From: a virus
DNA length: 64,000 bases
Reading direction: 5' to 3' (one strand)
Virus record (IMG/VR): IMGVR_UViG_3300034101_003795
Coordinates: 1-64,000 of that record
Shown here: positions 1-64,000 of the stretch, in pieces
Numbering within the stretch: position 1 is the stretch's first letter
How the letters are laid out: every line of letters starts with the position of its first letter
The notes under the pieces: generated by a model
What the model was told of the DNA's origin: nothing
Seen by the model: only the letters and a program-made list of their open reading frames with translations
Databases searched by the model: none
Program-made: the position numbers and the translations under genes

Positions 1-645
1 TCATTCGGATATTCTAAAGACCTTAATTATAATTTTGTAGAAAATGATTATGTTGAAACAGGAAGTAATGCGGGATTAACATCTAGTGGTGCTGATGTGA
101 ATCAAATAGCTGTTGGATCAAAATATTTAGACTTGGGTATAAAGCCGAGTGAAATTAATACGCCCGGATCTGTAGCAAATAATATGCATTTAGCCGCTAG
201 TGTTTCTTGCACACCAATAGGCGCTAATCAAACTAGCATATTTTATAATACTGTTTCGTATAGTGATGTTTATTCTTTAGGTATTCAACTTTTGGGCGGA
301 TTTGCTAGTATCAGAGGTATGATAGGAACTCAAATTGCTAATAGTCAAATTACTCCTCTTTCATCAGGATTTGTTCCCTTAAATTTTTACATAACATCTA
401 GAATATCAACTATAGATTCTAGAAATTATCAGAACGGATCTCAGATTGGTACTACAAATACTACAAATGCAACAGCTATATTAACTAGTCCAGCTAATCC
501 ATTATTGATGTATAGGCAAAGTGCAGGATATTATGGAAATATGAGAATAAGTAGTTATTCTATAGGATTAGGATTAAATGCTTCAGAAGCATCAATTTTA
601 TCATCGGCAATAGCCACATTCAATACCGCTTTGAGTAGGAGTTAA
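1..645 (+). CDS. Tail-associated or receptor-binding protein, 5'-truncated by the window edge
   Basis: The frame is open from base 1 to a TAA at 643-645, so this is the C-terminal part of a longer protein; an internal GTG at 97 is probably not the real start. The visible 214 residues are rich in Ser, Thr, Asn and Gly, have no cysteine cluster beyond one Cys, and end in a segment (MYRQSAGYYG, then ISSYSIGLGL) resembling the C-terminal edge of lectin-like jelly-roll domains in phage adhesins. The next gene starts two bases after the stop, so it belongs to the same tail operon. Function is inferred from composition and neighbours only. It could also be a decoration or appendage protein. Confidence 0.6.
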   Translation, partial: SFGYSKDLNYNFVENDYVETGSNAGLTSSGADVNQIAVGSKYLDLGIKPSEINTPGSVANNMHLAASVSCTPIGANQTSIFYNTVSYSDVYSLGIQLLGGFASIRGMIGTQIANSQITPLSSGFVPLNFYITSRISTIDSRNYQNGSQIGTTNTTNATAILTSPANPLLMYRQSAGYYGNMRISSYSIGLGLNASEASILSSAIATFNTALSRS

Positions 646-646
646 T

Positions 647-3600
647 ATGCCAACATACTTTGTAGATATGGAAAGTGGTAACGATAATTATGGAGGAAGT
701 AGTTTTTCTGTATTGGCATCAGGTGTAGATGGAGCAATAGCAACTCCACCAGCCACAGCATATTCTGTATTTAGTTCAGCTAGTGCAAATTTTCCTAATG
801 ATGGTACTATAGCCTCAACAAAAAATGAGGCATGGTATACTAATTGTTTTTATCTTAATACTGTTCCCACTAATACTACTATTAATATGACTAGTATTAC
901 TCCTCCAAGTGGTATAAATTCTACAGTGTATTCTTTATTGGAAGACTCATCTTCTTCTACTCATTATATACAATCTACTACCTGGTATACTCCAATATAT
1001 CAAGGCACACAGTACACATTATCAATCTATGCTAAAGCTGCTGGAAGAAATAAGGTAATAATAAGATATAGTGGATCAGATGCAAAAACTGCACGATATA
1101 ATCTTAATAATGGTACTGTAGAAGCCACAGGAGCAAGTGCTTCGTCATCAATAACTAGCATAGGAAATGGTTGGTATAGATTGTCTTTAACATTTACTAC
1201 TGGGGGCGTAAATACTTCATCTTATTCTGCAGATAATTGGGAGATATTTTTACTAGAAGATTCATTTACTTCATTGTCTCCCTCTTCAAGTTCATATTTT
1301 GGCAATGGTAGAGATGGGGTGCTTTTGTGTGCTATGCAAATAGAAACTGGATCATCGGCTACCACATACGAAAAACCTCCATTACATTCATTGAGTATAT
1401 TCAATGGAACATCTTATATATCTTTTTATATTACTGAACGTATTAGTTCTACTTCATTAAGGATTAATTTAATTAATGGAGGTACGGCTATCTCGGCACA
1501 AACTTCTAGACAATATTTTATTGGAGGAGTTTGGAGAACTATAGCAGCCGTGGGAGGAGGCCCAACTGCTGCTAGAATTATTCCCGGAGACACAATAAGA
1601 ATTGAAGCTAGTCCATATCCAACAGTTTTAGGTAGTGGAACATGGAGCACATTAAGTGGTTTAGCTGGATCGGCTCGTAGTAACATATCTAGTGCAACAA
1701 ACACATCGCCAATTACTGTGACATGTGCTAGTACAATGGCTACTTTAGGAATTAATAACGGAGATACTGTTATTATCCATACCAATACCTCCAATACTAA
1801 TAGTAATGGAACTTGGACAGTTTCTAATGTTAGTGGATCTTCTTGTTCCCTTGTTGGTTCGTCTGGAAATTTTAATCAGACCACAAGCAATGGACTATTA
1901 ACTAAAATGACTCATAGAGTAGTAACACTCAATAATGCTGTTACTGCTAATATAGCTAGTTTTGGCAACAGAGGGAATGGAAGAACAGTTTGGACAGCAA
2001 GCTCCAATGTAACAGCAGACTTTGATACCACAACCAGCATTGATTCTAAGGAAGGAGATGTGTCTGATAGAATAGCTATAGGAGCAGCTTTTACTACCGG
2101 TAAAGCAGCATATAAAGCTACAGGATCATTAAATTTAAGTTCATATCAACAGCTAAGTTTTTTTATTAAGCAAACTGCTGGTACAGTAGCAGTATCTGGA
2201 GATGTTAGTTTAAGACTATGTTCAGATACTATTGGAGATACTACTGTTCATACTTTTGCTGTACCTCCAATGTTAAATCTTAATGTGTGGATTCCTTTTA
2301 CTATTAATCTTGGTTCTACTATGAGTAGCAACATACAAAGCGTTGCATTATATGCGGATGCTGATAAAGGAGCACAAACGTTTCTCTTGAGTAATATACT
2401 AGCTTGTAAAGCTCCTTCGGAACCAGACAGCTTAACTTTGCAATCTTTAATTAGTAAAAATACAGGAGATGAATGCTGGTACCCCATAATGAGTATCAAT
2501 GGCACAAGAGTTATGCTCGGACAAGGAAACGCAGCAAATACAAATTTTCTTGGCTCTACAAGCTCTAATAGAGGAGGATATTATGGAGTAACTGAGAATG
2601 TATTAACCTATAAAAGAGAAACTATAAAAGTTGCTATGACCAGCGCCGCTACTTCAGTCAACCAAGCTCCTCAGGAGGCTGGCGCTGCTGGTAATCCTAT
2701 GTCGTGGGAATTTGGTTATGATAGAACCAATATGAGTACCAGAGATTCTCAAACCTATATTGATGGAACCAATGGCTTAGGATATGGATTTTTTACACAG
2801 GGATATAATTATTTCAACGTTAGTAATTTGGGACTTGTTAGATTTGACAGAGGCTTCAGGCACACGTCTGCTTTCGGCAATTTTGACAATATCGAAACAA
2901 TTTGCTGTACAACTATTGGTCTTGATTTTTTTGCACACTTTCTTAATAATTATGGTACTTTAAAAAGCTGTTGTAATGGCTCTACTAATTTTATAAGTGA
3001 TTTTGGAGGAGGATCTAATATATTTAATAAAGTTATCAGTATTGGCAGTTTAGCTCAGGGATTATTAGTTACTAGGGGTGGCGGAGCTAATAATAAATTT
3101 GACTATATATTATCTGCAAATAATACTTTTGGTTTATTTGTTGATAATGGAACAGATAGTATATATACCAGTGGTAATTTTTTCAATAATGCTACAGACG
3201 GAGTAAGAACATACGGGTGCAAAAATGATAAATATTATAATTGCGTAACTTCTGGGCATACTGGAGGAAATGGTTTTTTCAGTTTTGGTGGAGATATGTA
3301 TCTATATAATTGTATTATCAATGAGCCAGTAGAGTTTGGCAATTATGGAACTTGTAATAGTAGAATATCCTCTATTAATCATGATAATACTAGTGGAAAT
3401 TATATTATTGCGACTGATTATGGTGTTATAAGACCTCAAACTAGTGTAAGATATTCTAATAATGGATATGCTTGGAGTTTAGCTCCAACTAATTCTCTTT
3501 TTAGAAACTCTAATTATCCATTAGATTTAAAAATTGCTACAATTGCGGTTAGCGCAAATGCTCAGGTAACTATTAAGGCATGGGTAAGAAGGACCAGTTT

Positions 3601-3814
3601 ATCTTTAACTATGGGACTAAGAATTAAAGGTAGACAAATAGCTGGTGTAGACAATGATATTACGAGTTATATGACAGCAGCTGCTGACACATGGCAACAA
3701 ATTACTCTTAACTTTACTCCAACAGAAGCTGGTGCTGTGAATATACTTGCAGAGTGTTGGGGCGGATCAACATTTACCGGATATATAGACGATCTTACTA
3801 TAGTACAAATATAA
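647..3814 (+). CDS. Large tail appendage protein with jelly-roll and beta-helix-like regions
   Basis: A 1055-residue protein starting at an ATG two bases after the previous stop and preceded by AGGAG. The N-terminus (YFVDMESGNDNYGG) resembles the opening strand of right-handed beta-helix proteins. Residues about 40-245 look like a carbohydrate-binding jelly-roll, with the pattern YTLSIYAKA, then NGWYRLSLTF, then a closing AMQIETG...TTYEKP strand. Residues about 690-930 are Gly/Asn-rich with short repeating strands, compatible with a parallel beta-helix. The last 90 residues (KAWVRR ... WQQITLNFTP ... YIDDLTI) look like a second CBM-like sandwich. I infer a receptor-binding or glycan-binding tail spike. 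No catalytic residues are recognised, so depolymerase activity is not claimed. Confidence 0.7.
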   Translation: MPTYFVDMESGNDNYGGSSFSVLASGVDGAIATPPATAYSVFSSASANFPNDGTIASTKNEAWYTNCFYLNTVPTNTTINMTSITPPSGINSTVYSLLEDSSSSTHYIQSTTWYTPIYQGTQYTLSIYAKAAGRNKVIIRYSGSDAKTARYNLNNGTVEATGASASSSITSIGNGWYRLSLTFTTGGVNTSSYSADNWEIFLLEDSFTSLSPSSSSYFGNGRDGVLLCAMQIETGSSATTYEKPPLHSLSIFNGTSYISFYITERISSTSLRINLINGGTAISAQTSRQYFIGGVWRTIAAVGGGPTAARIIPGDTIRIEASPYPTVLGSGTWSTLSGLAGSARSNISSATNTSPITVTCASTMATLGINNGDTVIIHTNTSNTNSNGTWTVSNVSGSSCSLVGSSGNFNQTTSNGLLTKMTHRVVTLNNAVTANIASFGNRGNGRTVWTASSNVTADFDTTTSIDSKEGDVSDRIAIGAAFTTGKAAYKATGSLNLSSYQQLSFFIKQTAGTVAVSGDVSLRLCSDTIGDTTVHTFAVPPMLNLNVWIPFTINLGSTMSSNIQSVALYADADKGAQTFLLSNILACKAPSEPDSLTLQSLISKNTGDECWYPIMSINGTRVMLGQGNAANTNFLGSTSSNRGGYYGVTENVLTYKRETIKVAMTSAATSVNQAPQEAGAAGNPMSWEFGYDRTNMSTRDSQTYIDGTNGLGYGFFTQGYNYFNVSNLGLVRFDRGFRHTSAFGNFDNIETICCTTIGLDFFAHFLNNYGTLKSCCNGSTNFISDFGGGSNIFNKVISIGSLAQGLLVTRGGGANNKFDYILSANNTFGLFVDNGTDSIYTSGNFFNNATDGVRTYGCKNDKYYNCVTSGHTGGNGFFSFGGDMYLYNCIINEPVEFGNYGTCNSRISSINHDNTSGNYIIATDYGVIRPQTSVRYSNNGYAWSLAPTNSLFRNSNYPLDLKIATIAVSANAQVTIKAWVRRTSLSLTMGLRIKGRQIAGVDNDITSYMTAAADTWQQITLNFTPTEAGAVNILAECWGGSTFTGYIDDLTIVQI

Positions 3815-3822
3815 GGGAAAAA

Positions 3823-4005
3823 ATGAATTACGAAATAATTGAAATATTTCCTGAGTCATCAGATAGATACCGTCTTAGAATAAAAATTGATGAAAACTCG
3901 ACTCAATTCTTCAAATTTGACCATTATCCAACACAAGAAGAAGTTAATGAATTAGTTGAAAGTTATTTACAATCACAAAATCCTAATAACGGAGAAAATT
4001 TATGA
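3823..4005 (+). CDS. Small conserved-type phage protein of unknown function
   Basis: A 60-residue ORF. The ATG at 3823 is chosen because it follows the upstream stop by eight bases with AAGGGA before it; a longer in-frame start at 3754 would run back inside the spike gene. The protein is charged and compact (MNYEIIEIFP ... RIKIDENSTQ ... EVNELVESYL), with an alternating strand pattern followed by a helix. Its TGA overlaps the ATG of the next gene at 4002, suggesting translational coupling. No family is recognised. Its place between adhesin and tail-completion genes suggests an accessory virion or assembly role. Confidence 0.6.
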   Translation: MNYEIIEIFPESSDRYRLRIKIDENSTQFFKFDHYPTQEEVNELVESYLQSQNPNNGENL

Positions 4006-4343
4006 GTATTTTAGATAATAATCCACAAAATCCAGTTGATAGAGCTGTTAGAGTAGCCAATAACATTAAAGGTACGACCAGACAAACTTTTCAAATGATG
4101 ACCAATGCTTTTAATATGGGTTCTAAAAACTTTTGGAACAATCCACACGCTACTCCAACTCAAATAGCAGAAGCCCTAGGAACCGACGCTAGGGAGGTAT
4201 TTGAATTACACTATGCATTAGGACAATTAATTGATAGCATAAAGCCAGATAGTATACAACAAGGCTGGGCTGTTATTGGCCAATTTACAATGAATGAAGA
4301 TGGAACCGTGACTATAATAGAACCAGAAAATACTAACCAATAA
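4002..4343 (+). CDS. Conserved small phage protein, unknown function
   Basis: 113 residues; the start ATG overlaps the preceding TGA by four bases. The centre reads FWNNPHATPTQIAEALGTDAREVFELHYALGQLI, a helical segment of a type I associate with small proteins in phage structural operons, followed by a C-terminal strand (FTMNEDGTVTII). That resemblance is from memory and has no assigned function. An AT-rich hairpin lies in the 61 bases after the gene. The operon context supports a virion or assembly role, but nothing in the sequence is catalytic. Confidence 0.6.
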   Translation: MSILDNNPQNPVDRAVRVANNIKGTTRQTFQMMTNAFNMGSKNFWNNPHATPTQIAEALGTDAREVFELHYALGQLIDSIKPDSIQQGWAVIGQFTMNEDGTVTIIEPENTNQ

Positions 4344-4357
4344 TGTAAATAATCATT

Positions 4358-4385
4358 GGTGTATATATTTCTATATACCTATTTT
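4358..4385 (+). terminator. Weak intercistronic hairpin followed by T-rich sequence
   Basis: GGTGTATA at 4358-4365 pairs with TATATACC at 4372-4379 (one G-T pair) around a six-base loop, followed by TATTTTATA. The stem is mostly A-T and the U tract is interrupted, so it would at most attenuate transcription or shape the leader of the gene at 4405. Confidence 0.3.
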
Positions 4386-4404
4386 ATAAAACAGGGGACA
4401 TAAT

Positions 4405-4614
4405 ATGGCCAATGATATTCAATTAGCTATTAGTGGTTCACCAATCAAAAACGGAACTATGGTTGTTACTTGCGGACAAACTGGTTTTCCAAGAGGATCA
4501 GGTACCATTATATATAATAAATACGTATCAAATAAACCAGTGCTTACTGATATTCAGGCTAAGTATGATTATAGATTTGATGATCCAAGATACTATCATG
4601 GAAGTAATGTCTAA
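4405..4614 (+). CDS. Small phage protein of unknown function
   Basis: 69 residues with a good ribosome-binding site (AGGGGACA, seven bases upstream of the ATG). The sequence contains a Gly/Thr-rich strand region (SGSPIKNGTMVVTCG) and a Tyr/Asp-rich tail (YDYRFDDPRYYHG). A 74-residue ORF overlaps in another frame from 4433 but has poorer composition and no ribosome-binding site. This frame starts immediately after the intergenic hairpin and ends 17 bases before the next gene. No family is recognised; an accessory structural role is a guess. Confidence 0.5.
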   Translation: MANDIQLAISGSPIKNGTMVVTCGQTGFPRGSGTIIYNKYVSNKPVLTDIQAKYDYRFDDPRYYHGSNV

Positions 4615-4631
4615 AATTAATAGAGGTCCAA

Positions 4632-5039
4632 ATGTCTTTTTGTATAACACTATTTGATACTCTGGAAAATTCTACAACTGGAGATGTTTGTTTTGGAACG
4701 TCTACCAAAAATCTAACACTAAATAAAGGTAGTAGTTACAGAATAATATTTGATTTAACTAAAAATGGTTCTGCTGCTAATCTTACTGGCTTTTCGTTCA
4801 GAGGTCAAATTAGACCGTCGGCCACTTCTAGTAGTGTGTTGTTAGAAATGAATTCGGCTAATCTTTTAATAAAAAGCGAACCAACAATTGGAAGGTTCAC
4901 AGTATTTTTACCAGAATCATTTACTAGAAGAGTTTCTGGATCATATGCTGTTTATGATATTGAAATGATTGATGGTTTAGGCGATGTTTCAAAAATTGTA
5001 CAAGGTCTTATCACTTTTGTATCTGAAGTTACTCAATGA
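4632..5039 (+). CDS. Beta-sandwich structural protein, possibly BppU-like
   Basis: 135 residues, ATG at 4632 with AGAGGTCC upstream. The core pattern (LTLNKGSSYRIIFDLTKNG, then NLTGFSFRGQIRP, then GRFTVFLPE and GSYAVYDIEMID) matches the immunoglobulin-like sandwich in phage baseplate upper proteins and related fibre-attachment domains, where an LTG-x3-R-x-QIR motif is typical. It contains two N-terminal cysteines. Stop and next start overlap (TCAATGAATA at 5036-5039). I infer a small baseplate or fibre-linking domain protein; identity as BppU is uncertain. Confidence 0.55.
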   Translation: MSFCITLFDTLENSTTGDVCFGTSTKNLTLNKGSSYRIIFDLTKNGSAANLTGFSFRGQIRPSATSSSVLLEMNSANLLIKSEPTIGRFTVFLPESFTRRVSGSYAVYDIEMIDGLGDVSKIVQGLITFVSEVTQ

Positions 5040-5545
5040 ATATTATTACTAGTGATTTAAAAAATTTATATAAGAGTTTGATTGATGAACTTCTTAGAGA
5101 AAATTCTTTATCACTACCTTGTAAATTACTCTATGATAGTTCTTCTTTTACAGAATGCGTTAATTGTATAGTTGATCCTGTTTCTCACAGATCCAGTAAT
5201 ATGTATAAGTCTGGAGGGCCACTAAGTTTTTCTAATGGTCAAATATGCCCATATTGCAGAGGACTTGGTGGTGTTTATTCAGAAGGTTCCGATATTCTTA
5301 ATCTGTTAGTATTATTTGATTACAAATCCTGGATAAATTTTAATGCTAAAATTAATTCTCCAGATGGATTAGTTCAAACAATCTCTAAAGTTGTGGATTA
5401 CCCAAAAATAAAATCTTGTAATAGAATTATTATAGATACTAATATATCTAACTACACTGAGAATTATTTTCAAAGAAATTCTGATCCAGAACCATGTGGC
5501 TTTGGAGAAAGCTCATACTTCTTTACTTTTTGGAAAAAAATATGA
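5036..5545 (+). CDS. Zinc-ribbon phage structural-operon protein
   Basis: 169 residues. Two CxxC pairs (CVNC at about residue 41 and CPYC at about 76) lie on either side of a conserved-looking block (SHRSSNMYKSGGPLSF), which implies one zinc-binding site. I recall similar proteins with paired CxxC and a GGP-x-F motif in head-to-tail regions of tailed phages, but their function is unknown to me. It starts inside the stop of the previous gene and its own TGA overlaps the next ATG (5542), so four genes here are translationally coupled. Candidate roles are neck or tail-completion factor. Confidence 0.6.
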   Translation: MNIITSDLKNLYKSLIDELLRENSLSLPCKLLYDSSSFTECVNCIVDPVSHRSSNMYKSGGPLSFSNGQICPYCRGLGGVYSEGSDILNLLVLFDYKSWINFNAKINSPDGLVQTISKVVDYPKIKSCNRIIIDTNISNYTENYFQRNSDPEPCGFGESSYFFTFWKKI

Positions 5546-6183
5546 GTAAATTAAAATTTAGCATGACATTATTAGAAGATAATGCAACAATAAGCAACAG
5601 AATTGCCACAGCCTTGTTGCCCCAAATTAAAACTTATTTTCAAAATTCTATAGTTGGACTAGATAATAAAATAACTGATATAGTTATTAACAGTATAACT
5701 TCTCAACCAGAATACAACGCTTTACTATCTGGAAGCCTACAATACGAATTCGGTATCCCTGATCCATCATCAAAACTCACAGAAATATTGGATACTATAA
5801 AAAGTAATAAAATTGTGCAAATAAAATCTCCAACTATATCTGGATCTAAAATTAATGCTAGTATTAGAATAGAAATGATTCAAAGTAGTTTCAACGATTT
5901 GCTTCAATTAGGTTCTGCTAAAGTGTTATCAGAAAAAGGTACTGAGCTTAATTGGCTAAGATGGTTATTATTAGAGGGCGATACTATTATTATAAGTGAT
6001 TATAAGGTTGTTTTTGGAGCAAATCCAAGATCTAGAACTGGCATGGCTGTCATGACAAGAGGAGGATCGTGGAGAGTTCCTCCAGAGTATGCTGGAAATA
6101 TTAAAAATAATTGGATCACAAGAGCGATAGATGCCGCATCATCAGAGATAGATTCTGCAATATCATCAGCTATAGGAGCATAA
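5542..6183 (+). CDS. Predicted neck or tail-completion protein
   Basis: 213 residues from the ATG at 5542, which overlaps the previous stop; a start at 5494 is possible but would overlap by 50 bases. The C-terminal half holds the most recognisable block: WLRWLLLEGDTIIISDYKV followed by RSRTGMAVM and WRVPPEYAGN, a pattern I associate with a conserved protein beside phage neck genes. The N-terminus is helical (LLEDNATISNRIATALLPQIKTYF), as in HK97 gp10-type joining proteins. I infer a role in joining or terminating the tail. The exact family is not established. Confidence 0.6.
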   Translation: MSKLKFSMTLLEDNATISNRIATALLPQIKTYFQNSIVGLDNKITDIVINSITSQPEYNALLSGSLQYEFGIPDPSSKLTEILDTIKSNKIVQIKSPTISGSKINASIRIEMIQSSFNDLLQLGSAKVLSEKGTELNWLRWLLLEGDTIIISDYKVVFGANPRSRTGMAVMTRGGSWRVPPEYAGNIKNNWITRAIDAASSEIDSAISSAIGA

Positions 6184-6185
6184 GT

Positions 6186-7166
6186 ATGTCATGTAGCACA
6201 GGAACATATGATCCATGTTTTATGGGTGTTGACAGTATTGGATCAACATTAATAATTAATGAATTAGAAAATAATTATAAATCTTTTTTAGGCTGGGGAT
6301 TTTTAAATGCTGGTGGATACGTTAATGTAAATAGACCAACTACTAACATAGCAGGATTTAATTTACATATTTTAAAACCAACGTCTGATAAAAATTTTAC
6401 TGCTAATACAGTATGGCAAACCCCTCGGAAGGATTGGGTTTATGAATCTGGTATTACCTATGGATCTTCATCCCCAATACAAATAAGTGGTATTTATGTT
6501 AATGATGTCTTTTATCCAGGACCAACAGGAAACGCTTCTTTAGCATATAAAATTAACTATCCAGAAGGAAAAATTATATTTGCTTCAGGAATAAGCCCAT
6601 CATCGTCTGTGCAAATGAATTATAGTTATAAAACTATCCAAGTATATAAAATGGAAGAATTTCCATATTGGCAAGAAATACAGCATAGAAGTTTAGAAAA
6701 TAAAACTGGCTTTTCTTTATCTGGCAGCGGGGATTTTTCTGTTGGCTCAGAACACAGAGTTCAACTGCCAGCAGTAATAATAGAAACAGCACCAAATTCA
6801 AATTCAAGACCATTCAGACTAGGCGATAAGTCCCTGATCATGCAACAAGATATGTTATTTCATATACTATCTGATCATCGGTCTGACAGAAATACAATAG
6901 TAGATATTTTAAAACTACAAGAAGATAGAGAAATTTGGCTTTATAATACTAATAATATTGTCAAAAGTGGAGTATATCAAATTAATTATGATGGTAGTAA
7001 AAATCAAAATGGTCAAAATTACGATATAATTGTTAACAATCCAAACTATAGATGGTTATTATGTAGACTATTAAATGTTAATGTATCAGATATATTATTC
7101 ACTAATATAAGAATGCATGGTAGTGTTGTTAGGCTCACTAATGAGATAATTTTTACCGCTTTCTAA
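6186..7166 (+). CDS. Predicted virion structural protein, head-tail or tail region
   Basis: 326 residues; the ATG at 6186 lies two bases after the previous TAA and is preferred over an upstream in-frame ATG at 6111. The protein is beta-rich with a conserved-looking centre: GIYVNDVFYPGP, then YKINYPEGKIIFASGI, then VQMNYSYKTIQVYKMEEFPYWQEIQ. The 'YPEGKIIF' strand pair is typical of phage structural proteins that describe a surface loop ending in a Y-x-Y-K strand. No enzyme motif is seen. It ends 65 bases before the first tube-like gene, so a neck or tail-completion component is the most economical reading. Confidence 0.6.
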   Translation: MSCSTGTYDPCFMGVDSIGSTLIINELENNYKSFLGWGFLNAGGYVNVNRPTTNIAGFNLHILKPTSDKNFTANTVWQTPRKDWVYESGITYGSSSPIQISGIYVNDVFYPGPTGNASLAYKINYPEGKIIFASGISPSSSVQMNYSYKTIQVYKMEEFPYWQEIQHRSLENKTGFSLSGSGDFSVGSEHRVQLPAVIIETAPNSNSRPFRLGDKSLIMQQDMLFHILSDHRSDRNTIVDILKLQEDREIWLYNTNNIVKSGVYQINYDGSKNQNGQNYDIIVNNPNYRWLLCRLLNVNVSDILFTNIRMHGSVVRLTNEIIFTAF

Positions 7167-7231
7167 TATTAGGTGTATTAAGGTATAACGATCCAATATT
7201 TTATTATCTTTCTCTCTGATGGAGATTCACA

Positions 7232-8077
7232 ATGCCCAATAATCGTATTTTTTATGGCTGCACAGCAGTAGATATAGGTGGTACTGTAGTAAATGGAGCC
7301 CAAAGTGTAGGCTTAACAACAAATCAAACTTTGGATCAGGCTTTTCAATTGGGCAGAGTTGGAATATATGATAATGCAGTAGTTGAGGGCCAAATTGAGA
7401 TAACAGTATCTAAAGTATTAGACAAAACTAGTAGTTTATGGAAATTAGCTACCGGTGGTGGAAATATTATCGACAACATCGACGATCGATCCACTATCAA
7501 AATTGCTATTGGTAGTGATACCTCTTCTTCTGTCGTTAGTGGTGTTGGAGTTCAAGGTACCGGATTTTATCTCTCTTCAATAGGATATAACTTTCCTGTT
7601 GACGGAGCTTTTACAGAAGATATCTCGTTTATTGGTGATAATCTTAGTACTGCTTCTGGTATAAGCGCACCAACAGGAACATCTGCTTCTGTTGGTCGAA
7701 GAGGCACTTTTAGTCTTTCTGGAGGCCCAGAAGGTACTGTTCTTAGTGCTAGTATCCAAGCTGATTTTGGTAGAGAAGCAATCTATGGATTAACCAATAC
7801 TGCTCCGGTTTTTCGTTATGCTAATTTTCCATTTGAAATTACCACAGAGTTTGAAGTTTTAGCAACCTCAGTTCCAGTGAGTAATATAAATTATGGTACT
7901 CCATGTGCTGGTTCAAGCTCTGGTAGTACCATTACAATTACAGCCTGTGGTTATTCTTTTACCACAAGTGGTAATGTTCTTGAAAGCGTAGCCTATAATG
8001 GTGGTGATACTGGTGGTGGTAATGCTACTATTACTTTTACTTATAAAACATATAATGATTTAACTATTAGTGGTTAA
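7232..8077 (+). CDS. Tail-tube-like protein, copy 1 of a tandem pair
   Basis: 281 residues, ATG at 7232 with ATGGAGA upstream. The N-terminus (NRIFYGCTAVDIGG ... GAQSVGLTTNQTLDQAFQLGRVGIYDN) is shared with the next gene and resembles a phage tail-tube-like family in which an RIFY-x-C start is followed by GxQSVG. The body is a Ser/Gly-rich beta structure with repeated EITVSKVL-like strands. Position directly before the tail-chaperone type genes and the tape measure is where the major tail tube gene normally lies. The 65-base leader could hold a promoter, but I see no convincing one. Confidence 0.6.
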   Translation: MPNNRIFYGCTAVDIGGTVVNGAQSVGLTTNQTLDQAFQLGRVGIYDNAVVEGQIEITVSKVLDKTSSLWKLATGGGNIIDNIDDRSTIKIAIGSDTSSSVVSGVGVQGTGFYLSSIGYNFPVDGAFTEDISFIGDNLSTASGISAPTGTSASVGRRGTFSLSGGPEGTVLSASIQADFGREAIYGLTNTAPVFRYANFPFEITTEFEVLATSVPVSNINYGTPCAGSSSGSTITITACGYSFTTSGNVLESVAYNGGDTGGGNATITFTYKTYNDLTISG

Positions 8078-8117
8078 TATCAATTAGTTTTAAACAACAA
8101 ACTAAAAGGAAAAGTTT

Positions 8118-8996
8118 GTGTCAAATAGGATTTTTTATGGCTGTCTTGGAATTGCTACATGTGGAGGAACACCAATAGAGGGTGTTCAGTCTGTATCTTT
8201 ATCTGCTAATAGATCAGTTAGCACAATATTCACTCCCGGTAAAAAAACATATGCCGGTAAATATTCTAATCTTCCTGATATTGAATTATCTTATACTAAA
8301 TATGTAGATTCATTAACATCATTTAGTAGTGAGGCTGGATTATCTGGTTACACTGGATTTACTATATTAGCGGGAGATGATACTAAAAAGTGTCTTGGTG
8401 GTAGTTTGACAACAATAGGATTTAAACAATTATTATTGTCTTCAATTACATATACTATATCTGTTGATGGTCCATTTACTGTTGAGCGAAAATATAAAGG
8501 ATGGTCATCAGAGGCTTGTGCTTCTGGTGGATTAGGCGTTTTTGCTAATTGTGACACTTCTATAGCATCAACAATAAAAAGAAAAGGATGTTTTTCAGGA
8601 TCGTCCCTACCATCAGAAATTTCTGCACAAACTATACAATCAGTAACAATTACATTTACTGTTAATCGAGAATTTATTAATCAGCTTGGTAGCAGAAAAC
8701 CATATGCATCTTATGTCACCTTTCCTGTTGAAACGTCATGCACATTTGATGTTTTAGCCAAATCTTTATCTAGTATAGATTTTCCACAACCTGAAGATTG
8801 TAAAAATACAAATGCAACAGAAACGAATATATCATTAGGTATAGGAGGATCATCTATATCTATTGATAAAGCTATCCTTACAGGATTAAATTATTCGGGT
8901 GGAGAAGCTAAAAAAGGTGGGTCTAATTTGAGAATATCAGCAACATATACAAGTTACGAAACACCATCATCATTAAAACCATTTATCATTTTATGA
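8118..8996 (+). CDS. Tail-tube-like protein, copy 2 of a tandem pair
   Basis: 292 residues with a GTG start at 8118, supported by AAAAGGA seven bases upstream. It shares the opening with copy 1 (SNRIFYGCLGIATCGG, then GVQSVSLSANRSVSTIFTPG) and the same strand order, including a VTIEFTVNREF-like region near the C-terminus, but has diverged strongly. It carries about eight cysteines against four in copy 1. The stop overlaps the ATG of the next gene. Two tube-like proteins may assemble into different parts of the tail, or one may be a tip or initiator; this is inference. Confidence 0.55.
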   Translation: MSNRIFYGCLGIATCGGTPIEGVQSVSLSANRSVSTIFTPGKKTYAGKYSNLPDIELSYTKYVDSLTSFSSEAGLSGYTGFTILAGDDTKKCLGGSLTTIGFKQLLLSSITYTISVDGPFTVERKYKGWSSEACASGGLGVFANCDTSIASTIKRKGCFSGSSLPSEISAQTIQSVTITFTVNREFINQLGSRKPYASYVTFPVETSCTFDVLAKSLSSIDFPQPEDCKNTNATETNISLGIGGSSISIDKAILTGLNYSGGEAKKGGSNLRISATYTSYETPSSLKPFIIL

Positions 8997-10021
8997 TTAA
9001 TTTAGATAAATTATTATATCGAATATTATTGGGATATTATTATATAATATTAAATGATGTTAAATATAAAGTTATATATCCGTCTATAGAATTAAAATAC
9101 GAAGCAGAAATATTATATGATTCTATTATAGAAGATAATAAGTATGATAAATCATGGATGACACAAGAAGAAATTAATTTTGAATTAGCTAAGAATGAAA
9201 TTTGGACTAAAGAAGATGAAGATATTCTGGAAAAAACTAAAAAATCTATAGATTTGATAAAAATAGAACTATATTTAAATTTTAGTAATTCTTCTAAAAG
9301 AAATAAAATCAAGAAGAATATTAAGATGATCAATAAACAAATTAATGAATTATTTTCTAAAAAAAATTCTCTTAGCTATTTAAGTATTAAAGAACATGCT
9401 TTAACTATAAAAAATGAATTTTTAATTATGAATAGTATATATACTTTAAACAATAAATTATACTTTGATAATCCTAAGAATGAAATTTATGAAACAAAAG
9501 AATTGCATTATTTTGTAAAAGAAATACTAGATAATAGTATAGATATAACAATGTTAAAATCAATATCTAGATCAGAACTGTGGAAATCTTATATTAATAG
9601 TAATGCTGAATTACAAAATAGTATAAATTTAAATGATGACTATAGATATTTATTGAGTATACATAAGATGTATGAAAACGCTAAACAGCATCCTGAGAGT
9701 CCAACAGAAGAAATTTTTAATGATGACGATGCTTTGGATGGATGGTTCTTATTCCAAAATAAGAAAGCAGAAAAAGAAAAGAAGAAAAATGCCACATTGG
9801 ATAAACTTGGAGACAAATTAAAAGAATCTAATCATGTATTTATTATTGGACAAGATCAACAAGAAATTGAAGATATATATGCTTTAAATGATGATAAAGA
9901 AAGAGAGATAGCCAGACAAGTTATAAATGCTTCTTATAAATCTTCATCACCTACTGATTGGAAAGATATCCCGTTTGTTAAACAACAGCTAATAGAAGAG
10001 CAAAATACACTAAAAAAATAG
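8993..10021 (+). CDS. Conserved phage protein upstream of the tape measure, possible tail assembly factor
   Basis: 342 residues, very rich in Lys, Ile, Asn and Glu, mostly helical with predicted coiled coil around residues 75-125. The C-terminal third has a block I recognise from phage tail operons: NDDDALDGWFLFQNKKAEKEKKK, then ESNHVFIIGQDQQEIEDIYALND, then DIPFVKQQL. The function of that family is not known to me. It follows the tube-like genes and precedes two small genes and the tape measure, which is the chaperone position. It overlaps the previous stop by four bases. Confidence 0.6.
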   Translation: MINLDKLLYRILLGYYYIILNDVKYKVIYPSIELKYEAEILYDSIIEDNKYDKSWMTQEEINFELAKNEIWTKEDEDILEKTKKSIDLIKIELYLNFSNSSKRNKIKKNIKMINKQINELFSKKNSLSYLSIKEHALTIKNEFLIMNSIYTLNNKLYFDNPKNEIYETKELHYFVKEILDNSIDITMLKSISRSELWKSYINSNAELQNSINLNDDYRYLLSIHKMYENAKQHPESPTEEIFNDDDALDGWFLFQNKKAEKEKKKNATLDKLGDKLKESNHVFIIGQDQQEIEDIYALNDDKEREIARQVINASYKSSSPTDWKDIPFVKQQLIEEQNTLKK

Positions 10022-10028
10022 GATTATT

Positions 10029-10343
10029 ATGAATAAACAATATAAAAAAGGATTAATCAATCAAATAACTAAAAGATTTCAAACGACCATCATTGGTTCA
10101 CTAGCCAGATTTGAAGATAATTTTGGATATTTATGGGGATTTAATTCTGATAAAGAACTTACCGATAAACAAATTGAATTTGCAGAAATGTGGGAATATG
10201 TGAGAACATCAGTATTGAATCATGGTAATAATCAGATGAGATCAGCTATTGATGAGATAATAGATCATATAGAAAAAGAAAACGAAATGTATAGATATCA
10301 CTTTATAATAAACCAAGATAATGATAAAAAGGAGCAAAAATGA
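10029..10343 (+). CDS. Conserved small phage tail-operon protein
   Basis: 104 residues starting seven bases after the previous stop. The distinctive block is INQITKRFQTTIIGSLARFEDNFGYLWG, followed by a helix ending SVLNHGNNQMRSAIDEI. I associate this with a small family encoded near the tape measure of long-tailed phages. It is predicted all-helical and soluble. Its stop overlaps the next ATG (10340). A role in tail assembly is suggested by position only. Confidence 0.6.
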   Translation: MNKQYKKGLINQITKRFQTTIIGSLARFEDNFGYLWGFNSDKELTDKQIEFAEMWEYVRTSVLNHGNNQMRSAIDEIIDHIEKENEMYRYHFIINQDNDKKEQK

Positions 10344-11218
10344 TTACAGACAATTTTACCTTATTTGTAGATGGAAAAGACCAGGAATTTTTAATAAAAT
10401 CGCCAACCCTAGCTGATCAAAGAGAAGCCCAGAAAGTATACAATCAGGCATTCTCAGACGCTGTTAAATCCGGTTGTATAGTTAGGGCACGAATGGACGA
10501 TCTTTTAAAAGAACAGGGTCTGTGGGACGATAATAAGCAACAGAGACTGAATACCCTGCAACAACAACTCATGGATAATGAGAAAACTTTAGCTAAGGGT
10601 GGTATTAGTATTAAAACGGCTAAAGAAGTTGCTATTAGTATGAAAAAACTCAGAGAAGAAATTAGAGAACTTATTTCTGTAAGAACAAATTTGGACAATC
10701 ATACAGCAGAAGGACAGGCCGATAATGCTAGATTTAACTATTTAATAGCTTCGTGCTTGGTGTATAATACAACTAAAGAGAAGTATTTTAAGAGTTATGA
10801 AGAATATTTAGCTAGAGCCGCTGAGCCAGTAGCAATTAAATCGGCTCAGGTTTTAGCAAATATGCTTTATGGTTTAGATAATGATTATGAAAAGAAACTT
10901 CCTGAAAATAAATTTTTAATTAAATATAAATTTGTTAATGATGATTTGAGATTTGTTAATAAAGAAGGCAAATTAGTTGACTTTGAAGGTAGACTAGTAG
11001 ACGTTGATGGTAGATTCATAAATGGTGATGGTAAGTATGTTGATAAAGATGGTAATTTAGTAGATGAAAACGGAGACTATATTACAGACTTTAGGCCATT
11101 CCTTGATGATGACGGAAAACCAATACTTGAGGATACTGGGGAAACCAAACAAAATGAACAAGTTGAACCAATTCAGAATGAACCTAAAGCAGTCACAGAC
11201 ACACCAGCTACAAGTTGA
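10340..11218 (+). CDS. Predicted tail assembly protein with acidic heptad repeats at the C-terminus
   Basis: 292 residues. Residues 1-200 are a helical domain (PTLADQREAQKVYNQAFSDAV ... EEIRELISVRTNLD) consistent with a tail assembly chaperone. From residue 206 six tandem seven-residue units follow (consensus V-D-x-D/E-G-K/R-L/F/Y), then an acidic Pro/Glu-rich tail. Asp and Gly in each unit could bind a cation, or the array may form a small beta-solenoid. It is the last gene before a terminator-like hairpin and the tape measure gene. No convincing -1 slippery site linking to another frame was found, unlike the classic gpG/gpGT arrangement. Confidence 0.6.
   Translation: MITDNFTLFVDGKDQEFLIKSPTLADQREAQKVYNQAFSDAVKSGCIVRARMDDLLKEQGLWDDNKQQRLNTLQQQLMDNEKTLAKGGISIKTAKEVAISMKKLREEIRELISVRTNLDNHTAEGQADNARFNYLIASCLVYNTTKEKYFKSYEEYLARAAEPVAIKSAQVLANMLYGLDNDYEKKLPENKFLIKYKFVNDDLRFVNKEGKLVDFEGRLVDVDGRFINGDGKYVDKDGNLVDENGDYITDFRPFLDDDGKPILEDTGETKQNEQVEPIQNEPKAVTDTPATS
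10955..11080 (+). repeat. Six tandem 21-bp units encoding V-D-x-D/E-G-K-L heptads
   Basis: The units begin GTTAATAAA, GTTGACTTT, GTAGACGTT, ATAAATGGT, GTTGATAAA and GTAGATGAA, each 21 bases long and in frame. Glycine is at position 5 of every unit, with an acidic residue just before it in five. Third-position differences show the array is not a recent perfect duplication. Confidence 0.8.
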
Positions 11219-11256
11219 TAACATTAATTTAGATCTATTAATACTAACCTAAATAG

Positions 11257-11290
11257 AAGGCATCATATAATCTATGGTGCCTTTTATTAT
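11257..11290 (+). terminator. Intrinsic terminator-like hairpin before the tape measure gene
   Basis: AAGGCATCAT at 11257-11266 pairs with ATGGTGCCTT at 11274-11283 (one G-T pair) around a seven-base loop and is followed by TTTATTATTA. It lies in the only sizeable gap before the tape measure. It may reduce readthrough from the chaperone-type genes. No clear promoter follows, so partial readthrough is expected. Confidence 0.55.
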
Positions 11291-11313
11291 TAGATAACCA
11301 CAAAAAAAATAAT

Positions 11314-14300
11314 ATGGCAGCATTTAATTTAACAGCACAACTTAATTTACAAGGTCCAACAAATCTTAGACCAGTAATATCAGCTATTAGAAGAGAGCTA
11401 TCCAGCTTAACCTTGGATTTAAATATTAATCCAAGAACATCTCAAGGAATAAGAAGTGTTACTGCTGATGTTAATCAATTAAGTACTGCTCTTAGAAATG
11501 CTCAAACTAATGCGGCCGCATTAAATACCCAACTTAGAACTTTAGTTAATACACTTAGTGCTGTTAGTAATACTGCCACCTCGGTAGCTACCGGATTAGG
11601 CACTATCAATAGGCAAATAAGTAATAATGCGAATGCTGCCCGACAAGCAGGGTCTGAAATGGAAGAGTTCGGTAGGCAATCAGCATTAGCAGTAAGACGT
11701 TTTGCTGCGTTTAGTGTTGCTACAGGGTCAGTTTATGCGTTAGTAAGAGCAATATCATCAGCATATACAGAGTTCGTTCAGTTCAACAAAGAGTTTGTAA
11801 AATTACAACAAGTAACAGATTCTACAGCGTCATCGTTAGGTTCGTTATCATCAGAAATCACAAGATTATCAACAAGCCTTGGCGTTAGTTCATCAGAATT
11901 ATTAAATGTTTCAACCACATTAGCACAAGCTGGCTTAACTGCTACTCAAACCAAAACAGCCCTACAAGCATTAGCCAGATCAGCACTTGCCCCATCTTTT
12001 GATAATATGAATGCTACTGTAGAAGGTAGTATTGCATTGATGCAGCAATTTGGTATTAGTACTGATAATTTAGAGTCTTCTCTTAGTTCTATCAATTCTG
12101 TTGCTGCTAAGTTCGCCGTAGAAGCCAGTGATATTATTACCGCTATTCAACGTACTGGTGGTGTGTTTGCTTCTGCTAGTAAGGGAGTAAGCGAAGGTAC
12201 TCAAGCATTAAACGAATTTATTGCTATTTTTACTAGCGTTAGAGCAACAACTCGTGAAAGCGCAGAAACTATTGCAACAGGATTAAGAACAATTTTTACT
12301 CGTATTCAAAGAGGATCAACTATTGATGCGTTGAAAGAATTCGGTATTAATCTAACAGATTTAGATGGTAAATTCGTAGGGGTATATGAAGGAACAAGAA
12401 GGCTTAGCATAGCACTAAAAGGATTAGATCAAAGAGATTTAAGATTCTCAAAAATTATTGAAGAACTCGGTGGGTTCCGTCAAATCGGTAAGGTTATTCC
12501 ATTAATTCAACAGTTCGCTCTTGCTCAGCAAGCGCTTGGTGTTGCTCAAAGAGGAGCAGGATCGCTAGCATCAGATGCCGCAAAAGCACAAGAAGCATTA
12601 TCTGTTAGAGTAACAAAGGTTCGAGAAGAATTTATTGCTTTAATCAGAGATATTGGCCAAACACAAAGTTTTCAAAGATTTGTTGATATATCTTTAAGCT
12701 TAGCTAGCGCATTAATCTCTGTGGCTAATGCGGCAAAAGAAGTTTTACCAGCAATAGCAGCTATTGGTGCGATAAGAGCAGTTCCAGCAATAGGACAATA
12801 TTTTAGTGGTGTCGCTAGTGGTTTAGGAGGAAGAAGAAGATTCGCTAGGGGTGGTATGGTTCCTGGAAGTGGTAGTGGAGATACTGTTCCTGCTATGCTT
12901 GAACCAGGAGAGTTTGTTATAAGAAAAAATGCTGTTAATGCTATTGGTTCTGATAATCTTCACAGAATTAATAGATATGCGTCTGGCGGAACAGTAAAAT
13001 CATTATTATCAGAGAAAGCTTTATTAGGGAAAAAATACGACACAGAAGAAGTAGAAGATTTGTATAGTAATATTAAAATAGATAGAAGTAATGCTAATAA
13101 ATTATCACAAACTAGAGAAGCCTATAGGGAAAAAGCCAAAGAAATATGGGATCAAGCATCCTCTGCTTACTCTTCTAGTGGATCTCTTTCTGGAGCTAAT
13201 AGACTAATAAAAACAAAAGTAGGACTGCCTCTTCCTTCTAAATTAAGTTCTACTGAATTAGCTAAAAATAATACTGATCCTCGAAGACTAAACAAAATTC
13301 AGGGGTCTTTAGCAGAAAAAGAAACTTATAATAGAGTTAATAATTTGAAACAGTTACCCAAAGAAGCTGGGCCTGATTTCTCTATTGGTGGATCAGCAAC
13401 TAGTTTTGTTGAGGTTAAAAATAGGAGAGCATATACATCAGATGATGATTTAAAAGCAAAAGCATTATTAGGTCATCAATATGTTACAAAAAAAAGCTAT
13501 CTTAACAAGAAATTAGACGAGGCTCCCGGATTAAAAATATCTTTATTTTCTAGTAATGAAAAAGATTTTCAAAGAGCACCAAAATATGCTTCTGGTGGAA
13601 ATGTAGACAGTGTTCCTGCGTTGTTAACTCCTGGCGAATTTGTTATTAATAAAAAATCTGCCAGCGCAATTGGATCATCAAGACTGCATCAAATGAATAG
13701 AGCAGATAAAATTCAAGGATTTAATAAGGGTGGATTTGTTGGAGTACAAAAATTTGCTGATGGCGGAGAGGTTGAAAATAATAATATCATGGGCTTTAGT
13801 CCTATGACTATAATAACTGCTCTTATTGGCATTACTGCTGGATTTGTTGGACTAAGTAGAGTTATTCCATCCCTTGGTAGAGCTATTGGGGTTTTTAATA
13901 GATCTGTTGATATGGGTCTTCCAAGAACAGGAAGAGGAACAGCAAGACCAGGACAACCAAACGCTGGCAGAAGAGATTTTACTGAACAAGGTAGCTTAGT
14001 AAGAAGAAGAGGCGTCCTTGGAATGGGTCAAGGGGCTGATGCTATTGGTTTAGCTTTTGGTGGTACTGCTGTAGCACAAAGCGCTGGTGAAAATATTGGT
14101 GGAACACTAGGTAAACAAGTTAGCGAAACTGGTACAGCAATAGCCAGTGTTCTTGGCCTTGCAGCAGCGATACCGGGATTGGCTAATCCATTAGGAATAC
14201 TAACTACTGTTGTAGTTGCTGGAATTGCAGCTTTTAGCGCTTGGAATAAAGCAACAAGAGATGCTGCTATCGCAGAACAAGAAAAAATAATAGAACAAAA

Positions 14301-17300
14301 GAGCAGTAGTCTTGATAAAGCATTTGAAAAATTAACCAATACCACTAATAATGTTAAGATTGGTGAACTACAAAGTAGTATATTGTCTAATGTCAAAGAT
14401 GTAATTTCTTCAGAATCTGCAATCAGAAAAGAAAAATCAACAGCCTCAGCACCTAGTTGGTTCACAAAAACCTTTTTTGGCGCTAAAACAGATACCACTA
14501 AACTAAGTCAAGAATTAACTAGTTCTAGTAAATTAAGTGGAGAGACATTACAAAGATACATAATAGATGCTTTAAGAAAAGGCCAAACGTTCTCTCAAGT
14601 ACAAGGACAACTTAGAAATAGTGGAATCAATGCTCAGGATATAAAACAATCAATTGCCATAGCTCAAGGTGGCACTGCTGTTACCGACATAATGGCAAAA
14701 ATTACTGCTGCCCAACAAGAAAATAGAACAGGAGATCTTCCTGGATTACAAAAAGAGTTAGACACTATAATAAATAAATTAGTTAAAGAGTTTAGTGATG
14801 GTGCTATAGCACTGACTACTATTAGTGGAACCGGAGCAGCAGCAGCGGCTGCTGTAGATCTATTTGCTCAAAGTATAAAAAATGTATCAGCGGCAATAGG
14901 AAGGGCTTCTGCTGAATTTGATGAAGCTGAAAGAACTGCATCAATTTTATCAGCAGCGCCAGGACAAGCACTTTCTGCGGCCGGACCAAGCAGGCTAAAC
15001 GAAAATATATTTGATAATTTAAGATCATATTCATCACAAGAAGTTGTTGATGCTATTAATAGTCTTGGAGAAAAATTAAAATTTAGTCAAGGTTTTACTG
15101 GCGATCTTACAACAGCAGCCCTTAGTAAACAAGTATTAGAAGTTGGATTACCAAAAATATTAGCAGAAGCAGCTGCAAAACAACAGACTGGACAATTTAA
15201 TGAGACTGATAAAAACAGTATCCAAAAATCTTTATTAGGCTTATTTAAAAATGTCCCATCTATGGATCAAAACAAAGCCGAACTAGCTGTCACAGAAATT
15301 CTAGATACTATTCAAAAAATGACTACAGAAGGACAATCTGTAACTTTGCAGTCTCTTTCTGATAGTAGCAAAGCTCTTAATGAAATATTAAAAGGATTTA
15401 CAGAAACAACAGATGCAGCAAAAAATGCTCAAGTAGAATATAATAAATTACTTGATCAAGGTCGTCAATCGTTAATTGGACTTATAGAAGCTACTGATAA
15501 AGCTAGTGATTTGAGAAATCAAGCAGCTTCTGTTAGAAATCAAGGATCGGTACAATTATCCCAGGCCTTAGGACAATCAGTATCTTTAAAGGAACTAAAT
15601 TCATCTTTTGAAAAAACAATACAAACACTAACATCAACTATTGGTCCAAAAGGTGTTGTAGCTGGTACTGGAACTAATGACCCCAATCAAATAGCAGCAA
15701 GATTAGCTAAAAAACAAAAAGAAGAGGCTGATCTTCGTCTAAAATTAGATCAAGCAAATGTTGGTACTAATGAATATAATGCTTTACGATCTTCATTAGC
15801 TAGAGTTACATTAGAAGCTAGAAATTTAAGTAAGGCCCAAGAAAAATTAGCAACAGATAGTAGCAGAGCTTCTAATGCATTATCAAAAATACAAGAAATA
15901 AGAAGAACACAAGAGGCAGGAAGAGGATTATTTGAGAATCTTTTAACTAATATTAATAATCCAGACTGGCTATTAGAATTTCAAAGAAGTGTACAGTCAT
16001 TAAGAAATGTTATGAGTGGCCAAGGAACTAGTGAAGATATACCATTAGCTATAGAAGCTTTTAGACAAAGAGCATCAACACTGCCAGAGGCTCAGGCCGA
16101 AGAAGAGAGAAAAGATTTTTATGCAAAACTTAGAGAAATTTTAATTAATAGTGGGATAACAAGTCCAAAAGTTATTGATGCTATTCTTAATAAAATTGGG
16201 GCCAAGGGAGAAACTCAAGAATTACAAGATACTATAAAAGTATATACCGATGCTGTGATTGCTCAAGCAACAGCTCTTGAAAATCAGGCCGCTCAAACTG
16301 AGAAATCTGGACAAACCTTTTTTGGTCTTGTGAAAAAGGCTGGTGAAAATTTTGTTGCTACTATTGGTGGTGCTGCTGGTGGCGCTGGTGGTCAGCCAGT
16401 GGTAGGAAGACAGAATGGTGGAATGATTTATGCTAGTAAAGGTCAGTATGTAAATTTTCAACCAAGAGGAACTGATACTGTTCCTGCTATGTTAACTCCG
16501 GGAGAGTTTGTTGTTAATAAAAAAGCCACACAAAAAAATATTGGGTTATTAAAAAATATTAATAATGGTGGTAAAGGTTATAGTTCGGGTGGAGTTGTTT
16601 ATGCTAGAACAGGAGGAGAAATATTATCAAGTTTAGGCGATGCTTCTGATGTTTTATTTGCTTGGGATCTTGAAGGAAAAGGAATACCAGAAGATCGGTT
16701 TGACTGGGCTGCTATGAAAATACAAAGGGCAACTGATGAACTTGAAGAGAAAAGTTCGCTTACAAGAAATATAAATGATGATTTTATAGTTCGTGAGTTT
16801 TCTGGTCCTTCAAGAAGATTTATCTCTAAATCTGGTGCAGAAATAGCAAAACTCAATGACGCAGATTTTAGTGCATATAGGATGCCATTTAATGATGCGT
16901 ACAATGATTTAAAACGTTCTGATATATTAAAATATATTGATGATATGACCGTGCCAGCGCCACAACCAGGACAACCTCCTGTTGCTCCACCGTCGCCGCC
17001 ACAAAAACCTCAAGGCGCAGGATTTACTCTTCCCCCAGAAGGAGGACTTGCCGGCCAATTATCTTCATCGGATTTTATGAGAATGGGTGATCCGATTACA
17101 CAAAATATCGAAGCTAGAAGAGCAAAAGCTTTAGCTATTTCTAAAGATAAAGCTAAAACAAACGCATTTTATGATGAGCAAAGAGACAAAAGAGCGAATT
17201 TTATAGATAATGCTCCTCTTGCAGTAAAGAGAAAATTATTTAAAGATATTACAGAATCAGAAGACAGAAAAGGTCAAAGACTAGAAGAAAAAGCAGCAAG

Positions 17301-20190
17301 AGATGCTAAATTTTTAGAAATTGGTAGATCCGAAGCACAGATCCATGATGATGGTGGGGTTATTCTTAATGGTAAATTTATTGCAGACCCTACAGATGCT
17401 CAATTAATAGCATTAGGAAAACAAAGAGAACAGGAAATGAGAGAATACAAGAATGACATAAAACAATATGTTTTATTAAACGAAGACCTATTAAATAAAG
17501 CAAAAGCTGAAGCTTCAGCATTAAAAGATAAAACTGGATCATATTCAGAAGCTGATATTGCTAAAACATTAGCAGGAGATCCGTATGGAATGGCATCACT
17601 AGCCGGAGCCGGATCCATATCAATAACAGAAGCTGATATTAGGCGAAAACCACTAGGATATGATAAATTATCTAAGGATAAGCAGAGTAATTATGACAAT
17701 TATGTTGATTATTTAATTGAATTTAAATATGAGTTTGCCCGACAATCTGCACTAGAGGCTAAAATAGCAAAAAGAAGAGAAGCAGAAGCAAAACAGCGAG
17801 CTGATTTAGTCAAAGCTGAACAAGCTAAAAAAGACGATCTTAAACGACGAACAACTCCTGTAGTGAGTGATGAACCAATAACATCAGGATTTGCTGGTAT
17901 GCCGGAAGACAATCCTGATTTAAGAATGCCAACATTAGCAGATGCTCAGGCAGCTGACTCACAGATTAGAGCAAAAGAAGAAAAACAAGCAAGAAGAGAA
18001 TACGTTGCTAGTAAAGTGGCAGAATTTGCAGAAAAGAAAGATAGAATATTAAGCGAACTCAGTCAAGTCAGAAGCAGAGCGCAAAGTGATATTGATACAA
18101 CTTATAATAATCAACAATCATCATCATTTAATGGCGTAGTTTCGTCTGTTACCGGATCTGATCCTTATGCTATGCAAATACAAAATGCCAGAAAATTATT
18201 AGAAAGAGCTGATTATCTAAAACAAGATTTTAATAAGAGATGGATAAGTCGCATTGATCTTGCTAAAGATGGTAGATCATATGGAACTAAAGAACAAGTG
18301 GATCAAAATATTTCTGATAATACCAGTTTGGCCGAAGAGTATTTTAATGTATTAAGAGCTGTAAGATCTGGCGAATCTTCTAATGCAGACTTTTTTAATA
18401 ATACAGTTTTACCACAACATAATGAAGCTATTAATACAACTAGAGATGTGGCCGCTCAAGCAATTGTCGGGGCTGGCACACTAGGAGTTGGTGCTGCTGG
18501 AACTGCTACTGTTAGAGGAGCAATGGCGCTAGGTGCTGCAACAGGAGCGGCAGAATCAGCAACACTATCAACACTATCCGCTATTGATCAAGTAAAATCA
18601 AAACAAAAAACAATAGGAGAAGCAGTAACTGATGTTGCCACACAAACTGTAATTGGTGGTGCTGTTGGTGCTGTTACTGGAGGAGCTGGTCAAGTTGGTG
18701 GAGCCGGAGCAAGAGCATTATCAAAAGCATATGACGCTACTGTTGAACAAAATGCAAAAATAGCAGCAAAACAAGCCAAAATAGCAGCAGAACAAGCACA
18801 AGAAGCTGCCTCCGCTCAAGCTCGAAAGAAAGCACAACAAAAAGCGGCACAAGCAGCTAAAGAAAGAGCCGAAAGACAAGCCAAAGAACAAGCATCTAAA
18901 GCACAGGAAAATTTTGGACAAAAAGCAGGAGAATCTCAAGACGAATATTTGGCTAGAATTAGTGGTCGAGCTGTTGGTCCAAAAGCAGCCGCACAAACAG
19001 CAGCAGCAGCAAAAGCATCAGGAAAAACTGGTGGATCCTCAAGCACAGCCCCAAGAAATCCAGATGCTAAATATCCAGGATTTAGTAAAAAACCAATAAT
19101 GGATTACGATCAAATTCCTACTGGTAAAACTGGTGGAACAACTTCTACTACAGTTGAAGATGTTGTTGGTCTACCAGGAAGCGCAGGAGGAGGAAGAGAA
19201 ACAATAGCCTATAAAAGATCCAAAGCAACAACAGCACAAGCACAAAAACCAGCAGAACCATTATTTTTCCCACAAAGAAACTCATCAGCTCAGATGAGAA
19301 CATTTAGGTTTAGAGAAGCAGGAATACCTCAGTCTAAAATGGATGATTTAGTTAGTAAATATTACACAAATAAAACTCTCTTATCAAAAGACGAACTTAG
19401 ATGGGTCCAAGATTTTCTAAAAGATCCAGATAATGTAGCAGGATTTAATTTTAGATCAAATAGGCCAACAGCAGCAATGTCAAGGGGCGGAGTGGTTTAT
19501 GCTTCAAAAGGCCAGTTAATTCCATATATGCCAAAAGGTACCGATACTGTACCGGCCATGTTAACTCCTGGCGAATTCGTAATAAATAGAGCGGCCACAC
19601 AAAAACATCTACCATTATTAAGAGCCATAAATAATAATAGTAATAATGTACAAAGATTTAGTGGCGGCGGCAGAGTACAATATTTTGATAAGGGGTCTAA
19701 AGGAGCAGTTCAAGCATCATCTGGCGGCGGAGGTGTATCAAATATAAGTTTAGATACTACTGGATTGAATGGTGCTTTTGGTTCTTTTTCTCAATATGTT
19801 GAGAATCTTAAAGGCTATATTGATTCTTTTGGAGTATCACTAACGAATATTGGATCATTATTAGGAAATCTTTCGTCCATAGAATCTGGAGCAAGCAAAT
19901 TATCAGTATCAGCAGCCTCTTTAAGTTCAGCATCATCAAGACTTAATGACGCAATGATTACTTTAAATTCTTCTCTAGGAACTTTGGGTCAAAGTTTATC
20001 TAATGTACCAAAAGTTATTGATTTTAACGCTACTGGAGAAATACCAATTAATATTTCATTAGATGTTAATGGTGGTCAAGGATTAAATGATCAGCTATCT
20101 AAATTTGAAGATGATATATATACTAAAATAGAAAATGAATTGCGTAGAGCATTACCAGGTATTAATATAAACATAACTAGAAGTACATAA
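11314..20190 (+). CDS. Tail tape measure protein, giant, with inserted domains
   Basis: 2958 residues. Residues 1-120 form a coiled-coil start (repeated LRNAQTNAAALNTQL). Residues about 130-450 match the phage tail tape measure core (SLGVSSSELLNVSTTLAQAG, TGGVFASASKG, ATGLRTIFTRIQRG, ELGGFRQIGKVIPL). Hydrophobic stretches occur near 825-845, 945-975 and, Gly/Ala-rich, 2389-2460. Four copies of a DTVPAML-x-PGEFVI motif lie near residues 522, 764, 1721 and 2744. Between the first two is a 200-residue segment with PD-(D/E)XK features (D688, E700, K702). Long Ala/Lys/Glu coiled coil occupies 2060-2380. Tape measure length sets tail length; at about 1.5 angstrom per residue this would exceed 400 nm, less if inserted domains do not count. 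The gene stands alone between a hairpin and the fibre gene. Confidence 0.92.
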   Translation: MAAFNLTAQLNLQGPTNLRPVISAIRRELSSLTLDLNINPRTSQGIRSVTADVNQLSTALRNAQTNAAALNTQLRTLVNTLSAVSNTATSVATGLGTINRQISNNANAARQAGSEMEEFGRQSALAVRRFAAFSVATGSVYALVRAISSAYTEFVQFNKEFVKLQQVTDSTASSLGSLSSEITRLSTSLGVSSSELLNVSTTLAQAGLTATQTKTALQALARSALAPSFDNMNATVEGSIALMQQFGISTDNLESSLSSINSVAAKFAVEASDIITAIQRTGGVFASASKGVSEGTQALNEFIAIFTSVRATTRESAETIATGLRTIFTRIQRGSTIDALKEFGINLTDLDGKFVGVYEGTRRLSIALKGLDQRDLRFSKIIEELGGFRQIGKVIPLIQQFALAQQALGVAQRGAGSLASDAAKAQEALSVRVTKVREEFIALIRDIGQTQSFQRFVDISLSLASALISVANAAKEVLPAIAAIGAIRAVPAIGQYFSGVASGLGGRRRFARGGMVPGSGSGDTVPAMLEPGEFVIRKNAVNAIGSDNLHRINRYASGGTVKSLLSEKALLGKKYDTEEVEDLYSNIKIDRSNANKLSQTREAYREKAKEIWDQASSAYSSSGSLSGANRLIKTKVGLPLPSKLSSTELAKNNTDPRRLNKIQGSLAEKETYNRVNNLKQLPKEAGPDFSIGGSATSFVEVKNRRAYTSDDDLKAKALLGHQYVTKKSYLNKKLDEAPGLKISLFSSNEKDFQRAPKYASGGNVDSVPALLTPGEFVINKKSASAIGSSRLHQMNRADKIQGFNKGGFVGVQKFADGGEVENNNIMGFSPMTIITALIGITAGFVGLSRVIPSLGRAIGVFNRSVDMGLPRTGRGTARPGQPNAGRRDFTEQGSLVRRRGVLGMGQGADAIGLAFGGTAVAQSAGENIGGTLGKQVSETGTAIASVLGLAAAIPGLANPLGILTTVVVAGIAAFSAWNKATRDAAIAEQEKIIEQKSSSLDKAFEKLTNTTNNVKIGELQSSILSNVKDVISSESAIRKEKSTASAPSWFTKTFFGAKTDTTKLSQELTSSSKLSGETLQRYIIDALRKGQTFSQVQGQLRNSGINAQDIKQSIAIAQGGTAVTDIMAKITAAQQENRTGDLPGLQKELDTIINKLVKEFSDGAIALTTISGTGAAAAAAVDLFAQSIKNVSAAIGRASAEFDEAERTASILSAAPGQALSAAGPSRLNENIFDNLRSYSSQEVVDAINSLGEKLKFSQGFTGDLTTAALSKQVLEVGLPKILAEAAAKQQTGQFNETDKNSIQKSLLGLFKNVPSMDQNKAELAVTEILDTIQKMTTEGQSVTLQSLSDSSKALNEILKGFTETTDAAKNAQVEYNKLLDQGRQSLIGLIEATDKASDLRNQAASVRNQGSVQLSQALGQSVSLKELNSSFEKTIQTLTSTIGPKGVVAGTGTNDPNQIAARLAKKQKEEADLRLKLDQANVGTNEYNALRSSLARVTLEARNLSKAQEKLATDSSRASNALSKIQEIRRTQEAGRGLFENLLTNINNPDWLLEFQRSVQSLRNVMSGQGTSEDIPLAIEAFRQRASTLPEAQAEEERKDFYAKLREILINSGITSPKVIDAILNKIGAKGETQELQDTIKVYTDAVIAQATALENQAAQTEKSGQTFFGLVKKAGENFVATIGGAAGGAGGQPVVGRQNGGMIYASKGQYVNFQPRGTDTVPAMLTPGEFVVNKKATQKNIGLLKNINNGGKGYSSGGVVYARTGGEILSSLGDASDVLFAWDLEGKGIPEDRFDWAAMKIQRATDELEEKSSLTRNINDDFIVREFSGPSRRFISKSGAEIAKLNDADFSAYRMPFNDAYNDLKRSDILKYIDDMTVPAPQPGQPPVAPPSPPQKPQGAGFTLPPEGGLAGQLSSSDFMRMGDPITQNIEARRAKALAISKDKAKTNAFYDEQRDKRANFIDNAPLAVKRKLFKDITESEDRKGQRLEEKAARDAKFLEIGRSEAQIHDDGGVILNGKFIADPTDAQLIALGKQREQEMREYKNDIKQYVLLNEDLLNKAKAEASALKDKTGSYSEADIAKTLAGDPYGMASLAGAGSISITEADIRRKPLGYDKLSKDKQSNYDNYVDYLIEFKYEFARQSALEAKIAKRREAEAKQRADLVKAEQAKKDDLKRRTTPVVSDEPITSGFAGMPEDNPDLRMPTLADAQAADSQIRAKEEKQARREYVASKVAEFAEKKDRILSELSQVRSRAQSDIDTTYNNQQSSSFNGVVSSVTGSDPYAMQIQNARKLLERADYLKQDFNKRWISRIDLAKDGRSYGTKEQVDQNISDNTSLAEEYFNVLRAVRSGESSNADFFNNTVLPQHNEAINTTRDVAAQAIVGAGTLGVGAAGTATVRGAMALGAATGAAESATLSTLSAIDQVKSKQKTIGEAVTDVATQTVIGGAVGAVTGGAGQVGGAGARALSKAYDATVEQNAKIAAKQAKIAAEQAQEAASAQARKKAQQKAAQAAKERAERQAKEQASKAQENFGQKAGESQDEYLARISGRAVGPKAAAQTAAAAKASGKTGGSSSTAPRNPDAKYPGFSKKPIMDYDQIPTGKTGGTTSTTVEDVVGLPGSAGGGRETIAYKRSKATTAQAQKPAEPLFFPQRNSSAQMRTFRFREAGIPQSKMDDLVSKYYTNKTLLSKDELRWVQDFLKDPDNVAGFNFRSNRPTAAMSRGGVVYASKGQLIPYMPKGTDTVPAMLTPGEFVINRAATQKHLPLLRAINNNSNNVQRFSGGGRVQYFDKGSKGAVQASSGGGGVSNISLDTTGLNGAFGSFSQYVENLKGYIDSFGVSLTNIGSLLGNLSSIESGASKLSVSAASLSSASSRLNDAMITLNSSLGTLGQSLSNVPKVIDFNATGEIPINISLDVNGGQGLNDQLSKFEDDIYTKIENELRRALPGININITRST

Positions 20191-20204
20191 TCTGGAGTTT
20201 TTAA

Positions 20205-23200
20205 ATGTCAATTAAATATTATGCAAACAGAGTTCAAGAAACAACCTCCGGAACAGGAGCTAGTAATTTAGTATTATCTGGATCTCCAACAGGATATAGA
20301 AGATTTAGTACCACGATTGGGCCAGATAAAACAATCACATATTATATATATCGTTCAGATAATGCCTTTGAGTGGGAGATTGGAACAGGCTATATTCTTA
20401 GTAATGGTGGAATTGACCAATTAGTAAGACAAAAAGTATCATCTTCTAGTAGTGCTGGTTCTTTTGTTAATTTTAGTGCCGGAACAAAATATGTTGAGAC
20501 AATTATTAGTGATGATAGAGTAAATACATCTTTCCAAAACGTAGAAGAAAAATCATCTAGTTTTACAGCAGCATATATTCCGACTACGTATATAGTCAAT
20601 TCTTCTTCTGGAAATGTTCAAGTATCATTACCAACAGTAATAAGTCAAGAACCAATAATACTTGGATTCTTGCTAACTGCAACATCTGGTAATGTTTATT
20701 CTCAGACAGATGCTATTAAATTGATGCCTAATGGTGTTGAAACTATTAATGGATTATCTTCAAAATCATTATCTATAAAATCAGACTACTTACAAATAGC
20801 TTCAATTCCATCAAAAAGCGGATGGATAGTTTTAGATCCTATACAAGATTCAACCAATCCTTATGGTTCAGATGGGACAATTCAATTTGCACAAAGTCAA
20901 TCATTTAGCGGTGTTAGCGCATTATCTTGGGATTATTCCTCATCATCTTTATTAATCGGGGGCAGTGGACTAGCATCAGCAGATAATATTATTTCTACAT
21001 CAACTCTAACAACAATATTTAATGAGCAATCACGAGATAAAGACTTTAGAATAGAGGGTAGTGGTACTACTCATATGTTTTTTGTTGATGCTAGTTTAAA
21101 TAGAATAGGAATAAACACATCATCTGTTACAGACACACTAACAGTACAGACCCCACCAAACCTCGGAATCAGATTAAACGCTAGTGGTTTAGGCCCAACT
21201 ATAACTTTAGTTAATACTAGTCCTAGTGGTTTATCGACAAATTCTCGTATAGGATCCATAGTATTTTCTGGATTAAATTCTAGTGGATCATCAATAGAAT
21301 ATGGACGCTTGTATGGTAAAATAATATCAGCAACATCAAATGCTGAAAATTCTTCTATAATATTAGAAGTACTTAATAATGGTACAAAAAAAGAAGTTTG
21401 CTCTCTAACTCCTAGTGGAGTAACACTAGGATTTAATAACTCTAATACTAATGGTATATTATTAGGCGGTGCTAGTAGTAATGAAGGAGATAATATAGTA
21501 TTAGGTTATTATAATAATGCTTGTGGATCTAACTGTGTTGTTATTGGTAATGATTCTAATGTGGCATCAGGAACATTTGGTGGGGCGATAGGAAGAACAA
21601 TAGCTCTTTCGGGATCTAATGTTTGGGTATTTGGTGGTTCTGGAGTATCTCTGAGCGGATCTAACGCCACATATTTAGCTCTTAATAACGATAATCACAT
21701 AGATATAAAAGGATCAGGACTCATAGAATATAATACAAAAACTGACGGAGATACAGTATTAAAGATTAAAAATAATAGAGTATTATCTAGTGGAGTTAAA
21801 GAGTCATTATCTTTTGAGTTCCAAAATGTCGGAGGTAGTAAAACCGGAGTATTACTAACGTCAGACTTAGTTTCTGTAACAAATGGTAGTGAGAACTCAT
21901 CATTAACTAGTAAAATTTTAGTAGATGGAGCTAGTACAGAGATCTTAAGATTACAAAAATCAAAAATATTAATTGGATCAAATACTAGTTCTGGTAATAA
22001 TTTATCTATAGGTTTATCAAATACTATTTATAGTACTGGTAATATTATTTATGGTAATAATATTTTAACTAGTGGAACTAATAATGTTATTGTTGGATCA
22101 AATTTACAGGCTTCTGGAAATAATATTTCAATATTTGGATCTAGTAATACGTGTTTAGTTTCTGGAAATTTAGGAGTTGTAATTTTTGGTAACAGTAATT
22201 CGGCTAATGAGGATTATGCTGTTTCACTAGGATCAAACAATTCTAGTAGCGGATTATATTCTGTTGCTTGTGGTTATTTAAATGGAGCACACGGAGCTTA
22301 TTCTGTTGGAATTGGCTCGAATAATACAGTAGTTAGTAAAGCATCCGTGGCAGTGGGTCGAAGTAATTCTATTAATAGTTCAGATATAGACGCTTCAATA
22401 TTTGCTGTTGGTATAGGTAATAATGTTAATATAAATGGCAGTGGCACAGTTATTGGTCATTATAATCAACTATATGGATCTGGTGGTTTAGTTATTGGAA
22501 AAGGTTGCGTGTCTTCTGGATTAAATAATATTGTTATTGGCAATACCAATAATGTGTCTGGTAGTAATAATTTTATATTTGGTAATAACATTAATTGGTC
22601 TGGTTCTAACACAACAATTTTTGGTGGATCATCATTAAATATTGTTTGGAGCGGATCATCATATGTGAACGCAACAGTGGCTGGCAGTCATAATACTTTG
22701 ACCACTAGTAGTGGAGTATATATAAATAGCACTTCTGGAGTATATGTTTCTGGTAATGTAATTAGTTTAACTAATAGTACAAATAATAGAATAAATATAT
22801 CATCTACTGGAGTAGAATTATATGGTTCTGGAACTTTGGCTCTTAGAAGTGGCCCCTCAGGATCCGTAACATTATCAACATCCGGAATTAATTATACTAA
22901 TTATCCAACCGCTACTGGAGTTGGAACTAGTCTTGTTATTGAGAATAATACCATAAAGGCCGCTACTAGTTCGGAAAGATTTAAAGAAAATATTAGACCA
23001 TATGATAAAGGACTAAATACGTTACTACAAATTAATCCAGTGTATTTTAATTATAAGAATAGTAATGTTCCTAGGGCCGGCTTGATAGCTGAATCAATCA
23101 GCGAATTAGGATTGAATGAATTTGTTTCTAAAGATGCTAACGGACAAATAGAAAGTTTAGACTATGGATCTATGATAGTTGTCTTAATTAATTCTATTAA

Positions 23201-23240
23201 AGAACTTAAACATCAACTGGATATTATTAATAATAAATAA
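20205..23240 (+). CDS. Tail fibre with YadA-like head repeats and C-terminal S74 intramolecular chaperone
   Basis: 1011 residues, AATCTGGAG ribosome-binding site. An N-terminal attachment region of about 200 residues (starting IKYYANRVQETTSG) is followed by a beta-rich shaft. From about residue 400 to 850 many short units of the type 'xVIGNxNNxSGxxNxxxG' recall left-handed beta-roll head repeats of trimeric autotransporter adhesins. Residues 922-1011 form a Peptidase_S74 endosialidase-type chaperone (SSERFKENI, then LLQINPVYFNYK, AGLIAESISE, YGSMIVVLINSIKELK). The S922/K927 pair matches the Ser-Lys dyad that releases the chaperone after trimer folding, with cleavage expected just before S922. 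I infer a trimeric receptor-binding fibre downstream of the tape measure. Confidence 0.88.
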   Translation: MSIKYYANRVQETTSGTGASNLVLSGSPTGYRRFSTTIGPDKTITYYIYRSDNAFEWEIGTGYILSNGGIDQLVRQKVSSSSSAGSFVNFSAGTKYVETIISDDRVNTSFQNVEEKSSSFTAAYIPTTYIVNSSSGNVQVSLPTVISQEPIILGFLLTATSGNVYSQTDAIKLMPNGVETINGLSSKSLSIKSDYLQIASIPSKSGWIVLDPIQDSTNPYGSDGTIQFAQSQSFSGVSALSWDYSSSSLLIGGSGLASADNIISTSTLTTIFNEQSRDKDFRIEGSGTTHMFFVDASLNRIGINTSSVTDTLTVQTPPNLGIRLNASGLGPTITLVNTSPSGLSTNSRIGSIVFSGLNSSGSSIEYGRLYGKIISATSNAENSSIILEVLNNGTKKEVCSLTPSGVTLGFNNSNTNGILLGGASSNEGDNIVLGYYNNACGSNCVVIGNDSNVASGTFGGAIGRTIALSGSNVWVFGGSGVSLSGSNATYLALNNDNHIDIKGSGLIEYNTKTDGDTVLKIKNNRVLSSGVKESLSFEFQNVGGSKTGVLLTSDLVSVTNGSENSSLTSKILVDGASTEILRLQKSKILIGSNTSSGNNLSIGLSNTIYSTGNIIYGNNILTSGTNNVIVGSNLQASGNNISIFGSSNTCLVSGNLGVVIFGNSNSANEDYAVSLGSNNSSSGLYSVACGYLNGAHGAYSVGIGSNNTVVSKASVAVGRSNSINSSDIDASIFAVGIGNNVNINGSGTVIGHYNQLYGSGGLVIGKGCVSSGLNNIVIGNTNNVSGSNNFIFGNNINWSGSNTTIFGGSSLNIVWSGSSYVNATVAGSHNTLTTSSGVYINSTSGVYVSGNVISLTNSTNNRINISSTGVELYGSGTLALRSGPSGSVTLSTSGINYTNYPTATGVGTSLVIENNTIKAATSSERFKENIRPYDKGLNTLLQINPVYFNYKNSNVPRAGLIAESISELGLNEFVSKDANGQIESLDYGSMIVVLINSIKELKHQLDIINNK

Positions 23241-23261
23241 TTATAGAATTGGATTATTAAA

Positions 23262-24710
23262 ATGGCTATAGTTATAGGAAGCATATCATTAGATGATTCA
23301 TATGTTCCAACAGTAAAAGTATCATATGAGTATATTAGAAGCTCATCACAAGAAGTTATTGGTGGTGCTGCGGTATATACAGTGTCCGGCAGAGTTGTTG
23401 TTACTGATGGTAATGCATCATCAGTTATGAGTAAATTGCAAAATATAAGAGAAATTGGTAGAAAATCAGAGTGTATGGATGTTAGTATTCCTGGTTTTTA
23501 TAGTGGACCAGCCAGGGTAACAAATGTAAATATCGAACAAGGATCCGATCCATCGTGGATAAATCAAGGGGAATTTTCTATAGAATTAAAGTCCTCACTA
23601 CCTTCATTGCCGCCTAATACTCTTGGTATAACGGCCGCCGATGCTGTAACAGAGTTCAGCGTATCAGAAGTTTTAGAAATAGGAGAAGAATCTCATTCTT
23701 ATTATTATAGCACTGGGGGATTTAGCAAAGGTTTTGTTAAATTTACTAATAAAATTAGTATAACGTGTAAACCGTTTTGTTCTGCTAGTGGTAGTCCTTT
23801 ATCTAAAAGTTTAGCATTATTAAATAGAGTATTAAAAATTGGCCCTTCTAGTTTAGCATTTAACACATATGCTAGCTATACTAAAGTGCTACAGTCAAGA
23901 ACCATAGAAATCAACACTGACGGAGGAATAACTTTTTCAGCAACTATGATACTGGTTCCTCCGTCATCATCGTATCCTCTAGCATTAGTAGATATAAGCT
24001 TTGCTCATAATGAAAACTATCAAGATAAATCTAGAAGATTTATTATTTCAGGAACTATTAATGGTTTAGTCAATATTCCTTGGGGTAATCCAATATCACT
24101 AGGTAGTTCATCCCCAAGTAGTAAACTTGGTGGTGCCGAAAGTGCCTTCGGTGCCATAAAGGGTACGTTTAATAGTTTTGGAAGTTGGGGTACTGGAGGA
24201 AGTAGACTAATCACAGGCGAAATACCTAATTGTCCACTGACTAGTGCTATTAGCTCTGCTTGTTCATCAACTAACAACAATATTAATACTTGCGTAGAAC
24301 CATTGAACACTACCGTAACAAAATCTAGAACAGAAGGAACGATTAATTTTAGCTTTGAATGGGGAACATCTCAGCAAGATAACTGTGTTAATGGTGGTAA
24401 AAAAACAGAAATAACCATAGATGTTCAAAATTCTCAACCACAATTTGTTGAGCATGTTATACCTAGATATGGGACATTAATCCAAGATCTTAATTGTCTT
24501 TCAGCAAAAAGAGTTAGTTATACTTCTTCTACAACAACAGACGAATCATCATGTTCGTCATCATTAGATTGTTCGTCAGCTACTCTTGATGAATCATTAG
24601 ATATAAATAAATATATTGGTGGAGACTTTCTCTTAATAGGAAGTTCTATTAGTAAGAGCAGAACATCATATGTTGTTAAAAAAGAATATATAGAACGATG
24701 TAGTACATAG
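23262..24710 (+). CDS. Tail structural protein, copy 1 of a tandem pair
   Basis: 482 residues, ending in TAG. It shares architecture with the next gene: an opening V-SYEY motif, a YTVSGRVVV strand, a midpoint (SYYYSTGGFSKGFVKFTNKISITCKPFC), a strand IEINTDGGITFSATM, and GTINGLVNIP followed by paired cysteines near residues 330-350. The fold is predicted beta-rich with several conserved cysteines. No family name is recognised. Position between the fibre and the large adhesins or hub suggests a distal tail or baseplate component. Confidence 0.6.
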   Translation: MAIVIGSISLDDSYVPTVKVSYEYIRSSSQEVIGGAAVYTVSGRVVVTDGNASSVMSKLQNIREIGRKSECMDVSIPGFYSGPARVTNVNIEQGSDPSWINQGEFSIELKSSLPSLPPNTLGITAADAVTEFSVSEVLEIGEESHSYYYSTGGFSKGFVKFTNKISITCKPFCSASGSPLSKSLALLNRVLKIGPSSLAFNTYASYTKVLQSRTIEINTDGGITFSATMILVPPSSSYPLALVDISFAHNENYQDKSRRFIISGTINGLVNIPWGNPISLGSSSPSSKLGGAESAFGAIKGTFNSFGSWGTGGSRLITGEIPNCPLTSAISSACSSTNNNINTCVEPLNTTVTKSRTEGTINFSFEWGTSQQDNCVNGGKKTEITIDVQNSQPQFVEHVIPRYGTLIQDLNCLSAKRVSYTSSTTTDESSCSSSLDCSSATLDESLDINKYIGGDFLLIGSSISKSRTSYVVKKEYIERCST

Positions 24711-24718
24711 GAAATAAT

Positions 24719-26170
24719 ATGGCTAATGATACTGTAAAATTAGGTGGAATCTCTTTAATTCCAGCACCATCTGTGAGTACCAGCTACGAATATAGTAAGA
24801 GTGGTGACTATATTATTGGGGGATTTTTAATAGTAACATTAAGTGGTAAAATTATTAGTGAAAGTGTTCTATCTGAATTAAATAGTATTTCTCAATTATC
24901 AGCTGGTAATAATTGTATATCTTTAAATATAGGTTGTAATGGTGGAGAGTTTTTAAGCGGAGCATCTGGCAAGATAAGATCCGCAGACGTTTCTATTGAT
25001 GATCAACCATTCTTAGGTAGTTATACTATACAAGTGGCAGTAGAGACAATAGATGGAAAGCCAGCTGTTGCTCCAGATAGTCAGTTTTTAAAATCTACAT
25101 GCTTATCTAATGCAGAATATATACAAAGCTATACTGAAAGTATTGGAATTAATGCCGACGCAAACTCTATTGGTCTTGTTGATGACGCTACTGGACTATC
25201 AAAAAGTTTTATTAAAGCGAATGGTCAAATTACGCTTGTTGGATTGTGTACGTTGATTTGTGGGAAACCAGAATTTACTACTATAGATAGTTTAGTAGGT
25301 ATTTTACGAACAAGAGCAGATAGTTTATTAGGATTACAAGCTTGTGAAGGATCAATATTGTCTTCGTACAATGGATGGAACAAGTGGATAGATACTCAAA
25401 CCTTAGATGTTAATAGTGCAACAGGTACAATAACATGGTCTTTTGATATGTATATGAGTCAAGGAAGCTTAGCTCCGTATGCGTGGGCTGATGTTACAAT
25501 AGAAGATAAATATGATCAAAAAAAAAGACTACAAACCAAAACTATGAGTGGAACAATTAGAGGTTTATCAACTTCTAGCGGTAGTTTTCTTGGAAATAAA
25601 CTAACGTCTGGTGAAAGGTTAGGTAACGCAAAAAAGGGTTATAATTTAGTAACAGGCATGTTGATGAGTGGTGGATGGCCATCCGATGGAAATATTATTA
25701 GTGGCGGAGAAGGAAATTGTACTTCAGCAGACGACCCATGTAAAAATCCAGTAGAAGCAACATGCTTACAAAGAATTAGTAGTAATGTAACAACATCTGT
25801 AGTTAATGGGGAAATATCCTTTTCTTCTGAATTTGGAAGCATAAGTGCCTGTAAGCCTAATCAAGAATCACAAATTGACGTTACTGTTGATGAAACTCTT
25901 CCTGCTGTTAGATATGTAGAAATTTTTGTTCCTAATGGTCGCAAATCAACAGTGGTTAATATTGGAGATACACCTGGCAAAGTAACAATAATGGGTAAAG
26001 GAACATTAAAAGGGTGCGATACTACACAAATGGGAAAAATGAAAAATTGTGTACAGGCTGAAATTTCTAAAGCACTTGGTCTTTATAGAGGGTGGCTGAA
26101 AGTCAAAGAGAACGAAAGTTTTGGAAGCTATTCTTATAGTAAAACTCTGGAGTATATAAGATGTGGCTAA
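24719..26170 (+). CDS. Tail structural protein, copy 2 of a tandem pair
   Basis: 483 residues, beginning eight bases after copy 1. It aligns by eye over the full length with copy 1: SVSTSYEYSKSGDYIIGG, GLSKSFIKANGQITLVGLCTLICG, TLDVNSATGTITWSFDMY, MSGTIRGLSTSSG, then a Cys-rich segment and the ending YSYSKTLEYIRCG against SKSRTSYVVKKEYIERC. The strong divergence means an old duplication. It overlaps the start of the following FGE-domain gene by ten bases. Tail tip or baseplate role is inferred. Confidence 0.6.
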   Translation: MANDTVKLGGISLIPAPSVSTSYEYSKSGDYIIGGFLIVTLSGKIISESVLSELNSISQLSAGNNCISLNIGCNGGEFLSGASGKIRSADVSIDDQPFLGSYTIQVAVETIDGKPAVAPDSQFLKSTCLSNAEYIQSYTESIGINADANSIGLVDDATGLSKSFIKANGQITLVGLCTLICGKPEFTTIDSLVGILRTRADSLLGLQACEGSILSSYNGWNKWIDTQTLDVNSATGTITWSFDMYMSQGSLAPYAWADVTIEDKYDQKKRLQTKTMSGTIRGLSTSSGSFLGNKLTSGERLGNAKKGYNLVTGMLMSGGWPSDGNIISGGEGNCTSADDPCKNPVEATCLQRISSNVTTSVVNGEISFSSEFGSISACKPNQESQIDVTVDETLPAVRYVEIFVPNGRKSTVVNIGDTPGKVTIMGKGTLKGCDTTQMGKMKNCVQAEISKALGLYRGWLKVKENESFGSYSYSKTLEYIRCG

Positions 26171-27372
26171 CATCTGGGAAAACATATTCTGATTTAGTAT
26201 CTAATGCTAATTCTTTTGTTACTGTTGGAGATACTGGAAATCCAGCATATAGTGGAACTGTTGGAGTATTAGGTAACGTTGATTATACTTATCAGATATC
26301 TAAATACGAAATTACACATCGTGAATATGTTTTATTTTTAAATAGTGTAGATCCTTTTGGAATTGATCCTAATGATATATATGATCCTCTTATTGGAAGA
26401 GGAATATTTATGGATAACACCAGAGTTGCTGGATATAGATATTATTTATCAGATGAAGTTTTTAATAATAAACCAGTAACTTATATAAGTTTTAGTAGAG
26501 CGGTAAGATTTTGTAATTGGTTACATAATGGTGGTAAAAGATATAAGGTTTCAGACTACACAGCTACCGCACCACAAAATATCGGAGCATATAATATTGG
26601 CGTAGAAACGATTAATTATGTGGCTCCTATTAATAATGCCACATTCCGATTACCAACATACTCAGAATGGTTCAAGGCGGCATATTATAATGGTAGTGGA
26701 GCATACAACTCATACGCAACCCAATCTAATATCGCTCCAGGACAGGTGTCTGCTTACAGTAACGGAGATGGATATTATCAGCCTTTAAACTTATTATCAA
26801 ATCTAGAATTAGACATATTAACAAATAATAATAGTCAATTTAATGTCACAAACAACAATATTTCAAACTTACAATTTGATATATTAAGAAATGATATTTC
26901 TGTACATAATAGAATTTCAAATCTAGAATTAGACATATTAAGTAGTAATAATAATAATAATGGTATAACAAATAATCATATTTCAAATCTACAATTTGAT
27001 ATATTAAGCAATAATTTAGTTTTAATAAATAATATAATGTCATACTCACAATTTGATATATTGTGTTGTTCCCCACCAATCATATATAACAGCCTTAATT
27101 CTTCATCACTACAGAATGATATATTTTTGTCTACCACAAATAGTAAGTATTTAGAAAATATAATCACTTATCATAATTATGATATTTTAACTTCATCGGC
27201 TAGTTCATATAGTAGTAATTTATCGAACTTTCAAATAGACATATTATCGTCAAATAAAACTATAAATACGCAAATATTAATGTTAAATATAGACTGTTTA
27301 TGTTCAGAAAATAAAAAATATCTAATTAACAGTATATCGGTTTACGATGTTTTATGTAACAAAAAAAGTTGA
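26161..27372 (+). CDS. Interrupted FGE/SUMF1-type adhesin: N-terminal half domain plus 20-residue repeats
   Basis: 403 residues. Residues about 18-205 match the N-terminal half of the formylglycine-generating enzyme (SUMF1) fold: YTYQISKYEITHREYVLFLN, PVTYISFSRAVRFCNWL, then FRLPTYSEWFKAAYY. The usual second half (GNV-E motif and GGFR ending) is missing; it appears instead at the start of the gene at 28687. From residue 211 on, the protein is about ten degenerate 20-residue units ending in a DIL-type motif. The upstream neighbour overlaps by ten bases. The reading frame is intact and long, so the protein may be made, but the domain looks broken. FGE folds in phages usually act as C-lectin-type binding modules rather than enzymes. 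Confidence 0.65.
   Translation: MWLTSGKTYSDLVSNANSFVTVGDTGNPAYSGTVGVLGNVDYTYQISKYEITHREYVLFLNSVDPFGIDPNDIYDPLIGRGIFMDNTRVAGYRYYLSDEVFNNKPVTYISFSRAVRFCNWLHNGGKRYKVSDYTATAPQNIGAYNIGVETINYVAPINNATFRLPTYSEWFKAAYYNGSGAYNSYATQSNIAPGQVSAYSNGDGYYQPLNLLSNLELDILTNNNSQFNVTNNNISNLQFDILRNDISVHNRISNLELDILSSNNNNNGITNNHISNLQFDILSNNLVLINNIMSYSQFDILCCSPPIIYNSLNSSSLQNDIFLSTTNSKYLENIITYHNYDILTSSASSYSSNLSNFQIDILSSNKTINTQILMLNIDCLCSENKKYLINSISVYDVLCNKKS
26794..27370 (+). repeat. Degenerate tandem repeat array, about 60 bp per unit
   Basis: A 24-base sequence at 26797-26820 recurs perfectly at 26917-26940, 120 bases apart; sister units at about 26861 and 26981 (TTTCAAA..TACAATTTGATATATTAA) alternate with them, giving a 60-base period. 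Later units (27041, 27101, 27171, 27221 and on) keep only the coded DIL/DIF/DCL core. The region is strikingly AT-rich. Confidence 0.75.
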
Positions 27373-27397
27373 CCATTTTTCAAATGGTGTATAAGAT
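27369..27397 (+). promoter_or_regulatory. Possible sigma70 promoter with palindromic spacer
   Basis: TTGACC at 27369-27374, a 17-base spacer and TAAGAT at 27392-27397, with a predicted start near 27404 and an AAGGAG ribosome-binding site before the ATG at 27426. A perfect palindrome (ACCATTT, TTC loop, AAATGGT) covers 27372-27388 and could be an operator or a small hairpin. The -10 match is only 4 of 6. Confidence 0.4.
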
Positions 27398-27425
27398 TTA
27401 TATATAAAGACACAAGGAGACTATT

Positions 27426-28661
27426 ATGCCAATTGTATTTTTTGAAGGATTTAATAATTCTAATACTGATGTTCCAAAATTAGAATCTAATTATTGGACA
27501 ACAAATAATTTAGGTACTTTAACCTTGGGAACTACAAATTATGCCAGAACGGAAAATTCTCTTATTATCGATAATAGAACTAGAACTTTAGGAACAGGAT
27601 CAAATACTACTGTTACATTATCAAATTTTTCTGATCCTTTATTAACAAACAATGCTTTTGCTATTGGTTTTTCCATAGGTGCCGTTATGGGAGCAGAAAC
27701 TACTGATGCTTCTGGTGTAGTAGACCCGTATAATGCAAAATTTTTAACCTTTTTTAGGAGTGGAGTTCCTGTTCTGGATCTTGATTTTGTTAAAACAACA
27801 TATAGTGGAAGTCCTAGTCTAGGTATACAAGTTAGACAAAATGGTACTGGTGTTTCTACACACGATTTTCGTAGTATGGATCTATCATCATTTAATTCAC
27901 CAGATAGCTTTTTGGATTATGATCCACCTTTGTTATTTGTAGACAATAATATATACTTTGAGTGTTTTGTTGATGCTAAATCACAAAATAAACTATTAAT
28001 GCGATTTTCTGTAGATGGTGGTAGTCAAAACTTAATACCAAAAAATAGTAGCAATAGTATTTATACTAGCATCAGCGGATTTACCAATTTGACAAGTGTA
28101 AGATTTTATTCTATGTCATGGGGTGTAGCAGATGGGTTTTCTAATACTGCAAGGAGAACATTAGATGATTTATATATAAACGGTAGTGGTAATGCAGATA
28201 CTTGTCTGTTAGGATCTGATACGAAAATTCACAGAATAATACCAATTAGTGGTACCCCAATTAGTGGATGGATAAGTAATACTAACAACCCTGTAAATAG
28301 TATTATTTCTGCAGATGGAGATGCTTCTTATATATATGCTGATCTTCTTACTAGTGGAGTTCAAAGCTTGTTTGTTTTTAGTGATGTTCCTGCAGGTGCT
28401 CCAACAGGATTAATTTTAGTAAAATCTATTAATATTGCTAGAAAAACCGCAATAGATACTAATGGTAAATTTATTAATGTGATGAGATCTGGAACAACGG
28501 GTACTGTTACTGAATTAGGAAATTCATATACTATTAGTGGTCTTGATTATAGTACATTTTCTAATTTTATATACAATAATCCTGTTACCGGAAGCGGATG
28601 GAAATTATCTGAAATTAATAACATGCAGATTGGTATTAAAACTCAAGGAACTGGCGTTTGA
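27426..28661 (+). CDS. Lectin-like virion protein inserted within the FGE adhesin locus
   Basis: 411 residues, well-spaced ribosome-binding site (AAGGAGACTATT before the ATG). The N-terminus (VFFEGFNNSN ... LESNYWTTNN) and the following 230 residues look like a concanavalin/LamG-type jelly-roll, including FYSMSWGV and a closing LDDLYING strand. The C-terminal 170 residues form a separate beta domain (ISADGDASYIYADLL, then YTISGLDYSTFSNF, ending EINNMQIGIKTQ) typical of phage surface adhesins. It sits between the two halves of an FGE domain and has a possible promoter of its own, so it may have arrived as a unit. Function as a glycan-binding appendage is inferred. Confidence 0.65.
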   Translation: MPIVFFEGFNNSNTDVPKLESNYWTTNNLGTLTLGTTNYARTENSLIIDNRTRTLGTGSNTTVTLSNFSDPLLTNNAFAIGFSIGAVMGAETTDASGVVDPYNAKFLTFFRSGVPVLDLDFVKTTYSGSPSLGIQVRQNGTGVSTHDFRSMDLSSFNSPDSFLDYDPPLLFVDNNIYFECFVDAKSQNKLLMRFSVDGGSQNLIPKNSSNSIYTSISGFTNLTSVRFYSMSWGVADGFSNTARRTLDDLYINGSGNADTCLLGSDTKIHRIIPISGTPISGWISNTNNPVNSIISADGDASYIYADLLTSGVQSLFVFSDVPAGAPTGLILVKSINIARKTAIDTNGKFINVMRSGTTGTVTELGNSYTISGLDYSTFSNFIYNNPVTGSGWKLSEINNMQIGIKTQGTGV

Positions 28662-28686
28662 ATTAATTGGTAATTAGGATAAATTT

Positions 28687-31600
28687 ATGGTTTCTCCAGG
28701 AAATAATACATCAAACTATAGTAGTAAAGCTGTTTGGAGTGGATCGTCGGCAAAACCAACTACGGTTGGTACAAATGGTGGTCCAAGCTATTATGGAACC
28801 TATGATCAAGATGGAAATGTAAGCGAAATTGTACTAGGAAGTTTCCCTAATACTGGAACACCAGACTCTAATGCATTTCCCTACGGGGCTGGCGGAAACT
28901 TTTTCAGTAGTGCTGTTGGAAGAAATGTAAATTATTTTACTAACTTTGGAGCGAATTTAAATTCTGGTGGTTTTAGGCTCGTAGCAAAAGAATATACTAA
29001 TATACAAATTTCATCTGTTAGTCCAGAATTTTTTAATCCTAATTCCGGTATTGTTCAATCTTTTTATATTAATAATTATGAAAATTTTCCTATTACTGGA
29101 CTACAGATATCAGGATATTATAAAAATATTCTTAATCCAGTATGGTCTGGTTCATACGATCCATCATCATCTGGTACAATAAGCGGCACAGGGAACATAT
29201 TAATAAATTGTACTCTTGGATCTAGTGGCAGTTTAATTATTAACTTTAGTGGAATTCCTAAATCTGGACTTTCTATATTATCTAATAGAATAACATTATA
29301 TACTTCAAATAATTATAATCTACAACAAAATTATTATAAGATTAGTAGTACAATTTCATCAGATAATGAAATTAATAGTTTGAATTACCAGCATAAATTT
29401 TCTCAACTTAATTGGGGTAGTATAAGCCCTAATTCTTTTGTTGTGGTTGACGATATAGGAAATTCAAATGCTTTTGATGTTTATCAAAATAATTTAGGAT
29501 CATATGTAGGAGGAGTAAATTATTATTATAATATTACTAAATATTACATCACAAATAATGAATATTGTTTATTTTTAAACAGCGTGGATCCACAAGGAAC
29601 AAATCCACAAAATATTTATTCCACATACGTACCAAATACAATAACTTATTCATCTGAAAATATTAATGGCAACAAATATAGTGTTATAACTTCAGGATAC
29701 AATAGAGGGAATAAACCAATAGATAATATTCCAGTAGCAAATATGTTGCGATATTGTAATTGGTTACATAATGGAGGCAAAAGATATAATACAACATCAT
29801 CTGGAATTTCTGCACCACAAAATACCGGTTCTTATAACGTTGGTACTGGTGTGAATGTTCTCCCAACGATACCACAGGGCACAGGAAGATTTAGACTACC
29901 AAATGCTCACGAGATAACCAAAGCATCTTATTACAGAGGTAGTGATGGTATTTATTGGAATTTTGGAACAAAAACAAATAGTGCTCCACTAAGCGCTGGT
30001 ATACATGCTCCAACAAGAGATAGTCAGCTACCTAGTGGAGTTAGTGGATTAGAATTACGACAATCATATAATACTGCAAATTTTGGTACTGCATTAACAA
30101 CAGCAGGAACTAATGGCGCTTCAAGTCCATATGGATTATATGATGTTGAAGGTTCTGTTATGGAAGTAACTCATCACGGAAGCAATTTTTTTGCTATGCG
30201 CAATTCGTCATGGAGGAGCACCACAACAATAGCCAGACTGAACTCACTTTTATTTGTTAGCGTGGCAAATATTGATACAGAATTTAATGCTGGGTATGCT
30301 TATGGTTTCAGAGTAGTATCTAGTGGATTGATAGGCGATATCGGTTTAGATTTAGAAAGTGCGGGAATTTATTATAATCAATCAATCCCTATTGAAGCAA
30401 CAGCAACAATAGAAAATAGTTTCAATATTCCAAGTACTTTTTCAGTTCTTTTATCAGTATCTGGACAAAATACTAGTCCTGGATATTGGACACCTTATTA
30501 TTTTAATGGAGCTACTGGACCAAATGTAGTTCAAAATAATATAGGGTCTAGTATATCGTTACCATCAGATGATAGTAAAGTTATATTTACTTTAGCTGGC
30601 GCCACGCCAAATGAAGTAGCAACAACTCCAATAGTTATAAATGGAACCATTACTCCTATTGGTTTTGGTGATCTATCATTAGAAAATAATAGTGATAGTA
30701 TTATTAAATATATTGATCCACAGACAAATCTAGGAGTATCAATAACAGGATCTCAAGTGGTAAACAAGGGAGAGAATATAAGTTATGATATAATAGTAAG
30801 TAATACTGGTAGTAGTTATGTTAGTGGTATAAATCTGTCTACTAATATATCTCCATTAAATAATATTAATTACAGATGGAACCAAGATCTTAGCCGTAGC
30901 ACATCATCTATAGTGTCAGTTCCGCCATCAGGAACTGGAAATATAGTATCAAATATTTCGCTTTTACCAAATACGTATTCTATATTTAGTATAAGTGGTT
31001 TAGTTACTAATACTTATTATCCTATAACAGCATATTCTAGCATTAGTGTTACGGGAAATCAGAGTGGATTTAAGGAGAGCAGCGCATCAACATCGTTTGG
31101 GCCAACAGATCTACAAATAAGATATACCGGGATTCCAATCTACCATTCTGATGGACAATTTGTAAATTATAAAATATTAATTACTAATTCTGGTAGTAAC
31201 GATTCTATAAATTCAAGATTCTTTCATAACTTTACTAGTTTATCTGGTATAAATTGGTCAATTGTTTATGGACCATCATCAACTGGAATAACTAATGGAT
31301 CAGGAATTATTGACGCTTATATCCTTTTAGGATCAAACAGTAGTGCTACCATTAATGTAGATGGTATAGCTAGTAACTCAAAGTATGGGGATATATTATT
31401 AACATCATCTATCACACCAACAGTAATTACTGATAGTAATTTATCAAATAATACTGCAATTATTAATATACCTCATAGTATAGCTATAAAAAATATCAAG
31501 TATAGTGAGAATAGTTGTGATAATAATGGTTATATTACCATTGGAATAACTGGAGGAATACCACCATATTCATATACTATCAATAATGAAACAATATCTT

Positions 31601-33567
31601 CTAATGATACTATACTCACAATAGAAAATCTAGAGGCTGGCTCATATACTCCATTAGTATCCGATAGTACTAATACTGTATATTATTATCCTGAAACTAT
31701 TACAATTATAGATAGTTCTATTACTGCTACTGTGGGAAATATTTATTCTCCATTATTATTAGATAGTTATGGTGTTGTTAACTTGTCTGTTGCTGGTAGC
31801 GGTGCTCCTTATGCTTTTGTGTTTACAAATTCAACAGATAATAGCATATCAATTCCATCACTGGAAACCAAGTATATTGTTTCTTCAGAAACAGATAACT
31901 CTTTAATTAATTATAGATTTGATAATCTATTAACTCCAGACAGTTATTCATATCTGATACAAGATAAGTATGGATGTCGTTCGTCAGGATCTTTTAATAT
32001 TCCAAATATATCTGAATTAAGCGTGCAGGTTTCAACAATTGATAATAATCCTATAGTCACAGCTATTCCATCATTAACATTAGATATTTTTGATACTATA
32101 TTGATACCATATAAACATATTAAAAATAATACTAATCTTTGGAAATTAATTAAAACATTAGATCTGAAAGACTATATTAGCATATTAATTAATAATGAAA
32201 AATATGAATTTAGAATAGTCAGAGATATGCTTGATAAGCACTGTGTTGATACTCAAAACAATATAGAATTATTAAGATTTGGTAATTCTGAAGAAGATTG
32301 GTATTTCTTCTTTTATATCGCTCCATCTGTTGATTTGACAAATGATCAAACCAATATTGATAGTTCTTTTGAGATTTTAGATACTAATACTCAAGAAAAG
32401 TTCTTATTAACATTAGGTTTATCAGAAACTAATACGTTAGAACAAGACAATCCAAGTTTAATAAGAGGCAGTTTTATTCTTAATGGTTTGGGCTATAATG
32501 AATATTCAGATAATACTGAAGCTAATATTTCAATAGGATATAATTCAGATAATCAATACAATTATTATATTAATAATATTAAGAAAATACTACTCAATAA
32601 TATATATAGCGTGGGATTTGTTACTACTATCAGTTTTCTAGAACAATTTAATATTGCTAGAGAATATATTACTATTGGACAAACATCGTGCAGTCTATCT
32701 AAAGAAGACTATCAATATAAATTAAATATTAAAAATCTACTTATAGATATCAATAATTTTAATAATGTTAATAATGTTTATATATTAAATGCTAATAGTA
32801 TTTCTAATAATGGACAATTAAACACATTCATACTTGGTAATGATACTTTTATAACTGAAGATGGAACTTTAACTAATTCTTATACTATAGAATATTTTAC
32901 TTTTGACAAAAATTCAACTAGTTTCAAACATTTTGAGATGAATAATGAAATTATTAAAGATATTAATGTAATTAGTGAATTAGATTCAAGATACATAATT
33001 ATTAGAGCTAAAGATACATATAATAATATACCAAAGAGTATTAGTATTAATGGAGTAGTATCGTCTTATGATAATCATTTTATAATAGCTCAAAGAGATT
33101 TACAAAATTATAATAATTCTATATTATCAGAATTTAAGTACGGTGATATTTTAGTATTTATCAAAGATCTATCTACTATTAATAGTGTTGATAACGAAGT
33201 ATCCGGACTAGATCCTAATACTGGTTTACCTGGAACTACCGTTTTAGGAGGAACCACCAATTCGCTTGTGACAAATATTATTGAACAAACAAAAGACTCG
33301 TCAGGTACTGGATCATTGTTACTACAAATACCTTCTAAAACAGAGGTTGAAGTATTTGGCCCTAATAAATACTTTATTAAAGTTAGTTCTGATACAACAT
33401 TTAAAAATTTAATTCCTGGACTTTATATTATTAAAGGAAATGAAGACAGTTTAAAGAAGAATAATCTTTATCAAAATGAACTAAGAATTTTAATATCTAA
33501 GAATATTCTTTCGACTATAACAATTGAATTTACTAGTTATACAAATAAATTATTTATTAAGGATTAA
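28687..33567 (+). CDS. Giant adhesin: FGE C-terminal half, complete FGE domain, DUF11-like and SprB-like repeats
   Basis: 1626 residues. Residues 1-102 are the C-terminal half of an FGE/SUMF1 domain (YGTYDQDGNVSEI ... GGFRLVAKE). Residues about 105-215 are Ig-like. Residues about 250-545 are a complete FGE domain (YNITKYYITNNEYCLFLN, RYCNWLHNGGKRY, FRLPNAHEITKASYY, YGLYDVEGSVMEV, YGFRVVSS). Residues about 680-930 hold two DUF11/CARDB-like Ig repeats (GENISYDIIVSNTGSSYVSG). Two SprB-like repeats follow (CDNNGYITIGITGGIPPYSY), then a 500-residue C-terminal region of unknown type. Neither FGE copy keeps the catalytic cysteine motif before GFR, so binding rather than formylglycine formation is likely. 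A long host-binding fibre is inferred. Confidence 0.75.
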   Translation: MVSPGNNTSNYSSKAVWSGSSAKPTTVGTNGGPSYYGTYDQDGNVSEIVLGSFPNTGTPDSNAFPYGAGGNFFSSAVGRNVNYFTNFGANLNSGGFRLVAKEYTNIQISSVSPEFFNPNSGIVQSFYINNYENFPITGLQISGYYKNILNPVWSGSYDPSSSGTISGTGNILINCTLGSSGSLIINFSGIPKSGLSILSNRITLYTSNNYNLQQNYYKISSTISSDNEINSLNYQHKFSQLNWGSISPNSFVVVDDIGNSNAFDVYQNNLGSYVGGVNYYYNITKYYITNNEYCLFLNSVDPQGTNPQNIYSTYVPNTITYSSENINGNKYSVITSGYNRGNKPIDNIPVANMLRYCNWLHNGGKRYNTTSSGISAPQNTGSYNVGTGVNVLPTIPQGTGRFRLPNAHEITKASYYRGSDGIYWNFGTKTNSAPLSAGIHAPTRDSQLPSGVSGLELRQSYNTANFGTALTTAGTNGASSPYGLYDVEGSVMEVTHHGSNFFAMRNSSWRSTTTIARLNSLLFVSVANIDTEFNAGYAYGFRVVSSGLIGDIGLDLESAGIYYNQSIPIEATATIENSFNIPSTFSVLLSVSGQNTSPGYWTPYYFNGATGPNVVQNNIGSSISLPSDDSKVIFTLAGATPNEVATTPIVINGTITPIGFGDLSLENNSDSIIKYIDPQTNLGVSITGSQVVNKGENISYDIIVSNTGSSYVSGINLSTNISPLNNINYRWNQDLSRSTSSIVSVPPSGTGNIVSNISLLPNTYSIFSISGLVTNTYYPITAYSSISVTGNQSGFKESSASTSFGPTDLQIRYTGIPIYHSDGQFVNYKILITNSGSNDSINSRFFHNFTSLSGINWSIVYGPSSTGITNGSGIIDAYILLGSNSSATINVDGIASNSKYGDILLTSSITPTVITDSNLSNNTAIINIPHSIAIKNIKYSENSCDNNGYITIGITGGIPPYSYTINNETISSNDTILTIENLEAGSYTPLVSDSTNTVYYYPETITIIDSSITATVGNIYSPLLLDSYGVVNLSVAGSGAPYAFVFTNSTDNSISIPSLETKYIVSSETDNSLINYRFDNLLTPDSYSYLIQDKYGCRSSGSFNIPNISELSVQVSTIDNNPIVTAIPSLTLDIFDTILIPYKHIKNNTNLWKLIKTLDLKDYISILINNEKYEFRIVRDMLDKHCVDTQNNIELLRFGNSEEDWYFFFYIAPSVDLTNDQTNIDSSFEILDTNTQEKFLLTLGLSETNTLEQDNPSLIRGSFILNGLGYNEYSDNTEANISIGYNSDNQYNYYINNIKKILLNNIYSVGFVTTISFLEQFNIAREYITIGQTSCSLSKEDYQYKLNIKNLLIDINNFNNVNNVYILNANSISNNGQLNTFILGNDTFITEDGTLTNSYTIEYFTFDKNSTSFKHFEMNNEIIKDINVISELDSRYIIIRAKDTYNNIPKSISINGVVSSYDNHFIIAQRDLQNYNNSILSEFKYGDILVFIKDLSTINSVDNEVSGLDPNTGLPGTTVLGGTTNSLVTNIIEQTKDSSGTGSLLLQIPSKTEVEVFGPNKYFIKVSSDTTFKNLIPGLYIIKGNEDSLKKNNLYQNELRILISKNILSTITIEFTSYTNKLFIKD

Positions 33568-33569
33568 TA

Positions 33570-36500
33570 ATGACAACCACCAGAAGAACTATAAACGCTA
33601 ATATGTCTCTCTCGTATGCTCTTGGTGGCAATGTTTTTGGTGGAGATATAAGATTAAGTAATTTTGCTTTAAATATTGGAATAGGAAGTCAGTCATCAAA
33701 TCTTGATGTAGAATTCATCTACGACACATGTGGACAAGCTGGAGGGGTATCAAGACCAACAGTAGGTAGAGCTGTTAGATTTCAATGTAATTCATTAGTA
33801 TTTGGTGGCATTATTAATAGTGTATCATATGGTGAATCTGCTGGTGGATCAGTTTATAAATTAAAAATTATTGATCCAAGAAAAGTATTAGAAAATGTGT
33901 CTATTCTTTTACAAGGATACTATTGTGATTATGGTATACAAGCTCCAAATTTTATTAATATTGCTTCTTTTATAGAGAATGGTGTTGCTATTTGTCCTCC
34001 TGGCGAGGATACTCAAAATTGGCCACGAGTTGGGAACTGTAATAATTTTGGGAGAATTAATAGTGCTAATGGTGTTTTCTTAAGAGAAGCTTTGGCTGGA
34101 ATACAAAGGAAAAACCCATTTGTATATACCACCACTGGAGAACCATTGTATCTAAATTTGGGCAAAATTATAGCAATAACGCCAGGATATGCTAAAACAG
34201 AGGCTTCTACATCAAGTTTATTAGCTCTAATAACTCAGGCTTGCGACGAAGGCGCTTGTGATTTTATTGTATCATTAGTTGGTACAATAATAGATATCAT
34301 GCCAATTAATAGAGGAACACAGCCACCTTCTGGTTTAATAGGTCAGGTAATAAGTAGTGCTCAAAACACAGGAACATTAATAAGTGGAGAAGTTGGAGAA
34401 GAAGAATTATATGAAAATAGTAATAAAGTAGTATTGGGGGAAAATGTACAGTACTTAAGAACAATTCAGTCTCCTGGTAATGTGGCAATGATGTTGGGAA
34501 CTGACTTAAACGATAACGCTATTAGAGTTTATAATACTAATTTTAGAGTACCAATTAATATATCTACATTAGCAGCAGGATTTGCATCACAAGGATATTC
34601 TCTTCCTTATATGTTTCCAGTTTCAGAAGAAGAGATATTGGCCGCTGGAACTACAGAATTATGGAAATTATATGGATTAGCAAACGAAAATAGTTTGTCT
34701 GGAAATTTATTATCATTATTAAATATGAGAGAACCATTAGGGGATACGCTTAAAGCATTTAATTTATTATTAAATACAAGTAATCTTAATGATTTTAATA
34801 AAAGTTTAGATGCTGTAAATAATATAACCTCAGCAGTTGCAAAAGCTAGGAATGCACATTTATATGAACTAGCATACGAATGGTTTGCTCAAGATTTTAT
34901 ATCAACATATTATGGTAAAAAATGGCTTGTCCCAATAAGTTATATATGTGCAAATCCTGCTCCTCAGTCAAATAAAGTGGCTGATGGAGGTTATATTAAT
35001 TTATCAGACGTTCCTTCTGATGGAGGATGGCCAAATGATTATAATCTTTTAGGATTAACTTATGGATATAATACGTCTTTGTTTGAAACTCCAGATGGTA
35101 GATTGAGTGGATTTTTACGCATGAATACTGCTCAATCTTTACCACGAAGAATAGGTCTAAGATCTGTAAACTTTGTTGTTTCTCCAGAAGGACTAGATCC
35201 TAGCTCTATGCTTATAGTAGGACAAAATTGTTATGTTAAGGTGCAAACAGAAGGAGAAATGTTTAGAAGATCTCCATCCGTAGCGGAAGTTCTTATAACT
35301 TCTCCTTTTTTAAGTATGACTCCCGTTATTAATACCGATATTGTTTCTGAGGGATTAAGAACTTTAGCTGTAATATTAGGAGATGGTACTTTACCAAGAA
35401 AAATTGAGAAGAGTGAGACTGGAGCTTCGATGAAATCTGGTGCAAATATTTTTAAAATGGGTAAGCCTTGTTGTTCGTTCGACTACGTTTCTGTGCCAAT
35501 GAAAAGCAATATTTACGTTTATGGGCCATGGACAGGCAGCAAAGGATCTATAGGATCCACCACTGTTGAACAAACAAATTTGAGTCCTTGGAATTATGGT
35601 GGTTTTTCAACAATGAATATGGTGGGCCAAGCATTGGCTCAAAATGGATTAAGACTAAGTAATAAAACAGAGTCTGGATCTATGACATTGGCCGAACCAC
35701 CTGGGTATAGTATAGAATATTTTATTAATGCTGCTATTGTTATTAATAGTATTGGTGTTAATTTTAATTCTGGCGGCGCTACAACGACATATAGCTTTCA
35801 AACATATAGTCAAAAATTTGGACAGTACGGTAAGGCTATTTCAGATAGTATCCAAAAGTCAGTAAAAATAAGAAGTGAAATTTTAGGATATATTCGAACA
35901 CAAAGAAGGAATTTAATAACAGCTAGTAATTCAATTAGAAAAGAAATGGCAAGGTTTGATATTAAACAGGGTAAGTATGCTTTTCAAAAACAGCCGCCAG
36001 CCACATCTAAATCTTCTCCGTCTTATTTACTTGTCGGCGGATATTACGATCCATCATCTGCAGATAAAGCTTATACTGTTGGATTAAATTCTACTAATCA
36101 ATTTGAAACATCTACAGAAGGTCCACCTTTTCAAAATTTAGCAATTATGTCATTAGATGGATTATTATCTCCGGTATCTTTACAGGGACGAGGGGGTAGA
36201 CTTCCTAGATTTGCAACTTCGTGGGGTTATGAAAAAGGAGACAAGTCACACACAACAAGACCATGCATGCCCCCTATCGATAATCAAGAACCATTAGCTA
36301 TCAATAGAAAGTATTTAAATCCTATTGTTAGTAGAACATTTTTACAAACATGGGAAGGAAGAGGATCATCGAACAGTTTTAATATTAGAGTTATTGGATT
36401 TGGACAAAACAATAGTAATAATAGTATTTTTAATGTGTCAGACACTAAGTATGATAATGAAACTGATTTTGGTTTTTATGCATTAAGAGGTCCATTAGTT

Positions 36501-37262
36501 TTACAGTCTTGGGGTTATGACACTGAAGGGAAACCTATTCCAAATGCTGTTGATGATGCTTCTAGTACTGCTGGTGGAACATTTGTAAACGAAGGGACAA
36601 AAAATAAATTTATGGATAATTGGTTATCAAAACCAGAAAGTTGGCCAGTTGGACCAATAGATTTAAGATATGACCGAGACAGAGGAGTGTGGGTCGCCCC
36701 AGCCAAAGAAAGAATACTATTAGCTAAATTAACAGATAAACTAGATGCCTCTGGTGTGGTTAATGCTACATTAATGAATGAGACTGTTGAAAGTATGAAA
36801 TTTCATGAGAACTATAAGGTTTGGGGACCGAATGGAGAAGATATTATGTCAGATATTGAATCTCATGAAATAAAAATATATAATTATTTAGATAATTCAT
36901 TTGATAAGGACGAAGTAGTTTATGCTGTTTGGAATGATGATAAATATCTTGCTATTCCTAAAGGAGGAACTGGCTCTACAATTAGAGTTGGAAAATTTAG
37001 TGATGAAAGCTGGAACATAGGAGCAATAGCAAGAGTATCAGCTTATAAAGTAAATCCAGACTCAGATCCTGAATCTAATATCAATGATCCATCTATTGGT
37101 GGTCTTGTCGTAGAGGATGATGTTAAATATGAAAATTTATATGCTTTAAATTTATTTGCTGATATTGAGAACAGCGGAAGCAAATCACTTTGGGTTGCAG
37201 TAGCTAATATTGGTAAAGATTTCCATATACTGATAGATGCTGAATGCTCAACTGAAGAATAA
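33570..37262 (+). CDS. Large baseplate-hub-like tail protein
   Basis: 1230 residues, starting three bases after the previous stop. The first 120 residues (DVEFIYDTCG ... VRFQCNSLVFGGIINSVSYGES ... YKLKIIDPRKVLENVSILLQGYY) follow the pattern of the first domain of tail hub proteins (gp27/gp44 type), in which a strand entering 'F-x-GII' leads to 'D-x-R-x-x-L'. The remainder is a mixture of helical (SLLALITQACDEGACDFI) and beta segments, with a C-terminal domain ending in a strand-rich 150 residues. No lysozyme or peptidase motif is seen. It is the last plus-strand gene of the tail module, facing the convergent minus-strand genes. The hub assignment is inference from order and N-terminal pattern. 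Confidence 0.6.
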   Translation: MTTTRRTINANMSLSYALGGNVFGGDIRLSNFALNIGIGSQSSNLDVEFIYDTCGQAGGVSRPTVGRAVRFQCNSLVFGGIINSVSYGESAGGSVYKLKIIDPRKVLENVSILLQGYYCDYGIQAPNFINIASFIENGVAICPPGEDTQNWPRVGNCNNFGRINSANGVFLREALAGIQRKNPFVYTTTGEPLYLNLGKIIAITPGYAKTEASTSSLLALITQACDEGACDFIVSLVGTIIDIMPINRGTQPPSGLIGQVISSAQNTGTLISGEVGEEELYENSNKVVLGENVQYLRTIQSPGNVAMMLGTDLNDNAIRVYNTNFRVPINISTLAAGFASQGYSLPYMFPVSEEEILAAGTTELWKLYGLANENSLSGNLLSLLNMREPLGDTLKAFNLLLNTSNLNDFNKSLDAVNNITSAVAKARNAHLYELAYEWFAQDFISTYYGKKWLVPISYICANPAPQSNKVADGGYINLSDVPSDGGWPNDYNLLGLTYGYNTSLFETPDGRLSGFLRMNTAQSLPRRIGLRSVNFVVSPEGLDPSSMLIVGQNCYVKVQTEGEMFRRSPSVAEVLITSPFLSMTPVINTDIVSEGLRTLAVILGDGTLPRKIEKSETGASMKSGANIFKMGKPCCSFDYVSVPMKSNIYVYGPWTGSKGSIGSTTVEQTNLSPWNYGGFSTMNMVGQALAQNGLRLSNKTESGSMTLAEPPGYSIEYFINAAIVINSIGVNFNSGGATTTYSFQTYSQKFGQYGKAISDSIQKSVKIRSEILGYIRTQRRNLITASNSIRKEMARFDIKQGKYAFQKQPPATSKSSPSYLLVGGYYDPSSADKAYTVGLNSTNQFETSTEGPPFQNLAIMSLDGLLSPVSLQGRGGRLPRFATSWGYEKGDKSHTTRPCMPPIDNQEPLAINRKYLNPIVSRTFLQTWEGRGSSNSFNIRVIGFGQNNSNNSIFNVSDTKYDNETDFGFYALRGPLVLQSWGYDTEGKPIPNAVDDASSTAGGTFVNEGTKNKFMDNWLSKPESWPVGPIDLRYDRDRGVWVAPAKERILLAKLTDKLDASGVVNATLMNETVESMKFHENYKVWGPNGEDIMSDIESHEIKIYNYLDNSFDKDEVVYAVWNDDKYLAIPKGGTGSTIRVGKFSDESWNIGAIARVSAYKVNPDSDPESNINDPSIGGLVVEDDVKYENLYALNLFADIENSGSKSLWVAVANIGKDFHILIDAECSTEE

Positions 37263-37301
37263 TATATAGTGATTATTTACATCTAAAATTTTTAAGAAAT
37301 A

Positions 37302-37847
37302 TTATGCTAATGAAAAACCTTTTTCTGGCACATTAGTTCTACCATCATATTCACAGATACTTATTGAACCGGGTGTTTGCCAAGCACTAGAGGTATACAT
37401 GTCAACGCTTGACCAAGCCATACGATAATTTTCAAATTGCGATTGAGGATACACAGAACGCCAATTAACGTTATTTATTATGGTTGGTCCTTTTACAACA
37501 ACAAATGGATCTCCGACATAATTTGTGGCCGCATACAGGCAAGCAACAAAACCATCTTTTATGGCAATTGAATCAAAAGAACCGGCAATCGCCCGTGGAA
37601 AAGAGTTAGAGGCTATATCATAACATCCGGCGTCAAGAATATCCATGTAAACCCTCGGGCAACAACAAGAATTAAATGGCTGATCTGATTGACCGCCTAC
37701 GCATAGACCACCCATTAAGGCTCCGCTTGCACAAAAAACCCTAGGAACTTTACGTCTATTGCCTTTACAACCAAAACACTTACAGCCTTTTTTACAAAAA
37801 CAGTCATACGCACCAAAAAATAAACCTCCTTTAGTAAAACTAGACAT
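37302..37847 (-). CDS. Cysteine-rich protein with possible beta/gamma-crystallin-like domain
   Basis: 181 residues. Residues 1-75 carry about 13 cysteines, including CFCKKGCKCFGCKG and SCCCP, and are basic, suggesting metal binding or many disulfides. Residues about 85-180 follow a beta/gamma-crystallin-like pattern: SIAIKDGFVACLYAATNYVGDP, 'VVVKGPTIINN' and then WSSVDMYTSS. Such domains bind calcium, but the binding loop is not clearly present. It is the terminal gene of the minus-strand operon converging on the tail genes; its ATG overlaps the upstream stop by one base (TAATG). Function is unknown; secretion or virion surface roles are possible. Confidence 0.5.
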   Translation of the reverse strand: MSSFTKGGLFFGAYDCFCKKGCKCFGCKGNRRKVPRVFCASGALMGGLCVGGQSDQPFNSCCCPRVYMDILDAGCYDIASNSFPRAIAGSFDSIAIKDGFVACLYAATNYVGDPFVVVKGPTIINNVNWRSVYPQSQFENYRMAWSSVDMYTSSAWQTPGSISICEYDGRTNVPEKGFSLA

Positions 37848-38167
37848 TACTTATCCTTACTCCATTTGTGCCAACCCTTATTTGATAAGTAATTTCCTTC
37901 GTCATCTTTTCGCTTTGGGAATAAAGTGCCACCCTTTTTGTGTTGTCCAAATCCTAGGATTGCCCCACAATCATTACATCGTAATTCATAATAGTCATTC
38001 CCGTCAACATTTCTAACAACAAAACGAATATTATCTTTGCCACACAAACCACACTTTTCTTCACCAAAAATTTCTTGAATTAGGGCCAATTCTTTAAAAA
38101 TTTCTTTTTGGCCTGCTCCTTCTAATTCAAAAGCTAATTTATTATTGATATTATATATAACTTTCAT
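37847..38167 (-). CDS. Zinc-ribbon protein of the phage DNA-metabolism type, unknown role
   Basis: 106 residues. A helical N-terminus (QKEIFKELALIQEIFGEEK) is followed by a zinc ribbon formed by CGLC and CNDC, with the block FVVRNVDGNDYYELRC between, then ILGFGQHKKGGTLFPKRKD and a Trp-containing tail. I know this combination from small proteins encoded near recombination genes in several large phages; no function is assigned there as far as I recall. The gene is preceded by AGGAGA and overlaps the crystallin-like gene by one base. Confidence 0.6.
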   Translation of the reverse strand: MKVIYNINNKLAFELEGAGQKEIFKELALIQEIFGEEKCGLCGKDNIRFVVRNVDGNDYYELRCNDCGAILGFGQHKKGGTLFPKRKDDEGNYLSNKGWHKWSKDK

Positions 38168-38179
38168 AATATTCTCCTA

Positions 38180-38869
38180 TTATTTCCAATTAATATCATA
38201 TCCCTTTAAATCTTCTGGGATATTTGATATATTTTGTTGATATGATGACAGATTTTTAATAATGTCAACAGCGACACTATGTTCTATATTATAGATATTT
38301 TTATCAGTATGTCCACTGGCTATCAATAATTTCTCCATATTAATGTCTAATCTTTTAGCCAATACATCAATAAAGTTAATCTGATTAGAACTAATTTTGG
38401 ATACAGAATCACCATCAGGATTATCTTCAATTTCTTTGGCTATTTCGTCTGCTGTGACTATCTTGCGAAGTCTTAATCCTCGACGTAATGAACGACCTTC
38501 TGCTCTTGTTTCAGCCACGGCCACAGGATGACTACGATAAATTTTATCACAATTACCCCAATAAACATCAGCAGCGCCACTAACGGTCCTTAATGTTTTG
38601 CTTTTGTCCATATTAAGAATATAAGATAATTTATGAACAACAGTTGCTCTCTTTTCATTATCAATATTAGGAGATTGTACAACATCCGATATTGAAGATA
38701 TTATTTCACATTCCATAGCCATCTCAAATATCCTGCGTAATCCATCAGTTGTTGGGTTTCCTTCTATTTTTTCATCATCATTTAATAAACCCAACACATA
38801 ATCATTCCATTCAATATCATGATATGAAATCTTCTTCTTTGAGTCCTTATCTTTGTCTTTGTCTACCAT
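38180..38869 (-). CDS. Conserved phage protein, possibly recombination-associated
   Basis: 229 residues. The recognisable core is PTTDGLRRIFEMAMECEII, 'NEKRATVVHKLSYIL', GAADVYWGNC and then HPVAVAETRAEGRSLRRGLRL, followed by VTADEIAKEIE. The AETRAEGR-x-LR helix recalls the conserved helix of phage proteins acting in single-strand annealing and recombination, but I cannot assign a family. The C-terminus contains another helical segment (IDVLAKRLDINMEKLLIASG). It follows the nuclease gene with no gap and is followed by the zinc-ribbon gene, so these may act together on DNA. Confidence 0.5.
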   Translation of the reverse strand: MVDKDKDKDSKKKISYHDIEWNDYVLGLLNDDEKIEGNPTTDGLRRIFEMAMECEIISSISDVVQSPNIDNEKRATVVHKLSYILNMDKSKTLRTVSGAADVYWGNCDKIYRSHPVAVAETRAEGRSLRRGLRLRKIVTADEIAKEIEDNPDGDSVSKISSNQINFIDVLAKRLDINMEKLLIASGHTDKNIYNIEHSVAVDIIKNLSSYQQNISNIPEDLKGYDINWK

Positions 38870-39667
38870 TTAATTATCCTCTATTGTTATTAGTCTATTA
38901 TCTATGTCAGGAAATTTATTTTCTATTTCCTTGATAGTATCCTTTAATTTGTCCCAAATAATTTTTGCACGAGTTGGAGAAAAGTCCCTCAACTGTTTTA
39001 TTCTAATCAAGACTGAGCCTTTTCCAAGAAGAAGTCCTGTTTTTTTATTATCGTACTTGATATTCCTATTAAGGGTATCTGCTCCCCAAACTGGTTCAAA
39101 ATGAGATGGACCATCCACCTCTATTGCGGTATTAAGCTTGGGAATAAAGATATCTATTTGTAGTTTAGTATTTGATAATATTTGTTCTTTATGAAAATCA
39201 ACTCTATAACCAGCTTTGATTAATTCAGATAGTAGGTATTTTTCTAGTTTAGAACCATGTTTACTAGTATCTCTAACAGCCTTTATTGCTGAATTTATCA
39301 TATTTTGCTGTTCTTCTTTAGACAAACTATTCCACTGATCTCTAGACTTTTGTCTTCTATCTTCAAGTTCTTGTGGTGTTAGATTTTCCCAAGAATTAAT
39401 CAGACCTTTTCCTATTTTTTCTTTTGTCTCGTCAGAGCGTAAGGTTCCTTTCGTGGGGTGCTTGTGAGACCCTGTAGTTAAAGCATTTTTCTGTGCTTGA
39501 CTTTTATCACGAATAGGTATTTTAAATTTGATAGCGTCTCTTCTGATCTTATTAGCATAGGTTTGTAGATCCTCAGCTATCTGCTGAAAAGACTTATTTT
39601 GTTTATGATAATAATTGTTTACTATTATTTTTTTTTCATTATCTGTCATATCGTCATATTTTTTCAT
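38870..39667 (-). CDS. Vsr/PD-(D/E)XK-type endonuclease with NUMOD-like N-terminal repeats
   Basis: 265 residues. Residues about 20-60 resemble a helix-turn-helix (SFQQIAEDLQTYANKIRRDAIKFKI). Residues 70-130 are short 'KxxIGKGLINSWENLTPQE' type repeats like the NUMOD3 DNA-binding modules of homing endonucleases. The C-terminal domain (KLEKYLLSELIKAGY, then KLQIDIFIPKLNTAIEVDGPSHF and VLIRIKQLRDF) follows the very-short-patch repair (Vsr-like) fold, with D and E of ID...IEVDG as likely metal ligands. No interrupted gene or intron is seen beside it, so it may be a free-standing homing enzyme. It overlaps the upstream gene by four bases. Confidence 0.65.
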   Translation of the reverse strand: MKKYDDMTDNEKKIIVNNYYHKQNKSFQQIAEDLQTYANKIRRDAIKFKIPIRDKSQAQKNALTTGSHKHPTKGTLRSDETKEKIGKGLINSWENLTPQELEDRRQKSRDQWNSLSKEEQQNMINSAIKAVRDTSKHGSKLEKYLLSELIKAGYRVDFHKEQILSNTKLQIDIFIPKLNTAIEVDGPSHFEPVWGADTLNRNIKYDNKKTGLLLGKGSVLIRIKQLRDFSPTRAKIIWDKLKDTIKEIENKFPDIDNRLITIEDN

Positions 39668-40038
39668 ACAATTTCCTTAACAGAAGATATCTTTGTAACT
39701 CCAGCATTTGCCATTTTTTCTGTAAAGTCTGAAGCCATACAATAGTATTTATTATTACTAAAATGATTAGTCAGCCACAAATCATTGTCATTAGATATAA
39801 TAATATTATTAAATTTTGATCCTATATATAATGTATTTAATATAGGAAGATAAATATTTTGGTTTAAAAGATTAGCGTCTGTGAATATATTATATGTATA
39901 ATTAATTAGATTTTCTTTTTGAGATAATATTTCATTAATTTCTATAAAAGCTTTATTTGAGAATATTTTATTATCAGTTTCTTCTGTGAATATTCCGATA
40001 CTAGTTGGGGTTTTTTTTGATAAATTTTGATATTCCAT
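39664..40038 (-). CDS. Unknown protein of the glycan cassette
   Basis: 124 residues with no recognised family. The N-terminal residues (TPTSIGIFTEETDNKIFSN) may form a beta-alpha unit, and the middle (YLPILNTLYIGSKFNNIIISNDNDLW) resembles a Rossmann strand with an 'IISNDND' turn. It overlaps the nucleotidyltransferase-like gene upstream by 38 bases, longer than other overlaps here, so the true start is uncertain, but there is no other early Met. It is followed by the endonuclease gene. A role with the sugar-handling genes is suggested only by linkage. Confidence 0.45.
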   Translation of the reverse strand: MEYQNLSKKTPTSIGIFTEETDNKIFSNKAFIEINEILSQKENLINYTYNIFTDANLLNQNIYLPILNTLYIGSKFNNIIISNDNDLWLTNHFSNNKYYCMASDFTEKMANAGVTKISSVKEIV

Positions 40039-40669
40039 TTTTTTGTCTCGTATTGTTAAAGTAAATAAAATCTTTTAAAGATACTTGTTGTTTATTAAAA
40101 ATAGAATTATTTTCTATTAGTTTATTAATAATCTCAAAATATAATAAGTTTTTCCTTTTAAAAAAATCTTCATTTTTTATTATTTTGGTTTCTTGTTCTT
40201 TCAGATAGAATATGTTACAAAACTTATCTTCAGGAAGATCAAGATACATATGTTCGATCTTATCATCATCGCAAATGCATCCAACGTCAAGATCTCTATT
40301 GTCTTTCATAGTAACTATTTTTGATGTTTTAGCATTTTCTAATTTTGTTAAAATCTCTGGATTAAACATGCACCCATAATCTATAAAACAAATGCCTTGA
40401 TCTTTTGAGTTTATGCATCCTGTATATATTGGATTAAAATTATCTATTTCAACAACTAGTGCTTCATTATTAAAAGTTTTATATATTTTCTGATAATCAA
40501 AATCACAAACTATAACTATCTCATGTTTTAGTTTTGTTGCCTTTTTAATCCATGCTATTTGATGTTCTAATAATTTTTTATTTTGAAACACCATTAATCC
40601 TTTTGATCCAAGAGATTTCATGCCTTTATCGGCATAACAAGCTAAGATCACATATGTTATATTTTTCAT
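40001..40669 (-). CDS. Nucleotidyltransferase-like protein (sugar-phosphate nucleotidyltransferase fold)
   Basis: 222 residues. The start ITYVILACYADKGMKSLGSKGLMVFQNKKLLEHQIAWI follows the nucleotide-binding signature of sugar nucleotidyltransferases (a glycine-poor version of LAAG-x-G-x-R-M with the downstream K), then HEIVIVCDFDYQ and ICFIDYGCMF, where the last may stand for the metal-binding Asp pair. The loop lacks the usual double glycine, so activity is uncertain. Two glycosyltransferases lie upstream in the same operon, consistent with supply or modification of a sugar donor. The ATG overlaps the previous stop (TAATG). Confidence 0.5.
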   Translation of the reverse strand: MKNITYVILACYADKGMKSLGSKGLMVFQNKKLLEHQIAWIKKATKLKHEIVIVCDFDYQKIYKTFNNEALVVEIDNFNPIYTGCINSKDQGICFIDYGCMFNPEILTKLENAKTSKIVTMKDNRDLDVGCICDDDKIEHMYLDLPEDKFCNIFYLKEQETKIIKNEDFFKRKNLLYFEIINKLIENNSIFNKQQVSLKDFIYFNNTRQKNGISKFIKKNPN

Positions 40670-41091
40670 TATTTTTCAGCTTTTACATAATATTGAATTC
40701 CGTTAATGAATTTTGTTTCCAATATACTAAAATTATTTAATCTTAAAAGATCAGTAACTCTTTCTAGACTTTTTATATGTTTTTTACCAGTGCTAAAGAT
40801 CATATTATTGTACATTTCTATATCAATATGTTTATTCAATAATGATGAGCTGATAGAAAAAATATCAATAGATTGTACTTCAAGAGTTGTCTTAGACAAT
40901 ATTTTATTATTAATTTTTTTAAGGATAGAATCAGCTTCTTGTAAAGATACGCTGTCTAATAAATCAAAGATAAAAAGATCTGATGAAATAGAATCGTCCT
41001 CTATATCATCTAGTTTTTTAATATCCATATAATCATATTTATCTTCTAGAATATCTACTTCTGAATGGTATAAAAATATTTTTTTGTTCAT
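40669..41091 (-). CDS. Methyltransferase-like fragment, SAM site absent
   Basis: 140 residues. The order of elements (DLFIFDLLDSVSLQEADSILKKINNKI ... LEVQSIDIFSIS ... IKSLERVTDLLRLNNFSILETKFINGIQYYVKAEK) resembles the C-terminal half of class I methyltransferases of the type that end in a strand-turn-strand after an 'LL...NFSI' helix. The glycine-rich SAM-binding strand is not present. It might be a degenerate methyltransferase acting as scaffold, or an unrelated Rossmann protein. It belongs to the glycan cassette by position and overlaps the neighbour on each side. Confidence 0.4.
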   Translation of the reverse strand: MNKKIFLYHSEVDILEDKYDYMDIKKLDDIEDDSISSDLFIFDLLDSVSLQEADSILKKINNKILSKTTLEVQSIDIFSISSSLLNKHIDIEMYNNMIFSTGKKHIKSLERVTDLLRLNNFSILETKFINGIQYYVKAEK

Positions 41092-41540
41092 GATAAAATT
41101 AATGATTTTCGTTTGAGATTATTGAGTTCTGATAACCACTTATCTGTAAGGCTTTTGTCGTTTGATCTATAAGGCAAAACCATATCTGCTATTTTATTCC
41201 AAGACTGATAAATTTCTTCTGAGGTGGCTATTTGTAAAACTGGACTAAAATTAAAGTTTTTATTTTCTATATTCATAGAGGGCTTAACATCATGATCTAC
41301 TATGATTAATGGACAATGAAAGAATATCGCTGATTCTATACACTTGTCCAGATACATTAGTCGATTATTGCATAATACAATATCAATATTATATCCACCA
41401 AAATAGGTATAGTCAAAATCTACTAAATTACACTTCAGCGTTTTCTGTAAAAAATTTTTAAACATTATACTATCACAGTTTGTCCATAGTATATTTATTT
41501 CTTTTGATAGTTCTTTATGTATTATTGATGATATTGTCAT
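41088..41540 (-). CDS. Unknown protein of the glycan cassette
   Basis: 150 residues. Segments such as INILWTNCDSIMFKNFLQKTL, YNIDIVLCNNRLMYLDKCIESAIFFHCPLIIVDHDVKP look like alternating beta-alpha units of an N-terminal glycosyltransferase Rossmann domain; the 'PLIIVDHD' strand-turn would sit where glycosyltransferases approach the donor site. It is too short to be a complete enzyme and may pair with the adjacent 367-residue glycosyltransferase, whose stop it overlaps by four bases. The assignment is weak. Confidence 0.4.
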   Translation of the reverse strand: MTISSIIHKELSKEINILWTNCDSIMFKNFLQKTLKCNLVDFDYTYFGGYNIDIVLCNNRLMYLDKCIESAIFFHCPLIIVDHDVKPSMNIENKNFNFSPVLQIATSEEIYQSWNKIADMVLPYRSNDKSLTDKWLSELNNLKRKSLILS

Positions 41541-42640
41541 AGTATATTTTCTAGTAATTCTGATATTGCTTTCATGCTGAAATATTGAATTTTTTTATCT
41601 TGTGCTTTAATTCTATCTCTTTTTTGAATATCAGATTCTAGTAGTGCTTTTTCCATAGTATTTATTAAATCGTTTAGTATTGGCTTTGACCATATTTGTC
41701 TTATTGTATTGTACATGAAGAATATTTTATTATTATCTAAACAATTTGTATACTCACTATCAACAATAAGGCCACAATTATCTTCAATAATCTCAGATTG
41801 TGCAGTATCGTTCAAGGCTATAATATTGTTATTAAATACCATAGCTTCTAATATGGAACAAGAAAAACTTTTACCAGAAGATATATCTATTAAGCAGTCG
41901 CAATTGTTATGCATTGCTAAGACCTTAGAATAGTCTGTCTCTCCATTAATAATTGTTGGTAATGTTCTAGAGTGATCTGCTGGAAATAGACTATAAATAT
42001 TATTTATTATTTCTTTAAATGTGTTTTCACTAAAATTAGTTGATTGTTCAATTTTTATTATGAGTTCTATATTTTGATATTTCGACGAGATAACAAGAAA
42101 TGCTAATAGAATTGTTTCTATATTAGATTTAGATATAAAGTCATCTATAATATAAAAACTATATTTATTATTAGATTTTTCAGGAAGAGCATTCTTGAAA
42201 CTATCAATTTCAACTAAATCTATTGGAACAGGGACGGTATAAATTTTATTTTGATCTACGCCACAACCTATCAATGATCTTTTAGAAAATTCAGACGGTA
42301 CAATAATAATATCCATCTGATTTATATAATTAAAATAATCTAGACCATAATTTAAACATTCTGGATTAACGATTGCTATATTTTTTTCAAATTTAGAATC
42401 ATAACACAATTGATGAGGAAATGCGTGCTGTATAACAATATCATATTCGTCTTTTTTATTGTCCTCTAATTCCAATACGGAACTATTAATATTTGTTTGT
42501 GGATATGATTTTAATAAATTATAAAATGGTTTTACTGCAATATTATTTTTAGTTAAACTTAATGACTGTATATATTTTCTAGATATAATTCCAGTATCAG
42601 AAAATTCTCTATATGGACCTATATATAATATATCTTTCAT
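41537..42640 (-). CDS. Glycosyltransferase, GT4-like
   Basis: 367 residues. N-terminal Rossmann domain (ILYIGPYREFSDTGIISRKYIQSL, then EYDIVIQHAFPHQL and MDIIIVPSEFSKRSLIGCGVDQNKIYTVPVPIDL), then a C-terminal donor domain with the late motif CSILEAMVFNNNIIALNDTAQSEIIEDNCG. In GT4 enzymes the E-x7-E segment near the nucleotide site is E..G-x-P; here the pair is E in SILEAM and E in QSEII, consistent with a nucleotide-sugar transferase. The acceptor is unknown; candidates are phage virion proteins, phage DNA or host glycans. One base separates it from the larger glycosyltransferase. Confidence 0.7.
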   Translation of the reverse strand: MKDILYIGPYREFSDTGIISRKYIQSLSLTKNNIAVKPFYNLLKSYPQTNINSSVLELEDNKKDEYDIVIQHAFPHQLCYDSKFEKNIAIVNPECLNYGLDYFNYINQMDIIIVPSEFSKRSLIGCGVDQNKIYTVPVPIDLVEIDSFKNALPEKSNNKYSFYIIDDFISKSNIETILLAFLVISSKYQNIELIIKIEQSTNFSENTFKEIINNIYSLFPADHSRTLPTIINGETDYSKVLAMHNNCDCLIDISSGKSFSCSILEAMVFNNNIIALNDTAQSEIIEDNCGLIVDSEYTNCLDNNKIFFMYNTIRQIWSKPILNDLINTMEKALLESDIQKRDRIKAQDKKIQYFSMKAISELLENIL

Positions 42641-42641
42641 C

Positions 42642-44240
42642 TTAATAATTTAAAAAGCTATCAGATAATTTAATTTCCCCAGACCTAACTTGTTCACAAA
42701 AAACTTTGTGATTAACATAGTTTTCAAGAATCTTGACGGCTTCTTGTCTAGTGAAGTTGGTTGGAGAAGCTATACTTAGATATCCTTCATATAATGCTCG
42801 TATCATATTTTGAATATAGTGTGTTCTTAATAAGGATTCTTCTTTTAGAATATTAGTAACAATAAAATTAATAAATTGTCTATCAGAAAGATTATCTGGA
42901 ACGTTTATAGATACATCGGTTTCTAATTTATCTTCCCATTTATTTTTTGGTTCCATCTTATCAAAAACAGACATCAATACTTCAGCCGTCTTATCCCAAC
43001 TATAATTATCTAATAAAAGATTTCTGGTTTTTATAGATAGATTTTTCTTTTCTGGCTTAGACAATTCCATAAACTTTATTACTTCGGTTATGAAATGTTC
43101 ATTATCTGGAGTAGCCCTGTCTGCTCCTGTTTCAAGTTCTTTACTAAGTAAATAATTTAATTTAATACCATCAATTTTTGTAGTAATTTCTTCCATACCA
43201 CTATAGTTTATAGAAAAAACAGGAACACCACAAGAAGCTGCCTCTAGTTGAGGTATACCTAAACCTTCACAGATAGCATATTGAACATAAATATCAAACA
43301 AATTATATACTTCGTTAAGTTGCTGATTAGATATACCATGCACAACATTAGGAATAACAGCAAACGTTGAAGGATCATCAAAACATTTTATTTTTGGCCC
43401 TTTATATGTTGATACGTATAACTTTTTAGGACCAGGAGCATAATATGAGAATAGCACGTTATTTTCAACACCAAATTCCTGTAAGAGTTCTGGTATATTC
43501 CAGCCGTGTGTTTCAGGAAAAGAGGTGTGTAGATATAGATATATTGATGGATTATTAGTTCTATCTATTATATTTCTTAAAGACTTAAATAATTCTGGTA
43601 TAAGTTTTCTTTTTTGGTTTCTCATAACAGACCCAATAATAAAAGCGTCTGGAGACAGACCAAATTTTGTTCTGTGATAAGATTTGGTATAATTAACCGG
43701 CTTAAAAACTTTGGAATCGACAGAATCAGATACAGATGGGCCAACATTTATATTTCTATTTAATGATTTTAGATAATCACCAGCCCAATCAGTATGTGTT
43801 AGAACCATATCTGCATTTTCAAACGTTTTCAACCACTCTGGTTTTTGTGGGACAGAATCTACTGTTGGTGCAATTACCCAATTAAAATATTTTCTTAGTG
43901 GTGAGATCTCTTGATATGCAAACATCCAATAATCTCTAATATCAAAAACTATATCAGGTTTAAAATGAAGAACTGTTTTTTCAAATCTCCATTGACCAAA
44001 TTGATTTGTTGGATTAGATCTATAATATTCTAATTCTTTTTCATTATTTCCTGCTGGCTCATTTGGATAAACTTTCCACGGCACCTTTTTTTCTCTATCT
44101 TCCTTATAATAAGAAGAAAGCTCGGCAACTTCATAATTAGGATTTTTGTAAAGTCTAGACATAATCTCATATGTATATCTACCAAATCCAGAGTTTACAT
44201 CGTGAGCTTCTGCACACATTAATATTCTTTTTTTTGTCAT
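42642..44240 (-). CDS. Glycosyltransferase, GT4 family, with C-terminal extension
   Basis: 532 residues starting RILMCAEAHDVNSGFGRYTYEIMSRL, the glycine-rich loop of GT-B enzymes. The C-terminal domain shows VMRNQKRKLIPELFKSLRNII, ISNQQLNEVYNLFDIYVQYAICEGLGIPQLEAASCGVPVFSINYSGMEEI, the classical GT4 donor-site block with E-G-x-G-I-P and E-A-A-x-C-G-V-P. Residues about 430-532 form an extra helical extension (FINFIVTNILKEESLLRTHYIQNMIRALYEGYL). The ATG is only about 40 bases beyond a strong terminator that ends the SSB transcript, so this cassette probably has its own start of transcription. A TATAAATA box lies 10 bases upstream of the ATG. Confidence 0.8.
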   Translation of the reverse strand: MTKKRILMCAEAHDVNSGFGRYTYEIMSRLYKNPNYEVAELSSYYKEDREKKVPWKVYPNEPAGNNEKELEYYRSNPTNQFGQWRFEKTVLHFKPDIVFDIRDYWMFAYQEISPLRKYFNWVIAPTVDSVPQKPEWLKTFENADMVLTHTDWAGDYLKSLNRNINVGPSVSDSVDSKVFKPVNYTKSYHRTKFGLSPDAFIIGSVMRNQKRKLIPELFKSLRNIIDRTNNPSIYLYLHTSFPETHGWNIPELLQEFGVENNVLFSYYAPGPKKLYVSTYKGPKIKCFDDPSTFAVIPNVVHGISNQQLNEVYNLFDIYVQYAICEGLGIPQLEAASCGVPVFSINYSGMEEITTKIDGIKLNYLLSKELETGADRATPDNEHFITEVIKFMELSKPEKKNLSIKTRNLLLDNYSWDKTAEVLMSVFDKMEPKNKWEDKLETDVSINVPDNLSDRQFINFIVTNILKEESLLRTHYIQNMIRALYEGYLSIASPTNFTRQEAVKILENYVNHKVFCEQVRSGEIKLSDSFLNY

Positions 44241-44274
44241 AATTCTTCTTATTTATATAGGATGATGAAAAGAT

Positions 44275-44302
44275 AATAAAAAGGGGGCATGTTTGTGCCC
44301 CC
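44275..44302 (-). terminator. Strong intrinsic terminator after ssb
   Basis: On the minus strand GGGGGCA (44302-44296) pairs with TGCCCCC (44289-44283) around a six-base loop and is followed by CTTTTTATTAT. It is the most GC-rich hairpin in the window and lies 18 bases past the stop of ssb. Confidence 0.85.
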
Positions 44303-44319
44303 AATTTATTAAACTTGAA

Positions 44320-44682
44320 TTAGAATGATACGGCTTCTTCCACTTCCTTCTTTTTAATTCTTGTAACCTTTGAAAAGTTATTTACTCTGACCTTGAGAGT
44401 TGAGTGCTTTACGCCATCCTTCTCCCAATTATCATTTCTCAAACTTCCTTCTACCATTACAAGATCGCCCTTTTTAAAAGATGATCCAATAATTTCAGCA
44501 CCGCTATCCCAAGCCTCGCACTGAATATATGAAACAATCTTATCCTTTGTCCCATTAGCTCTAGTAAATTCCTTAGATACGGCAATAGTGAAAGAAACAA
44601 CAGAAGTTTGCTTTTCTCCGCTATTCACTACTCGTAGTTCTGGATCCCTAGTAAGATTTCCCTTTAGTAAAATAATATTCAT
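44320..44682 (-). CDS. ssb: Single-stranded DNA-binding protein
   Basis: 120 residues with the bacterial SSB OB-fold: NIILLKGNLTRDPELR, VVSFTIAVSKEF, then IQCEAWDSGAEIIGSSFKKGDLVMVEGSLRNDNW. The protein is shorter than host SSBs (about 170) because the disordered linker is missing; the C-terminus EVEEAVSF still resembles the acidic tip with terminal Phe that recruits replication partners. It is transcribed from its own promoter with consensus boxes and ends at a strong terminator, so it is a monocistronic unit directly downstream of the split polymerase genes. Confidence 0.93.
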   Translation of the reverse strand: MNIILLKGNLTRDPELRVVNSGEKQTSVVSFTIAVSKEFTRANGTKDKIVSYIQCEAWDSGAEIIGSSFKKGDLVMVEGSLRNDNWEKDGVKHSTLKVRVNNFSKVTRIKKKEVEEAVSF

Positions 44683-44726
44683 CTAAATCTCCTTAAGAGT
44701 ATACAAAATATAAACACAACACTTAT

Positions 44727-44754
44727 ATTATATTGAAACCATCCAGAATGTCAA
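44727..44754 (-). promoter_or_regulatory. Consensus sigma70 promoter of ssb
   Basis: On the minus strand TTGACA (44754-44749) and TATAAT (44732-44727) are perfect and separated by 16 bases; the predicted start is near 44720, leaving a leader of about 38 bases with AAGGAG before the ATG. The -35 box abuts the stop codon of the polymerase C-terminal gene at 44756. Confidence 0.85.
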
Positions 44755-44755
44755 G

Positions 44756-46360
44756 TCAAACCGTAAAGCATTTTTTAACGATTGGTGTATTGTTTTGTCC
44801 ACCCTTTTGACCATTAAACATCAACACCCTACCCTCTTGTAAAAGATCCTTATTGTTGAGGTAATCTTCTGGAAATAATACTACAGAATCAACACTGCCA
44901 TTAGAATCAGACAGTCTCAAAAAACACATTTCTTGTCCAGGATTCTTACCTCTCTTAGTAACTATAACACTCATACTATCTATTTCTGCAATCATAAAAA
45001 ATTGTTTGCTATTTGGAAAATTCTTAATATCTTTACAGTCTGTATTGGCGTATGAAGAATCATAGAAATCAGTCTTAGCAAAACTTATAGACGCCCCAAG
45101 CAAATCTCTTTCATTATTTGATATCCATTCAGGATCATCCTCAATAGAATACGGTGGATTATTAATCTGATTAATCATACTAATAATTTTTGGTTGTCTA
45201 TTTTTTAGAATCTTCTCCCTAGAAAGCAAATTCTTTAAAATTTCAGAGGTTGTAGATATTTTTTTATCTGAAGAAATATTTTTACATTTTTCTGTTTCTC
45301 TAGCTGTTAAATTAATAATCATATTAAAGTCTAATAGCATTTTATTTCTTGATAACTTGTAATGATCTAAAGCACCAGATAAAATTAATGATTTGGCAGA
45401 TGCCGAGTTGATATTTGCCAAAACAGAAAATAATATTTGGGTCCATGTCATTTCTTTAATATCACACTTATTGATATGATCTAACAGCTTATTATATACT
45501 GATTCTCCAAGACCTTTTATATTTGTCAATCCAAAATAAATTTTATTATTAATAATTTCAAATTCTTTATTTTTCATTAATAAACTTGGTCCAAAAACAC
45601 TAATATCCATATCTTTAGCATTACTTATTAAGTCCAATATCTCTTGTTGAGGATCTATCTTGTCTTTGGCCAGTCTTAAATAAGACAAAAAGAATATTCG
45701 TGGAAAGTGTGCTTTCGCATATGCTGATATGTATCCGTTAATAGCATAACTAACAGCATGACTTTTATTAAAAGAGTATCTCTGAGATTTTTCAATCCAG
45801 CTAAAAATTTGTTCAGATTCGTCTCTATTGACTTTTCCAACAGCAAGGCAACCATCAATAAATTTAATTTTAATTTTTGCCATTTCTTCTGGCTTTTTCT
45901 TACCGATAGCTTTTCTTAGCATATCAGCTTCTTGAAGATTAAAACCGGCTATATCTTTGGCTATTTGCATAGCTTGTTCTTGATATACCATTTCTCCATA
46001 AGTATTTTTAAGGATTGGTTCTAATGATTCATGAAAATAATCAACAGATTCTAAACCATTTTTCTTATCTATATAATGATAAGATACGCTTTTACCGTCT
46101 CTAATAGCTTCTAAACATCCTGGCCTAAGAATAGATATTAGCGCCGATAGTTCTTCTATGTTTGATGGCTTGAGTTTTTTACTCATAGACTGTCCCAGTC
46201 TACTTTCTAATTGAAAACAACCTTTAGTGTTTCCATCAGAAATAAGCTCCCAAGTTTTTGGACAATCTAAATTAATCTTTGTTATATCAAAATCAATTGA
46301 TGTTTTATTATCAATATCTTTGGTATTAAAAGAACAACCACACTCAAATTGAATCGTCAT
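44756..46360 (-). CDS. dnaE: DNA polymerase III alpha, C-terminal part encoded separately
   Basis: 534 residues from the ATG at 46360 (MTIQFECGC). An upstream ATG at 46396 lies deeper in the exonuclease gene and gives a non-homologous hydrophobic start. The first 48 residues include a CGC motif at residues 7-9. Then come the PolIII alpha block after the catalytic Asp (TKGCFQLESRLG, ISILRPGCL), YGEMVYQEQAMQIAKDIAGFN and ADMLRKAIGKKKPEEM, FNKSHAVSYA, a helix-hairpin-helix (YFGLTNIKGLGESVY), and an OB-fold (FLRLSDSNGSVDSVVLFPE). It supplies finger and template-binding parts and must join the N-terminal subunit at 47202-49079. No intein motif is visible. Confidence 0.85.
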   Translation of the reverse strand: MTIQFECGCSFNTKDIDNKTSIDFDITKINLDCPKTWELISDGNTKGCFQLESRLGQSMSKKLKPSNIEELSALISILRPGCLEAIRDGKSVSYHYIDKKNGLESVDYFHESLEPILKNTYGEMVYQEQAMQIAKDIAGFNLQEADMLRKAIGKKKPEEMAKIKIKFIDGCLAVGKVNRDESEQIFSWIEKSQRYSFNKSHAVSYAINGYISAYAKAHFPRIFFLSYLRLAKDKIDPQQEILDLISNAKDMDISVFGPSLLMKNKEFEIINNKIYFGLTNIKGLGESVYNKLLDHINKCDIKEMTWTQILFSVLANINSASAKSLILSGALDHYKLSRNKMLLDFNMIINLTARETEKCKNISSDKKISTTSEILKNLLSREKILKNRQPKIISMINQINNPPYSIEDDPEWISNNERDLLGASISFAKTDFYDSSYANTDCKDIKNFPNSKQFFMIAEIDSMSVIVTKRGKNPGQEMCFLRLSDSNGSVDSVVLFPEDYLNNKDLLQEGRVLMFNGQKGGQNNTPIVKKCFTV

Positions 46361-47045
46361 TGAAAAAAGAATCCTTAAAAACAATTTTTGGAACAAGTCT
46401 TCTGTGTAACTTCATAAATCTAATCAAAATCTTAGCACAATCCTGAACATCTTTTAGTGCGTCGTGAGCACCCTCTTTTGATATTCCTAAATAATCTCTC
46501 ATAGAATCTAAGGAATAACTTTTTAGACCTTGGCTTTCAAACCAATAAAAGACTAAATTCATTATATCTAGAACGTCTCTCGGATAAAAAACAGTAGATG
46601 TTTTTTCTTTGTTATCGACATTCTTATATTTTTCACTAAGTCTTTGTATAATTTTTAAATCAAATCTATTTATATTATATCCTGCTGCTATTGGGGCGGA
46701 GAACATACTCTTTTTCTTTCCTCCAAAGCAATGATATTTCTCTAAATATGAGACAAAAGAATTCCATGTTACTTCTTGTGAAGGATATTCTCGCCATTTT
46801 GCATAAATCTCATCCTGAGAACATCCCTTAACTTTAGCATGAAAATCTATAATATCTGTTTCATATTTGTAATTTGCATCTGATTCCATAACTTCTGGCT
46901 TACAAAAACCATTAAATTCCGACCCCTCGACAATTTCTAGTTTTACAGGATCGACAATGATAGCAGAAATTTGAACCGGACTACAAACCAATGGATTTGA
47001 TCCATCTGTTTCAAAATCAAAAACGCAAATTTTTTTGGTTAACAT
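46344..47045 (-). CDS. dnaQ: DnaQ-like DEDDh 3'-5' proofreading exonuclease
   Basis: 233 residues. Motif ExoI is VFDFETDG (D10, E12), ExoII is GYNINRFDLK (D129), and ExoIII is AHDALKDVQD (H194, D199), so all five DEDDh residues are present. An insert of about 50 residues lies between ExoI and ExoII. It removes misincorporated 3' nucleotides. It lies between the two polymerase pieces, overlapping the C-terminal part by 17 bases and the small gene by one, so it is very likely its proofreading partner. The symbol reflects the family, not a proven role. Confidence 0.88.
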   Translation of the reverse strand: MLTKKICVFDFETDGSNPLVCSPVQISAIIVDPVKLEIVEGSEFNGFCKPEVMESDANYKYETDIIDFHAKVKGCSQDEIYAKWREYPSQEVTWNSFVSYLEKYHCFGGKKKSMFSAPIAAGYNINRFDLKIIQRLSEKYKNVDNKEKTSTVFYPRDVLDIMNLVFYWFESQGLKSYSLDSMRDYLGISKEGAHDALKDVQDCAKILIRFMKLHRRLVPKIVFKDSFFNDDSI

Positions 47046-47215
47046 TATATTTTGTCAATTTCGTCTAAAGGGGCGAACACTTGGGTTTGTCCTGTGGTGA
47101 CGGATTTTGCATTTTCTTTAATCTTACAACAAGAAATCCTAACCTCAGGAATCTTTTCATACTCTTCATTATTTATTCTAAATTTTTCACCAACAGCTAA
47201 TTCATGAAATTTCAT
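47045..47215 (-). CDS. Small phage protein between polymerase gene pieces
   Basis: 56 residues (MKFHELAVGEKFRINNEEYEKIPEV, ending APLDEIDKI). An AAAGGTG ribosome-binding site lies before the ATG, inside the end of the polymerase N-terminal gene, and the stop overlaps the exonuclease start (TAATG). The F-x-x-L-x-x-GEKF and YEKI pattern matches many short phage proteins with a small beta-barrel fold, whose function I do not know. Because of the tight coupling it would be made in step with both polymerase parts and may act as an assembly partner. Confidence 0.75.
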   Translation of the reverse strand: MKFHELAVGEKFRINNEEYEKIPEVRISCCKIKENAKSVTTGQTQVFAPLDEIDKI

Positions 47216-49079
47216 CTTTAACACCTTTCTGTAAAAAGTCTGATATAAACATTATTTTATCTAACATAGCAACGCCAAGAATATCAAATTTAACAACACC
47301 TATAGTCTCCAAATCTTCCATTTCCATACCAGCGATTCTGGTTTTGGTTTTTGAATCATAAACCATTGGACAAATAGTTGACAAATCCGAGTCTGCTATA
47401 ACTACTCCTGCCGCGTGTTTGGATTGGTTGACTTTAGTGCCTTCTAATCTAATAGCCTGTTCAAATCTTTTTGCAAGTGGTCCTTGTAATTCATTATTTT
47501 CGTCAATGAAGCACCAATCTTTGAGCTTGTCTGATTGATTCTCCAAAGCCCATCGTATAATAGAAGCGTCTCCTGTTTCATCTTTCATTTCTTGCAATTC
47601 ATCTGCAATCTTAGCTTCGTCAGGAATATTTTTGGTAATATTATTCATTTCCTCAAAGCTTACGTTTCCATAAACTCTAAGAACGTCCTTAATAGCTCCT
47701 CTACCCTTAATGGTATTAAAAGTGACCATTTGTGAAACTTGACTATCTCCATATTTATCTTTAATATAAGAAATAACGTTTTCTCTTTTATTAATAGGAA
47801 CGTCAACATCAATATCTGGCATACTTACTCTATCTTTAGTATTTCTTCCAGAATTATAGAATCTGTCAAAAATTAAACCATAATCTATAGGATTAATTCC
47901 AGTAATACCTATTAAGTAAGAAACTAAACAGCCAGCAGCACTACCTCTTCCTGGTCCCGGAAGCCACCCATTATTCTTAACATAGTTCACAATATCTTGA
48001 ACAATTAAAAAGTAACTGGATAGTCCAGCCCCTTGTAAAATATCAAGCTCATATTTAATACGATCTATATATTGAGATTGACTATCTTTTGGTATAATAT
48101 TTTGAATTTTATTTCTCCAACCATTTCGACACAACTGTCTTAAATATTCATCTGGAGATTCGCAATTAAAAGGAGGTAGTCTTGGTCTGCTGCCAATATC
48201 ATATATATCACACATCGCAGATACTAACTGAGTGTTCTCTATCTCTTCTTCTGTATGTAATAGTGTCATTTCTTCCTGCGAAAGAATATGATAGTTGTCC
48301 GATGTGAAGAAACACCCCATGGGAACATCTAGTCCAGAATTAATCTTTCTGCTAATTTCTGGCATAGTTGTTTTTAAATTATTACATAATAATATTCTTT
48401 GATCAGAAGCGTCTTCTTTATTTGAATAGTGAGCATCTGGAGTACAAATTATTTTAGTATTAGTTAATTTTCCCAATTCTCTAATAGTTTCGGTTAGTTG
48501 TTGTTGAATAGGAATATTATCTTTATCCATTAATTGAGATTCTAAAAAGAAATTATCATTACCAAATATTTCTTTTAATTTAGATATAAGAGGTATCGCT
48601 ATGTTTTTCCAGTCTGGATCTATAGTATTATTGACAATAATCTTGTCAGCAATCAGGGATCCAAGATGGCCGCATATACCTATCATATTGCCGTCACAAA
48701 ACCTTCCAAGGTTCTCTAGATCGATCCTGGGCTTGTGATAATAAAAGTCTGGCCTGTTGCACTCTGAAACTAAACGGATCAAATTGTGCCAGCCAGTTAG
48801 ATTTTTGGCCAAAACAATAAAATGGCTCAATTCTTTGTTTGACTTGTCCTTATAGGTCGCGTCATCAGATATGTAAAGTTCACAACCTAATATTGGCTTA
48901 ATACCAGCTTTTGTCATTTCTCTATGAAACTTGATTGATCCAGCTATGTTGCCATGATCCGTCAAAGCACACGATGTTGCTCCAATTTCTAGACACCTAT
49001 TGGCTATCTGAGACGGTTTTGATAGACCATCCAAAAGACTATACATTGAATGACAATGTAATGGATTATATTTTTTCAT
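47202..49079 (-). CDS. dnaE: DNA polymerase III alpha, N-terminal part with PHP and palm
   Basis: 625 residues. The PHP domain begins HCHSMYSLLDG and keeps likely metal ligands H8, H10, D41, H42, E67, H86 and the D-x-H of TPDAHYS. The palm follows with PGRGSAAGCLVSYL (about 375-388), catalytic D424 and D426 in PDIDVD, and D599 in VVKFDILG. The protein stops 26 residues after the third catalytic Asp, exactly in the linker before the FQLES block. The catalytic triad is therefore complete here, but the rest of the enzyme is the gene at 44756. It overlaps the upstream nuclease gene by four bases. Confidence 0.88.
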   Translation of the reverse strand: MKKYNPLHCHSMYSLLDGLSKPSQIANRCLEIGATSCALTDHGNIAGSIKFHREMTKAGIKPILGCELYISDDATYKDKSNKELSHFIVLAKNLTGWHNLIRLVSECNRPDFYYHKPRIDLENLGRFCDGNMIGICGHLGSLIADKIIVNNTIDPDWKNIAIPLISKLKEIFGNDNFFLESQLMDKDNIPIQQQLTETIRELGKLTNTKIICTPDAHYSNKEDASDQRILLCNNLKTTMPEISRKINSGLDVPMGCFFTSDNYHILSQEEMTLLHTEEEIENTQLVSAMCDIYDIGSRPRLPPFNCESPDEYLRQLCRNGWRNKIQNIIPKDSQSQYIDRIKYELDILQGAGLSSYFLIVQDIVNYVKNNGWLPGPGRGSAAGCLVSYLIGITGINPIDYGLIFDRFYNSGRNTKDRVSMPDIDVDVPINKRENVISYIKDKYGDSQVSQMVTFNTIKGRGAIKDVLRVYGNVSFEEMNNITKNIPDEAKIADELQEMKDETGDASIIRWALENQSDKLKDWCFIDENNELQGPLAKRFEQAIRLEGTKVNQSKHAAGVVIADSDLSTICPMVYDSKTKTRIAGMEMEDLETIGVVKFDILGVAMLDKIMFISDFLQKGVKDEIS

Positions 49080-50122
49080 TCCGCACTTCCTGGAGCTTTA
49101 TATTTACCAAATGAATGATTTTCTGCCTTATATTCTGATACTACAGTATCCATTCCTTTTACCTCAATATCATGTTTAATTTGTTCACACTTTGTCATGA
49201 ATGTGTCTTTTTTACAACATTGACTGTCTCTATATTCTATTACTGGCAATATGCTGTTATGGTCTTGAAAATCGCTTTTGCCAAAATGACATAATTTATT
49301 GCACATCCATGTTTTATTTAGTCTTGGTTTTTGTGTTTGTCTTATGATCTCAAATTTCTTTTGTAGCATTTGCTCTGTTCTTTGCAAATCGCTTTTATCA
49401 AATAAAATTGAGAAAGGGCCTCCATCATTAATAAAGTATATTGTTATCATAACACTATCATATTCAGGATATAATTTGCTAATAGCATAATGATATATCA
49501 ATAACTGAGGATCTGTCTGAAGTTTTTCTGGTGTTTTTTCTTTACCAGTGGCCCAATCTAGTCTTCGTCCTGTTTTCCAGTCGATGACCTCGATTGTATT
49601 ATCGCTGGCCTTGGTGATTAAGTCAATAGTGCCTTTTAGTCCAAGATAGCCTTGCAGTTTACCTTCGGGTGTGTCAAAAGAATATTTTGCCCAAGGCTTT
49701 TTAATTTCAAAATCAAAATGTTGTTCTGGACATAATATTTCTCTATTCCTAGGATCAAAAGCTCCGTCATGATATGATATGGCTTTATTAACCCAGTTAT
49801 GACAATCCTTATAATCTTTTACTTCCCAAGTATGATGAGAGAATTGACTAGTATAATACTTATATGTTTTTTCTATAATAGTATTTAAACTATATTTTTT
49901 CGTATATACTTTACCTATAACATCATCTTCAAAAGAATCTATTCCGTCTTGTTCGCTCTTTTTTATTATTGCTAGAATTTCTAAGGCTTTATGACATATA
50001 GTTCCTTTATCAGCCTTTTTATTAGATGGTCCTCTCATACCGAGCACATATTCTATAAAATATTGTTGTTCACACATATTATGTGTGTTGAAAGAACTGC
50101 TTCTAAAATATGTGGTTATAAT
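49076..50122 (-). CDS. RecB/Cas4-like PD-(D/E)XK nuclease, apparently starting at ATT
   Basis: From the ATG at 50077 there are 333 residues, but the frame is open upstream to a TAA and codes RSSSFNTHNMCEQQYFIEYVLG, the conserved N-terminus of the RecB family (S-x-S-x-x-N-x-x-x-C-x-x-Y). The only plausible initiation point before this is ATT at 50122, preceded by AAAGGA with good spacing and overlapping the end of the dNMP kinase by seven bases. Later features are 'KGTICHKALE', a helical body, catalytic VIDWKTGRRLDW and a C-terminal Cys-rich segment (CCKKDTFMTKCEQIKH), possibly a 4Fe-4S or Zn site as in Cas4/AddB types, though pairs are irregular. It probably processes DNA ends with RecA. Confidence 0.75.
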   Translation of the reverse strand: MITTYFRSSSFNTHNMCEQQYFIEYVLGMRGPSNKKADKGTICHKALEILAIIKKSEQDGIDSFEDDVIGKVYTKKYSLNTIIEKTYKYYTSQFSHHTWEVKDYKDCHNWVNKAISYHDGAFDPRNREILCPEQHFDFEIKKPWAKYSFDTPEGKLQGYLGLKGTIDLITKASDNTIEVIDWKTGRRLDWATGKEKTPEKLQTDPQLLIYHYAISKLYPEYDSVMITIYFINDGGPFSILFDKSDLQRTEQMLQKKFEIIRQTQKPRLNKTWMCNKLCHFGKSDFQDHNSILPVIEYRDSQCCKKDTFMTKCEQIKHDIEVKGMDTVVSEYKAENHSFGKYKAPGSAE

Positions 50123-50703
50123 GGTAGTATTCCTTTATTTTGTAAAAAATCATAAATTAATTTATTTTGTTCTTCAATCGTAAGTTCTTTATTGTCTATT
50201 ATCAAATCAAAATTATTCTGATCATAGTTTTCAGGATCTAAAGCTATTTCACTAGCATGATTAGAATGATAAAGATTCCTACATAGTTTAATAACTATTC
50301 CACCACTATTCTTAATTGCTTCTACTTCATTTGGAAATCTACAATCAGCAATCAAAGATAATGGATGTTGATCTTTATTAATAGTTCTAATTGTAGCACT
50401 CGCCCACACATTATGCTGCATGGTTCTGAACATCTCTGTCCCAACTAATTGAAGAACCTCTCTGGCGGAAAGTTGTTTATTGTTCCAATAACAGTCAACC
50501 AATTCATTTTTTTGATCATCTGTTCCATAGCATTGGTCATATGTTAAACCAAAAATACTGATACACATCATCTTAAGAGGATCAGCAAAATTATAGACTT
50601 TTGCATTACCTAGTTTATTATCTAAGAAAATTTTTGTAACGAATTCCGCACATGTTGTTTTTCCAGACTGTTTTCTTCCTGCGAACGCTATTATTTGTGT
50701 CAT
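50116..50703 (-). CDS. Deoxynucleoside monophosphate kinase (T4 gp1-like)
   Basis: 195 residues. Walker A is GRKQSGKT at residues 9-16; KVYNFADPLK, QLVGTEMFRTMQHNVWASA and 'PLSLIADCRFPNEVEAIKNSGGIVIKL' follow the T4 gene 1 dNMP kinase pattern, with the LID-like DCRF-x-NE region. It would convert dNMPs, including those from host DNA breakdown, to dNDPs. It sits in the nucleotide and replication operon. Its start overlaps the primase stop by four bases. Confidence 0.85.
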   Translation of the reverse strand: MTQIIAFAGRKQSGKTTCAEFVTKIFLDNKLGNAKVYNFADPLKMMCISIFGLTYDQCYGTDDQKNELVDCYWNNKQLSAREVLQLVGTEMFRTMQHNVWASATIRTINKDQHPLSLIADCRFPNEVEAIKNSGGIVIKLCRNLYHSNHASEIALDPENYDQNNFDLIIDNKELTIEEQNKLIYDFLQNKGILPL

Positions 50704-51848
50704 AAAAATCTCTTTATCTGATTATTAATTTCTTCTTTAGTCATTTCGGCAACATCTGATTTCGTAATAGAAATTCTTTTTACCTTATATGTATTTTTAC
50801 ATTTTTCTTCAATTATTTTGGCTGCTTTATCACCAGCGTCATCATTATCGGTAAGAATAATAATATTCATAGCTCCTGACCCATCTAAAAGTATCTTTTG
50901 TCTATCACTTAATGAAGACCCAAACATAGCAACACTATTATGTATTCCTTCTTCTTCTAATCTCCATACATTGCCAGGGCTTTCTACAAGAATAACCTGA
51001 GAACTATCTAAGATAGAGTCTTTAGCAAACCAAAAATTATACAAGTGGTTTTGACTTTTAAAGTCTTTATTATGTTTCCACTTACAATATTTCCATAGTT
51101 CTTCTGATCTTGGACAATCTTCTGCGTGGTCATGATAATGTTTACACTTGCTACATTTCTCATAGACACTTCTTCCAGAACATCCTACTACATATTTGTA
51201 AGTTATATCATATATAGGAACAACAGCCCTACCATACATTTCTTTATTTTTGTTTGAGCAGGTTCCAACGTCGTATCTATCTAAGATCTCAGACCCAAAA
51301 GACCTATCAAGAAAATATTTACTTGGTATAGAGAGTGATTTTCTAACAATTTTTCTAGTGATATCTTTATTATGTGTCTCATTATTGTTTTTAGTAATAT
51401 TATTTACAATATTTAAGAATTTCTTTTTCTCGATTTCATCATTAGATATTTTTATATCGTCAAGATTCTCATTTAAAAACTCTTCAACAAAAGACATTGT
51501 ATCATTAAAAGATATTGAAGAGTCTCCATTTTTACTCCAATTATTTTTTTTATTAGATAACACGCCTCTTATAAAACCAATGATAGAAGATTTAAATGTT
51601 TTCTCGCATCCATGAGTTCTACATTTCCAATTTCCTCTATAGGCATCCCCAGTAGGATATAGATTAAATGCAGACATATTATCGCCATCATGTATGGGAC
51701 ACGGCCCCACAAACATTTTACCATTTTGTTTTAATTCAGATATTCCTAAAGTTAATAGTAGTGATTCAAAATTATCACATAGTTTATCACATATAACTTT
51801 TAGTTCATGCTGATTATATGAACGGGATATTTTGGTCATCATTGTCAT
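50700..51848 (-). CDS. DNA primase with Zn and Toprim domains
   Basis: 382 residues. An N-terminal zinc motif (C50-x2-H53 ... C76-x4-C81 in GPCPIHDGDN and WKCRTHGCE) resembles CHC2 primases. A second Cys-rich stretch (CSGRSVYEKCSKCKHYHDHAEDC) in the middle may be another zinc site. The Toprim domain carries ILVESPGNVWRLEEEG, AMFGSSLSDRQ and ILTDNDDAGDKAA, with E and D-x-D in place. The C-terminus is short, so there is no helicase-interaction domain; the helicase is the adjacent DnaB gene, which it overlaps by 35 bases. It makes primers for the phage replisome. Confidence 0.85.
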   Translation of the reverse strand: MTMMTKISRSYNQHELKVICDKLCDNFESLLLTLGISELKQNGKMFVGPCPIHDGDNMSAFNLYPTGDAYRGNWKCRTHGCEKTFKSSIIGFIRGVLSNKKNNWSKNGDSSISFNDTMSFVEEFLNENLDDIKISNDEIEKKKFLNIVNNITKNNNETHNKDITRKIVRKSLSIPSKYFLDRSFGSEILDRYDVGTCSNKNKEMYGRAVVPIYDITYKYVVGCSGRSVYEKCSKCKHYHDHAEDCPRSEELWKYCKWKHNKDFKSQNHLYNFWFAKDSILDSSQVILVESPGNVWRLEEEGIHNSVAMFGSSLSDRQKILLDGSGAMNIIILTDNDDAGDKAAKIIEEKCKNTYKVKRISITKSDVAEMTKEEINNQIKRFL

Positions 51849-53280
51849 TTGTTATATTAAATCCATTTGTTTTACTATTTTTGGTTATATTATTAGAAAT
51901 TTCTAATTTGGTTCTTCCTTCTACTATTTTAGCACACCACCCCTTCATGTGACAATTAATATAATCATTATCGTCTAATCCTCCTCCGTGCCTACTGATT
52001 AAAGGAACCAATTTTCTATTTCCTTCATTTGGTCCATCTTCTGCTATTTCTTCTTCGCTCTTCTTTTTGAAAATACTAAAATTACTACACAACCAAATGA
52101 TTCTATCAGAACCGCTTGCTGTATCTGTACTTTCTTTATTGATACCGTCTCTATTTAATTGAACAAAAGCAACAACAGGCACTTTATATCTGGTAGCAAA
52201 ATTATGTAAACTAGTCATCATGAATCCAAGAACCTGATATTCTTTTAGATCTTGACTCATTCCAGCACTATCCATTAGTTTTAAATAGTCATAAAATATT
52301 ACACATGGTTTTGCGGACCCATCATCATTTAAACCAACCTCCTTAACTATCCATCTTCTCATGATAGACAATTGTTCTTCAAATGGTTTTCCTGCAATAC
52401 TTTTATAAAATAGTTTAGTATTTTTTAATTCTTGAACCGCTTTTATAACTTTATTATTCTTATCTTGAGATTGAGAGAACTTACCAGTTTCAATATGATT
52501 AATCTCTGTCTCTGTCATCATAGCTAAAATTCTATTAATATGATCTTCTTTTGTCATTTCTGTATCCATATTTAATACAGGAATATTTTGTTTAGCTATA
52601 TTAAAACCCATATTATCTGATAATAGTGTTTTGCCTGTCTTTGGTCTGGCCGCTATTACATTAACTGTGCTTTTTCTTAAACCACCACCAATGGCTTGAT
52701 CATATACAGGAAACCCTGTTGGAATACCAACTTGATCTATTGGATTATTAATTAATTGATTTATATAATCATCAATATCTGATCCTATAGCAACAGGATT
52801 TGATTCACTATCATTAATTAAAGAAGTAAAATCAAAAACAGTATCTTCCGCAATAGATATAATAGAAGTTATTGGTTCACTACCATTTATATCTAACAGT
52901 TTAGATTTTGCATTTTCTAGTTGTTCATGCAATAATCTCGCTATTTGTAATTTTCTAATCTTTGCTGCAAATTTTGGAATGTTGTCCTTATTTACAGGAA
53001 AATCCATTATTGCTCTGAGATGCTGAGTCTCTTCTTTTTTAGAAAGAATTTGTGATACACCCAATTCCTGAGCAATAGAATAAATGGATGCTATATCTAT
53101 GGTTTTTGTTTGTCTTTCACAAAGCTCTTTTAAGCACTTGAATATGATAGCATTACTATCTATAGTAAATGATGTTTCTTGAAGTATATCTGCTATGTCT
53201 AGATATACATCTTCTCCATATCTATAGATACCAGATAGAACTGCTCTTTCAGCAGATGGATCGGCTAAAACTGTAGGCAT
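51814..53280 (-). CDS. dnaB: Replicative DNA helicase DnaB-type
   Basis: 488 residues. The N-terminal domain matches DnaB (ADPSAERAVLSGIYRYG, LKELCERQTKTIDI). The RecA-fold domain has Walker A ARPKTGKTLL (K217), catalytic NMDTEMTKEDH (E241), Walker B VIFYDYLKLM, and a DnaB H3-like 'VPVVAFVQLNRDG' strand. Length is close to bacterial DnaB (about 470). It unwinds the fork and recruits the primase, whose gene overlaps the 3' end. The symbol gives the family. Seven bases separate it from the upstream zinc-finger gene. Confidence 0.92.
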   Translation of the reverse strand: MPTVLADPSAERAVLSGIYRYGEDVYLDIADILQETSFTIDSNAIIFKCLKELCERQTKTIDIASIYSIAQELGVSQILSKKEETQHLRAIMDFPVNKDNIPKFAAKIRKLQIARLLHEQLENAKSKLLDINGSEPITSIISIAEDTVFDFTSLINDSESNPVAIGSDIDDYINQLINNPIDQVGIPTGFPVYDQAIGGGLRKSTVNVIAARPKTGKTLLSDNMGFNIAKQNIPVLNMDTEMTKEDHINRILAMMTETEINHIETGKFSQSQDKNNKVIKAVQELKNTKLFYKSIAGKPFEEQLSIMRRWIVKEVGLNDDGSAKPCVIFYDYLKLMDSAGMSQDLKEYQVLGFMMTSLHNFATRYKVPVVAFVQLNRDGINKESTDTASGSDRIIWLCSNFSIFKKKSEEEIAEDGPNEGNRKLVPLISRHGGGLDDNDYINCHMKGWCAKIVEGRTKLEISNNITKNSKTNGFNITNDNDDQNIPFI

Positions 53281-53287
53281 ATTTTAT

Positions 53288-53683
53288 TTAACCATTTGAT
53301 GATGAACACTTGTTACATTTATATCTGTCTGCTGAGTCTGGTAAAATGGCTGGATTTATAGATTCCTTTTTACCACAAACCCTACAAGCAACTTTTATTG
53401 GTTCATACTCTCTATTTCTTTTTGTTGGTGGGTGGCAACATAGTTTTTTATCTATTTCAACATCAGATTTATGCATATTCATTTCTGGCATTTCAAGAAA
53501 TTTATTATAAGCTTCTTCCTGCTTACTGCTTCTTGTTTTTGTCTTAATATTATTATTAAGTTTTGGCTGTTTGTTCTTCTTTGTTTTTTCTGGTTTTACG
53601 GTGGTCTCTTCTTTTGGTAAAAGACCCTGTAGTAAAGTTATAAGCTGCTTAATTTGTTCTGGATTAGATATATCAGGTTCCAT
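53288..53683 (-). CDS. Small zinc-finger protein of the replication operon
   Basis: 131 residues. A basic, disordered central region (PEKTKKNKQPKLNNNIKTKTRSSKQ) precedes a C-terminal zinc ribbon (CRVCGKKESINPAIL ... YKCNKCSSS). Two further cysteines and a His (LCCHPP) lie in between. No enzyme motif is seen. Overlap with the upstream gene is 11 bases. DNA binding at forks is plausible, by analogy to small zinc-ribbon replication accessory proteins, but is inference. Confidence 0.6.
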   Translation of the reverse strand: MEPDISNPEQIKQLITLLQGLLPKEETTVKPEKTKKNKQPKLNNNIKTKTRSSKQEEAYNKFLEMPEMNMHKSDVEIDKKLCCHPPTKRNREYEPIKVACRVCGKKESINPAILPDSADRYKCNKCSSSNG

Positions 53684-54185
53684 GTTTCACCTTAGTCCTT
53701 TGTACAGAGAGTATGATGTCCGATAGGTTCTTAACACTATTAGCTAAGTAACTAAGCCTATCCATGCGTTGATGAGCGTATTTTTTAATTTTATTCAAGT
53801 TAGTGGCTTTATCATTATGTTTTATGGCCTGCAATGATTTCTCTACGAAGCCATATCCTTTATAATTATTTATTTCATCTGCTATTGTTTCTTTAATACT
53901 CTCTTCAGCCCAGTTATGCCTAGCTATTTCTCTATTAAGTGTTCTTTGTAGGAAAAATGCGTATTGTGCAAGTCGATATGATATTTGAGCACAATCTTCT
54001 GGTGTCAATTTCTCTACCATATCCCTACTCATTGTAAAATAATTGTTTAGTTCGGTTTCTGTAAAACTATGAACTTCTGAATACTGTCCTAAACCTATTG
54101 ATGATTCGTACTCATCTAGGATCTTATCCCAATGATCCACCTGTTCTTTAGTTGTTGACAATGCTATTTCTCCATTCTGTTTCAT
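53673..54185 (-). CDS. Conserved helical phage protein near RecA, possible recombination mediator
   Basis: 170 residues, almost entirely helical. Recognisable blocks are HSFTETELNNYFTMSRDMVEKLTPEDCAQISYRLAQYAFFLQRTLNREIARHNWAEE and 'MDRLSYLANSVKNLSDIILSVQRTK'. I recall such sequences in several large phages without a known function. Position between RecA/UvsX and DnaB, an all-helical makeup and the basic tail fit a UvsY-type mediator, but UvsY motifs are not demonstrable by eye. It overlaps the small endonuclease gene by 38 bases. Confidence 0.5.
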   Translation of the reverse strand: MKQNGEIALSTTKEQVDHWDKILDEYESSIGLGQYSEVHSFTETELNNYFTMSRDMVEKLTPEDCAQISYRLAQYAFFLQRTLNREIARHNWAEESIKETIADEINNYKGYGFVEKSLQAIKHNDKATNLNKIKKYAHQRMDRLSYLANSVKNLSDIILSVQRTKVKHGT

Positions 54186-54552
54186 TATTATATGGTAGTG
54201 ATATATATTTTATATTATTAATTTCACACCATTCTTGTTTTTCCCTATCTCTTTTTTGTGATTTTAAAAAGTTCAATATGTTTGAATGATAAAATGGCAC
54301 AAACTTATAGTGTTGTTCTCCATGAACCTCAAAACAAGTTTTCTTTAATGGAAGATAAAAATCTAAATAAAGAGTTTCATTTCTTCTTAGTTGTATTGGT
54401 ACTTCTTCTAGTATCTGTAAAGTAGGATAAATTTCAGTTATAAGATTTCTTACGGTTAGATGATATGATGATTTATTAACAACTTTACCTTTTGACATAT
54501 TACCAGTTAATAACCAATTATGATTATTACCATCCAGATCTTTAATCAGCAT
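54148..54552 (-). CDS. Small Vsr-like endonuclease
   Basis: 134 residues. The central segment is SSYHLTVRNLITEIYPTLQILEEVPIQL, then LYLDFYLPLKKTCFEVHGEQHYKFV, then SQKRDREKQEWCEINNIKYISLPYN. D of LDFY, E of FEVHG and the His pair of GEQHY look like a PD-(D/E)XK/Vsr-type active site. The size fits Vsr (about 130-150). It overlaps recA at 54546-54552 and the next gene by 38 bases, so it is embedded in the recombination operon; repair, host DNA degradation or homing are all possible. Confidence 0.6.
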   Translation of the reverse strand: MLIKDLDGNNHNWLLTGNMSKGKVVNKSSYHLTVRNLITEIYPTLQILEEVPIQLRRNETLYLDFYLPLKKTCFEVHGEQHYKFVPFYHSNILNFLKSQKRDREKQEWCEINNIKYISLPYNNETEWRNSIVNN

Positions 54553-55559
54553 TTTAATCCCATAGTTGTTTTAATATTTTTTACTAGATCAGTATATGCT
54601 GATTCATTTTCTAATAAATATTGTCTAACCTTTTCGCTTCCTTGAAATTTTGGCTTGTCTGGTAGTCCTGTTAGAGTATACCAAGCCCCGCCTTTGTGTA
54701 TCAATCCCATATCAGATGATAGTGTAATGGCTTCCATGTATTTGTCAACCCCCTGACCATAACGAATATAACTCGTAATCTGTCCACCGGGAGGACCAAG
54801 TGCTGAACATATAACTTGCCATTCTATCTCTTGTCCTATTTGTGTACTATCGGCACTAAGTGTCCAGGGCTTAAATGTTTTTGCTCGTAATTTAATATCT
54901 GTCTGATACGCAATAGCCTGACCACTCTTCTCTTTAAATTCTGCACCATAACCAGTAGGATTACCCATTAAATGAGTAATACCAATAACAATATTCTTAT
55001 TTACAGGAATTACATTAGCAACCTTACGACAGAATTTAGCTAATAACTTTGCCCCATCTGCTCGTTGCATCTTATCCATATCGCTAGTAATTTCAGCTTC
55101 TGTGCATAATGCAGAATATGAGTCTATGATTAATAAACTTCCTGGTATTTCATTAATAATTTTCTCTGCTATTTGAAGATACTCTTCCGCATGAAGAATC
55201 TTACCTTGTTGAGACCCTATAACATGAAATCTATCTAAATTTAACCCTGGTATTCCTTCTAGGTCTCTTTTTTTCAATCTACCTTCAATATTTAGATAGT
55301 ACACTTCTCTTGGATCTTTTAAGTCTCCTTGATATTCTGGCTTCTGTGCTGTTGCTGCGAAATCCAATGATGTTGTGGTTTTTCCACATTTGGGCTGTCC
55401 AGTTAATACAACAAAACTACCTTCTGGAATTCCACCGTTCAATATAATATCAAGCGATGGACTAACTGGTATAACGACACTTTTCTTGTCTACAATAGCA
55501 TTTCCAGTTAATATAATATCGTCTCCAAAACTTTTAACAACGTCCTCTTTTAAACTCAT
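54546..55559 (-). CDS. recA: RecA/UvsX-like recombinase
   Basis: 337 residues with Walker A GQPKCGKTT (residues 54-62), catalytic-type segment YYLNIEGRLKKRDL, Walker B LLIIDSYSALC and an L2-like stretch (GITHLMGNPTGYGAEFKEKSGQAIAYQTDIKLRAK). The protein is close in size to RecA, although 'NPTG-GA-F' and the long C-terminal extension align more with UvsX-like phage recombinases. It mediates strand exchange during recombination-dependent replication. The start region is preceded by GGAAC only weakly and overlaps the upstream stop. Confidence 0.88.
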   Translation of the reverse strand: MSLKEDVVKSFGDDIILTGNAIVDKKSVVIPVSPSLDIILNGGIPEGSFVVLTGQPKCGKTTTSLDFAATAQKPEYQGDLKDPREVYYLNIEGRLKKRDLEGIPGLNLDRFHVIGSQQGKILHAEEYLQIAEKIINEIPGSLLIIDSYSALCTEAEITSDMDKMQRADGAKLLAKFCRKVANVIPVNKNIVIGITHLMGNPTGYGAEFKEKSGQAIAYQTDIKLRAKTFKPWTLSADSTQIGQEIEWQVICSALGPPGGQITSYIRYGQGVDKYMEAITLSSDMGLIHKGGAWYTLTGLPDKPKFQGSEKVRQYLLENESAYTDLVKNIKTTMGLKC

Positions 55560-55966
55560 TCTAGTTCCTTTAATTTAGATAATATAGATTTTTTATTTGA
55601 CGAATTATTTAGAAATTTCTTATCTTCAGATCTATCAAACTCTACAGATACGTTTTGATTTTGATTTTCTAAAATCTCAGTTTGGTTATCTATGATAGCT
55701 ATAAGGTGCGGTGCTCGCAAAGAAAAGATTCTTTCAGCTTCTTTAGTCTTCAAAGCTTTAATTATAGCAATTTCTGGATATTTTTTTATTAACTTATTAG
55801 CTGTTGCAATCTGGTCTCTATAAAATTTTGACCAAGTAGGATTGGTCCAGAATCTATAGTGTAAATCTTTCTTATCTATCCTAGCCTTATTCTCACAAAT
55901 AATTTCCGTTATATACTGAGCCGCCGATACTTCCTTACCATTCGAATATTTTGATGGATATTTCAT
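55556..55966 (-). CDS. Conserved phage protein of the recombination operon, unknown function
   Basis: 136 residues. The N-terminal block KYPSKYSNGKEVSAAQYITEIICENKA followed by LHYRFWTNPTWSKFYRDQIATANKLIKKY is of a type I recognise in large phages next to recombination and replication genes. The C-terminal 40 residues are low complexity. It is probably a helical DNA-associated protein; no motif gives a reaction. It overlaps both neighbours by four bases. Confidence 0.55.
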   Translation of the reverse strand: MKYPSKYSNGKEVSAAQYITEIICENKARIDKKDLHYRFWTNPTWSKFYRDQIATANKLIKKYPEIAIIKALKTKEAERIFSLRAPHLIAIIDNQTEILENQNQNVSVEFDRSEDKKFLNNSSNKKSILSKLKELE

Positions 55967-56295
55967 TTCTTCTTCATTTGAAAGATAGAATTCTTTGTTG
56001 TCCTAGATATTGGTTGTTGTATAGTCTTTTTAAAAGCATCATTTACTTCAGACGCTGATTTAGTCATTATTGATACATTTTTGGTTCCCTTGCCACTTGT
56101 TTCCATTATCATTAAATCTTTACTATTTGTTCTTGATGAGGTAGTTCTTATATTATTTTGCTTATCTTTTACTGGCTTGGGCATATGCTTCTTGACTTCT
56201 GTTAATTTTATACCCAGCTCTTTAGCAATTTCTTTTTGCTCAATTCCTTGATTTACTAAATACAAGATTGCATATTTTGTAGTATTATTATTCAT
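55963..56295 (-). CDS. Small helix-turn-helix protein
   Basis: 110 residues from the ATG at 56295, which has AAAGGGA upstream; a start ten codons earlier would add MAKQCRKGIN with no ribosome-binding site. Residues 5-35 form a helix-turn-helix (TKYAILYLVNQGIEQKEIAKELGIKLTEVKKHM). The rest is basic and disordered (RTTSSRTNSKDLM ... RTTKNSIFQMKKK). It probably binds DNA as a regulator or structural factor. Its place in the replication operon suggests an early or middle role. Confidence 0.6.
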   Translation of the reverse strand: MNNNTTKYAILYLVNQGIEQKEIAKELGIKLTEVKKHMPKPVKDKQNNIRTTSSRTNSKDLMIMETSGKGTKNVSIMTKSASEVNDAFKKTIQQPISRTTKNSIFQMKKK

Positions 56296-56666
56296 GTTAA
56301 TTCCCTTTCGGCATTGTTTAGCCATGCTAGATTTTTTGTTCTTAAAAAGTTTAAATACATATTGAATACTTTACTATTCACCTTAGTAAAATTATATTCT
56401 TGTTTACCCACTTTAGATAGGAATTTATTTGATTTTCCTTCTGAGTATAAGCCTATTGGATTATATACTTTTCCGTGCAAGCCTATTTTTAAATAGTATT
56501 GCTCGGTATCTGTGCCTTTGATATAGGCTAAGCATTTTTTTTCATCATCGGTTAGTGGATTTCCTGCCATATCGATATCATCATGCTGGCCAAAAAGGGT
56601 ATATCTTCTATAAGTACTTTTGGCTTCTTGTTTATCTGGATTTATTTTGAATACATCATTTTCCAT
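56292..56666 (-). CDS. Unknown small phage protein
   Basis: 124 residues. The middle GLHGKVYNPIGLYSEGKSNKFLSKVGKQEYNFTKVN and the end YLNFLRTKNLAWLNNAERELT are characteristic but match no function I know. The N-terminus includes YRRYTLFGQHDDIDMAGNPL. Stop overlaps the start of the HTH gene by four bases, and its start overlaps the FmdB-like gene by 11. Soluble and likely cytoplasmic. Confidence 0.5.
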   Translation of the reverse strand: MENDVFKINPDKQEAKSTYRRYTLFGQHDDIDMAGNPLTDDEKKCLAYIKGTDTEQYYLKIGLHGKVYNPIGLYSEGKSNKFLSKVGKQEYNFTKVNSKVFNMYLNFLRTKNLAWLNNAERELT

Positions 56667-57042
56667 TTAGTTTTCTCCTTTTTTTACCTTGAGTCCCAGG
56701 CCATTTTACCTTTTCTTTTTTGCTTACTCTGCTCATGCCAGATGGTAGATCTTTAAGCTCTTTAGTATCGTACTTGTATTCATTATGTTTCATATTTAAA
56801 GCAGTTAATTGATCTTCACTCATCCTATCTCTGTTTCTGTTTGCTAAGTCTCCGAGTGTTTTTAGTTCAGTATCGCATTTCCTAACAGATGTGCTTTGTG
56901 TCGCAACATCTACAATATATCGTCTAGTAGTTTGATCTGATCCACAATTATCACAATTTGGAGTAGAATTATAGTCTTTTATATAAAAGAATAATTCAAA
57001 ATCATGATTACATTTGGTACAATTATAGGAATATGTCGGCAT
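56656..57042 (-). CDS. FmdB-type zinc-ribbon protein
   Basis: 128 residues. The first 50 match the FmdB/CxxC zinc ribbon (PTYSYNCTKCNHDFELFFYIKDYNSTPNCDNCGS): two CxxC pairs with a typical YxYxC start. The tail is basic (KVKWPGTQGKKRRKLNGK) and probably binds nucleic acid. Such proteins often regulate transcription; here the role is unknown. The gene starts two bases after the HNH stop. Confidence 0.7.
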   Translation of the reverse strand: MPTYSYNCTKCNHDFELFFYIKDYNSTPNCDNCGSDQTTRRYIVDVATQSTSVRKCDTELKTLGDLANRNRDRMSEDQLTALNMKHNEYKYDTKELKDLPSGMSRVSKKEKVKWPGTQGKKRRKLNGK

Positions 57043-57043
57043 G

Positions 57044-57622
57044 TTAAAAATAGGACTCTGGTAAGTAAATTTTCCATTCTACTGGTATGTCCTTTATCTT
57101 AACTAAGTAGGACGCTATAGGCAAGTACTTCATATTTTTTTGAGGCATTATTGGCAAATTTCTAAGTGGCATATTTGCTTGTTTAGGAGTTTTATTCCCT
57201 TTTCTTCTATTACAATAAACACAAGCGGTAACTATATTAGTCCAACTAGTCGGAGATATCTTATCATTATTCCATAAAGATTTAGGTATTACATGATCAT
57301 ATGTAAGTTGGTTTATTTCTACTTGATTGCCACAATATTGACAAGTATAATTATCTCTAATAAATAAATTTTTTCTAGAAAATTTTACTTTGGAATTATT
57401 TATACGAAAATATCTTGCTGTTTTAACAACAGCGGGGATTGGATATTTTTTATCATTAGAACAAAGAATATAATCGTCTTTATAAAAATCAATTATTTCA
57501 ACACCAATCTTACGGTTGGCCTCGTGTTTAAAAGACCAAACAATAGCTTTTTGCCAATGAATTATAGTAATAGGAGTATAGTCAGCATTTAATACTAGAC
57601 ATTTAGTATTTTGTATTTTCAT
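57044..57622 (-). CDS. HNH endonuclease
   Basis: 192 residues. The HNH core is RDNYTCQYCG, then LTYDHVIPKSLWN, then NIVTACVYCNRRKGNKTP: two CxxC pairs and the DH of YDHV fit. The N-terminal 70 residues resemble the 'LNADYTPITIIHWQKAIVWSF' region common to phage and bacterial HNH proteins of this type. It could cleave host or competing DNA, or act in homing. It overlaps PhoH by 20 bases. No intron is seen beside it. Confidence 0.85.
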   Translation of the reverse strand: MKIQNTKCLVLNADYTPITIIHWQKAIVWSFKHEANRKIGVEIIDFYKDDYILCSNDKKYPIPAVVKTARYFRINNSKVKFSRKNLFIRDNYTCQYCGNQVEINQLTYDHVIPKSLWNNDKISPTSWTNIVTACVYCNRRKGNKTPKQANMPLRNLPIMPQKNMKYLPIASYLVKIKDIPVEWKIYLPESYF

Positions 57623-58337
57623 TTTCTATTTGACTTAATCTTCCTAATATTTTAACAATTATAGGATTTCTAACTATATCAGAACCCAATAACTGCACAA
57701 TACCAATACTATCAATATCATTTAAGGCATTTATCATTTCGGCAAATCCGCCTCTTTGACTTTTGTGGAGATCGCTTTGTCCAACATCTCCAGTAAGTAC
57801 CATTTTACTATTATTTCCAGTTCTTGTCAATAACATTTTTAATTGATCATACGACGCATTTTGACATTCATCGGCGACAATAAAAGCATTATGAAAATTA
57901 CGACCTCTCATTAATCCTAATGGAACAACTTCAATTTTATTATTCAATCTTAATGATGCATAATGGGATGGGCTTATAAAGTGATTAATTTCATCTAATA
58001 TTGGTAATAGATATGGATGAAGTTTCTCTTCTGCTGTTCCGGGTAAATAGCCAATTTTTTCACCAGCCTCTATCACTGGTCTTGTTATTATGATCTTTTT
58101 TACTTTATCATCAAGTAAATACTCAAGAGCCATACCAATAGCAATATGTGTTTTACCACTACCAGCCAATCCCTGGCAAAATGTTATCGTATTTTCAGCT
58201 ATCATACGAATATATTCTGCTTGATTATCTGTTCGTGGCTTCAATCTATTTCGATATGCATGACCAGCATTTTCATTCACCAATGGTTTTGTTGCATCAA
58301 TTACTTTCTTTTTCTTGCTTCTTGTGTTTTTTCTCAA
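57603..58337 (-). CDS. phoH: PhoH-like ATPase
   Basis: 244 residues with an apparent TTG start at 58337 (ribosome-binding site AAAGGG). Walker A is GLAGSGKT (residues 56-63), then IITRPVIEAGEKIGYLPGTAEEKLHPYLLPI, 'GRNFHNAFIVADECQNAS', and SKMVLTGDVGQSDL, the full PhoH signature. Related proteins are common in phages and their role is unclear, perhaps RNA metabolism. The basic N-terminus is short, without an added PIN domain. It overlaps the HNH gene. Confidence 0.9.
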   Translation of the reverse strand: MRKNTRSKKKKVIDATKPLVNENAGHAYRNRLKPRTDNQAEYIRMIAENTITFCQGLAGSGKTHIAIGMALEYLLDDKVKKIIITRPVIEAGEKIGYLPGTAEEKLHPYLLPILDEINHFISPSHYASLRLNNKIEVVPLGLMRGRNFHNAFIVADECQNASYDQLKMLLTRTGNNSKMVLTGDVGQSDLHKSQRGGFAEMINALNDIDSIGIVQLLGSDIVRNPIIVKILGRLSQIENENTKY

Positions 58338-58358
58338 TGGTTACCCTTTGCTATAGAG

Positions 58359-60554
58359 TTAAATTAGACAAGCGCCACCAGCACAACTAATTTCCTCTAT
58401 ACCAGTAGTATTGTCCTCAGTCTCTGATAGTTGTGTATAATCAACCTTTTTGAAACTATTAAATAGATCACAATATATCTTCCAATTATGAACATCCTTC
58501 ATACAGTATGTTAGCCGTTTAATGTCTCCATCAAAATATTTACCAGCAAAATTTTTGGCCTTAGTTATGAATAATAGTTTATCTTGACTATCATTTTCTT
58601 TGGCCTGATCCATATTCACATAATCACACGCAGCCCATAAATTATTATCAAATGAATTTAAGGCAAGCTCAATCAGTCCCGAACACCAAAGAGCAGCATC
58701 TCCATATTCTTTTACAATTTCACGACTAGTATAAACTGTAGTAAAAGGAGCTTGTGGATAGTCTTTATCTCCGCTTTGAGGGATTAAACTAATACCAGCA
58801 AAATATTTACGATTATTATAAATATATTCCGTCACACTATCCCACTCGTCTGGCTTTACTGTTACTGTATTACTCACATTATGGCTTAAAAACTCTTGAG
58901 TACATAAGGTTTTGTTTTTACCAGAATTTACCCAATTCTTTTGTGTGTCCTTAACCACAGAAAGCATTTCGACTGCTGGTAATTGATTTTTTAATTTTGC
59001 ACCATCAGGCACTTCAATAGGAAACTTGACAACTTCATCTGTGTTATTGGCAGACCATCTTGATTTCTCGCAGGCTTGAGGATTATAAGTTTTAAAGTGT
59101 TGGTATGGTGCTTCTAAAATATTGGCCTGTACGTGCCTTATATAGCGTTTAGCGTGATGAGGATGAATACCAGAGCTTGTTCCAAGCATACTAGAAGAAG
59201 TACCTTCTGGTTTTAAACAGGTCACTCTTGCTGCTTGGTTAATTTTTATTTTTTCGGCAAATTTCTTATTAGTTTCTACTGCTATTTTAGCACCCTTGGT
59301 TAATACCTTTTCTGTTAGTACTAAATCATGCTTTTCCATAGTACCAGTCAAAGACACCCCTAATAAGGCTTCTCTTTCAAATATTTTTTTACTTATATTT
59401 CCAAGATATTCAAGATTTGTAAATCCAGCTTGTAGCGTTCCTATTATTGCTGCCGCTTTACATCTTTCATAGAAATCGTCTTCGTCTATAACACTAGAAC
59501 AATTTATAGTTGTTAAATTACATCCTTGCCATCCGCTCTTACCACTCTCTTCATCAACAGGCCACATCCCAATTTCTACACATGGATTAAAAATCATTTC
59601 TGTTGATTCGCTCCAAATAAATCCTGGTTCTCCAAACTCCTTCACACTTTCCATAAGGGTTTGAAATTCTTCAAATGTTGTTTCATTTTTTAGTAATAGA
59701 GCAGAGTTGTTGCTTCGTGCTCTTTGTGGATTTTCTATATACCAGTTTCCTGTTTTAGCCTTAGCCATTTCTTCGTCTTCTGGACTAAATAATGCTAAAC
59801 TAGCAGACCGACGAACGCCACCACTTAGCACAGCATCACTGCTATGCATTACTATATCATAAGCATCAATAGGACGTAGTTTTTTTTGTCCATTCTCTAT
59901 ACAACGATCAAGTAAAGTTCTTATCTTTTCTAGACCGTTTTGGAGTGGCTCAAATCCTGGTGCCTTACCAACGCCAGAACTTAAATTAGAACCCTTAGAT
60001 CGTATATTAGAATAATCAAATATAACATAACTATTTTTATACATCTTAAATTCTTCAATAGGCTTACTAACATAACTGCTAAGAAGAACACCCAATGCAT
60101 CAGCCCATCCTTCAATACTATCTTCAATAATATATTTCATTCCTTCATTATTATCAGGAATATCATGTTCTAGTGATGGCAATTTAGCAACGTGATGCTT
60201 TTGAACACTAAAGCCCGTGCCACTGCCACACAATAATAGCCAGAAACATTCTTGAAAAAATCTTAGTCTATCACAATAAGAGCTTGTGCAATTATAAATC
60301 TTTGCGTGTCTTTTTAAGATTGGATCTCCGCCGAACTGAAGTGCTCTTTGACTACCAAGAACCTTCTTTTTATACATTATATCATATGACCAATCAATAT
60401 CTTCTGATATTCCAAAATCAGCATACTTAGTATGCATCATATTTTTAACTCGCTCTACGGCTTCTTTCCAAGTTTCTCTACGATTTTTATCTTCTAACCA
60501 GCGAGCATATTTACTAACGAATGTATAATTTTGAAGTTCTTGAAGAGCAGACAT
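58359..60554 (-). CDS. Class II (B12-dependent) ribonucleotide reductase, monomeric type
   Basis: 731 residues from the ATG at 60554, chosen because CAGGAGATAAT lies directly before it; an upstream ATG (60605) lacks a ribosome-binding site. The N-terminal segment (YNCTSSYCDRLRFFQECFWLLLCGSGTGFSVQ) and the NPCVEIG motif (N323, C325, E327), with cysteines C89 and C345 for redox cycling, match the Lactobacillus leichmannii-type class II enzyme. The C-terminal CAGGACLI holds the redox pair. It reduces ribonucleotides, probably triphosphates, using adenosylcobalamin, which must come from the host. No separate beta subunit is present, as expected for this class. Confidence 0.9.
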   Translation of the reverse strand: MSALQELQNYTFVSKYARWLEDKNRRETWKEAVERVKNMMHTKYADFGISEDIDWSYDIMYKKKVLGSQRALQFGGDPILKRHAKIYNCTSSYCDRLRFFQECFWLLLCGSGTGFSVQKHHVAKLPSLEHDIPDNNEGMKYIIEDSIEGWADALGVLLSSYVSKPIEEFKMYKNSYVIFDYSNIRSKGSNLSSGVGKAPGFEPLQNGLEKIRTLLDRCIENGQKKLRPIDAYDIVMHSSDAVLSGGVRRSASLALFSPEDEEMAKAKTGNWYIENPQRARSNNSALLLKNETTFEEFQTLMESVKEFGEPGFIWSESTEMIFNPCVEIGMWPVDEESGKSGWQGCNLTTINCSSVIDEDDFYERCKAAAIIGTLQAGFTNLEYLGNISKKIFEREALLGVSLTGTMEKHDLVLTEKVLTKGAKIAVETNKKFAEKIKINQAARVTCLKPEGTSSSMLGTSSGIHPHHAKRYIRHVQANILEAPYQHFKTYNPQACEKSRWSANNTDEVVKFPIEVPDGAKLKNQLPAVEMLSVVKDTQKNWVNSGKNKTLCTQEFLSHNVSNTVTVKPDEWDSVTEYIYNNRKYFAGISLIPQSGDKDYPQAPFTTVYTSREIVKEYGDAALWCSGLIELALNSFDNNLWAACDYVNMDQAKENDSQDKLLFITKAKNFAGKYFDGDIKRLTYCMKDVHNWKIYCDLFNSFKKVDYTQLSETEDNTTGIEEISCAGGACLI

Positions 60555-60704
60555 ATTATCTCCTGGTTTGATTATTGCATAATGAAAGAAGTCCGAGTAA
60601 CACACTAGTATGGAAAGAAAAAGTAATCATTTCTGTGTTACCACTAATCCATCTATAATAGATATAAAAACATAAACTTATATAAAATGATAATTGCTGT
60701 ATAT

Positions 60705-61172
60705 TCATATTACACCGCAAACATTAGTAAGCCAAGAAAGATCAGACTCAATTTTAATAATTTCAATACCACTTAATTTTACAAATTTATTAAAAATTTC
60801 TTGTTCTTTATCATCAAAAAGTTTTGTCCCATGATCATTTGACATAATTACTTTTGTTATTCCTTCTTGCCAAAGAGACATGATGCAATCATTACAACAT
60901 TGTCCAGTAACATATGCTATACCATTATCTGGTCTAACAACACAATTAGATAAGGCGTTTTGTTCTGCGTGTATCATCCATGAATATTTCTCTGGCCTAT
61001 CTAACGGCAATAAGGAATCATCGAGTCCTTTTGGAAAACCATTATATCCAACGCCAAGAATTCTATTATTCTGATCTGTAATTACGCAACCGTGCTGCGT
61101 ATGAATATCATGACTTCTTTGAGAAGCCACCTTGGCTAGTCCTAAAAAATAGTTTGTCCATGTTGGTCGCAT
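60705..61172 (-). CDS. dCMP/cytidine deaminase-type zinc enzyme
   Basis: 155 residues. Zinc-site motifs are IHAEQNALSN (H68, E70) and GQCCNDCIM (C93, C96). The start RPTWTNYFLGLAKVASQRS matches the dCMP deaminase family N-terminus, fixing the ATG at 61172. It would make dUMP for thymidylate synthesis, complementing the reductase and dNMP kinase. A near-consensus promoter places the predicted transcript start at the A of this ATG, so the message may be leaderless. Confidence 0.87.
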   Translation of the reverse strand: MRPTWTNYFLGLAKVASQRSHDIHTQHGCVITDQNNRILGVGYNGFPKGLDDSLLPLDRPEKYSWMIHAEQNALSNCVVRPDNGIAYVTGQCCNDCIMSLWQEGITKVIMSNDHGTKLFDDKEQEIFNKFVKLSGIEIIKIESDLSWLTNVCGVI

Positions 61173-61178
61173 GGAGTT

Positions 61179-61207
61179 ATTATACTTGGTGTTCTGTCAC
61201 AGGTCAA
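61179..61207 (-). promoter_or_regulatory. Sigma70 promoter giving a predicted leaderless deaminase mRNA
   Basis: On the minus strand TTGACC (61207-61202) and TATAAT (61184-61179) are spaced by 17 bases. Counting from the -10 box, +1 falls at 61172, the A of the deaminase ATG. No ribosome-binding site lies between box and start codon. Confidence 0.8.
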
Positions 61208-61209
61208 GA

Positions 61210-61458
61210 CTATTTTGTAACGAGCTTGTTATATAGAACAAGCGTTAGAATACCACCAGCAACACCCATCACAACACCCGCTGGAGATAAAGCGTCATAA
61301 CTACCAAGCAGATAGAGTATTGCTCCACCCATATAAGAGCCTGCTACTCCCAGTGCTACTGTTTTTACAAATCCAAAATTTTCTTCACCAGGAACAATAC
61401 TCTTTGATATTGAACCAACAAATAAACCATAGACACACCATACTAAAATATTAAACAT
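61210..61458 (-). CDS. GlsB/YeaQ/YmgE-like small membrane protein
   Basis: 82 residues with three predicted membrane segments (ILVWCVYGLFVGSISKSIVPG, FVKTVALGVAGSYMGGAILYLLG, PAGVVMGVAGGILTLVLYNKLV). The spacing and glycine-rich pattern around GVAGSYMGG match the transglycosylase-associated protein family (YeaQ/YmgE), stress-related small membrane proteins in bacteria. AGTGGAGGC precedes the ATG. In a phage it may change the envelope or affect lysis timing; neither is shown. Confidence 0.7.
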   Translation of the reverse strand: MFNILVWCVYGLFVGSISKSIVPGEENFGFVKTVALGVAGSYMGGAILYLLGSYDALSPAGVVMGVAGGILTLVLYNKLVTK

Positions 61459-61846
61459 TTGCTGCCTCCACTAAAGTTACTACTTGATCATCCGTGAGGT
61501 TTTCTCCTTCATCTAATATTGCATATAACAGTTTCTCTCCGTGTTCTTTATATTGATCACGGTCTAGTTCTCTACGTATTATTTTTCTGATTTTCATTTT
61601 GGTAAACCATCCGCGTTTTTTGCTGAAGTTCCTTATATCTGTTCCATATAAAGAGAACCTATCATTGGCGTTAGACAGAGCTGATATCTTCTCTTTATTA
61701 CATTCTTGAATAACTCTAATTATTGTTAATATAATACTTATAACCATTAATATAGCTATAATACTACCATATTTTTCTTCTTGTGGAATTTGTGCTTTTT
61801 TAAGAATTGCAATAGCGATTGGTTTTAGTTTTTCATTATCTTGCAT
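61451..61846 (-). CDS. Membrane-anchored small protein, unknown function
   Basis: 131 residues from the ATG at 61846; a start at 61882 is possible but lies within the neighbour. One membrane helix (SIIAILMVISIILTIIRVIQ) precedes a basic cytoplasmic-type region (FSKKRGWFTKMKIRKIIRRELDRDQYKEHG) ending in an acidic helix (DDQVVTLVEAA). I see no enzyme motif. It belongs to the envelope-associated operon and overlaps both neighbours. Confidence 0.6.
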   Translation of the reverse strand: MQDNEKLKPIAIAILKKAQIPQEEKYGSIIAILMVISIILTIIRVIQECNKEKISALSNANDRFSLYGTDIRNFSKKRGWFTKMKIRKIIRRELDRDQYKEHGEKLLYAILDEGENLTDDQVVTLVEAANV

Positions 61847-62177
61847 TATTAATACTCTTTTGTGGTATTGGACAATTACCATTTGGACAATCTTTTTGTT
61901 GTATTATAACTGGAGAATGAGTTATAATTTTTTGTTGTGTCTTATCTGGTTCGCAATATCCACAGTCTACTTTCTTAATACCATCTCCACTAATATAAAA
62001 TCCAGTTCCTTTACAAATAGGACAATCTTTTCTTTTATATTTTTTAGAAGCATCAGTGTGTTGAGCTTTAATTATTCCTCCAGCAATCACTACTGCTGGT
62101 AATGTTGATCCATTATATTTATATGTACTAAATAACAAAACTGATCCTATCAATAGAACATTAAGAATTTTGGTCAT
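61836..62177 (-). CDS. Exported or anchored protein with DnaJ-like CxxCxGTG zinc site
   Basis: 113 residues from the ATG at 62177, supported by TGGAGAAATAAAG just before it. An N-terminal hydrophobic segment (ILNVLLIGSVLLFSTY) could be a signal anchor; a second short one follows (LPAVVIAGG). The zinc site is CPICKGTGFY ... KVDCGYCEPD, like a DnaJ central domain unit. The tail has a CPNGNCPIP motif. Such a domain could hold or fold other proteins in the envelope. Function is unknown. Confidence 0.6.
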   Translation of the reverse strand: MTKILNVLLIGSVLLFSTYKYNGSTLPAVVIAGGIIKAQHTDASKKYKRKDCPICKGTGFYISGDGIKKVDCGYCEPDKTQQKIITHSPVIIQQKDCPNGNCPIPQKSINNAR

Positions 62178-62331
62178 CTTTATTTCTCCATGGTAGAATC
62201 TTTTTACGTTTTGGTTTAGGCAAATCAATATTATCTATAGATTTAGGAGCAAAAATTTTAATTAATCCAAGTATAAAATTAGTAATAATGCTAATTAAAC
62301 GATTTAATGCTATCTTATCTAATATTCTCAT
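62161..62331 (-). CDS. Short basic amphipathic protein
   Basis: 56 residues (MRILDKIALNRLISIITNFILGLIKIF then basic KPKRKKILPW). The start overlaps the protease stop (ATGA), and the stop overlaps the next gene by 17 bases, which makes it part of the coupled operon. A hydrophobic helix followed by a basic tail resembles small membrane-active phage proteins. No family is recognised. Confidence 0.6.
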   Translation of the reverse strand: MRILDKIALNRLISIITNFILGLIKIFAPKSIDNIDLPKPKRKKILPWRNKDDQNS

Positions 62332-63254
62332 AAATAATCCTCAAACCCATATGATGGAAGTTTTTGAACAGGAAAACCATCAAAATTACTAAAAGCATAA
62401 CTACCATTTGCTGCTAACATTCCAGCAGCAACTTCAGCACGAATAAGAAATGACCCATCAGGAATTGGACCCCATTCTGGATGACCACCATCATTCCATT
62501 TACCCCAACTATTTTGTACTAAAAATAATGGCTCACTACCAGTATCATCACAGGCTATCCAGGCCATAGCGTGGGCCCAATTACCACTAGTATTTGCTAT
62601 TCCTTTTTTATCTCGTTTATTACTAAATCCATAATTAGAACATACCGATAATCCATAACCATTAGCTATTGCGTCTCGTGCTTCTTCTATTGTTCGTACT
62701 AAACTAACAGTTTTAATTTGGTGATCATTAGCAAGATCAATCACAGGGTCTGGTAATCCTCTTCCTCCCCAACCAGCACCAAGATTACCATTGTATTTAG
62801 TAAAATCAGCAATACCGGGATAATTTTTTCTTAATACTATACCGCCATTTTTACTTACAAATTCAGCGGCTCTTGAACAACTCATGCCTTGTCCACTCCA
62901 ACCTCTAGCACCGTAAATTGCTTCTGTCGCTCCTTTTGCTATCCATGCTTCTCTTTCTCCATTGACATCTATTTCTACTGCTCTACTAACATCACAAGCA
63001 TTCCGTGTTGCATGACTAACACAATCTCCAGTAGTTTGTCTTTCATTATATGGATTTTTATCAAATTTTAATACACTCTTGTATGGTGTTGATAATTTGC
63101 CCTTACCATTATTTTTAATTTTTTTGCTAGCGTCTCCAAATAATGGATATTTACTATTTTCCATTAGATTATCAAATATCTGCTGTTCCCAAATACAGCC
63201 AGAGAAACCTTTTTTATAATTTTTATATAATTCTTCTGGAGATAGTTTTGTCAT
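62328..63254 (-). CDS. Papain-family (C1) cysteine protease
   Basis: 308 residues. The nucleophile block is RQTTGDCVSHATRNA (Q73, C78), His is in NWAHAMAW (H228), and Asn is in VQNSWGKW (N248), giving the complete C1 set in the right order. There is no obvious signal peptide or prodomain beyond 65 N-terminal residues, where QQIFDNLMENS and a basic linker occur. In phages a C1-type enzyme is unusual; it may mature virion proteins, cleave host surface proteins or act in lysis. Neighbours are membrane-anchored small proteins. Confidence 0.82.
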   Translation of the reverse strand: MTKLSPEELYKNYKKGFSGCIWEQQIFDNLMENSKYPLFGDASKKIKNNGKGKLSTPYKSVLKFDKNPYNERQTTGDCVSHATRNACDVSRAVEIDVNGEREAWIAKGATEAIYGARGWSGQGMSCSRAAEFVSKNGGIVLRKNYPGIADFTKYNGNLGAGWGGRGLPDPVIDLANDHQIKTVSLVRTIEEARDAIANGYGLSVCSNYGFSNKRDKKGIANTSGNWAHAMAWIACDDTGSEPLFLVQNSWGKWNDGGHPEWGPIPDGSFLIRAEVAAGMLAANGSYAFSNFDGFPVQKLPSYGFEDYL

Positions 63255-63754
63255 TATTTACTTCCTTCGTTACATGCCCAGGCTAGTGCCTTAAACCCAT
63301 TAACTGCATTTTCTCTTAATTCTTTATTTAGTAATACATTATCGTCACCAATCGATTGTACAATCAATGCTTTTGCCGCTTCTGGTAAATCGGGATACTT
63401 ACTTTTAATATCAAGTCGAAGTAAAAGACCGGCTAGTCTATTAGCTTGTCTAATGTCTTCTGTATTTTTAATAACTTCATTCTCTCCATCTAAACTAATT
63501 AGAGTAGCCATATCGTTGTATAAAGATGCTAATCTTTTGCCGTCTATCTTACGATCAGAATTTGAAGATAGTGCTTTAATGATATCTTTACTTTTGGTTA
63601 ATAGTTCATCTGAGGATGGAGCCATTAGATCAAGATTATCAACTACATTAACTGAAGGACGATTACTGTCTAAAAAGTTATTTAAATTTGGTTTAAAAAT
63701 ACCTATAGCAATTAGTAGTAATGCGATTAAGAGTAATAAATTTTTTGAATTCAT
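63254..63754 (-). CDS. Membrane-anchored protein of unknown function
   Basis: 166 residues. N-terminal hydrophobic segment (LLLLIALLLIAIGIF) followed by a soluble helical domain (DELLTKSKDIIKALSSN, LASLYNDMATLISL, ANRLAGLLLRLDIKSKYPDLP). Its stop overlaps the protease ATG, so both are probably made together and may form a membrane-bound protease complex. The start overlaps the TGA of the upstream gene (ATGA). No family is recognised. Confidence 0.6.
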   Translation of the reverse strand: MNSKNLLLLIALLLIAIGIFKPNLNNFLDSNRPSVNVVDNLDLMAPSSDELLTKSKDIIKALSSNSDRKIDGKRLASLYNDMATLISLDGENEVIKNTEDIRQANRLAGLLLRLDIKSKYPDLPEAAKALIVQSIGDDNVLLNKELRENAVNGFKALAWACNEGSK

Positions 63755-64000
63755 AAATCACCTACAGTCTTTTTGTTTTCTGTTTTTAATATGCTATTAT
63801 TTATTGGGGTGGTTGAGTTACCACAAACATTTGGAGATAGATACGGAAACATTTGATCGGCAGCTTTTACTGCGTCATCACAACCACTCTCAACCGCTAA
63901 ATCTCTTGTTTGTTTCCATGAAGCCACAAGTTTAAAGAATATATCTTCTTTTGTGATTACTACTGGTTTGACAGTAGGAACAACTACGGAGACCGGATTT
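63751..64000 (-). CDS. Partial protein running off the window end
   Basis: The last 82 codons of a gene whose start lies beyond base 64000. The visible C-terminus (VVVPTVKPVVITKEDIFFKLVASWKQTRDL ... VESGCDDAVKADQMFPYLSPNVCG) is not recognisable. A Val/Pro-rich spacer suggests a linker from an N-terminal domain to a short helical region. It ends in a TGA that overlaps the next ATG, so it is in the same operon. Confidence 0.65.
   Translation of the reverse strand, partial: NPVSVVVPTVKPVVITKEDIFFKLVASWKQTRDLAVESGCDDAVKAADQMFPYLSPNVCGNSTTPINNSILKTENKKTVGDL

Follow-up and report, generated by a model that had tools for sequence, protein, structure and literature searches.

A phage DNA polymerase III alpha subunit encoded in two genes that part at the palm/fingers boundary and flank a DnaQ-like exonuclease gene

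The window analyzed here is a 64,000-nucleotide stretch of DNA that corresponds to positions 1 to 64,000 of a 91,952-bp phage contig (IMGVR_UViG_3300034101_003795). Four open reading frames (ORFs), all on the minus strand and running from 49079 to 44756, encode the N-terminal piece of a DNA polymerase III (PolIII) alpha subunit (N), a small protein, a DnaQ-like exonuclease, and the C-terminal piece of alpha (C), as listed in Table 1 with neighboring genes. A dNMP kinase gene was also found among the neighbors of the split alpha (Pfam/PHROG). The C piece has 534 aa if it starts at the ATG at 46360, about 11 nt ahead of which lies AAGGA, and 546 aa if it starts at a TTG at 46396. Read from the window sequence, the N gene overlaps the small ORF by 14 nt, the small ORF and the exonuclease gene meet at TAATG, and the exonuclease gene overlaps the C gene by 17 nt.

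Table 1. Coordinates of the split alpha genes and of neighboring genes in the window.
Feature	Position	Strand	Evidence
N piece of PolIII alpha (625 aa), carrying PHP, palm, thumb, and catalytic Asp D424, D426, and D599	47202..49079	-	Pfam PHP, DNA_pol3_alpha; TIGR00594 3-572; AF2 model
Small ORF, 56 aa from ATG 47215 (59 aa from GTG 47224), overlapping the N end	47045..47215	-	ORF reading, sequence
DnaQ-like DEDDh 3'-5' exonuclease, 233 aa	46344..47045	-	Pfam RNase_T; PHROG 192
PolIII alpha C piece; fingers, HhH, OB-fold	44756..46360	-	Pfam DNA_pol3_finger, HHH_6; TIGR00594 569-1021
Junction, the variable N tail after the third catalytic Asp	47202..47282	-	Alignments
Cas4/RecB-like PD-(D/E)XK nuclease gene, overlapping the N start; conserved upstream neighbor	49076..50077	-	Pfam PDDEXK_1 E 3.1e-16; relatives
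SSB gene, conserved downstream neighbor	44320..44682	-	Pfam SSB E 1.1e-24; relatives
Primase (Toprim) and DnaB-like helicase genes, same replication block	50700..53280	-	Pfam, PHROG

The two alpha pieces tile the NCBIfam profile TIGR00594 with no gap and almost no repeat. In alignments to solved structures, the N piece follows E. coli alpha up to residue 572 and the C piece starts at 584, and the N tail corresponds to the palm/fingers linker at about 572 to 584, a region that forms the palm/fingers boundary of alpha. All three catalytic Asp residues are in N, which stops 26 residues past D599, whereas the dNTP-binding fingers, with the FQLES and FNKSH motifs intact, are in C. These observations bear out an earlier reading of the sequence alone (the sequence-only reading), which had described an alpha divided between two genes by a cut in a natural linker, with the PHP domain and the three Asp on the first piece and FQLES and FNKSH on the second.

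The N piece matched Pfam PHP (E 3.6e-35) and DNA_pol3_alpha (E 3.8e-73), and the C piece matched DNA_pol3_finger (E 1.4e-49) and HHH_6 (E 4.7e-7), together with a weak OB-fold match that was below the curated cut-off. The AF2 model of N (pLDDT 85.9, pTM 0.84) was closest to Taq PolIII alpha 2hpi (TM 0.79), and the C model, which is of moderate confidence (pLDDT 79, pTM 0.57), also had PolIII alpha structures as its best matches. The C profile aligned to residues 584-903 and 949-1055 of the 1160 residues of E. coli alpha; the tau-binding domain is absent, the C piece ending about where that domain would start, and inspection by eye revealed no obvious QxxMF-like internal clamp-binding motif. 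The locus has the PHP domain, the palm with three catalytic Asp, the fingers, and the HhH of a DnaE-type C-family polymerase, but on two genes instead of a single polypeptide.

Across the 91,952-bp record, which may be incomplete, there was one palm match and one fingers match, no intact copy of alpha, and no match to a family A or B polymerase (PF00136 being the family B profile). The full-length dnaE elsewhere in the genome that the sequence-only reading had named as contrary evidence was thus absent from the 92 kb searched. A sliding clamp was not found in the record either, and a replicase that is processive would therefore have to rely on the clamp of the host. A host scan of the genome contigs returned only MAG contigs of mixed taxa (Chitinophagia, Flavobacteriales, and Alphaproteobacteria), which is too weak for a host call.

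Near and distant relatives were gathered with N, C, and exonuclease queries from IMG/VR loci and a few MAGs. At least 406 loci were scored, and the group, which consists of uncultured tailed phages, is larger than the matches listed. Among these matches, the order N, exonuclease, C was found in 364 of the 406 loci; N was in two frames, followed by the exonuclease and C, in 16, C and the exonuclease were each in two frames in 1, downstream genes were missing in 23 (mostly short loci ending there), and 1 locus gave no match at threshold. It was found that N and C were fused in one frame in none of the 406 loci among the matches listed. The loci reduce to 237 distinct ones, which have 41-84% identity to the window in N and 37-79% in C, and the N pieces form 193 clusters at 95% identity and 20 at 60%. 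When relatives of 93-224 kb were searched whole, nine of ten had one palm and one fingers match, and the tenth had two of each. Among the best 80 loci per scan, which were ranked by similarity, no close sister lineage with an unsplit alpha was present, although such a ranking disfavors finding one.

That the locus might be an artefact of assembly, frameshift, or annotation has virtually no chance of being correct, in our judgment. The close members of the group are all metagenomic, which leaves room for such an error, but the arrangement occurs in hundreds of independent contigs, and the pieces are separated by whole genes, with no frameshift. This repetition excludes the sequencing rearrangement that had been held out as a second way in which the sequence-only reading could fail.

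The exonuclease was found between N and C in all loci whose length allowed this to be judged. The window protein matched Pfam RNase_T (E 3e-10) and PHROG 192, 'DNA polymerase exonuclease subunit' (E 6.3e-22), and had no match at 1e-5 among named phages. Its residues D10, E12, D129, H194, and D199 (DEDDh), which follow the D-x-E, D, H-D pattern of the catalytic residues of DnaQ/epsilon, are present in 237/237 distinct loci. The small ORF, in contrast, was found in 127 of the 237 distinct loci and is replaced or absent in the others, and so of the two genes that had been described as lying between the halves, only the exonuclease gene is invariant. The small protein has a conserved pattern (F..G..F...Y.K....CC), belongs to no Pfam or PHROG family, and has a best named-phage match of only E 0.04. 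Because of its patchy occurrence, the 56-aa protein is outside the invariant core and is accessory at most.

The exonuclease and C genes overlap or are within 10 nt of each other in 205/237 loci, with a median overlap of 4 nt. In some relatives, other, unrelated genes lie between N and the exonuclease or between the exonuclease and C. Strict coupling of the frames is therefore not universal, and the earlier description of overlapping frames holds for the window, whereas inserted genes depart from it in part of the group.

The three catalytic Asp residues were present in 237/237 distinct loci, and the fingers motifs were nearly invariant across them. Median dN/dS values were 0.041 for N, 0.023 for the exonuclease, and 0.038 for C (about 30 independent pairs), and both alpha pieces are under strong purifying selection. 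The PHP metal ligands, on the other hand, are not conserved throughout: a quarter to a third of the loci lack them (H8 was aligned in 160/237, H10 in 161/237, and H42 in 180/237), although alignment gaps may explain some of these cases, and in one subclade the PHP domain is shorter by about 100 residues. The loss of PHP ligands, set against the invariant DEDDh residues, suggests that the separate exonuclease rather than the PHP domain is the proofreader. As a loose parallel, the single chain of PolC carries an exonuclease domain within its PHP domain.

The lost PHP ligands, as well as the lack of a phage clamp in the record, could also be taken to mean that the pieces are decaying or non-replicative and that the host replicase copies the phage. 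We regard this as very improbable in view of the strong purifying selection and the invariant catalytic residues on both pieces, and because a phage primase, a DnaB-like helicase, and an SSB are encoded in the same block.

The two halves might instead be rejoined into one alpha chain by a split intein or by RNA trans-splicing, as for the DnaE of cyanobacteria, in which alpha is encoded by two genes and the pieces are rejoined by split-intein trans-splicing. Fractured genes with split inteins, and with a homing nuclease, in which the pieces of a two-gene phage enzyme are likewise rejoined, were reportedly described by Dassa et al. in 2009. Neither window piece matched an intein in searches with TIGR01445 and TIGR01443 at E up to 0.1, in line with the sequence-only reading. 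The relatives L126 and L262 served as positive controls: both matched TIGR01445, the N piece of L126 and the C1 piece of L262 matching PF14890 as well, and so the search method can see inteins. Split inteins are in fact present elsewhere in the alpha of this phage group, between GPGRG and SAAG in N (relatives L126, L133, L154, and L357) and between FNK and SH in C (L262), and relatives also carry cis inteins between RPG and C in the C piece; this is what speaks for splicing. The window differs from cyanobacterial DnaE in having no intein match and a different cut site, FNKSH being uncut in its C piece as had been pointed out. The N tail past the last catalytic Asp is 15-43 residues long in 237/237 loci (26 in the window), less than an intein half usually needs, and an Rfam search of the window locus and three relatives at the gathering threshold found no intron, or anything else. 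Trans-splicing is made unlikely by the missing intein match, the short tails, and the lack of an Rfam intron taken together, and we consider a rejoined alpha chain scarcely credible.

In a tree of joined alpha sequences, 15 members of the split clade formed one group (support 100/100) whose stem is long (0.83), and every sampled unsplit phage and cellular alpha fell outside it; the tree has several long branches, and the deeper placement is unsure. In an even-step sample of 60 from 1,336 named phage records, 59 gave an unbroken match that spanned the junction, and so splits of this kind are uncommon among named phages. Of the gut 'Bacteriophage sp.' records among the best-scoring named matches, four were examined closely; their alpha is unsplit, about 1,160 aa long, and resembles cellular DnaE. 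A named isolate with a comparable cut is Rossellomorea phage phiT1 (PV767480.1), in which gp20/gp19/gp18 include alpha pieces matching TIGR00594 1-573 and 580-1022. It has the same palm/fingers cut and a small gene between the pieces, of 49 aa, but no exonuclease there. As phiT1 groups with Bacillus phage Jayan (92/83), outside the clade of the window, its split is apparently independent, and the palm/fingers boundary has apparently been cut at least two times.

A further alternative is that the split arose as a side effect when a mobile element inserted, either a homing endonuclease or a split intein since lost, and persisted because the two pieces can come together again, and that the exonuclease was a later arrival whose place has no function. 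Splits of T4-type gene 43 and of nrdA have been linked to homing nucleases (PMC2988022), a LAGLIDADG ORF interrupts N, splitting it a further time, in relatives L212 and L271, and in phiT1, where alpha is divided at this boundary too, nothing but the 49-aa gene separates the pieces. However, a homing endonuclease is absent between the window pieces, where the small ORF and the DEDDh exonuclease are found instead, and in the clade as sampled the palm/fingers junction is not, as a rule, marked by a homing nuclease, whereas the exonuclease is always in the cut with its active site intact. We find this alternative plausible, but incline somewhat against it. It concerns origin, and is compatible with assembly from two pieces.

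Split phage polymerases as such are already known. Group 2.2 jumbo phages have a split minimal PolIII alpha, the two stand-alone proteins of which are predicted to rebuild one enzyme (Iyer et al. 2021, PMC7824862), and so a phage C-family alpha made as two proteins is common to them and the window. The jumbo-phage pieces, however, are minimal, without other PolIII domains, are encoded by distant genes, and occur together with a family B polymerase (PMC7824862), whereas the window alpha has a PHP domain, adjacent genes in one operon, and an exonuclease between them, and a family B polymerase was not found with it in the possibly incomplete record. The T4-type gp43A/gp43B of Aeromonas phages 25 and 44RR is likewise a replicative phage polymerase in two genes, and the gp43A and gp43B of phage 25 co-purify and are polymerase-active (PMC2988022), which sets a precedent for the window alpha. 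These proteins are of family B and that of the window is of the C family, so that the likeness is only in the way of working, and what separates the T4-type pieces is a seg-type homing nuclease or an untranslated stretch in place of a proofreading-type exonuclease. Two-gene alphas are also annotated in the actinophages Onyinye, Weiss13, Suzy, and Anakin, in which the cut parts PHP from an intact catalytic core, and found in Bacillus phage Jayan, in which it is at about profile position 416, just ahead of the first two catalytic Asp; as in the window, a small gene sometimes lies between. No report of the N-exonuclease-C arrangement of alpha was found in the open-access literature. What is new here is a PHP-containing full alpha that is cut within its catalytic core, whose cut houses an exonuclease gene, and whose divided state is fixed across phages by the hundred.

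We consider it highly probable that the locus encodes a stable split C-family replicase, in which, as the sequence-only reading had proposed for the halves, two polypeptides dock non-covalently, and in which the DnaQ-like protein acts as proofreader. The phage's own DnaE-type replicative polymerase would be made as two polypeptides, with N, exonuclease, and C translated in order from one message by way of overlapping or touching frames, which would fit the putative co-translated module of the earlier reading. Palm and fingers would dock non-covalently across the former linker, rebuilding the dNTP and primer-template site, and the exonuclease, to judge from its position and conservation, would bind alpha as an epsilon-like proofreader, with the 56-aa protein as a putative accessory. 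The split would then be an old, fixed state of the phage group and not decay, and its origin may have been a homing-nuclease insertion, the loss of a split intein, or just the arrival of the exonuclease gene in the linker. A more demanding form, which we think rather unlikely, is that N, exonuclease, and C make up an obligate complex that is co-assembled during translation, in which the exonuclease would join palm and fingers or license the enzyme; co-assembly would keep the exonuclease gene in the cut, and the small protein would join in some phages.

Under the preferred reading of a stable two-polypeptide replicase, a large and widespread phage group would have long kept a natural replicative polymerase that is cut between palm and fingers. 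This makes it possible to test whether two chains suffice to build a C-family replicase, how the palm/fingers interface stays together once the linker is gone, and whether fidelity or ordered assembly depends on the proofreader gene staying in the cut. The pieces could also act as a ready-made two-part polymerase.

Division of PolIII alpha at the palm/fingers boundary was also observed in a named isolate, Rossellomorea phage phiT1, where the cut falls at the same boundary as in the window, a 49-aa gene lies between the two alpha genes, and both of the latter are annotated as 'DNA polymerase III subunit alpha'. Among the related loci (L numbers, from IMG/VR or MAGs), the pieces themselves are broken again in some cases. 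In L126, L133, L154, and L357, a split intein breaks the N piece between GPGRG and SAAG, such that the N half of the intein ends the first ORF and the second ORF begins with a segment that ends in GVHN and is followed by SAAG; an endonuclease-like ORF separates the two ORFs in L126 and L133. The C piece of L262 is broken by a split intein between FNK and SHAV, with a NUMOD3/DUF559-type ORF between the parts, and therefore alpha consists of three genes in this locus. An in-frame cis intein carrying an HNH-like insert was found between RPG and C of the C piece in L011, L012, L027, and L028.

A LAGLIDADG ORF interrupts the N piece just ahead of the first catalytic Asp in L212 and L271. This interruption is intron-like, and a search of Rfam with that of L212 gave no match. 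The N piece is only ~531 aa in L252-L263 and L267, in which the PHP domain lacks residues ~111-215 and the palm and exonuclease are intact.

Coordinates of the features described in the text
Sequence	Position	Feature
Window	46290-46360	C-piece extension
Window	46344-46400	Exonuclease tail
Window	57603-60605	PhoH-like gene and divergent gene
G007	53-56 kb; 199-202 kb	Split alpha region
L011	7707-10046	Cis intein
L020	8740-11204	Cassette
L042	8774-9514	Methyltransferase gene
L126	3754-6814	N-piece split intein
L212	3108-6101	LAGLIDADG interruption
L262	11018-13850	C-piece split intein
L278	5977-9259	phiT1 split alpha

The exonuclease and C piece are separated by a 2.6-kb cassette in L020. Its contents include a ThyX-like ORF, and another of its ORFs is prepilin-like; by eye, the latter resembles planctomycete DUF1559 proteins and is a possible hint of the host. 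One subgroup has a TylF-like methyltransferase gene between the exonuclease and C piece. The split alpha region occurs twice in G007, the 206-kb record of L297, possibly due to end redundancy. In the window, the block that holds the split alpha genes also contains a PhoH-like gene, as well as a divergent gene that matches class II ribonucleotide reductase weakly.

A short F.CGC.F extension begins the C piece in the subgroup of the window and is absent from other subgroups, and a CC is conserved in the small gene; either may bind metal. Past the nuclease domain, the C-terminal tail of the exonuclease has a conserved KIxFxxxF, in which neither F223 nor F227 varies across alignment A1, and this tail is a candidate polymerase-docking motif.
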